This document shows, piece after piece, positions 1 through 32,380 of a stretch of 32,380 bases of DNA. The position numbers and the translations under genes are program-made. The stretch's first letter is position 1, and each line of letters starts with the position of its first letter. The stretch comes from Nitrosotalea sp. (lineage in GTDB: Archaea > Thermoproteota > Nitrososphaeria > Nitrososphaerales > Nitrosopumilaceae): the NCBI GenBank assembly GCA_025449485.1, contig JANWJG010000056.1, forward strand, positions 1 through 32,380, in the 5' to 3' direction. The notes below the pieces were generated by a model. That model did not search any database, was not told where the DNA came from, and worked only from the letters and a program-made list of their open reading frames with translations.

Positions 1-2
1 AA

Positions 3-428
3 TTTACAGCATTAACATTTTCACCAAAACTCCAGGAAATTGTCCGTGGAGAAATTGTCGAGATTACAGACTTTGGAGCATTTGTCAGAATTGGTGCAAC
101 AGATGCATTGTTACACTTGTCACAAATCATGGATGACTATCTCAAGAGCGATGTCAAGTCTGGCATGATCCTTGCAAACCAGAGCGGAAGAACAATGAAG
201 ATTGGAACAACACTCCGTGCAAGAATTACTGCAGTATCAATTGGCAAGACAGCAGCTATGAAAGTTGGAATCACATGCAGACAGCCATTCTTGGGTGCAG
301 ACGAATGGATTGAAGAAGAAATTAAAAAATCTAAAAATCCAGCTGCCGCAGCTGCTGCCGAAGTCAAGAAACCAAAATCACCTCCGTCTGGTGCAGCTGA
401 AAAAGTAAAGCACGCGGAGGCCAAGTGA
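3..428 (+). CDS. rpoE1: DNA-directed RNA polymerase subunit E' (Rpo7), C-terminal part with S1 domain; 5' end outside window
   Basis: Open frame continues from window edge: FTALTFSPKLQEIVRGEIVEITDFGAFVRIGATDALLHLSQIMDDY, a typical S1 OB-fold of Rpo7; followed directly by spt4/rpoE''. Confidence 0.9.
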   Translation, partial: FTALTFSPKLQEIVRGEIVEITDFGAFVRIGATDALLHLSQIMDDYLKSDVKSGMILANQSGRTMKIGTTLRARITAVSIGKTAAMKVGITCRQPFLGADEWIEEEIKKSKNPAAAAAAEVKKPKSPPSGAAEKVKHAEAK

Positions 429-434
429 TAAGAC

Positions 435-623
435 ATGGTAAGAGAATTGGCTTGTCGCAAATGCAAATTTGTTACAGTAGGAAAAGTTTGTCCAATATGC
501 AAATCATCTGATCTAAGTCCAGACTGGAGTAGTTCAGTTCTTGTTGTAGACCCAACAAATTCTCTAGTTGCCAAATCTCTAGGAATAAAAGAGAAAGGCA
601 AGTATGCACTCAAGGTAACATAG
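435..623 (+). CDS. spt4: DNA-directed RNA polymerase subunit E'' / Spt4 transcription elongation factor
   Basis: ACRKCKFVT...CPICKSSDLSPDWSSSVLVVDPTNSLVAKSLGI: small zinc-binding protein directly after rpoE'. Confidence 0.93.
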   Translation: MVRELACRKCKFVTVGKVCPICKSSDLSPDWSSSVLVVDPTNSLVAKSLGIKEKGKYALKVT

Positions 624-624
624 G

Positions 625-1452
625 TTGCAACCAAGTGCAAAAAAACAGCTAGAAAGATTTCTTGCCGAAGATATCAAAAGTGGAGACATTACAAGCAAAC
701 TACTCACAAGGAAAAAAATTACTGCAAATATAATATCCCGTGAAAACGGCATTGTTGCTGGTGTATCATATGCCAAAGAGATTTTTACATCAAAAAATTG
801 CAAGGTAACAGTACACAGAAGAGATGGACAGACAGTTGCCCCAAACCAAAAGATACTAACAGTCATAGGGGATACATATTCAGTACTATCCCGTGAGAGG
901 ACTGCGCTAAATTTAATGTCAAGAATGAGCGGTATTGCAACCCAGACAAGTGAATATGTGAAAAAAATCCGTTCTGCAAATCCCAAGGTTGGACTCTATT
1001 CCACAAGAAAGACAGCACCTGGTTTGAGAATCTTTGACAAGGATGCAGTGGAAATTGGTGGAGGGCACAAACACAGAATGTCACTTGACCAGATGGTTAT
1101 GATAAAAGACAATCACATTGCTGCATCAGACTCTTTTTTGGGTTTGATAAGACGTGCAAAACAAAAACACAAGAAAATCGAGGTTGAAGTAGAGAACCTC
1201 AATGATGCAATCATTGCTGCAAACGAGGGTGTAGAGATAATCATGCTTGACAACATGTCACCTCCAATTATCAAAAAAGTAATTTTTGAGCTCAAGCGAC
1301 TGAACTTACGAAATAAAGTAAGGATAGAGGCGTCAGGTGGGATAAATCACTCAAACGTGGTACAGTATGCAAGATCAGGTGTAGATATGATATCTATTGG
1401 AAGACTGACAAGCTCCGTTGTAGGGTTAGACCTTAGCTTGGAAGTTAGTTGA
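625..1452 (+). CDS. nadC: Nicotinate-nucleotide pyrophosphorylase (carboxylating)
   Basis: Motifs RTALNLMSRMSGIATQT, STRKTAPGLRIFDKDAVEIGGGHKHRMSLDQMVMIKDNHI, EVEVENL, EASGGI; TTG start; adjacent to nadA. Confidence 0.95.
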   Translation: MQPSAKKQLERFLAEDIKSGDITSKLLTRKKITANIISRENGIVAGVSYAKEIFTSKNCKVTVHRRDGQTVAPNQKILTVIGDTYSVLSRERTALNLMSRMSGIATQTSEYVKKIRSANPKVGLYSTRKTAPGLRIFDKDAVEIGGGHKHRMSLDQMVMIKDNHIAASDSFLGLIRRAKQKHKKIEVEVENLNDAIIAANEGVEIIMLDNMSPPIIKKVIFELKRLNLRNKVRIEASGGINHSNVVQYARSGVDMISIGRLTSSVVGLDLSLEVS

Positions 1453-2383
1453 TTGCAAGCATACGTTCTATTGCAAGATGAGCCTTTTCTGCAATATTTC
1501 TTGGAACTTTAACTTGGTACTTGTTTTCTTGCAAAGACGCATACACCTTGTCAAGTGTAATCATCTTCATGTATTTGCATATGGCATTCTCAGACATGGG
1601 GATGAATTTCTTGTCTGGGTTTTGCTTTTGCATCCTGTATAGAATGCCAGTCTCTGTTGCTACAACAAATTCCTTTGATGGAGAATTTTTGGCATGATTC
1701 ATCATACCTTCTGTTGACAAGACTTGGACTTGCCTTGAACCATAATCTCCTGATGCAATATCGTACATTACTGAAGAGGTACAGCTGCATTCAGGATGGA
1801 CCAAGAATTCGGCATTTGCGTGCTCTCTTAGCTTTTCCTGGACATCCTGAGATCGAATACCGGCATGGACGTGGCACTCACCTGCCCATATGAACATGTT
1901 ATTTCTGTTTGTCATCTTGGCAACATAAGAGCCCAAGAACATGTCTGGCAAGAAAAGGACTTCTCTGTCTTTTGGAATGGAATTTACAACATTTACAGCA
2001 TTAGATGAAGTACAGCAGTAATCAAGCTCTGCCTTTACTTCGGCAGATGTATTGACATATCCTACAGTGATTGCTTTTGGATGCTCTGACTTCCATTTTT
2101 TTAATTCTTCAGCATTGATGGTATCAGCAAGTGAACATCCTGCACCAAGGTCTGGGATTAATACAGTTTTATCAGGACATGTTATTGCAGCAGTCTCTGC
2201 CATAAAGTGAACACCGCAGAAAAGAATTGTTTTTTGTTTTGTCTTGGCAGCCTGTCTTGACAACCCTAGAGAGTCCCCTACATAATCTGCGATATCCTGT
2301 ACATCTGGAAGCTGGTAATTGTGAGCAAGAATTAGTACATCTTTTTCTTTTTTGAGTTTGAGTATCTCAGACTTGATATCCAT
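1445..2383 (-). CDS. nadA: Quinolinate synthase A
   Basis: LAHNYQLPDVQDIADYVGDSL, GVHFMAETAAI, CSLAD, CYVNTSAEVKAE, Fe-S ligand Cys residues incl. HPECSC. Confidence 0.96.
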   Translation of the reverse strand: MDIKSEILKLKKEKDVLILAHNYQLPDVQDIADYVGDSLGLSRQAAKTKQKTILFCGVHFMAETAAITCPDKTVLIPDLGAGCSLADTINAEELKKWKSEHPKAITVGYVNTSAEVKAELDYCCTSSNAVNVVNSIPKDREVLFLPDMFLGSYVAKMTNRNNMFIWAGECHVHAGIRSQDVQEKLREHANAEFLVHPECSCTSSVMYDIASGDYGSRQVQVLSTEGMMNHAKNSPSKEFVVATETGILYRMQKQNPDKKFIPMSENAICKYMKMITLDKVYASLQENKYQVKVPRNIAEKAHLAIERMLAIN

Positions 2384-2475
2384 ATACGAGATATCTTAGC
2401 AGCGTGTCATCTTTAAAGCGTCATGATGTTGACAAATTTATCGGCAATAATCGATCCAGACGGCAAAATTTACCA

Positions 2476-3294
2476 TCAGGTGCCTATATTTAGTGAAGTT
2501 CCACAAATCTTTTTGAGGCATTCTATTGCAGCAAGTGTTGCAAGCCTGCTTGTTTTGGGGTTGCTTGGACTGGGCACATTTTCTACCTTTATTGAAAACT
2601 TGCCAAACTTTCCTGCAGCCTGGATTTCATGAGTATTCTTGTCAGTGTGAGGGTCGGCAACTATCTTTACCCGAGTCTTTTCACTGCCAATTCCTGCAAG
2701 GCTTAACAGTGCTGCAACATTGATGTTTGCAGGAAATAACTTTACTGCCTCTTGTGCGCTTCCTTCATAGACGGTAGTAGATTGTGTGATTTTATCAGGA
2801 TCAATAGATGACGTCTCAAAGAACTTGGCACCTTTCAGTGCTTTTGGATTTTTTGTTGTCACAAGTGTTACGGTATCCAGATCATCTTGTACTGCTCGTA
2901 TTCCATCAAGGCCAATTATTGCACCAGACGGGAGATAGACTCGCTTGTTAAAATCCTTGCAACCATCCATGACTATATCAAATATGGATTCATCAAGCAA
3001 TGCACCTACACTCATTATCATTACATCTTTTCGATTTTGCAATATGCTTAGAATATCATCACGTACTGCATCTTGTGATGCTGCCTCTATTATCATATCA
3101 ACTGGAGATGCTGCAAGTAATCCCACATTTTCTGTTATGACAGGTTTATTTTGTAACTTGGCTACAAGTTTTGCAGAATTATCTTTAGAGAAATCATAAA
3201 TATGTGTAAGCTTGGCAGAAATTTTTCCAGAATCTATTGCAAATGCAATCTCTGATCCTATTGCTCCACATCCAAGTAATCCCACTCGTTTCAA
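2476..3294 (-). CDS. nadX: Aspartate dehydrogenase (NAD biosynthesis)
   Basis: N-terminal Rossmann MKRVGLLGCGAIGSEIA, IIEAASQDAV, PSGAIIGLDGI; next to nadA/nadC. Confidence 0.88.
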   Translation of the reverse strand: MKRVGLLGCGAIGSEIAFAIDSGKISAKLTHIYDFSKDNSAKLVAKLQNKPVITENVGLLAASPVDMIIEAASQDAVRDDILSILQNRKDVMIMSVGALLDESIFDIVMDGCKDFNKRVYLPSGAIIGLDGIRAVQDDLDTVTLVTTKNPKALKGAKFFETSSIDPDKITQSTTVYEGSAQEAVKLFPANINVAALLSLAGIGSEKTRVKIVADPHTDKNTHEIQAAGKFGKFSIKVENVPSPSNPKTSRLATLAAIECLKKICGTSLNIGT

Positions 3295-3377
3295 TCTAAA
3301 TTTCTAAGATTCATCCTTGTTAAATCTGTTATCAGGTTTTAACAAAATATTGAATTATCTAAAGCGACCATAGTATC

Positions 3378-4268
3378 ATGGAGACAAGAAAATTGGAAAA
3401 ACACGAGTCTACACTGATTGAGAAGGTTCTGTTCAAGATAGCAAAACAGTGGATAGCAGGAGATACAATGGAAGAGGCACTCAAGTCAGCAAGAAACGCA
3501 AATACAAACGGCATGAATGCCATACTCAACAAGTTGGGCGAACACATGACATCAAAGGCCCAAGTAAGCCAGACAGTAGAAGACTATCTAACACTTGTCT
3601 CAAATTTACGAAGATCAAAGATAACTGGAGGGCTATCCATAAAACCGACCCAGGTAGGACTTGCCATCAGCACAAAAGAGTGTCTTTCAAACCTTGATAC
3701 CATAATAGAAAAAGCACTAGAGTTCCAGTCTTTTGTCTGGATAGACATGGAGTCATCAGAGTATACAGATGACACATTCAAGATATACCAAAATTTGTTT
3801 GAAAAATATGAAAGGCTTGGTGTAGTGATACAGGCAAACCTCAAACGCACCGAAAATGATCTTTGCATGTTGTTAAAAAATGGCTCCAAGATTCGTCTTG
3901 TCAAGGGAGCGTATCACGAGACCCCAAAGAACGCATACAAGACAAGACATGAAGTAGATGAAAATTATAAAAAATTAATGAATGTTTTATTTGAGCAGGG
4001 AAACGAGTTTGCAATAGCAACACATGATTCCAAGTTAATTGACCTTGCAATGGAACTATCAAAAAAACACGAGAAAAAATTTGAGTTTCAAATGTTAAAG
4101 GGAATACGTGATGAACTAAAACCCATTTTGGTCAAGAGTGGCTTTGAGGTTTCAGAGTATATTCCATATGGAACCAACTGGCTTCCATACTCAATAAGAA
4201 GACTGAAAGAGAGAAAACGAAACATACTGCTTCTTGGAAGTTCCTTTATTCACGCGCATCGCGTCTGA
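3378..4268 (+). CDS. Proline dehydrogenase
   Basis: GGLSIKPTQVGLAIS, FVWIDMESSEYTD, IRLVKGAYHE, IATHDSKLIDLA, QMLKGIRDEL, YIPYGTNWLPYSIRRLKER; standalone PRODH barrel. Confidence 0.92.
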   Translation: METRKLEKHESTLIEKVLFKIAKQWIAGDTMEEALKSARNANTNGMNAILNKLGEHMTSKAQVSQTVEDYLTLVSNLRRSKITGGLSIKPTQVGLAISTKECLSNLDTIIEKALEFQSFVWIDMESSEYTDDTFKIYQNLFEKYERLGVVIQANLKRTENDLCMLLKNGSKIRLVKGAYHETPKNAYKTRHEVDENYKKLMNVLFEQGNEFAIATHDSKLIDLAMELSKKHEKKFEFQMLKGIRDELKPILVKSGFEVSEYIPYGTNWLPYSIRRLKERKRNILLLGSSFIHAHRV

Positions 4269-5827
4269 GTCTGCTCTCGCAAGAATTGTAAAAGATAGTA
4301 TGCCCCTCCTGCGCCCTTTCCAGAGATTCCAGAGTCCTTCCAGCCCACAAATGGCTGCGCTCCAACCATTGCACCAGTAGTGGCACTTGCTGCCCTGTTT
4401 GCATAGGTTACCCCAGCCTCAATTTTTTCAAAAAACTTTTCTATCTCATTTTTATCTTGACTGAAAACTCCGGCAGTCAGACCATAATTGCTCTTGTTTG
4501 CCATGGCAAGTGCATCATCAAAGTTTTCAAATTCTTCAACGCAGAGAAATGGCAAAAATAATTCTTCTCGTATCAATTCATGATCTTTTGGAAGACTGGT
4601 TACAATTGTAGGTGTAACAAAGTTTCCATCTTTATGAGATTCATCAGAGACAGCGGAACCACCGTATAGTATCTTGCCATCTTTTTTTGCCAAGTCAGAT
4701 GCTTTTTGGAATTTTTTTACAGCAGACTCATTTATGACCGGTCCAATGTAGGTATCTTTCTCCCAAGGCTTGCCAATCTTTAATGCACTAGTCTTTGCAA
4801 CGAGTCTTTCCAAAAACTTGGGCACAATTGATTTTTGAACATAGACACGTGAGCAAGCACTACACTTTTGTCCACTATAGCCAAATGCCGCACGTAGTAC
4901 ACCATCTGTTGCTTTTTCAATGTCAGTTGATGCAGAAATTATTGCGGGATTCTTACCTCCCATCTCAGAGATAAACGGCCTAGGCCTCTTTGTTTCAAAT
5001 TCAGAATATCCAGTCATTCCAACTTCTTTTGAGCCCGTAAATGCAATACCATCAACTAGAGTACTTTCAAGTATTGTTTTTCCAACGATACTGCCTGCAC
5101 CTGTTACAAAGTTTATTGCAGCTGGCGGTAGCTTGTGGTAGATTACTTCAACAAACTTGAATGCAGATATTGGTGCATCACTTGATGGTTTTAGAACTAC
5201 AGTGTTTCCTGTTATCAATGCGCCAGAGGTCATTCCTATTGCTATTGCAGACGGAAAGTTGAACGGAGAGATTATTCCCCAGACACCATATGGTTTGAGA
5301 ATACTTGCAGTTCTCTCGTTGCGAGATGCACTTTTTGTCTCTTTTGAAAATCCTTCGTTTATCTCAAGTTGTTCAGCATAAAATCTCATAAAGTCAATGG
5401 ACTCATCCAAATCCCCCATAGCCTCTAGACGATTCTTTCCGTTTTCAAAGCAAAGAATTGCAGCCAGACTGAACTTGTCATGTGAAAAGACATCTGCGAC
5501 CTCTCGGAATATCTGTACTCTTTTTTGATATGGTATAAGAGACCATTGGTAAAACGAATCCTTGGCAGTCTCAATTGCATGTAATGTGTTTTCTTTGGTA
5601 GCGGTAGGAAAACTCCCTAGTATCAAATTTTTGTCAGCAGGGGATCTGACTTGGAAAACATCATTAGAAAAGATCTCTTTTCCTCCAATTATCATAGGAT
5701 ATTTCTTGCCAAAGTCTTTTTGCACTTGAGCTACTGCGGCATCAAATTTTTTGTGAAATTCATCAGTTGAATTATTATCTACGAATCTGCCCCAAGTTCT
5801 CTCGTTTTCAAACATGCTTAGTATCAT
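4250..5827 (-). CDS. 1-pyrroline-5-carboxylate dehydrogenase (aldehyde dehydrogenase family)
   Basis: ALDH motifs WGIISPFNFPSAI, AFTGSKEVGM, EMGGKNPAII, AFGYSGQKCSACSRVYV; neighbour of proline dehydrogenase. Alternative start at 5815. Confidence 0.93.
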   Translation of the reverse strand: MILSMFENERTWGRFVDNNSTDEFHKKFDAAVAQVQKDFGKKYPMIIGGKEIFSNDVFQVRSPADKNLILGSFPTATKENTLHAIETAKDSFYQWSLIPYQKRVQIFREVADVFSHDKFSLAAILCFENGKNRLEAMGDLDESIDFMRFYAEQLEINEGFSKETKSASRNERTASILKPYGVWGIISPFNFPSAIAIGMTSGALITGNTVVLKPSSDAPISAFKFVEVIYHKLPPAAINFVTGAGSIVGKTILESTLVDGIAFTGSKEVGMTGYSEFETKRPRPFISEMGGKNPAIISASTDIEKATDGVLRAAFGYSGQKCSACSRVYVQKSIVPKFLERLVAKTSALKIGKPWEKDTYIGPVINESAVKKFQKASDLAKKDGKILYGGSAVSDESHKDGNFVTPTIVTSLPKDHELIREELFLPFLCVEEFENFDDALAMANKSNYGLTAGVFSQDKNEIEKFFEKIEAGVTYANRAASATTGAMVGAQPFVGWKDSGISGKGAGGAYYLLQFLREQTQTRCA

Positions 5828-5910
5828 ATTAGTAAACTACCATTAATTAATTAGCTACAGATTTGTGTTGATTCTGTATTAACCACAAGGCAAATCAGTT
5901 TCAAACGAGA

Positions 5911-5961
5911 AGCATTTTATCTGTGTAGGCAAAGGTGTCTTATGCTCAAGGCGACTTTTTT
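5911..5961 (+). other. Possible stem (AGCAT 5911-5915 / ATGCT 5942-5946) followed by T6 run (5956-5961) in the P5CDH-nurA intergenic region
   Basis: Read directly: AGCATTTTATCTGTGTAGGCAAAGGTGTCTTATGCTCAAGGCGACTTTTTTAGG; arms only 5 bp. Confidence 0.25.
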
Positions 5962-6012
5962 AGGCACGAAAATTGATAAAAAGATCAGAAATCTAGGAGA
6001 CCGGTTGTAGAA

Positions 6013-7113
6013 ATGCAAGAAAACCCAATAAAATCATTAATCAAAGAGTTACAAGAACACCTTACAGAAAAAGAACATACAGATATCATATTTTCAGATG
6101 GCAAATCAAAGATATTTCCAATAATCCCTGAAAATTTTGTAGAGATTAAAGACGTTCAGAATCCAAAAAAGATTGCATATGTAGATGGAGGAGATGGCAT
6201 TTTGGAAGAATCTCCAAATTACATGATAGTCATAAACAGAGTATATTTTTCCATATTTTCTGGAAAAAAACGTATACAACCTGCCCATCTTAAAAGCAGA
6301 ATAGAATTTTTCTCATCAGTAGTATCAGAAATAAACAATATAAATAATGAAAAAAGTGTCAGTTACAACACAAAACTTTTTGCATACAACAAAAAAGATG
6401 AAGAATATTTTCCAGACATAGAAGATCTAAAATCAAAGACAGAAGGAACTACAATTTTGCAGGGTTCGAGGTTAGTTTCCTTAGCTAGAAGATTCGCAGA
6501 ATGGAAACTGGCTTGTAAAATTGTTGAAAGCGAATTATCAAAAGGAGATATGATTGTAATGGATGGTTCTTTACAGACTAGTTTCAAGAATGAAACAAAA
6601 TATGCAAAAAAACTATACGAGATTGCAATGGAAAAAGGTGTCATAGTGTGTGGATTAGCAAAGACTAGTAGATTAATTACAGAATCAGGAGATCCTTTAC
6701 TTGCAAGAATCACAGAAATTTCAGAGAATGTAAATTTTGAAAAATGGTATATTCCAGTTGCAGAAGAAGTATCAGAAGATGATAAAGGTTTTATGTTAGC
6801 AGCCAAGTTTCATCCCAAATCAAGACATGTGTTCAGATTTGAAGTACTAAGAGAACAATTCAATTCAATGTCCATGTATGAAAAAAATGAGGTATTATCA
6901 AGCCTGGCAGGAAATTCAGGAGATATTTCGATGCTAGGATATCCTTATGGGGCTATAGACGCAGACAGATTTGCACAAGTTCGAATAAATGAATTAGACA
7001 TGTACCGGGGCATGTTGATGGCTGAAAAGATGAGAGATTTGAGATGGAAACGACTTTCCAAATATACCCTAACTAATGAAGTCCATGATGATCTAAATTG
7101 GGTGACAAGTTAA
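6013..7113 (+). CDS. nurA: NurA-domain 5'-3' nuclease
   Basis: [12 protein letters not shown] catalytic Asp motif, [22 protein letters not shown]; first gene of nurA-herA-mre11-rad50 cluster. Confidence 0.85.
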
Positions 7114-8675
7114 TGGACGGAGTTGACATCGTAGGACAAGTAATTGGAGGCAAATTTGGCGACATTGTAATTAGGGAAAAGTTTGGAAAAAATCTAGAAA
7201 TTGGAGATTTACTAGTTTCTGAAGAAGAGAATTCATTTTTGATACTACAAGCATTTGCGTTAGAATATGGAAGTCAAATTCAAGACAGAATGCAGCAGAT
7301 GATGTCTGGAGTTAATTTAGAACAAGGAGTTGAAAATGCCCAATTTTATGAACCTGAATTTGTAAATTATGTTTTGACAAGAATCAAGCCAGTAGCTAGA
7401 GTCTCAAAATCAGATAACAGCGTAACATTACCAAAATCACTACCTCCATTTTTTAACAAACTGAGATTAATAAAAAATGAGGATCTTACATTTTTGAAAA
7501 GATCTACAGAGCAGATATTTGTTGGATATATTAGAAGCGGTACTAAAGTGATTAAAGATGCAGAAGTATGGCTAAATGCAGAAGACGTATTTTCACATCA
7601 CATTTTGATTCCAGCTACTACCGGCAGAGGAAAAAGCAATCTTGTCAAAACAATACTGTGGCACGTATTAGATTCAAACAAGGTTGGAGCATTAGTGTTA
7701 GATGCCCATGACGAATATTTTGGACGACATAGCCCAGGATTAAAAGACCACCCAAAAGCAAAAGAAAATCTAGTATATTATACTCCTGCAAATCCACCTG
7801 CTGGCTCAAATAGACTTACCATCAATTTAGAATCAATCAGACCTGAACACTTTGAAGGAATCATAGATTTTTCAGATGCCCAATACCAGGCAATTAGAGG
7901 TGCCTTTAGAGACTATCATGAATCATGGATATCACAATTGATGGTCCTTCCACCAGAGGTAAGTGCATCAAGTGAAAACATGGCAATCACAATGAGTGTA
8001 GTCAAGCGTAAGTTGAGACTGATTTTGGGCCTAGATGTGAATGTACAGAACCAAGTAGAGTCAAAAAATGACGTATTCAATGCAGGTACAAAGGGTCTGA
8101 CTACAGTAGATGACATTGTAAAAGACATAGAACAAGGAAAAATTGTAGTTCTCGATACATCCAGGCTTGGCAATGAAGCAGAAATCATAGTTGGAAATAT
8201 CATTGCAACAAAGTTACTTGAAAAATACAAAGATTACAAACAAAAGGGACAGCTTGAAAGAAAGCCTGTTGTTACAGTAGTAATTGAAGAAGCTCCAAGA
8301 GTCATCGGGGAAGATGTGCTGATCGCAAAAAATGATAACATATACAGCACAATAGCCAAAGAAGGGAGAAAATTCAAAGTTGGATTGACTGCAATCACAC
8401 AACTTTCAAGTGTAATTCCAAGAACTATACTTGCAAACATGAATACAAAAATAATTTTAGGAAACGAGATGAAACAAGAAAGACAGGCAATCATAGAAAG
8501 CGCATCTCAAGACTTGTCAGAAGATGATAAAAATATTGCAAGTTTAGACAAAGGTGAAGCAATCATATCAAGTATATTTGTACCATTTGCATTACCAATC
8601 AAGATTCCTTTATTTGAAGAGATGATAAAAAAACACAGTACAGCTGAAAAATCAACCAAGACAAAGGTGTTCTAA
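7113..8675 (+). CDS. herA: HerA bipolar DNA translocase/helicase (ORF track gives TTG at 7098; ATG at 7113 preferred, overlapping the nurA stop TAATG)
   Basis: N-terminal HAS-barrel [12 protein letters not shown], Walker [53 protein letters not shown]. Confidence 0.92.
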
Positions 8676-9928
8676 TGCAATTTGCTCACATGTCAGACAT
8701 CCATTTAGGATTTCAAAAACAAGAGAATCTACAAAAAATTGAACAAATGGTATTTGAAAATGCATTAGATGAATGCATTAAAAGAAAAGTGGATTTTATT
8801 TTAATTCCAGGAGATTTATTTCATGTAAACATTCCAGAGATGAGAGTCCAAAAGTTTGCTTTTGCAAAATTCAGACAAGTCCATGAACATGGGATTCCCG
8901 TCTATGTTGTATATGGAAGTCATGATTTTAGTCCTGTATCAAATTCGGTAATAGATCTCCTAAGCGCTACGGGCTATATCACCAAGGTAACCAAAGTCAA
9001 GGAATCTACTGAAGAGAAGATTACATTAGATTTTGTTACAGATGAGAAGACAGGAGTCAAGATAGCAGGTCTGCCCGGATTAAAAGTAGGAAAAGATGAG
9101 GTATACTATCAAAAACTAGACAGAAAACATCTTGAGAATCAACCTGGATTTAAGATATTTTTGTTCCACGGAGGAATTGATGAATTAAAGACAGAAACAG
9201 GCCCAGAGACTGACTTTATGCCATTATCATTATTGCCAAAGGGATTCAAATATTACGCAGGAGGCCACATGCACGACTTTTTACATCAAAAATATCAAGA
9301 ATATACTCATGTCGTATATCCCGGAACTCTATTTGCAGGATATCATAGTGATCTAGAGAATAATGCCAATGGGAAAAAGCGAGGAATGGTTTTTGTTGAA
9401 TTTGAAGATACAATAAAAAATATAGAATTCTTGCCTATTGATAATGCAGAATATGAAATTATAGAAATCGATGCAGCTAAGAAAAGATCAGAAGATGTAA
9501 ATACAGAATTATTAGAAAAAATTAGAACGCTAGAACCTGGAAATAAAATAGTAATAATAAAAATTGAAGGAGAATTATCAGAAGGAAAGACAACAGATAT
9601 TGAATTTACAAAAATAAAAGATGAGTTACAGCAAAAATTGGCTCTAGACATAAAAATAAATCGAAATCAGTTAACATCAAAAGAATATACTATCACCCAG
9701 GCAAATGGAAAAGACAAGTATGAAATTGAGACAAATATTTTTTCTGAAAATATTGGAGAAATAAGGTTGGAAGAAAAAGCACTTGTTGGAAATACAGGAG
9801 TACAAACTGCAAAGAAGTTGCTAAAAGAAACAACTCAGCCAATTTTACTTAATGAGAAAAAATCAGATTACAATAAGAGAATAGAACAGAGTGCCATCGA
9901 GATTTTAGGATTAAAAGTTGAAGAATGA
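8675..9928 (+). CDS. mre11: DNA double-strand break repair nuclease Mre11
   Basis: [41 protein letters not shown] phosphoesterase motifs; next to rad50. Confidence 0.95.
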   Translation: MQFAHMSDIHLGFQKQENLQKIEQMVFENALDECIKRKVDFILIPGDLFHVNIPEMRVQKFAFAKFRQVHEHGIPVYVVYGSHDFSPVSNSVIDLLSATGYITKVTKVKESTEEKITLDFVTDEKTGVKIAGLPGLKVGKDEVYYQKLDRKHLENQPGFKIFLFHGGIDELKTETGPETDFMPLSLLPKGFKYYAGGHMHDFLHQKYQEYTHVVYPGTLFAGYHSDLENNANGKKRGMVFVEFEDTIKNIEFLPIDNAEYEIIEIDAAKKRSEDVNTELLEKIRTLEPGNKIVIIKIEGELSEGKTTDIEFTKIKDELQQKLALDIKINRNQLTSKEYTITQANGKDKYEIETNIFSENIGEIRLEEKALVGNTGVQTAKKLLKETTQPILLNEKKSDYNKRIEQSAIEILGLKVEE

Positions 9929-12372
9929 TAATAAATTCAATAGAGTTAGAAAACATTAGAAGTTATGATAAAGAGAAAATAGAATTCCCTAGAGGCATAA
10001 CATTATTTGAGGGAGATATTGGTTCAGGAAAATCAACCATTTTGATGGGAATAGAATTTGCATTATTCGGATTAGGATCACAAAAACCAGAAGCATTACT
10101 CTCAAAAAAAGCAAACGATGGTTCCGTAGTCCTTAATTTTGAGGCAAATGGGCAAAAGTGTGAGGTAAAGCGCACACTAAAGAGAAAAGGAGATGCATTG
10201 AATCAGGACCCAAAAAACACATACCTGAAGATAAATGATGAATTGGAACCTCTCTCACCTACAGAATTAAAACAAAAAGTGTTGCAAATTCTTAACTTTA
10301 ACGAGCCTGGAGACTCACGTTCAGAGAGTCGTATCTACAGATATGCAATATTTACACCACAAGAAGAGATGAAACAGATTCTGTTTAATTCTGAAAGAAG
10401 ACTAGAGACAATAAGAAAAGCATTTGGTGTTGAAGATTATAAGATAGCAGTAGAGAATTCAAAGGAAATTCTTAGAGTCCTACATGGAAAAATCAACATC
10501 TTCAAAGAACGATTCAAAGATATAAACAATTACGAATTAGAGTTGAAAAACTCCAAAGAAAATATTCATAAAATTGAAAACATCATCAAAGAAACAGAGA
10601 CGCAAGAAAAAGAGTTAAAAAATCAGAGAAAAAAAATACACGATGAACTTGAAACAATTAGAGAAAAAATACTAGAGCAAAGAGAGCTATTAACAAACAA
10701 AGACAATATCAAAAAACAAATTGAAGAAAAAATTGATGAAAAGAAAAAGATTTCAAATCAAATAAAACAAACAACAGAGGAATTAGAAGATTTTAAAGAA
10801 GAGTTTGAGAGCCAGAAAAGCATTTCAAAACCAACTATCAAGAGTGTGGAAGAGATTAATGCAAAAATTAAAGAATTTTCCGAGATAAATAATTCAATTA
10901 ACAGATTAGAATTTCAAGTAATTTCACACTCTGATGTAATAAAGAAAATACGTGTAAAGATTGGAAAACTTTCTGAATCAACCACAGAATCATTGAACAT
11001 GCAATTAAAAACGATCAAAGAAGATAGAACAGAATATCAAACGAATGTCAATGATCTTCAAAAAGGATTAAAGATGAAACAAAAAGAAGAATCAAAGTTA
11101 GAAGCAGATAAAGAAAAATACGAAAATGACATTCAAAACACATCCAAACTTGGTGCAAAATGTCCTTACTGTGAGCACGAATTAACAAAAGATCATGTAC
11201 AAAAATTAGAAAAAGAACGAAGACAGTCACTATTAGACACAAAAGGCAAATTAGAAAAAGTATCAAAAGAACGTGACGAATTAGAGTCAGAAATATCAAA
11301 ACTTGAGAAGATCATTTTGGAGTCAGATACTAAGATTAGAACCATAGAAAACGCAATTCCAGATCTTGAAAATCTCACTTTAACAATCAGAAAGTTGGAT
11401 GAGATCGAGAAGGAACTAAAACAGACAAGAGACAAAAACATAATTCCTGACGACAAGGGCCTGCCAAAACTAGGCATGCATGACAAACCTATTGAATATT
11501 TCACAGCATTAAAAGAGGCTCTTTTAGAATATCAAAATGCAGAAGTTAGCATAACAAATATTGAAAAAAACATGAAAAAATCAATGAACGCAATACAGCA
11601 GTATGAAGATGATCTTAAAACAAGAACGAATCAGATAACAAAATTAGAAGAAAGATTGACAGAAATTTCAGGTAAATTAAAAATGTTTGACGGAATCAAA
11701 GAACAGAGTTTAGATTTACAGGGCCAGGAGGAAAGATTAGATCTAGAAATAAAAGAACTTTCAAATATCATTTCAAGAAACAACGAAAAAATGGAAAATG
11801 AAAAAACCACAGTTAAAGAATGTAATGAAAAAATATCAGAATCTGAAAAATGGAAAAACATTCACAAAAAATATTTAAATTATCATGTGTGGTTAGATGA
11901 GTTTTTCATTCCATCCGTAGACAAAATAGAGAAGCAGGTGCTTTTATCAATACAACAAAGATTTAATGAAATTTACCATAGATGGTATTCAATTTTAATT
12001 GATGATCCTACAAAGGAATCCAGGATTGATGAGAACTTTACTCCTATCATAGAACAAGATGGATATGAGCAAGATGTGGGATTTTTGAGCGGTGGAGAAA
12101 AGACAAGCATCGCACTTGCATACAGATTGACTTTGAATTCTCTCATGAGACAAGAATCAGACAGCATGAAATCAAACCTACTCATTTTAGACGAACCAAC
12201 AGACGGATTCAGTAAAACACAACTTGCCAAGGTCAAGACATTACTTTTAGAATTAAAGTCTCAACAAATTATTTTGGTATCACATGAAAAAGAACTTGAG
12301 ACATACGTAGACAACATATTTCACATAAGCAAAAGTTCAGGAATATCAAAAGTCACTAGATTGAATAATTAG
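9925..12372 (+). CDS. rad50: DNA double-strand break repair ATPase Rad50
   Basis: Walker A FEGDIGSGKSTILMGIEFALFG, zinc-hook AKCPYCEHELT, signature LSGGEKTSIALAYRL, Walker B NLLILDEPTDGFSK, long coiled coil. Confidence 0.97.
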   Translation: MIINSIELENIRSYDKEKIEFPRGITLFEGDIGSGKSTILMGIEFALFGLGSQKPEALLSKKANDGSVVLNFEANGQKCEVKRTLKRKGDALNQDPKNTYLKINDELEPLSPTELKQKVLQILNFNEPGDSRSESRIYRYAIFTPQEEMKQILFNSERRLETIRKAFGVEDYKIAVENSKEILRVLHGKINIFKERFKDINNYELELKNSKENIHKIENIIKETETQEKELKNQRKKIHDELETIREKILEQRELLTNKDNIKKQIEEKIDEKKKISNQIKQTTEELEDFKEEFESQKSISKPTIKSVEEINAKIKEFSEINNSINRLEFQVISHSDVIKKIRVKIGKLSESTTESLNMQLKTIKEDRTEYQTNVNDLQKGLKMKQKEESKLEADKEKYENDIQNTSKLGAKCPYCEHELTKDHVQKLEKERRQSLLDTKGKLEKVSKERDELESEISKLEKIILESDTKIRTIENAIPDLENLTLTIRKLDEIEKELKQTRDKNIIPDDKGLPKLGMHDKPIEYFTALKEALLEYQNAEVSITNIEKNMKKSMNAIQQYEDDLKTRTNQITKLEERLTEISGKLKMFDGIKEQSLDLQGQEERLDLEIKELSNIISRNNEKMENEKTTVKECNEKISESEKWKNIHKKYLNYHVWLDEFFIPSVDKIEKQVLLSIQQRFNEIYHRWYSILIDDPTKESRIDENFTPIIEQDGYEQDVGFLSGGEKTSIALAYRLTLNSLMRQESDSMKSNLLILDEPTDGFSKTQLAKVKTLLLELKSQQIILVSHEKELETYVDNIFHISKSSGISKVTRLNN

Positions 12373-12381
12373 AGATAAGAA

Positions 12382-12891
12382 TTAGCCGCCAGTCATCTTG
12401 GCAAATTTTTCATTCTTGCTGAGGCTTTCCATGAATTTCAAGTTGGATAATGCGACCACGGCAGAGTCCCTTACTTGTTCACTCGAGTCTTCAAGTGCTC
12501 TCTGTAGTGTTTCCTTTGCATCTTGAGACCCAATCACTCCTAGTGCAACAGCCGCCTCGTGTCTTACAAATAGGCTAGGGTCATTTCGTGTTGCATCCTC
12601 TAGCGGTTTTATGCCACTTCGTAGGCACATCTGTCCTAAAGAGAATGCCGCCTCGTGTCTTACCAATTCATTAGAGTCATTTTTTAAAACACTTGCAACA
12701 TGTGGAACAACATCTTCTCCGCCCATATCCACAAGAATACAGACTGCCCTGCATCGTATAACAAAATCTTGGTCATTTAACAATCCAACAAAGTATTCCT
12801 TGTCTTTTTTTTCATATTTTTCTTCCATCTCAGACAAGAGTTCAAGACGTCCTGTTGGTATGACTTCCATGAAATTGATTTCTACCATCAA
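12382..12891 (-). CDS. HEAT-repeat protein (PBS lyase-type repeats)
   Basis: Repeating VRHEAAFSLGQM / VRHEAAVALGVIGSQDAKETLQRALEDSSEQVRDSAVVAL. Confidence 0.82.
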   Translation of the reverse strand: MMVEINFMEVIPTGRLELLSEMEEKYEKKDKEYFVGLLNDQDFVIRCRAVCILVDMGGEDVVPHVASVLKNDSNELVRHEAAFSLGQMCLRSGIKPLEDATRNDPSLFVRHEAAVALGVIGSQDAKETLQRALEDSSEQVRDSAVVALSNLKFMESLSKNEKFAKMTGG

Positions 12892-12940
12892 TATTTAGTC
12901 GTTATTGACGTTTATCACAAGTAATAGTTTACTATGATTC

Positions 12941-12964
12941 TTGTTTTGTAGTGTCACAAAACAA
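12941..12964. repeat. Perfect inverted repeat TTGTTTTG-TAGTGTCA-CAAAACAA between the HEAT-repeat gene and the upstream minus-strand ORF
   Basis: 8-bp arms at 12941-12948 and 12957-12964, 8-nt loop; 6 nt beyond the stop codon of the 12970-13431 minus-strand ORF. Confidence 0.6.
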
Positions 12965-12969
12965 TGGTT

Positions 12970-13431
12970 TTACAAAGACAGGTTCTTCTTTTCCACTCTA
13001 GAATGTAAATGCATGTTGCTTTTTGCAAAGTGCTTTTGGATTACATCTTCTGATACAAGCAACTTGTCAGTGTACAAGTAAACATTTCCAGTAAACTTGA
13101 ATTCTGACAAATCAAGTGATTTTTTAGCCCCCGTTTCATTTCCTACACTTGCCTCGACTGTTTTTTGTAGCTCTGCCAAAAATTTCTCTACCAGGTCAGG
13201 AAGCTGTACATACTCGTTACTCAGATCTGGTATTATCACTCCAATATGCTGATGTTTTTTAGCAGTATCGTGGATTGCCATTATTCTGAATTTCTTGTTA
13301 TTTTTTACCTCGCCTGTCTTTTTGTCAGTTAGAACAAACTCCCAATCTGCATGAATTCTAGAACATTGTGGAAACTCACTTTCTATCTTTGTGGTCATGA
13401 TACCAAAGACGTCCATCTTTTTAGAGTGCAT
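12970..13431 (-). CDS. Conserved-looking protein of unknown function
   Basis: 153-aa ORF, soluble, no recognised motif; intact and well spaced between neighbours. Confidence 0.65.
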   Translation of the reverse strand: MHSKKMDVFGIMTTKIESEFPQCSRIHADWEFVLTDKKTGEVKNNKKFRIMAIHDTAKKHQHIGVIIPDLSNEYVQLPDLVEKFLAELQKTVEASVGNETGAKKSLDLSEFKFTGNVYLYTDKLLVSEDVIQKHFAKSNMHLHSRVEKKNLSL

Positions 13432-13493
13432 CTAGGAACAATAAGAAAAACTGGCTCTTTATGTCTAATGCTAGATTTGAAAAAATTTGAGAG

Positions 13494-14222
13494 TTACTTG
13501 TTGACTGCATACTGTTCTGGCAGGTCAACTAGAATCAATTCCGTTGGCACCTCGGCCCTAATTACCACATTGCCTTCTTTAGATATCATTGCAGCATCCC
13601 TTGTCTGCATGGTATCATTTCCTAGTTTTATTTTACCATCTATTACAAACAAGTATGATTTTCTTCCAGGTCCCAACTTGTGTTCCACTTGACCCTGTGG
13701 AGTAAGTGTTGCCAAGTAAAAGGAGGCATCTTGGTGTATGTGTAATGCATCAGGATTTGGACTATTTTCAGATACCACTACTGGTACGAGTTTGTTTGTC
13801 CTGTCTTTTTTTGTAAACTTTTTTTGTTCCCAAGATGGTGCAAGTCCTTTTTTATTTGCAAATACCCACATTTGCAAAAGCCGCAATGGTTTTTCTTTTG
13901 AATGGTTTGATTCTGCATGCATTATTCCAGAGCCTGCAGTCATCCTTTGGACCTCTCCGGGATATATCACACCTTGATTTCCTTGGTCGTCTTTGTGTTC
14001 TAGTTCACCATCTATGACATAAGTTATGATCTCCATGTCCCGATGAGGATGAAAGTCAAATCCAGTACCAGGTTGTATTTCATCATCATTGAATACTCGC
14101 AGCGGTCCAAAGTTCATCTTCTCAAGATTCTGGTACTCGGCAAATGAGAAATGATGGAACGTTGTAAGCCAATCAGTCTCGTTGCGATAGTGCTCGTCTG
14201 CCCGTATTATTTTGGCATTCAT
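13494..14222 (-). CDS. Pirin family protein (bicupin)
   Basis: FGPLRVFNDDEIQPGTGFDFHPHRDMEIITYVIDGELEHKDDQGNQGVIYPGEVQRMTAGSGIMHAESN: canonical pirin HxH...E...H signature. Confidence 0.94.
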   Translation of the reverse strand: MNAKIIRADEHYRNETDWLTTFHHFSFAEYQNLEKMNFGPLRVFNDDEIQPGTGFDFHPHRDMEIITYVIDGELEHKDDQGNQGVIYPGEVQRMTAGSGIMHAESNHSKEKPLRLLQMWVFANKKGLAPSWEQKKFTKKDRTNKLVPVVVSENSPNPDALHIHQDASFYLATLTPQGQVEHKLGPGRKSYLFVIDGKIKLGNDTMQTRDAAMISKEGNVVIRAEVPTELILVDLPEQYAVNK

Positions 14223-15160
14223 TTTGTTTCCAAGTCCATTTTCTTTTTGAACACCTTGGACACATTGCGTATCGTCACGGTGCTTATACCTGATGCCTTG
14301 GCAATCTTGTCCTGTGTAGCGCTCTCACCATTCATCATCCCTGATAGAAATAGTGCAGCAGATGCAAGTGACACAGGGTTTTTTCCATCTGCAATGCCTT
14401 TTTTCTTGGCCATCTCAACGATATCAAGTGCATCTCTTTGTGCCTTTTCACTGAGGCCTACAGAGGTGCCAATCTTGGACACTAGTTCAGATGGGTTCAA
14501 CGAATCCACCTGTAACTCAAGTGCCTTGACAAATACCCTATAGTGCCTTGAGAGATTCTTGAAGGATATGTTTCCAGCACTTGATACATCCTGTAAAGTT
14601 CTTGGTACGCCTGATTCCCTGCATGCAATATACAGTGCAGAAAGTATCATACCAGAAATTGTTCTTCCACGAATTATATTTTTGGTCAGTGCTTTTCTAT
14701 ACAGATATGCCGCGCGTTCAACTATTGCATCAGAGACATCAAGTTTTGGTTGGATTGCACCCATGATGACAAATGCAGAGCGCAGATTTCTTTCAGCAGA
14801 GCTTGACTTGCTTCTATTGTCCCAAGTTCTCAGTCTGTTGAAGGTATACTTCATGTATGTCGATATTGAATTTCCAGATGCATCACGATCAGTATTTCCA
14901 ATTACAGTTGACAAACCCTTGTCATGAATTGACAGTGCGGAGCCAAGCCCAGTTCGTGTGCTGTTATTGTAATCTTCTGCGGAAAGTGATTTCTGATCTG
15001 GTCCAGAGTCCTCTACCTTGTCTGCAAGAATCATTCCACATCTTGCACATACAATCTCGCCGCGAATGTTATCAGTCACAAGTGGTCCATGTGACTCACC
15101 TTCGTGCAAGTATGTCTTGCTTTTTTCAAATACTAATTTCTGTTGTTTAGTAGATATCAT
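14219..15160 (-). CDS. tfb: Transcription initiation factor TFB (TFIIB homologue); ORF track start 15181, ATG at 15160 preferred
   Basis: Zinc-ribbon-like RGEIVCARCGMILADKVEDSGPDQ, B-finger-like region, two cyclin folds (RAAYLYRKALTKNIIRGRTISGMILSALYIACRESGVPRTLQDVS; AIADGK NPVSLASAALFLSG; SGISTVTIRNVSKVF). Confidence 0.94.
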   Translation of the reverse strand: MISTKQQKLVFEKSKTYLHEGESHGPLVTDNIRGEIVCARCGMILADKVEDSGPDQKSLSAEDYNNSTRTGLGSALSIHDKGLSTVIGNTDRDASGNSISTYMKYTFNRLRTWDNRSKSSSAERNLRSAFVIMGAIQPKLDVSDAIVERAAYLYRKALTKNIIRGRTISGMILSALYIACRESGVPRTLQDVSSAGNISFKNLSRHYRVFVKALELQVDSLNPSELVSKIGTSVGLSEKAQRDALDIVEMAKKKGIADGKNPVSLASAALFLSGMMNGESATQDKIAKASGISTVTIRNVSKVFKKKMDLETK

Positions 15161-15177
15161 TTGTATATCTAATATAC
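15161..15177. promoter_or_regulatory. Palindromic operator candidate TT-GTATAT-CTA-ATATAC abutting the TFB start codon
   Basis: 15-bp inverted repeat (15163-15177); 17-nt identical copy at 15738-15754; TATA-like TTTAAATA (minus strand) lies about 25-35 nt upstream of the TFB ATG. Confidence 0.65.
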
Positions 15178-15272
15178 ACAAGATAGTATTTAAAATGTAT
15201 AGTGAAGTTATAGATATCAGATTAACTTTTGTAAAGTCATTTTCAGGTTTTTAATTAACGGACAGGCAGGAT

Positions 15273-15692
15273 TCATACAGCCTCGATAGGCTTGGAATAG
15301 ATCTCTTTTAGGACTCGCGGTTTTCCGTCCTTGAATACATCCTTGGAACAATACTGCATTGAGAAAGCAGCCATGGATTCAAGTACGGGGTTTAGCGCTA
15401 GCCCCTTTTTTGTGATAACGTACTCTATCTTGACTGGCGTTCCAGCATAGATTCGCTTCTCAATTATGCCGTTTTTTTCCATTTCCCGCAATCGTGCAGA
15501 CAAGGTCTTGGGGTTTATCCCTTCTACAGAATCCAGGAACTGGTTGAATCTACTCTGCCCAAGCTTTGTCATGTTGCGTAAAATGTGTACCGTGAATTTT
15601 TTTCCAATAATTTTAAAAGTATTATCAATAGGACATGCCTTTAACGAGTCAAGCAAAACTTTGCATTCTTCTTCTTTCAACTTACCATACAC
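15273..15692 (-). CDS. HxlR-family winged-helix transcriptional regulator
   Basis: CPIDNTFKIIGKKFTVHILRNMTKLGQSRFNQFLDSVEGINPKTLSARLREMEKNGIIEKRIY...VEYVITKKG: classic HxlR fold signature. Confidence 0.92.
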   Translation of the reverse strand: MYGKLKEEECKVLLDSLKACPIDNTFKIIGKKFTVHILRNMTKLGQSRFNQFLDSVEGINPKTLSARLREMEKNGIIEKRIYAGTPVKIEYVITKKGLALNPVLESMAAFSMQYCSKDVFKDGKPRVLKEIYSKPIEAV

Positions 15693-15737
15693 TCACTTGA
15701 TAACTGTAATATCACTTTCTAATTTATAAGCTTACCT

Positions 15738-15754
15738 TTGTATATCTAATATAC
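15738..15754. promoter_or_regulatory. Second copy of the palindromic operator candidate TTGTATATCTAATATAC, upstream of the HxlR gene and of micro-ORF 15763-15849
   Basis: 17/17 identical to 15161-15177; next to TATA-like TTATAAG at about 15723-15730. Confidence 0.65.
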
Positions 15755-15762
15755 GAAATAAC

Positions 15763-15849
15763 ATGACATCCCATACACAACACAAACACCAATGGACGGT
15801 CAGATCAAACCATTGGCAATGCGATACATGTGGAAAGACATACGGATAA
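15763..15849 (+). CDS. Possible 28-aa micro-protein with one CxxC (MTSHTQHKHQWTVRSNHWQCDTCGKTYG)
   Basis: ATG-to-TAA read directly; starts 8 nt after the palindrome; CDTCGK knuckle plus His residues; too short for the supplied ORF track. Confidence 0.35.
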   Translation: MTSHTQHKHQWTVRSNHWQCDTCGKTYG

Positions 15850-15863
15850 CCTTTCCCACTTTT

Positions 15864-15986
15864 TTATTCAAGCGGTCTTGACTTGTAACAATCAGAACAA
15901 ATCTCAACTGTCTTACCGTGCTTTTTTGAATAATGTGCACCAAGTTCTCGATGTAAACGACACAGAAAACAGAGTCCAAAATTCAT
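15864..15986 (-). CDS. Small protein with two CxxC knuckles (zinc-ribbon-like); ATG at 15986 preferred over ORF track 16058
   Basis: MNFGLCFLCRLHRELGAHYSKKHGKTVEICSDCYKSRPLE, CxxC-x23-CxxC. Confidence 0.5.
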   Translation of the reverse strand: MNFGLCFLCRLHRELGAHYSKKHGKTVEICSDCYKSRPLE

Positions 15987-16029
15987 GTAATGGTATTGAT
16001 ACCGTTCGTAATAGATTTTTTGTATGATG

Positions 16030-16485
16030 TTATATTTTGAGCCTGTTTGTAAAAGCAAACATGGTAATAACTATAACAAGTGATACTCCAAACATCGGCA
16101 TTACAATAGGACCAAATTCAGGAACTGTTGCAGTCACTGTCTTTGTTTGTGTCACAACAAAACCATTAATTTTGGTACTTGCAACTATGTTAAAATCTCC
16201 AGATGTGGCAGTTGACGGAATCTTGAAGGACAGTGCAAAATTGCCATTTTGATCAGACTGGACAGTCCTGATCAATATCAGGTTTCCAGACGAGTCTTTT
16301 ATCTGCAAGGCAACCAATGCATTTGACTGTCCTGTTACGGTGCCACTCAATTGAACCGTATCTCCAGGTAGGTAATTTGCCTTGTTTGTAGCAAGTACAA
16401 TTGACTGTTCCTCCTGAGCAAACGAGTCCAAGACTCCAGACAGTGCAAGTAATAGTACTGCGCCAAAAAGCAGAAATCTGTCCAT
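16030..16485 (-). CDS. Small secreted MG2-like-domain protein with PEFG-CTERM surface-anchoring signal; ATG at 16485 preferred over ORF track 16614
   Basis: Signal peptide MDRFLLFGAVLLLALSGVLDSFAQE; NYLPGDTVQLSGTVTG...GNFALSFKIP; C-terminus VPEFGPIVMPMFGVSLVIVITMFAFTNRLKI. Confidence 0.88.
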   Translation of the reverse strand: MDRFLLFGAVLLLALSGVLDSFAQEEQSIVLATNKANYLPGDTVQLSGTVTGQSNALVALQIKDSSGNLILIRTVQSDQNGNFALSFKIPSTATSGDFNIVASTKINGFVVTQTKTVTATVPEFGPIVMPMFGVSLVIVITMFAFTNRLKI

Positions 16486-16492
16486 GTTTTTT

Positions 16493-19400
16493 CTATGAGA
16501 GGCCGACAAAGTATGATTGTTCATGGGATTGCGATGTTCCACCCTTTGTTGGCCAATCACTAAATACATTTGCATAAACACTAGCAAGTCCAGTTCCAGA
16601 CTGGGATGAAACATAATATGGAAGAACCACTTCAGATTGTCCTGGACTTATCGTATACTGTGCAGATGCAGTGCCAAGGCTGCTTACATCTGAATCAAAG
16701 ATGTTCACTGTAACAAGAGATTGTGTGTGTACATCAGATGCAAGTACTACTTTGACATACCCCATCTGCCCCCTCTGGATTAGAGATACTGGGTTTCCTT
16801 GTTGGTCAGTTGGCTGTACTGATAAGATTGCTACTCCATTTACTCCAGTAGAATTATTTTCAATGTCAGAAATACATGGGTTTACACCATTTACAACAGT
16901 GAGCTGTCCCTTGATGTCAAAGCAAGACTGGATTCTGCTGTCCGCAAGTCCAGATGCAACATTTAGTTCATTGTTTAGGCTTACCATCTGTCCGTGGTTT
17001 ATCGTAGCATACTTGTAAAATGTTGCAAGCGCTTGGCCTAGGCTTCCTCCATTGTCAATGACAGAACGCATTGCAGTATTTGCAACTGTAACTCTTTGTT
17101 TCATGAAATTAAATTCGCTTTGGAATACAGAATGAGTTCTGTTATCATCTACGGTTGTAAGAAAGTTGGAATATGCTACATCTGGTGTGGTAGACGTACT
17201 TGCCACTGCAAGTGTAGTAAGGTCTTGCTTGAGTTGATTTGCTGCTGACTGTCTTTGTTGTAGAACTAACTGTTGGTCAAGTTTTGCCGCAGTCTGGTTT
17301 CCTATTATGTTTGCAACCTGTCTCTTTGATACCTCAATCTCTTGCAAGATTTTCATTGCTAGTGGGTTGTTTTGAAGGTCAGGTCCTGCCAAGGTTGTAA
17401 ATTGGCTAGGATCAATTTTGGTTGCATTTACCTGAGTTCCAGTACTTTTTCCAGCAGCATCAAGACTGGCAAGATCTACATTTACCAAGCCTACTGATTT
17501 TGTATTCGCATTCTGTCCAGTACTGTTTTCATAAGCAAGTGCCAAAAGATGAGCTTGTGTAGGACTCATGAATAACATGGAATCATTTTGTATCACAACA
17601 CCAAGTGTGACTTGGGCCTTGTCATTTGTCATTGCAGTGGATGAAATACCTCCAATTCCAGTCAGTCCACTGGATGTACTACTGCAGCTGTGTGGTTGTG
17701 GTGGCACATATGATGCTGGAAGTACAGTCAGGTCTTGGAGGTCTGCTGCAAGACAAGATTCTGCAGTAAGCGGCGTTCCACCAGCATTTGGCCAGTCTGA
17801 ATATACATCAGTGTAAACATTTGCCAATCCCACTTGAACATTTGATGGAATGAAAAATGACAGAGTCATTTGAGATGTTCCAGAATTTACAATTGACTTG
17901 ATCGAAGTTGTTCCAAGGCTACTTTGGTTTGCGTCAAAGAGATTAAGTGTCAAGAGTGCAGGCATCTTCTCTCCAGATGAGATTGAAACTTTGACAAATC
18001 CATTCTGACCTTTTGGCAAAATTGAGACAGGGTTTCCCTGCTGGTTTGTAATTTGTACAGAATCAATAGAAACACCATGTGATTTTATTACATTAAATTC
18101 AGTAGAGTTGGCATAATTTTTACCATAAACATTTGCAGTTACAATATCTTGGTAGACGCCAGTCTGATACGTATTAGGTATCTTGAATTGCATCAAGCCA
18201 GTTCCATTTTCGTCGGTGGTTATTGTTCTTGAAATTATATTATCACCACTTGGATTTGACACCCCTACAGCAACGCTCTGTAGACTCAGGCCTGGCAAAT
18301 TCACAGAAAGTGTAACTACGTCACCATATGCATAGTATGACTGGTCTGTATTCAAAGAAAGTGAAGATGGAAGTGCAATTACAGTAGATGTTGAGGTTCC
18401 AGAGCTTATCGAATGAGAACTATCCCCTCCATAGGTTGCAGTAATTGTAACCGCATTAGTAGAACCTGTAGGTGCAGTATAGTATACCGAACATGTGTCA
18501 GATGACAGGGTACAAGAAGCTTGATCGAATGTGCCACCAGCATTACCATCACTCCAAGATACATACCCAGTTACAACTGAAGCAATGGAAGAATCAGCAA
18601 GTGTTGCAGTAAGCTGTACTTTTGACCCTTGGGCCATCGTAACAGCGTTTGGTGTCACAGTTGTTGTAGTGTTATGTTGAGATGCTATTGCCAGGTCAGA
18701 TGCGCCAGTACTGCCAGAATAATCATTGTTTGGAGCAAAGGTGGCAGTAATTGTTACCAAGTTCGGAGTATGTACAGAGGGATAGTATGTTACGACACAG
18801 CTACCAGATGAAAGCGTACAAGAAGATGGGTTAAATGCTCCACCAACGTTTCCATCACCCCAGGTTACAGTTCCAGTAGGAATTGTTTGAGAGTTTGTAG
18901 TCACAGTGGCAGTAAATTGTGTTGGAGACCCGATAGTCACTTTTGCAGGATTAGGAGAGACAATTGTACTAGTGTTTGGCAAAAGGTTTGCCATTAGAGT
19001 GAATGTTCCATCACTTTTTGAAAATGGCCAGTCGCTGTTATAGTGTGCATTTACAGATATGCTGCCCGCATAGTTGGCAGGCGAAGTATATGTCACAGCA
19101 CATGTGGCAGATGAAAGTGTACAAGTGTTTGGATTGAATGTGCCCCCAATGTTTCCATCACTCCAGGATATGGTTCCCGTGGGAGTAAGTGGAGAACTAA
19201 AAGTATCTGCAAGTGTTGCTGTCAATTGTACCTGAGATCCTTGTTTCACAGATGATGCACTTGATGTTACTGTAGTTGTAATATTGTGAAATACTGTAGA
19301 TGTCAGACTAGCTGTTGCAGAGCTGCTAGTGTGTGCACTGTCCCCACCGTAGCTACCAGTTATTGTTATGGTTCCGCTATAATCTGTAGGAGGAGTGTAT

Positions 19401-19738
19401 GATACGGTACAGCTACCAGATGAAAGAGCACAAGAAGATACACTAAAAGTACCACCGTTGTTGCCATCGCTCCAGGTTACAAGTCCAGTAGGAATGGTTC
19501 CCAAGTTTGATGTGTCTGTTACTTTGATGGCATAGGTTGCATGCGAGCCTTGGTTTGCAGTATCAGTGCTTGAAGTAATTGAACTTGAAGTCGTATCCAG
19601 TATGATTGTTTTTGGTGTAGTTGAGTTTGAATCACCAAAGACTATGTTGGTATCAGTGGTAGGTTCGATTGAAAAAGCATATTGTGGAAAGACCATCATT
19701 GCGGCAACCGATAGAAAGAGAAAGATCCTTAGGTCCAT
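16493..19738 (-). CDS. Large secreted Ig-like repeat surface protein (ATG at 19738 preferred over ORF track 19783)
   Basis: Signal peptide MDLRIFLFLSVAAMMVFPQYAFS; four ~102-aa Ig-like repeats with WxDGNxGGxF...C(T/A)LSSxxC; MG2-like domain; two copies of a C-terminal domain (SDWPxxGGTP/S). Confidence 0.85.
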   Translation of the reverse strand: MDLRIFLFLSVAAMMVFPQYAFSIEPTTDTNIVFGDSNSTTPKTIILDTTSSSITSSTDTANQGSHATYAIKVTDTSNLGTIPTGLVTWSDGNNGGTFSVSSCALSSGSCTVSYTPPTDYSGTITITGSYGGDSAHTSSSATASLTSTVFHNITTTVTSSASSVKQGSQVQLTATLADTFSSPLTPTGTISWSDGNIGGTFNPNTCTLSSATCAVTYTSPANYAGSISVNAHYNSDWPFSKSDGTFTLMANLLPNTSTIVSPNPAKVTIGSPTQFTATVTTNSQTIPTGTVTWGDGNVGGAFNPSSCTLSSGSCVVTYYPSVHTPNLVTITATFAPNNDYSGSTGASDLAIASQHNTTTTVTPNAVTMAQGSKVQLTATLADSSIASVVTGYVSWSDGNAGGTFDQASCTLSSDTCSVYYTAPTGSTNAVTITATYGGDSSHSISSGTSTSTVIALPSSLSLNTDQSYYAYGDVVTLSVNLPGLSLQSVAVGVSNPSGDNIISRTITTDENGTGLMQFKIPNTYQTGVYQDIVTANVYGKNYANSTEFNVIKSHGVSIDSVQITNQQGNPVSILPKGQNGFVKVSISSGEKMPALLTLNLFDANQSSLGTTSIKSIVNSGTSQMTLSFFIPSNVQVGLANVYTDVYSDWPNAGGTPLTAESCLAADLQDLTVLPASYVPPQPHSCSSTSSGLTGIGGISSTAMTNDKAQVTLGVVIQNDSMLFMSPTQAHLLALAYENSTGQNANTKSVGLVNVDLASLDAAGKSTGTQVNATKIDPSQFTTLAGPDLQNNPLAMKILQEIEVSKRQVANIIGNQTAAKLDQQLVLQQRQSAANQLKQDLTTLAVASTSTTPDVAYSNFLTTVDDNRTHSVFQSEFNFMKQRVTVANTAMRSVIDNGGSLGQALATFYKYATINHGQMVSLNNELNVASGLADSRIQSCFDIKGQLTVVNGVNPCISDIENNSTGVNGVAILSVQPTDQQGNPVSLIQRGQMGYVKVVLASDVHTQSLVTVNIFDSDVSSLGTASAQYTISPGQSEVVLPYYVSSQSGTGLASVYANVFSDWPTKGGTSQSHEQSYFVGLS
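18400..19620 (-). repeat. Four tandem Ig-like coding repeats, ~306-nt period
   Basis: The GGGT(F)/WSDGN anchor recurs near 19452, 19145, 18841 and 18534 (spacing about 304-307 nt). Confidence 0.8.
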
Positions 19739-19778
19739 TTTGTCTGATCTCCAGTATTGAACAAATAAAGAATTATCA

Positions 19779-19800
19779 AACATTGTTCAGGAACAATGTT
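19779..19800. promoter_or_regulatory. Perfect inverted repeat AACATTGTTC-AG-GAACAATGTT upstream of the surface-protein operon
   Basis: 10-bp arms with 2-nt spacer, read directly; about 40 nt upstream of ATG 19738. Confidence 0.6.
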
Positions 19801-19817
19801 ACCTATTGTATAACCAG

Positions 19818-19860
19818 GTACCCTAATTGAGACATGTTGGACCATCCGTAAAGGGTACGG
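19818..19860. repeat. Further inverted repeats: GTACCCT (19818-19824)/AGGGTAC (19852-19858), and the alternative hairpin CCGTA-AAGGG-TACGG (19846-19860)
   Basis: Read directly; mutually exclusive pairings share the AGGGTAC strand. Confidence 0.45.
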
Positions 19861-19920
19861 TTTCACCCGAGTTTAAAAGACTAACGCATCTTTTCTACTA
19901 GTTTGAAGCTAGTCTAAAGA

Positions 19921-21414
19921 TCATTTCATTCGCACTTCAACATGCTCCCCATCAAGGGCCATCTTGAGGTTAGAATACGGATATGCGGTCATGTCATATT
20001 TTGACAGATCTTCATCAAATGTCATCATTGTTTTGGAATCATTATAGACTTGGTACAATTTTTTGCCTCTTTCAAGGTCTATCAAAAGATGCGGGTCTGC
20101 CACTAGCAATATTTTGTCAGTCTTTATTTGATTGAACAGTATGAAAGAATAGTCATTTGGAATGTTTTCCTTGTGAAACACATAATGCAATATCCATGAA
20201 TAGGTAGGATTTGCAAGAACTGTAGTGTCTGAATCATTTACATTTTGTAAAACAAATGATTCTGCCTGAAATTGTGCACTAGTCACATTGACGCTGACAA
20301 TCAGAATGGTACTCACCAATCCAAATATTGCAATACCAGAAATTATCACTAGTAACATATTACGTAATTTTTCCTTGTTTATCTTCTCAAGTAGATTTAC
20401 GATAAACATTGCAGAAGATATACAAAATACTGGAAGAATTGGAATCCAGTAAAAGTATTGATTATATCCAATCAAGAGCAAAAATATTACAAACGGTACA
20501 AACCAAAACAAGATGACATAATTTCTTTTCATGATTGCATAGACGGTTCCGGCAATTCCAAGAATAAACAGTACAGGGTCAAGATCAAGGAAAATCTTTG
20601 AAATGTATGGCAGACCAAAACTTGGTCTCTGGGTTTGACTAATTACATCTTTTAACCATATACCAAACTGATGTGTGCTTGCTGCTTGGAGTGGCCAGAT
20701 GAGAGGTATCAGAATTACTGGAAGCAGCCAGAGAATGACATGTTTTGGATTTTTTCCAGTTCCAAAATATACAAGGCCGCCAATCAATGGAATCATAGTA
20801 AAGACTGGAATCTTTGTAAATATTGCAATACCAAGACAAACACCTGAAAGAAATATCACAGCATACTTGTTTTTGAAATTATTTGCCTTGAGTGCAAGCA
20901 GTATGGAAGTCAGTAGAAACGGCAATAGGATTGAATCTAAAAGTATTCGTCGCAGTACCCATGTAAACGGCATTACTGCAAACAAGACGGCTGATGCTAG
21001 CGCTATCTTTTTTCCATATTTTGTGTCAGCAATCAGATAAACAAGTAGTGTATCAACTACTGCCAGCAATCCCATTATCACCCGCGGCAAAACATAAAGT
21101 GACGAGATAGAAGCTGCGTCCGTAGAAGAATGTGACGAGCCTGGAAATCCTGTCAGTGCAAACAAGCCAGCAAGAAATACTTGTCCAAAGAAAGGATGAT
21201 CATGAAAATATCTGTCTTGTACACCAAGGCCTGTTAACACATGCATTGCCCTTTCCAAATACACCCCCTCATCATAGAAGATGTCTGGAAATCCCACAAC
21301 ATTCCACAAGTGAGTAAAACCAGACAAGACAAGTATTGCGGTCAAAATGTAGACAGGTTTTATTTGTTGTAACATGTTGATGCTCAATCTGCTTCCAGTG
21401 ATTCGTATTTTCAA
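19921..21414 (-). CDS. GT39/PMT-like membrane glycosyltransferase (alternative start 21375)
   Basis: Polytopic; first-loop DIFYDEGVYLERAMHVLTGLGVQDRYFHDHPFFGQVFLAGLFALTGFPG and VLPRVIMGLLAVVDTLLVYLIADTKYGKKIALASAVLFAVMPFTWVLRRILLDSILLPFLL typical of the GT39 superfamily. Confidence 0.8.
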   Translation of the reverse strand: MKIRITGSRLSINMLQQIKPVYILTAILVLSGFTHLWNVVGFPDIFYDEGVYLERAMHVLTGLGVQDRYFHDHPFFGQVFLAGLFALTGFPGSSHSSTDAASISSLYVLPRVIMGLLAVVDTLLVYLIADTKYGKKIALASAVLFAVMPFTWVLRRILLDSILLPFLLTSILLALKANNFKNKYAVIFLSGVCLGIAIFTKIPVFTMIPLIGGLVYFGTGKNPKHVILWLLPVILIPLIWPLQAASTHQFGIWLKDVISQTQRPSFGLPYISKIFLDLDPVLFILGIAGTVYAIMKRNYVILFWFVPFVIFLLLIGYNQYFYWIPILPVFCISSAMFIVNLLEKINKEKLRNMLLVIISGIAIFGLVSTILIVSVNVTSAQFQAESFVLQNVNDSDTTVLANPTYSWILHYVFHKENIPNDYSFILFNQIKTDKILLVADPHLLIDLERGKKLYQVYNDSKTMMTFDEDLSKYDMTAYPYSNLKMALDGEHVEVRMK

Positions 21415-21431
21415 ATTTGATTAAAAGTTGT

Positions 21432-21450
21432 ACGTATAGCAGTCATACGT
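21432..21450. promoter_or_regulatory. Inverted repeat ACGTAT-AGCAGTC-ATACGT upstream of the glycosyltransferase gene
   Basis: 6-bp arms, 7-nt spacer; 17-35 nt upstream of the 21414 start (57-75 nt upstream of the alternative start 21375). Confidence 0.4.
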
Positions 21451-21512
21451 TACACCGTAGTTTGTGTCTAGTAAGGCTCATTAACGGTGAGAATACATCG
21501 ATTGACTAGAAC

Positions 21513-21971
21513 ATGAGCCGCTTGAGATATTGGAAACTCACAGTAGACGACGTCAGAAAGGCAGAGTATGATCCAAAAAAAGTATTGATTTGGGAGATAA
21601 AGTGTCCAAAAGACGACCAGGGTGCAGTCTTTGGAGTTTATTCATACAGAAACGGAACTCCTTGGGACTATGAATCCATCAAGGGAATTGTATTTTATCA
21701 CAACATGATTGAACAAGAAGAGGTAGACAGGATAACAAAATTCCTAAAGGAGAAATTTGGTGGAGAGCCCGCAGAAAAAAGTTCAAGAATATTCCTAAAA
21801 GGCTCACGTGAAATCTACTCACCAAAGGAGATTTCAGACTTGGCAGTCCAGCTAGGTGACAACTTTGAGGTCAGCACCGAACTTACAATAGAGTTAGAAA
21901 ACTTTAGCGTGCCAGAACAAGAAAAAAGCAACCTGCCCGCAGGCAAGATACTTCCAATCCCAGGCTTATAG
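21513..21971 (+). CDS. Conserved-looking protein of unknown function
   Basis: 152-aa intact ORF upstream of tatC; no recognised motif. Confidence 0.7.
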   Translation: MSRLRYWKLTVDDVRKAEYDPKKVLIWEIKCPKDDQGAVFGVYSYRNGTPWDYESIKGIVFYHNMIEQEEVDRITKFLKEKFGGEPAEKSSRIFLKGSREIYSPKEISDLAVQLGDNFEVSTELTIELENFSVPEQEKSNLPAGKILPIPGL

Positions 21972-22027
21972 ACGCATATCCTAGAAAAAACACTATTAAT
22001 ACAGACAAGCCCATTTTATAATCTGCA

Positions 22028-22825
22028 ATGGAAAAGCGCATGACCATTAGCCAGCACCTAGAGGATTTGAGAAAAAGAGTATTCAGATCAGTCCTTGCAA
22101 TAGGAGCAATCTCGTTCTTCATACTGAGTTGTCACCTTACATCTTTCATGTATAATGGAATCAAGTTGTACTATCCAACATTTAGTCCGTTTGACAACAT
22201 GGCAGCACAGGTAACAGTATCAATGAAACACCACCTGTTGCCACCAACAGTACAACTAATCCAGACTGCTCCAGGTCAGGCATTTTTCTCCCAGTTTTAC
22301 ATTGCAGTATTACTTGGAATGGTATTTGCAATGCCAATCATTGTCAGAGAGTTTGTTGGATTTTTAGCACCGGCATTACACAGAAAAGAGATCCAGATAA
22401 TTAGAAACATAACAATTCCCGCCATTGTCCTTTTTACAATAGGAGGTCTATTTTCATATTTTTTCGTTACTCCATACATACTTGACTTTCTTTACAAATA
22501 TGGCCAATCTGCAGAACTGCTAACATTTTTGAATATAATGGATTTTATCACATTTGTACTCCAGTTCATTCTTGCATTTGGAGTATCATTCCAATTACCC
22601 TTGATAATGTATGCACTCACTGCATCTGGTTTGATTGATCCAAAATTCTGGAGAAATAACATAAGATATGCAATAATTGCAATGGTCATACTGGGGGCAG
22701 CAATAACTCCGGACGGTAGTGGGGTTACAATGTGGTTTGTTGCAGGCCCAATGATTGTACTATATCTAATAGGCATGGCAGTATCAGAAAAACAGTCAAA
22801 AAATATTGCAACACTTAAATCTTGA
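22028..22825 (+). CDS. tatC: Sec-independent protein translocase TatC
   Basis: MTISQHLEDLRKRVFRS, six TM segments, FAMPIIVREFVGFLAPALHRKE, SGLIDPKFWRNNIRYAIIAMVILGAAITPDGSG. Confidence 0.96.
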   Translation: MEKRMTISQHLEDLRKRVFRSVLAIGAISFFILSCHLTSFMYNGIKLYYPTFSPFDNMAAQVTVSMKHHLLPPTVQLIQTAPGQAFFSQFYIAVLLGMVFAMPIIVREFVGFLAPALHRKEIQIIRNITIPAIVLFTIGGLFSYFFVTPYILDFLYKYGQSAELLTFLNIMDFITFVLQFILAFGVSFQLPLIMYALTASGLIDPKFWRNNIRYAIIAMVILGAAITPDGSGVTMWFVAGPMIVLYLIGMAVSEKQSKNIATLKS

Positions 22826-22846
22826 TCTGCCGCATTTAAGGCACTA

Positions 22847-23023
22847 ATGGCATATGAAAATGTAATAATTGCAGTAGTAATAATCGGGGTTTTGATATTT
22901 GGTGCAAAAAAGATCCCAGAGCTAGCAAGAACATTTGGAAAGGCAAAAGGCGAGTTTGAGAAAGGCAAAATAGAATCAGAAAAAGAACTCAAGGATTTCA
23001 AAGACAAGGAAGACCTCAAGTAG
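22847..23023 (+). CDS. tatA: Twin-arginine translocase TatA/E-type subunit (58 aa, below the ORF-track cut-off)
   Basis: Read directly: MAYENVIIAVVIIGVLIFGAKKIPELARTFGKAKGEFEKGKIESEKELKDFKDKEDLK; TM + FGxxKxPELAR hinge; 21 nt after tatC. Confidence 0.93.
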   Translation: MAYENVIIAVVIIGVLIFGAKKIPELARTFGKAKGEFEKGKIESEKELKDFKDKEDLK

Positions 23024-23146
23024 TTTTTTCAATTCACAATATCATTTACAAACCTCAAATCAGTTCCAACATAGCCTAACCATACGAGTGAGAAAACCAA
23101 GTTTGCTTTAGATAACGCTTTTTTACCCAAGTAAAATAGATACGGC

Positions 23147-24238
23147 GTGATAAAAAAATCTGAAATTACTGAGATTGTAGACAAGTATTCAGAGCCAACC
23201 ATTGGTGTGCTTGGAAGCCATTCCGCACTAGAGGTAATGGATGGCGCAAAGGACGAAAATTTCAAGACACTAGTTGTTTGTCAAAGAGGAAGAGAGATTC
23301 CGTACAAGAGATTTTCAAGACTGGCAGATGACATCATCATAGTAAAAAAATTCAAAGACATGCTATCTCCCAAGATTCAAGCAAGACTAAGAGACGCTAG
23401 TACCATAGTTGTTCCACACCGTGCATTAACTGCATATCTTGGATACGAGGGAGTTGAGAACAAGTTCAAGGTGCCATTATTTGGAAATAGAGCCTTGTTC
23501 CAGGCAGAAGAGCGTGCAAACAAGAAAAATCAATATTATTTATTACAAAAAGCAAAGATACGATTCCCAAGACTATTCAAGAGTCCAAAGGATATCGACA
23601 GACCAGTCATAGTCAAAGTCCAGGAAAAAAAACGTAAACTTGAGCGAGCCTTTTTCAACGTATCATCATACGCAGAATACAAGGACAAGACAGAGACCAA
23701 GATTAGACAAGGGTTGATCTCAAGAGATGCACTCAAGACTGCAAGCATCGAAGAGTTTGTCATAGGAACTTATTTCAATTTCAACTATTTCCATACACCA
23801 ATATCAAAAGAAGTAGATTTTCTCGGAATAGAAAGAAGACTGCAAACAAATCTTCATGACTTTGTTTCACTTCCTGCAAAACAACAGCTTGAAACAAATA
23901 TAGAATTACAAAACATCGAGGTCGGTCACACACCTGCAAGCATTAGAGAATCTCTTCTTGAGAAAGTCATTGACATCGGAGACAAGTTTGTAAATGCAGT
24001 GAAAAAAGAATATGCTCCAGGAATCATTGGCCCATTTTCCCTGCAGAGTGTGATAACTCGAGACTTGGATATTGTAGTATACGATGTATCATTGCGAGTT
24101 CCAGGAAACCCAATTCTTGCAACAACTAGCCCATATACAAAATACAAGTATGGCGAAACTTTTGGAGTGGGACGCAGAATTGCAATGGAAATCAAGATAG
24201 CACAGCAAGAAGGAAAGTTAGACCAAGTGTTGACCTAG
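23147..24238 (+). CDS. purP: 5-formaminoimidazole-4-carboxamide-1-beta-D-ribofuranosyl 5'-monophosphate synthetase (PurP), GTG start
   Basis: TIGVLGSHSALEVMDGAKDENFKTLVVCQRGREIPYKRF, VPHRALTAYLGYEGVE, VPLFGNRALFQAEER, GTYFNFNYFHTPISKEVDFLGIERRLQT, SLRVPGNPILATTSPYTKYKYG. Confidence 0.94.
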   Translation: MIKKSEITEIVDKYSEPTIGVLGSHSALEVMDGAKDENFKTLVVCQRGREIPYKRFSRLADDIIIVKKFKDMLSPKIQARLRDASTIVVPHRALTAYLGYEGVENKFKVPLFGNRALFQAEERANKKNQYYLLQKAKIRFPRLFKSPKDIDRPVIVKVQEKKRKLERAFFNVSSYAEYKDKTETKIRQGLISRDALKTASIEEFVIGTYFNFNYFHTPISKEVDFLGIERRLQTNLHDFVSLPAKQQLETNIELQNIEVGHTPASIRESLLEKVIDIGDKFVNAVKKEYAPGIIGPFSLQSVITRDLDIVVYDVSLRVPGNPILATTSPYTKYKYGETFGVGRRIAMEIKIAQQEGKLDQVLT

Positions 24239-24678
24239 GCTTCCATTTTTTCCTTCAAAAGATTTTTCCTGACAAGAATTGGAATATTGTAAAACGTTGC
24301 AAGTGCTATTGAATCAGATGCACGATAATTACGCATGACAAGGTCATGCTTTCCAGTAAAATAGACATTGGCACGCAAGACACTGCCGCTTTCATACACC
24401 TTTATTTTTACAAGGACAAGCTCGTTGAGCTCTGCAATCTCTTCTACCATGTTGTAAATAGTAGGAATTGCTCCCCTTTGTCCCTCTATGAAATTAGAGA
24501 TATGCCTTGCAACCTCACCTGAAAAGGCACGCATGTGAAATTCCTTGCCGTCATTTGCTCTTAATATTAAAAGTCCTTCAACTCCATACGGGTCTACAAA
24601 ACCCACGTAGGTTATCTTGGTCTCTGCATAATCAGAATCCTGAGGCTCGTCGATCTTCACGACTAGATCAAGATACAC
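24235..24678 (-). CDS. Bifunctional nuclease domain (DUF151) protein; start uncertain (ORF track 24780; GTG about 24678 more plausible)
   Basis: VYLDLVVKIDEPQDSDYAETKITYVGFVDPYGVEGLLILRANDGKEFHMRAFSGEVARHIS...DSIALATFYNIPILVRKNLL: DUF151 pattern incl. SDSIALA. Confidence 0.75.
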   Translation of the reverse strand: MYLDLVVKIDEPQDSDYAETKITYVGFVDPYGVEGLLILRANDGKEFHMRAFSGEVARHISNFIEGQRGAIPTIYNMVEEIAELNELVLVKIKVYESGSVLRANVYFTGKHDLVMRNYRASDSIALATFYNIPILVRKNLLKEKMEA

Positions 24679-24761
24679 GATTACCCAAGATAAACACTTT
24701 GGAGAAAATATGAGATAGAATTTAATGTCAGGGCAAGAATTTTTTACAAGTGGAAAAACAA

Positions 24762-25583
24762 ATGAATTCCAGTCGTTCACACCTTGTGCTCATACTGGTC
24801 GGTTTTCTAGCTATTGCGGTATCATTTTTTGCATATGCCAAAAATAACAACTTGATAATTACACCTGCAGCAATGCCTGCCTTGCAGAATCTTGCAGTTG
24901 CAACATATCTTGTACTTCTTGCATCGTTTGCGGCAATTGGTTGGGGATTATACAAAATGTACAAAACAAAGATCACATCAGCAGACTCGACTATATCATC
25001 AATCATTGCAAATGCCATACACAACAAGAGATCAAAACAGATTTTTGTCATCAGTGCAATAGGATATGGATTATTTTTTGCACTGACATCAGGAATAATA
25101 ATTTACAAACCAGACATCAATGCAACAGATTACGGATTTCCAAAACCGCCACACATTGAACTTTCTCCATGCTGTGACTTACCAGGATACATGCCAATGA
25201 TCTTTGCGTTTTTCACAGAACATGTGGGACTGCAGATAATCCCATTGAATTTACTGCTACTTGTTACAGTATCATTCTTGGTGGGCTTGAATTTTGCAAT
25301 ATCTGCAACTGTATTTTCTATTGCAAAGAGCGGAGGTAAACTAGGTGCAGTCGGAGCAGTGACAGGATTATTTGTTGGGTGCCCCACATGTGCTGGCACC
25401 ATCTTTACCATGCTTTTTGGTTTTGGGGCAGGTGCCACAACATTTACGTTGTTTCTGACAAGTTTTGAGGCCCAGATCCAGACAATATTTATCGCAATAT
25501 CAATTCCAGTTCTTCTTGTGACCCCAATCATAATGGCCAAAAAGATAAAGTCTCAAAATGAGAGCTGTGCGGTAAAACCCTAA
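24762..25583 (+). CDS. Polytopic membrane protein with Cys motifs, unknown function (possible metal handling)
   Basis: About 6-7 TM; PHIELSPCCDLPGYMPMIFAFFTEHVG and GLFVGCPTCAGTIFTMLFG; ATG 24762 (ORF track 24750). Confidence 0.7.
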   Translation: MNSSRSHLVLILVGFLAIAVSFFAYAKNNNLIITPAAMPALQNLAVATYLVLLASFAAIGWGLYKMYKTKITSADSTISSIIANAIHNKRSKQIFVISAIGYGLFFALTSGIIIYKPDINATDYGFPKPPHIELSPCCDLPGYMPMIFAFFTEHVGLQIIPLNLLLLVTVSFLVGLNFAISATVFSIAKSGGKLGAVGAVTGLFVGCPTCAGTIFTMLFGFGAGATTFTLFLTSFEAQIQTIFIAISIPVLLVTPIIMAKKIKSQNESCAVKP

Positions 25584-25843
25584 ACAGTCTTGATTACACG
25601 TGGTCTTTTCCAGTCGCCAATATCAAAACCGTCTTGTCTGAGATATTTCAGTGTAAGTTTGTACACCAATTCATCGTGTTCAGCAGATTCCAAGATTTCA
25701 GTCCACTCTACCGGTCCTGTTTGGTTTATCTTTTCTTCTAGTTTAGAAGATAGTGTCTTTGCAATATCTTTGCATTGATCAAATGTCTTTCCGTTTTTGT
25801 ACGCCCTTGTACGTGAATCGCATTTTTCCACACTACAAATCAT
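25580..25843 (-). CDS. Small protein of unknown function
   Basis: 87-aa intact ORF, convergent with and overlapping the preceding gene by 4 nt. Confidence 0.6.
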   Translation of the reverse strand: MICSVEKCDSRTRAYKNGKTFDQCKDIAKTLSSKLEEKINQTGPVEWTEILESAEHDELVYKLTLKYLRQDGFDIGDWKRPRVIKTV

Positions 25844-26047
25844 TTCAAGTCAAATAAAAAGATCAGGTATTTTGAAGAGTTGTCATGAATTCTTTTACGG
25901 TTGCCATGATAAGTAAAAATCAGAATGGACTAGTTTATACATTTGATTGTAGAATATGTGTAGGTGTGATATTGTACGAGTCATAACACGAACACTTCGT
26001 CAGCGAGTCCTCTAAAAAATACTCTATATCGATTTCTATGGATTACA

Positions 26048-27604
26048 ATGTTTGCATCAGACATAGGTGCCTCCATGCAAACGGTCGGCGCAGGCTGGCT
26101 GATGACATCACTTGTCCCATCACCATTTGTTGTTGCCCTTTTACAGGTAATGACAAGTTTGTCGATATTTCTACTTGCATTTCCAGCAGGGGCCCTCGCA
26201 GATATTGTTGACAGACGTAAGCTCTTTCTTGCCACACAATATTTTTCACTTGCAGTAGCTCTGATTCTAAGCATTCTCACCTTTGGTGGTGTTACAACAT
26301 CCTCAATTCTTGTGGTATTTACTTTATTGCTTGGCTTGGGTAATGCAATGGGTTTACCTGTAAACATTGTAATTCAAACTGAGATTGTACCAAAGAAGAT
26401 TGCTCTTGCCGCAATGACTCTGTTTAGCGTGGCAATCTACATAGGGTTTGCAATTGGCCCTCTTCTTGGTGGTCTGGTAGTTGCAATAGCAGGACCTGGA
26501 ATGGTGTTTATGCTAAATGCACTTTCATTTGTAGGCATCATAGTTTTTCTCCACAGATGGAACAAGCCATTAGAACGTAAGCTTCTTCCCCCAGAGCAAG
26601 TAATCGGAGCTATCCGTACAGGATTCCGATACATGCGTCATTCATTACATGTACGTGCACTCTTGGTACGGGACTTTGCAATTACAATTTTTGGTAGTGC
26701 AGTGATATCGCTTTTACCCCTCATAGCTCGTAACGAGGCAGGCTCAAATTCAATTCTTTTCGGAATTCTAGTAGGAGCATTTGGCATAGGAGGATTAATC
26801 AGTGGTTTTGTCATAGTACCGCGGATAAAGAACATATCAATAGAAAAACGTGTATCAGGTGCAACAATTTTGTATGCTGTTGCAATGACTGTCATAGCAC
26901 TACATCAGGGTATAATCATCTTGTTTGTCGGAATAGTTGCAATTGGAACTGCTTTGATCATCATGACATCCAGTTTGAATTTTGTCGCATACAATTCCGT
27001 ATCATCATGGGTAAGAACGCGCGTAGTATCAGTTCATCAGATGATGTATTGGGGAGGAGTAGCTTTTGGCAGCATAGTATGGGGTATTGTTGCAGAGATC
27101 TGGGGTATTCCAGTAGCATTACTTGTCGCAGCCACAGGATTAGCAAGTGGTCTTGTTCTAGCTACTCGCTACAAACTAAAACCACAAACAGATGTAGACC
27201 TGACCCCATCAATGCACTGGTACATGCCTCGTGTGATGATCGACATTGATGATCATGCAGAAGGATCGATACTAGTAGAAATGGAATTCAAAATTGATCC
27301 AACACGTTCACAGGAGTTTGAATCCGCAATGAATGACGTACGCTCTTTAATATTACGAGATGGTGCAATTAGTTGGGAATTGTTCCATGATGTTGAAAAT
27401 CCAAGTCGATACATCATGATGTTTACCTCAGAATCTTGGACGGAACATTTACGTCACCATGAACGCATGACAAAAGCAGACCTTGCCATAGAACAACATG
27501 CTACTTCATTTCATATCGGAAAGGATCCTCCACGTGTCTCTCATTTTGTTAGCGAAGACATGTCTAAGCAAAAATCCAACACAAAAAATGAAGACAGTGT
27601 TTGA
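26048..27604 (+). CDS. MFS transporter (EntS/MFS_3-like) with C-terminal ABM-like (dimeric alpha+beta barrel) domain; true N-terminus probably extends upstream of 26048
   Basis: ASDIGASMQTVGAGWLMTSLVPSPFVVALLQ, FPAGALADIVDRRKLFLATQ; C-terminal EMEFKIDPTRSQEFESAMNDVRSLILRDGAISWELFHDVENPSRYIMMFTSESWTEHLRHHERMTKAD. Confidence 0.88.
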   Translation: MFASDIGASMQTVGAGWLMTSLVPSPFVVALLQVMTSLSIFLLAFPAGALADIVDRRKLFLATQYFSLAVALILSILTFGGVTTSSILVVFTLLLGLGNAMGLPVNIVIQTEIVPKKIALAAMTLFSVAIYIGFAIGPLLGGLVVAIAGPGMVFMLNALSFVGIIVFLHRWNKPLERKLLPPEQVIGAIRTGFRYMRHSLHVRALLVRDFAITIFGSAVISLLPLIARNEAGSNSILFGILVGAFGIGGLISGFVIVPRIKNISIEKRVSGATILYAVAMTVIALHQGIIILFVGIVAIGTALIIMTSSLNFVAYNSVSSWVRTRVVSVHQMMYWGGVAFGSIVWGIVAEIWGIPVALLVAATGLASGLVLATRYKLKPQTDVDLTPSMHWYMPRVMIDIDDHAEGSILVEMEFKIDPTRSQEFESAMNDVRSLILRDGAISWELFHDVENPSRYIMMFTSESWTEHLRHHERMTKADLAIEQHATSFHIGKDPPRVSHFVSEDMSKQKSNTKNEDSV

Positions 27605-27756
27605 TTTTACTAAAAAATAGCTCAAGAACAACGACGTGGGTAAAAGTCCAACCCATGGTAACAAAGTTAGGTGTCTGGCATTTTTTATCTCATATTTCAA
27701 GTGAAAAATCACGAGCGAACAATTAATCCAGTGAGTCTTAATAGACCCAAGTGAAC

Positions 27757-27780
27757 GGATTATCTCATATTGAATAATCC
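27757..27780. promoter_or_regulatory. Inverted repeat GGATTAT-CTCATATTGA-ATAATCC upstream of the methyltransferase ATG (27788)
   Basis: 7-bp perfect arms; the core matches 28752-28772 at 18 of 21 positions. Confidence 0.6.
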
Positions 27781-27787
27781 AAATCCA

Positions 27788-28615
27788 ATGGATGTTATTT
27801 TGTGGACACTGCGACGTGGTGAAGGAGATGTTGTAAATCTGTACAATTATCTTTCAGGACTAATGCAGGTTTCAACTGGAGGAAATTTTCTCAATTTTGG
27901 ATACTGGACCAATTCTACAAAAAATCCAGTTGATGCCCAGACAAACCTTTGTAACATGGTAAGCGACATGGCAGAGATCAATAAAACAAAACATGTTCTG
28001 GATATAGGTAGTGGTTTTTCAGAACCTGCATTTCTTTGGAAAAAGTCCCATCCAGATGTAACAATCACATGTCTGAACATAAACCAAAATCAACTCAAGT
28101 CAGCAAACAAGCATTACGCCCATGGGATAAATTTGTTAAATTCAACTGCCATAAGAATTCCAATCGCAGATGAATCATGTGACAGAGTAATAGCTCTAGA
28201 GTCGGCACAACACTTTAGGCCACTCCAAGATTTCATATCAGAAGCAAAGCGAGTACTCAAGAAAGATGGTTCAATCATACTTGCAATACCCGTTCTCTCA
28301 AGGCAATCTAAGATGAGCATCTTCAAGATAGGCATATTGAAGTTTACATGGTCTTCGGAACATTATGATATTGAGACAATCAAAAAGGCAATCCAAAATG
28401 CAGGCCTCAAAACTAGTGAAAGCAGACTCGTTGGATCAAATGTATACATGCCCTTGGCAGAATATTATATACAGAATCGCCAATCCCTGCGTCAAGAGAT
28501 CCTAAAAAGATACCCATCATACGTAGAAAGCATATTGTTCAAGTCAATGTTAAAGATGAAACAAGCTGCAGAGAGTCACACCATTGAATATATTCTGATA
28601 AAATGCACAAAGTAA
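27788..28615 (+). CDS. SAM-dependent class I methyltransferase (ORF track TTG 27770; ATG 27788 preferred)
   Basis: LYNYLSGLMQVSTGGNFLNFGYW, motif I VLDIGSGFSEPAFLWKK, CDRVIALESAQHFRPLQDFISEAKRVLKKDGSIILAIP. Confidence 0.88.
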   Translation: MDVILWTLRRGEGDVVNLYNYLSGLMQVSTGGNFLNFGYWTNSTKNPVDAQTNLCNMVSDMAEINKTKHVLDIGSGFSEPAFLWKKSHPDVTITCLNINQNQLKSANKHYAHGINLLNSTAIRIPIADESCDRVIALESAQHFRPLQDFISEAKRVLKKDGSIILAIPVLSRQSKMSIFKIGILKFTWSSEHYDIETIKKAIQNAGLKTSESRLVGSNVYMPLAEYYIQNRQSLRQEILKRYPSYVESILFKSMLKMKQAAESHTIEYILIKCTK

Positions 28616-28653
28616 AGCCTTATCAATATAATAAATGCACAACTTTTCATAGC

Positions 28654-28707
28654 ATACCAATTTCCGTCTGGTATTCTATTCTGCATAGGTTCTCTCTACG
28701 CAGAGCC
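28654..28707. other. Two tandem small hairpins (ATACCA-N9-TGGTAT; GGTTCT-N8-AGAGCC) in the intergenic region
   Basis: Stem 1 28654-28659/28669-28674; stem 2 28688-28693/28702-28707 (one G-U). Confidence 0.35.
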
Positions 28708-28751
28708 TTCTTAATTTTAATAAATACTCAGAAAGTTTTTCCGTAAGAAAT

Positions 28752-28771
28752 ATTATCTCAAATTAGATAAT
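28752..28771. promoter_or_regulatory. Inverted repeat ATTATCT-CAAATT-AGATAAT just upstream of the micro C2H2 gene
   Basis: 7-bp perfect arms ending 7 nt before ATG 28779; similar to 27757-27780. Confidence 0.6.
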
Positions 28772-28778
28772 CTGGGAC

Positions 28779-28946
28779 ATGGGGCTTTTCAAGAAAAAAG
28801 AAGAAGCAATAGGAACAAAATGCAAAGAGTGTGGTCTTGAACTACATGATCCAGTTAGACTTGATAGACACATGAAAAAAGCACACAAACATGTATCGCA
28901 GAAAAACTTTGACGAGCCTGGAACCAGTAGCGGCGGAATGTGGTAA
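28779..28946 (+). CDS. 55-aa C2H2 zinc-finger micro-protein (below ORF-track cut-off)
   Basis: Read directly: MGLFKKKEEAIGTKCKECGLELHDPVRLDRHMKKAHKHVSQKNFDEPGTSSGGMW; CxxC-x12-HxxxxH. Confidence 0.8.
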   Translation: MGLFKKKEEAIGTKCKECGLELHDPVRLDRHMKKAHKHVSQKNFDEPGTSSGGMW

Positions 28947-28987
28947 AGGTACAAGACTTGCAACAAAAAAATGAGGGATATTGACAA

Positions 28988-29611
28988 ATGGTTGCTCTAG
29001 ACATCATCAGTAATTTAGCAAATTTTGTAATTCAAACAATATCAAATACAGGATATCTTGGGATATTCTTTCTAATGGTAGCAGAGAGTGCATTGATACC
29101 AATTCCAAGTGAGATAATCATGCCGTTTTCAGGATATTTGGCGTCCACTGGAAAACTCAATCCAGTCTTGATAATACTTGCAGGTTCAATAGGAAACTTG
29201 GTTGGCTCTCTTATCGCATATTTTGTAGGAGTAAAACTCGGCAGAGAGTTCATTGTCAAGTATGGCAAGTATGTTCTCTTGAAGAAATCCCACCTAGACT
29301 GGACCGAGTCATACTTTAAGAAATATGGAGACAGGTCCACATTTGTGAGTAGACTTTTGCCTGCCATTCGAACGTACATTTCACTACCAGCAGGTGTTGC
29401 AAAGATGAATTTGAAAAAATTTTCAATCTATACCTTTGCGGGATCCATCATATGGAGTGCTATGCTAACCTATGTTGGAATAGCACTAGGAGACCAGTGG
29501 ACTACAATAAGACACTATTCAGATTACATCGATGGTGTAGTCATAGTAGGAATAATTATCACAATAGTAATCATAGCCAAAAAAAGAATCGACAAGCAAG
29601 AAAGCAGTTAA
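28988..29611 (+). CDS. DedA/VTT-family membrane protein
   Basis: NTGYLGIFFLMVAESALIPIPSEIIMPFSGYLA, GSLIAYFVGVKLGREFIVKYGKY, FVSRLLPAIRTYISLPAGVAKMNLKKFSIYTFAGSIIW. Confidence 0.95.
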   Translation: MVALDIISNLANFVIQTISNTGYLGIFFLMVAESALIPIPSEIIMPFSGYLASTGKLNPVLIILAGSIGNLVGSLIAYFVGVKLGREFIVKYGKYVLLKKSHLDWTESYFKKYGDRSTFVSRLLPAIRTYISLPAGVAKMNLKKFSIYTFAGSIIWSAMLTYVGIALGDQWTTIRHYSDYIDGVVIVGIIITIVIIAKKRIDKQESS

Positions 29612-29889
29612 CGCTCTTTGTACTTGCTTAATTCTTCCAAAATTATCCTAAACATCGTCTCACTGTCAAGCAATACACATCTGATATCATTTTCTTTGCA
29701 TGCATTTCCAATCTCCACATCTTCGGTTACAACAATCATCCCATTTTCATGGGCATATTTTATCACAGAATAGTCACTTGATAGTTTTTTGCCTTCAGCA
29801 ATTAGTTTTTTTACGCTAAATGCATCATAACCAAACTCTTTTAGCTTGGTATCAAATCCATCATACATCTCATCAACTAACACCTTCAT
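29608..29889 (-). CDS. PIN-like / DUF5615-type protein
   Basis: MKVLVDEMYDGFDTKLKEFGYDAFSVKKL...DYSVIKYAHENGMIVVTEDVEIGNACKENDI: Asp-rich PIN-like pattern. Confidence 0.7.
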   Translation of the reverse strand: MKVLVDEMYDGFDTKLKEFGYDAFSVKKLIAEGKKLSSDYSVIKYAHENGMIVVTEDVEIGNACKENDIRCVLLDSETMFRIILEELSKYKER

Positions 29890-29967
29890 TGCAAGTACTC
29901 CGTTTGAGACTCTTATTATTATGTTGGGATGTCATAAATGTGATCTAAAACATCGCATCAAGAAAAG

Positions 29968-30963
29968 CTAGTAATCCTTTATTGCCTTGAGCAATTTCGT
30001 GTTATGTACTAGGCGATTTTCAGGATAACAGTCAAGCATAATTCCATTTGTCATGTTATGGAATTTCCAGTTTTTGCATTGTGTATCATACTCAAATCCA
30101 GAATTGTCAAATTTCCAGTCAAAACCGTTTCGTATTTTTACGTCAGGATAATTATGACCACGTACAAGCGTCATAGCATTTGCATTATAATTTACAGTTA
30201 TTTTGCCATACAGTGCATTAGGGTAAAGGTAAACAACACGGGGATGAGTCGTGATTGCATCAAACTCTTTTTGCGTCACGTATTCGTTGTGCAGTAAAAC
30301 CACCTTGTCATATTGTAACAAAACCTTTGGATTTTTATCCACATCAACATCGGTAAGTGTGTAATACCCAAGGGATCCTAAAACATCAACACCGTGTCCA
30401 CTTGCAGTGTATCCTAATGGCGCATGAGTATAGATTATCGAAGTCAGGCAGATGGAACTGCATTTTCCTTCATAATACGAATAAAATCCATGTTCAGAGT
30501 ATGCAGATGCAGTAAAAACTGGAATAATCACTACAGATTTTTTTGCATCATTTTGTACCGATACCTGTGCTAGCCTATCTTGTCCCACTTGAGATACAAA
30601 ATTATCATCAAGCTCAATCACCCCATGTCTGACAAGATATTCAATTCCATGGATAAACTCGATATCTGGGACTTGACCACTACTCCAAGCATATGCAATC
30701 TTTTTTACAGAATCAGGCATGATGGAACTGTCTTCTGTTTCTACAATGTCTTCCACTGGAATAATCTGGTGTTCCACAAGCCACCTCATACCATTTATAA
30801 AATCAGTATCAGAGATCTCCTGTTGAGACCATTTCAGTGCATTATGTTTTATCCAGGACGGTACAAGATGTGTTGTGACATCAGATGACGTTTGAGCATA
30901 GCCAAGTTGGCCAAATGATCCCAGTAGAATAGAAACAAGTACCATCACGATGGTGTTTTTCAC
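29968..30963 (-). CDS. Secreted protein with two N-terminal W..I.D..F..G..yLv repeats, unknown function
   Basis: Signal peptide MKNTIVMVLVSILLGSFGQLGYAQ; VPSWIKHNALKWSQQEISDTDFINGMRWLVEHQIIP and SVKKIAYAWSSGQVPDIEFIHGIEYLVRHGVIE. Confidence 0.75.
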   Translation of the reverse strand: MKNTIVMVLVSILLGSFGQLGYAQTSSDVTTHLVPSWIKHNALKWSQQEISDTDFINGMRWLVEHQIIPVEDIVETEDSSIMPDSVKKIAYAWSSGQVPDIEFIHGIEYLVRHGVIELDDNFVSQVGQDRLAQVSVQNDAKKSVVIIPVFTASAYSEHGFYSYYEGKCSSICLTSIIYTHAPLGYTASGHGVDVLGSLGYYTLTDVDVDKNPKVLLQYDKVVLLHNEYVTQKEFDAITTHPRVVYLYPNALYGKITVNYNANAMTLVRGHNYPDVKIRNGFDWKFDNSGFEYDTQCKNWKFHNMTNGIMLDCYPENRLVHNTKLLKAIKDY

Positions 30964-31126
30964 ACAGTTTTTGGCGATACACGGGCTTTAGACATTACGA
31001 ATAATTTCACCAGTAGTTTTTACATATACAACAAAAACAAGATCGGCTTCTGATCTAGATTAAACAAATTTTTTGTCAAGACATATAGATTATGAAAAAT
31101 ATTAGGTAAGTTTTTGTTCACGAATA

Positions 31127-31137
31127 AGTGTATATAA
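31127..31137 (+). promoter_or_regulatory. TATA box of a probably leaderless CorA-like gene
   Basis: AAGTGTATATAAGTCC about 25-32 nt before ATG 31159. Confidence 0.5.
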
Positions 31138-31158
31138 GTCCAAATTTTTACCCAAGAC

Positions 31159-32202
31159 ATGATCAAGTCAATCAGCATTGCAGGATTGGAGGAAGGTACA
31201 GCATTTAAGAAACCAACAGTAGAACTTGAAGAACTTTCTGGAATGATATCATCGGATCATCTTATTTGGGTTGAATGTGTGGCAGATAACATCATTGAAG
31301 ATTCTCCAAAGATTCTAGAAAAATTGAGCATTATCATGGATCCTTCCTTACTATTATCAGGATACGTGTCCAGCTATGAGGACAGGGGAGAAACACTAGG
31401 TCTTATGATACCTTTTGTTGTACCAGGAAATAACAAAACTTTGACGGCACCAATATTAATTTTCATGAAAAAAAATCTAATCGTAACCATTCATGACGAT
31501 TATGGCGGAAAGATAACACGATTGTATACTTATGCGCCTACACTATTCCGAAAACTTCCAAAAGAGGCGGACAGTTGGGCAGATAGACAAACAATACTTC
31601 TTGCAAGAATCATAGATGAAATTTGTGAAGCTAATTTCTCAATATTACGCCTCATAGTTGAAAGAGCAGAGCAATTTGAAATCGATATTGCAGGTTCAAG
31701 ACAAGTTACAAGAGATATTTCGTTAGAGCTCTCAAATGTACGAACATCGCTTTTGACTTTTTTGAATTCAACATGGGCTACATATGATACAGTTCACAAT
31801 CTAAAATACGGCGATGCAGAGATGGTTTCAGATGACGAAGTAATTCTTGCAAAGTTCGAAGTAATTCTTGGAAGATTGGACAGACAAATCCAAATGTCAG
31901 AAAACATAATGCAGATGGTAGCAACAGGAGTTAACGTAGTACAGACTGAAGTTACAAACAAAGTCACTATTCTTATCATCTGGTGGACAGTAGCTGGAAC
32001 AGCTGAGCTTGTGCCAAACACCATTGCAACAGTCTTTGGATTATATCCAAATCATGAGACAGTGTTTTGGCCGATTGTCACCACGGTAGTAATGTCTGCA
32101 GGACTGGCAACAGCAGTTGCCTATTTCTATGTGAGAAAAGTCTTTGGAAAATCATTAGGACTGGAGAGACTGAAAAAGTGTGGAAGAAGATCTGCCAAAT
32201 AG
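31159..32202 (+). CDS. CorA-like metal ion transporter superfamily protein lacking a canonical GMN motif
   Basis: Central ITRLYTYAP...ARIIDEICEANFSILRLIVERAEQFE, LDRQIQMSENIMQM, two C-terminal TM helices; VFGLYPN where YGMN is expected. Confidence 0.75.
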   Translation: MIKSISIAGLEEGTAFKKPTVELEELSGMISSDHLIWVECVADNIIEDSPKILEKLSIIMDPSLLLSGYVSSYEDRGETLGLMIPFVVPGNNKTLTAPILIFMKKNLIVTIHDDYGGKITRLYTYAPTLFRKLPKEADSWADRQTILLARIIDEICEANFSILRLIVERAEQFEIDIAGSRQVTRDISLELSNVRTSLLTFLNSTWATYDTVHNLKYGDAEMVSDDEVILAKFEVILGRLDRQIQMSENIMQMVATGVNVVQTEVTNKVTILIIWWTVAGTAELVPNTIATVFGLYPNHETVFWPIVTTVVMSAGLATAVAYFYVRKVFGKSLGLERLKKCGRRSAK

Positions 32203-32366
32203 CATTTTTAGATATTTTTCCATTTTAGGCAGCAATTTACTATAAAAATCAACATGTTTTCTTTTAAAAATCATCCAACGATGTCATAAAACAAGAAAAC
32301 TGCGATCAGAGACACAAAGTAAAAGATTCATAAATCGAGTTTACCAATCTCGAAGAATTATAGCTT

Positions 32367-32380
32367 ATGAAAGAATTTGG
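32367..32380 (+). CDS. Possible 5' start of a CDS running off the window (ATGAAAGAATTTGG...)
   Basis: ATG with TATA-like TTCATAAATC about 30 nt upstream; too short to identify. Confidence 0.25.

Follow-up and report, generated by a model that had tools for sequence, protein, structure and literature searches.

The closest working analogue of the regulator described here is YodB of Bacillus subtilis, a sensor of quinones and diamide whose reactive pair consists of Cys6 and Cys101 and whose operator at azoR1 reads TACT-N7-AGTA (PMC8063818). For a redox regulator that represses the gene of a general transcription factor, the closest conceptual precedent is the RosR-tfbB pair of Halobacterium salinarum: RosR is a bacterial-type redox regulator with a palindrome near gene starts, including its own, it represses the TFB (transcription factor B) gene tfbB, and oxidant relieves its binding at most loci (PMC4287449). 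HxlR of B. subtilis is a formaldehyde-responsive activator with the crosslink pair Cys11-Lys13 (PMC7835342). As for TFBs, the parts of the literature on which we draw give 4-11 copies per mesophilic ammonia-oxidising archaeal genome (PMC7554672) and report that the dominant TFB of N. maritimus changes in biofilm (PMC7554672, PMC12448741); neither text mentions HxlR, and in these parts no regulator for an individual TFB is described. Our literature search returned no paper joining HxlR, transcription factor B and Thaumarchaeota, and none joining pirin and HxlR.

The locus considered here lies in a 32,380-nt stretch of Nitrosotalea sp. DNA (contig JANWJG010000056.1), the whole of which is referred to below as the window. 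Its TFB gene, one copy of such an expanded set, shares the locus with the following features.

13494..14222, minus strand: pirin-family cupin protein (PF02678, E=6.7e-36); the TFB-pirin order is conserved
14219..15160, minus strand: TFB paralogue, 313 aa, ATG start; PF00382 found twice, start conserved
15160..15177, no strand: predicted operator O1, 18-nt copy with palindromic core at 15163-15177, abutting the TFB ATG
15186..15194, minus strand: TATA-like box of TFB, TTTAAATAC, read from the sequence; conserved
15218..15236, minus strand: second conserved element of TFB-type promoters, a GTTAATCTG half with a degenerate partner, from promoter comparison
15273..15680, minus strand: HxlR/DUF24 regulator HxlR1 (PF01638), 135 aa, TTG start assigned by comparison; C16 and C111 conserved
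15722..15730, no strand: TATA-like box, ATTTATAAG / CTTATAAAT, read from the sequence; conserved in orthologues
15737..15754, no strand: predicted operator O2, core at 15740-15754, in the divergent HxlR / micro-ORF promoter; spacing to HxlR fixed in orthologues and paralogues
15763..15849, plus strand: gene for a 28-aa CxxC micro-protein (MTSHTQHKHQWTVRSNHWQCDTCGKTYG), starting 8 nt past O2; conserved, with third-position changes dominant

The original prediction offered, as the simplest model, that one palindrome, present in two identical copies at TFB and HxlR, is the operator through which HxlR controls both genes. A scan of the whole window finds TTGTATATCTAATATAC exactly twice, at the predicted positions 15161-15177 and 15738-15754, where shuffled sequence yields 0.01 matches; no third copy turns up in the window even when up to two mismatches are allowed. 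The repeat had been given as 17 nt long; both copies are there, but their identity runs one base further to the left, making it 18 nt (15160-15177 and 15737-15754). As predicted, the core GTATAT-CTA-ATATAC is a perfect inverted repeat with 6-bp arms in both copies, and GTATATNNNATATAC, the core, is confined to O1 and O2 in the genome to which the window belongs (G000; 110 contigs with 1.49 Mb in all, 85% complete; this and all other genome-wide motif counts are pattern searches). The predicted placements are accurate too: O1 touches the minus-strand TFB ATG at 15160, and O2 lies upstream of HxlR, some 10 bp ahead of its TATA-like box and, on the other side, 8 nt from the ATG with which the plus-strand micro-ORF begins (15763). 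An RNA hairpin as the function of the palindrome was rejected because O2, being upstream of the HxlR TATA box, stands outside the HxlR transcript.

Is this arrangement conserved? Across the Nitrosotalea group, which in a scan of named genomes includes N. devanaterra (LN890280.1) and many MAGs, the motif kept at both places is TATA-N5-TATA(-SAAA), with the consensus GTATAGTAACTATAC. The expectation that the motif would be conserved beside HxlR and TFB orthologues therefore stands for this looser form at both genes but fails for the exact GTATATNNNATATAC spelling, which is present in just 5/37 genus genomes and was dropped as the conserved motif. Close HxlR orthologues occur in the same genus and in other genera of the family, and about 20 loci have HxlR followed by TFB on the same strand. 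Measured from the reference codon of HxlR, the site sits at -61 in nearly every HxlR1 locus; counted from the codon of the conserved cysteine, this position is -119. On the TFB side, it abuts the ATG in 28 of the 29 distinct orthologues, and the last 10 nt before that ATG carry a mean of 1.68 bits per base, compared with about 0.2 at -110 to -80. The 29th orthologue (L030) and a further one (L118, left out of the 29 since it has no ATG) keep the site with a changed start codon. In two loci (L031 and L032, read in the longer loci L117 and L118) TFB has been relocated and oppositely oriented and has retained its own site. Site conservation is owed in part to the common descent of one locus.

The motif is also rare. 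Searching 250 family genomes, we find 87 matches to TATABTNRMTATASAAAKG as against 2 for the reversed pattern, which answers the concern that it might be common genome-wide. Most of these matches (73/87) lie within 200 bp of a match to HxlR1 or to its paralogue HxlR2; the remaining 14 include three ahead of TFBs, and most of the others are followed by redox-type genes. An extra match in the window's own genome (C23:4824) falls within the 3' end of an ORF and was treated as chance. One might argue that a motif made of TATA-like strings in an AT-rich genome reflects nothing but chance repeats or ordinary promoter elements. The shuffle expectation, the control count and the fixity of position over many species refute this explanation, to which we assign next to no probability, and leave operator status very well supported by comparative sequence evidence.

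Sites and regulator are, moreover, inherited together. A TFB orthologue with the site is present in 28/28 genus genomes with HxlR1 and in 0/9 without it, a count that ignores kinship and includes some incomplete MAGs; 25 of the 28 were identified by pattern and three (G007, G023 and G035) by inspection (L022, L030 and L118). Seven of the nine (G001, G008, G016, G018, G020, G034 and G036) have neither HxlR1 nor HxlR2, no TFB orthologue was found in them, and their best TFBs are at most 51% identical; the other two (G029 and G015) have HxlR2 alone, with no TFB orthologue below 1e-95. If the motif belongs with HxlR, it should be lost where HxlR is absent, and it is: among 11 genomes lacking a close HxlR, the shorter pattern TATABTNRMTATASAAA gives two matches (in G039 and G049), both inside ORFs and hence rejected as operators.

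We also observed a Nitrosopumilales MAG (L151:458 onward) in which the TFB next to HxlR is broken after about 30 recognisable codons, apparently by a frameshift, with operator and promoter retained. The window's TFB itself has two cyclin-like repeats (PF00382, two stretches); at its N-terminus the second CxxC is there (CARC), the first cysteine pair is not seen (HEGESHGP), and the match to Zn_Ribbon_TF scores 20.3 bits, under the cutoff of 29. Several relatives have a single cysteine left at the position of the first Zn-ribbon pair.

What binds the palindrome? HxlR1 contains an HxlR-like winged helix domain (PF01638, E=2.8e-22, 78.8 bits, cutoff 20.8). It probably starts at TTG 15680, which is conserved; GTG 15692, considered as an alternative start, is not. 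A PDB search with an HxlR profile ranks YodB first (E=3e-21), ahead of HxlR, HypR and QsrR. YodB also comes first, among top matches that are DUF24 proteins, in a Foldseek search with a model of HxlR1 whose mean pLDDT is 73.6 and which, at <50 for residues 11-18, is weak around C16. Two cysteines, C111 and the C16 that forms part of a Cys-Pro motif, are present without exception in 22 sequences. By position alone, C16 is the conserved N-terminal cysteine at the redox-sensing position; in our reading of the alignment its Cys-Pro motif corresponds to that of YodB, shifted by one residue. C111 aligns with the C-terminal cysteine of YodB, so that the two residues correspond to Cys6 and Cys101. In most of the homologues examined from Nitrosopumilus, the first cysteine is retained and the second is missing. 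In two loci of Nitrosotalea sp. FS (L121 and L140), part of HxlR seems to be duplicated in tandem on either side of an undetermined base, an arrangement that may be an artefact of assembly.

HxlR is the likely binder given this company of site and gene, but which HxlR? HxlR2 is about 60% identical to HxlR1 and has no adjoining TFB, and its clade, including a paralogue in the window's own genome (C27:6203-6604), carries the site at the same spacing as HxlR1. The recognition-helix region, NPKTLSxRLxEME, is nearly identical in the two proteins, which as binders are not distinguishable by sequence; Nitrososphaerales homologues with PKVLTERLREL have no site at the HxlR1/HxlR2 spacing. Imagine, then, that HxlR2 were the main binder, or that the paralogues competed, HxlR1 being a target and not the controller. 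The shared site and helix would fit, as would G029 and G015, which retain HxlR2 and a site without HxlR1 or TFB. However, four complete or near-complete genus genomes (e.g. G011, G012, G014, G022) combine HxlR1 and TFB sites with no HxlR2 above the search threshold, and HxlR1 must therefore suffice there, making this scenario unlikely. Less likely still is an unrelated regulator acting on the palindrome to control HxlR and TFB alike, with HxlR merely a member of the regulon. Comparative data do reveal the conservation of a site and not the identity of its binder, and a second conserved element beside TFB points to other regulators at work; yet 73 of the 87 sites lie beside HxlR, spacing is fixed at both paralogues and HxlR-less genomes have no site outside ORFs.

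That second element, TTAC-N5-GTTAAYYTGNT, lies upstream in TFB-type promoters and forms a clear inverted repeat, CAGATTA...GTTAAYYTG, in several genes. It is found in pirin, SDR and DUF2798 promoters as well, and it is specific: 11 genomes give 11 matches against 1 for the control, the majority of them at TFB or at genes of the regulon. A further regulator is its probable ligand, and its presence at the TFB promoter makes HxlR unlikely as the sole input.

Returning to HxlR as the binder, the layout of the promoters suggests what binding would do. O1 lies between a TATA-like element (15186-15194) and the TFB ATG, as originally proposed, and given the position of that box it would cover the expected leaderless start. 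At O2 the order towards the divergent micro-ORF is the same (TATA, operator, ATG), and, seen from HxlR, the operator immediately precedes the TATA box; the box at 15722..15730 possibly serves both genes. The micro-ORF had been called possible. Its relatives keep 28 aa and the CxxC, with changes mainly at third codon positions, a pattern that marks it as a real gene divergent from HxlR. A second small protein (40 aa, two CxxC, 15864-15986, minus strand) is ~70-85% conserved in close relatives. In archaea, the general pattern is for repressors to bind on the downstream side of the pre-initiation complex and for activators to bind on its upstream side (PMC4287449); combined with the geometry of O1 and O2, this makes repression the likeliest effect of the site on both TFB-pirin and the micro-ORF.

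The pirin start overlaps the TFB stop (ATGA, 14219-14222), and the two genes are therefore probably in one operon. Among named loci, the gene directly behind TFB is pirin in 10 and azoR in 8; in three others (L145, L146 and L148) azoR is divergent from HxlR and TFB follows azoR. The azoR product matches FMN-dependent NADH-azoreductase/quinone oxidoreductases. Elsewhere, the site precedes genes for pirin, FMN reductase, SDR, thioredoxin, zinc dehydrogenase and DUF2798 proteins, all candidate regulon members. The TFB-azoR operons, the HxlR/azoR divergent pairs and the sites at FMN reductase and pirin would be compatible with control of azoreductase or other quinone-detoxification genes by HxlR. 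Several site-bearing genes share, in addition, the flanking promoter and first codons (MIV..KSN), which suggests that a promoter-operator-start cassette was duplicated among regulon genes. At one locus (L102) the DUF2798 protein under the same operator has a tail, RTFKHLFEKPPEIVK, that is almost identical to the tail of some HxlR proteins (RTYKQVFEKPPEILK, L026); shuffling may have occurred there. Beside HxlR2 in another (L063:1149-1490), a Cys-rich protein of ~113 aa is divergently encoded with the operator in between, and the arrangement of its cysteines suggests a function related to metals or redox.

Redox or electrophile sensing by HxlR is probable. The sensed compound is something we infer from homology and gene company, which leaves room for a different scenario: HxlR would indeed act through these operators but respond to something other than electrophile or thiol stress, such as a metal or an aromatic acid, and TFB would be a redundant passenger that directs no programme itself. 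A metal signal would be in keeping with the CxxC micro-protein and with the Cys-rich protein encoded next to HxlR2. Set against this are YodB as best match with both cysteines kept, and the company of AzoR, FMN reductase, pirin and thioredoxin; we consider the scenario doubtful, if by no means far-fetched. Formaldehyde sensing of the kind known from B. subtilis HxlR was rejected: the protein belongs to the same family and the N-terminal cysteine is conserved, but C16 is followed by PID, so that the Cys-x-Lys pair and its crosslink lysine are missing, and the genes around it encode quinone and redox enzymes.

Overall, we favour, as the probable reading, an electrophile-responsive, autoregulated, YodB-like HxlR repressor whose operator is the palindrome and which controls a TFB-plus-detoxification operon. 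Binding, repression, induction and a TFB-specific programme would then run as follows. HxlR1, the neighbouring two-cysteine HxlR/DUF24 repressor, and probably also HxlR2, would bind the palindrome. A dimer at O1, between the TATA box and the leaderless TFB start, would prevent initiation at the TFB-pirin operon, or at the TFB-azoR operon of sister species. At the HxlR locus, O2 separates the TATA box from the start of the gene that points outward, which is the micro-ORF in the window and azoR in some relatives; as it also immediately precedes the TATA box of HxlR, the regulator would control its own gene too. Modification of C16 and C111 by electrophiles, quinones or disulfide stress would release the operator, turning on detoxification enzymes together with an extra TFB that could redirect transcription initiation; a TFB-dependent programme is possible. 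The original interpretation is supported: it named the results that would refute it, and those that can be computed came out in its favour. It could not see the YodB-like two-cysteine sensor, pirin or AzoR behind TFB, the further genes with the site, or the second element.

Compared with the systems introduced above, the unit resembles YodB in its palindromic operator of similar length and its link to an AzoR-type quinone reductase. It differs in acting at archaeal promoters, in having a general transcription factor among its candidate targets, in the pirin that the window's lineage has where AzoR would be expected, and in its operator letters: the box TACT-N7-AGTA is not matched by the consensus, so that HxlR1 may work like YodB without sharing its DNA specificity. 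With RosR-TfbB it shares a redox-type regulator and a palindrome at the regulator's own gene and at a TFB gene, here by prediction. Whereas RosR is broad and bifunctional, with >100 genes, we find a small, co-inherited, linked HxlR-TFB unit with the operator on the TFB ATG, in ammonia-oxidising archaea. Our literature search found no paper describing a linked HxlR-TFB-detoxification unit in these organisms, which is not proof of absence.

More tentatively, and with somewhat less than even confidence, we suggest a self-contained, sigma-factor-like archaeal stress module in which a thiol-based repressor holds back a dedicated TFB, a chemical signal brings that TFB into play at a distinct set of promoters, and the duplicated promoter-operator-start cassette adds new genes to the regulon. 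Of the multiple TFBs of ammonia-oxidising archaea, one is described here whose predicted on/off control can be identified, for which electrophile, quinone or thiol stress is a likely signal, and for which the candidate targets are few enough to list. The idea of TFBs as alternative-sigma-like factors thereby becomes directly testable outside haloarchaea, in a group that includes N. devanaterra. A well-supported operator for an archaeal HxlR family would, in turn, make regulons readable from genome sequences even where the organisms themselves are difficult to manipulate.
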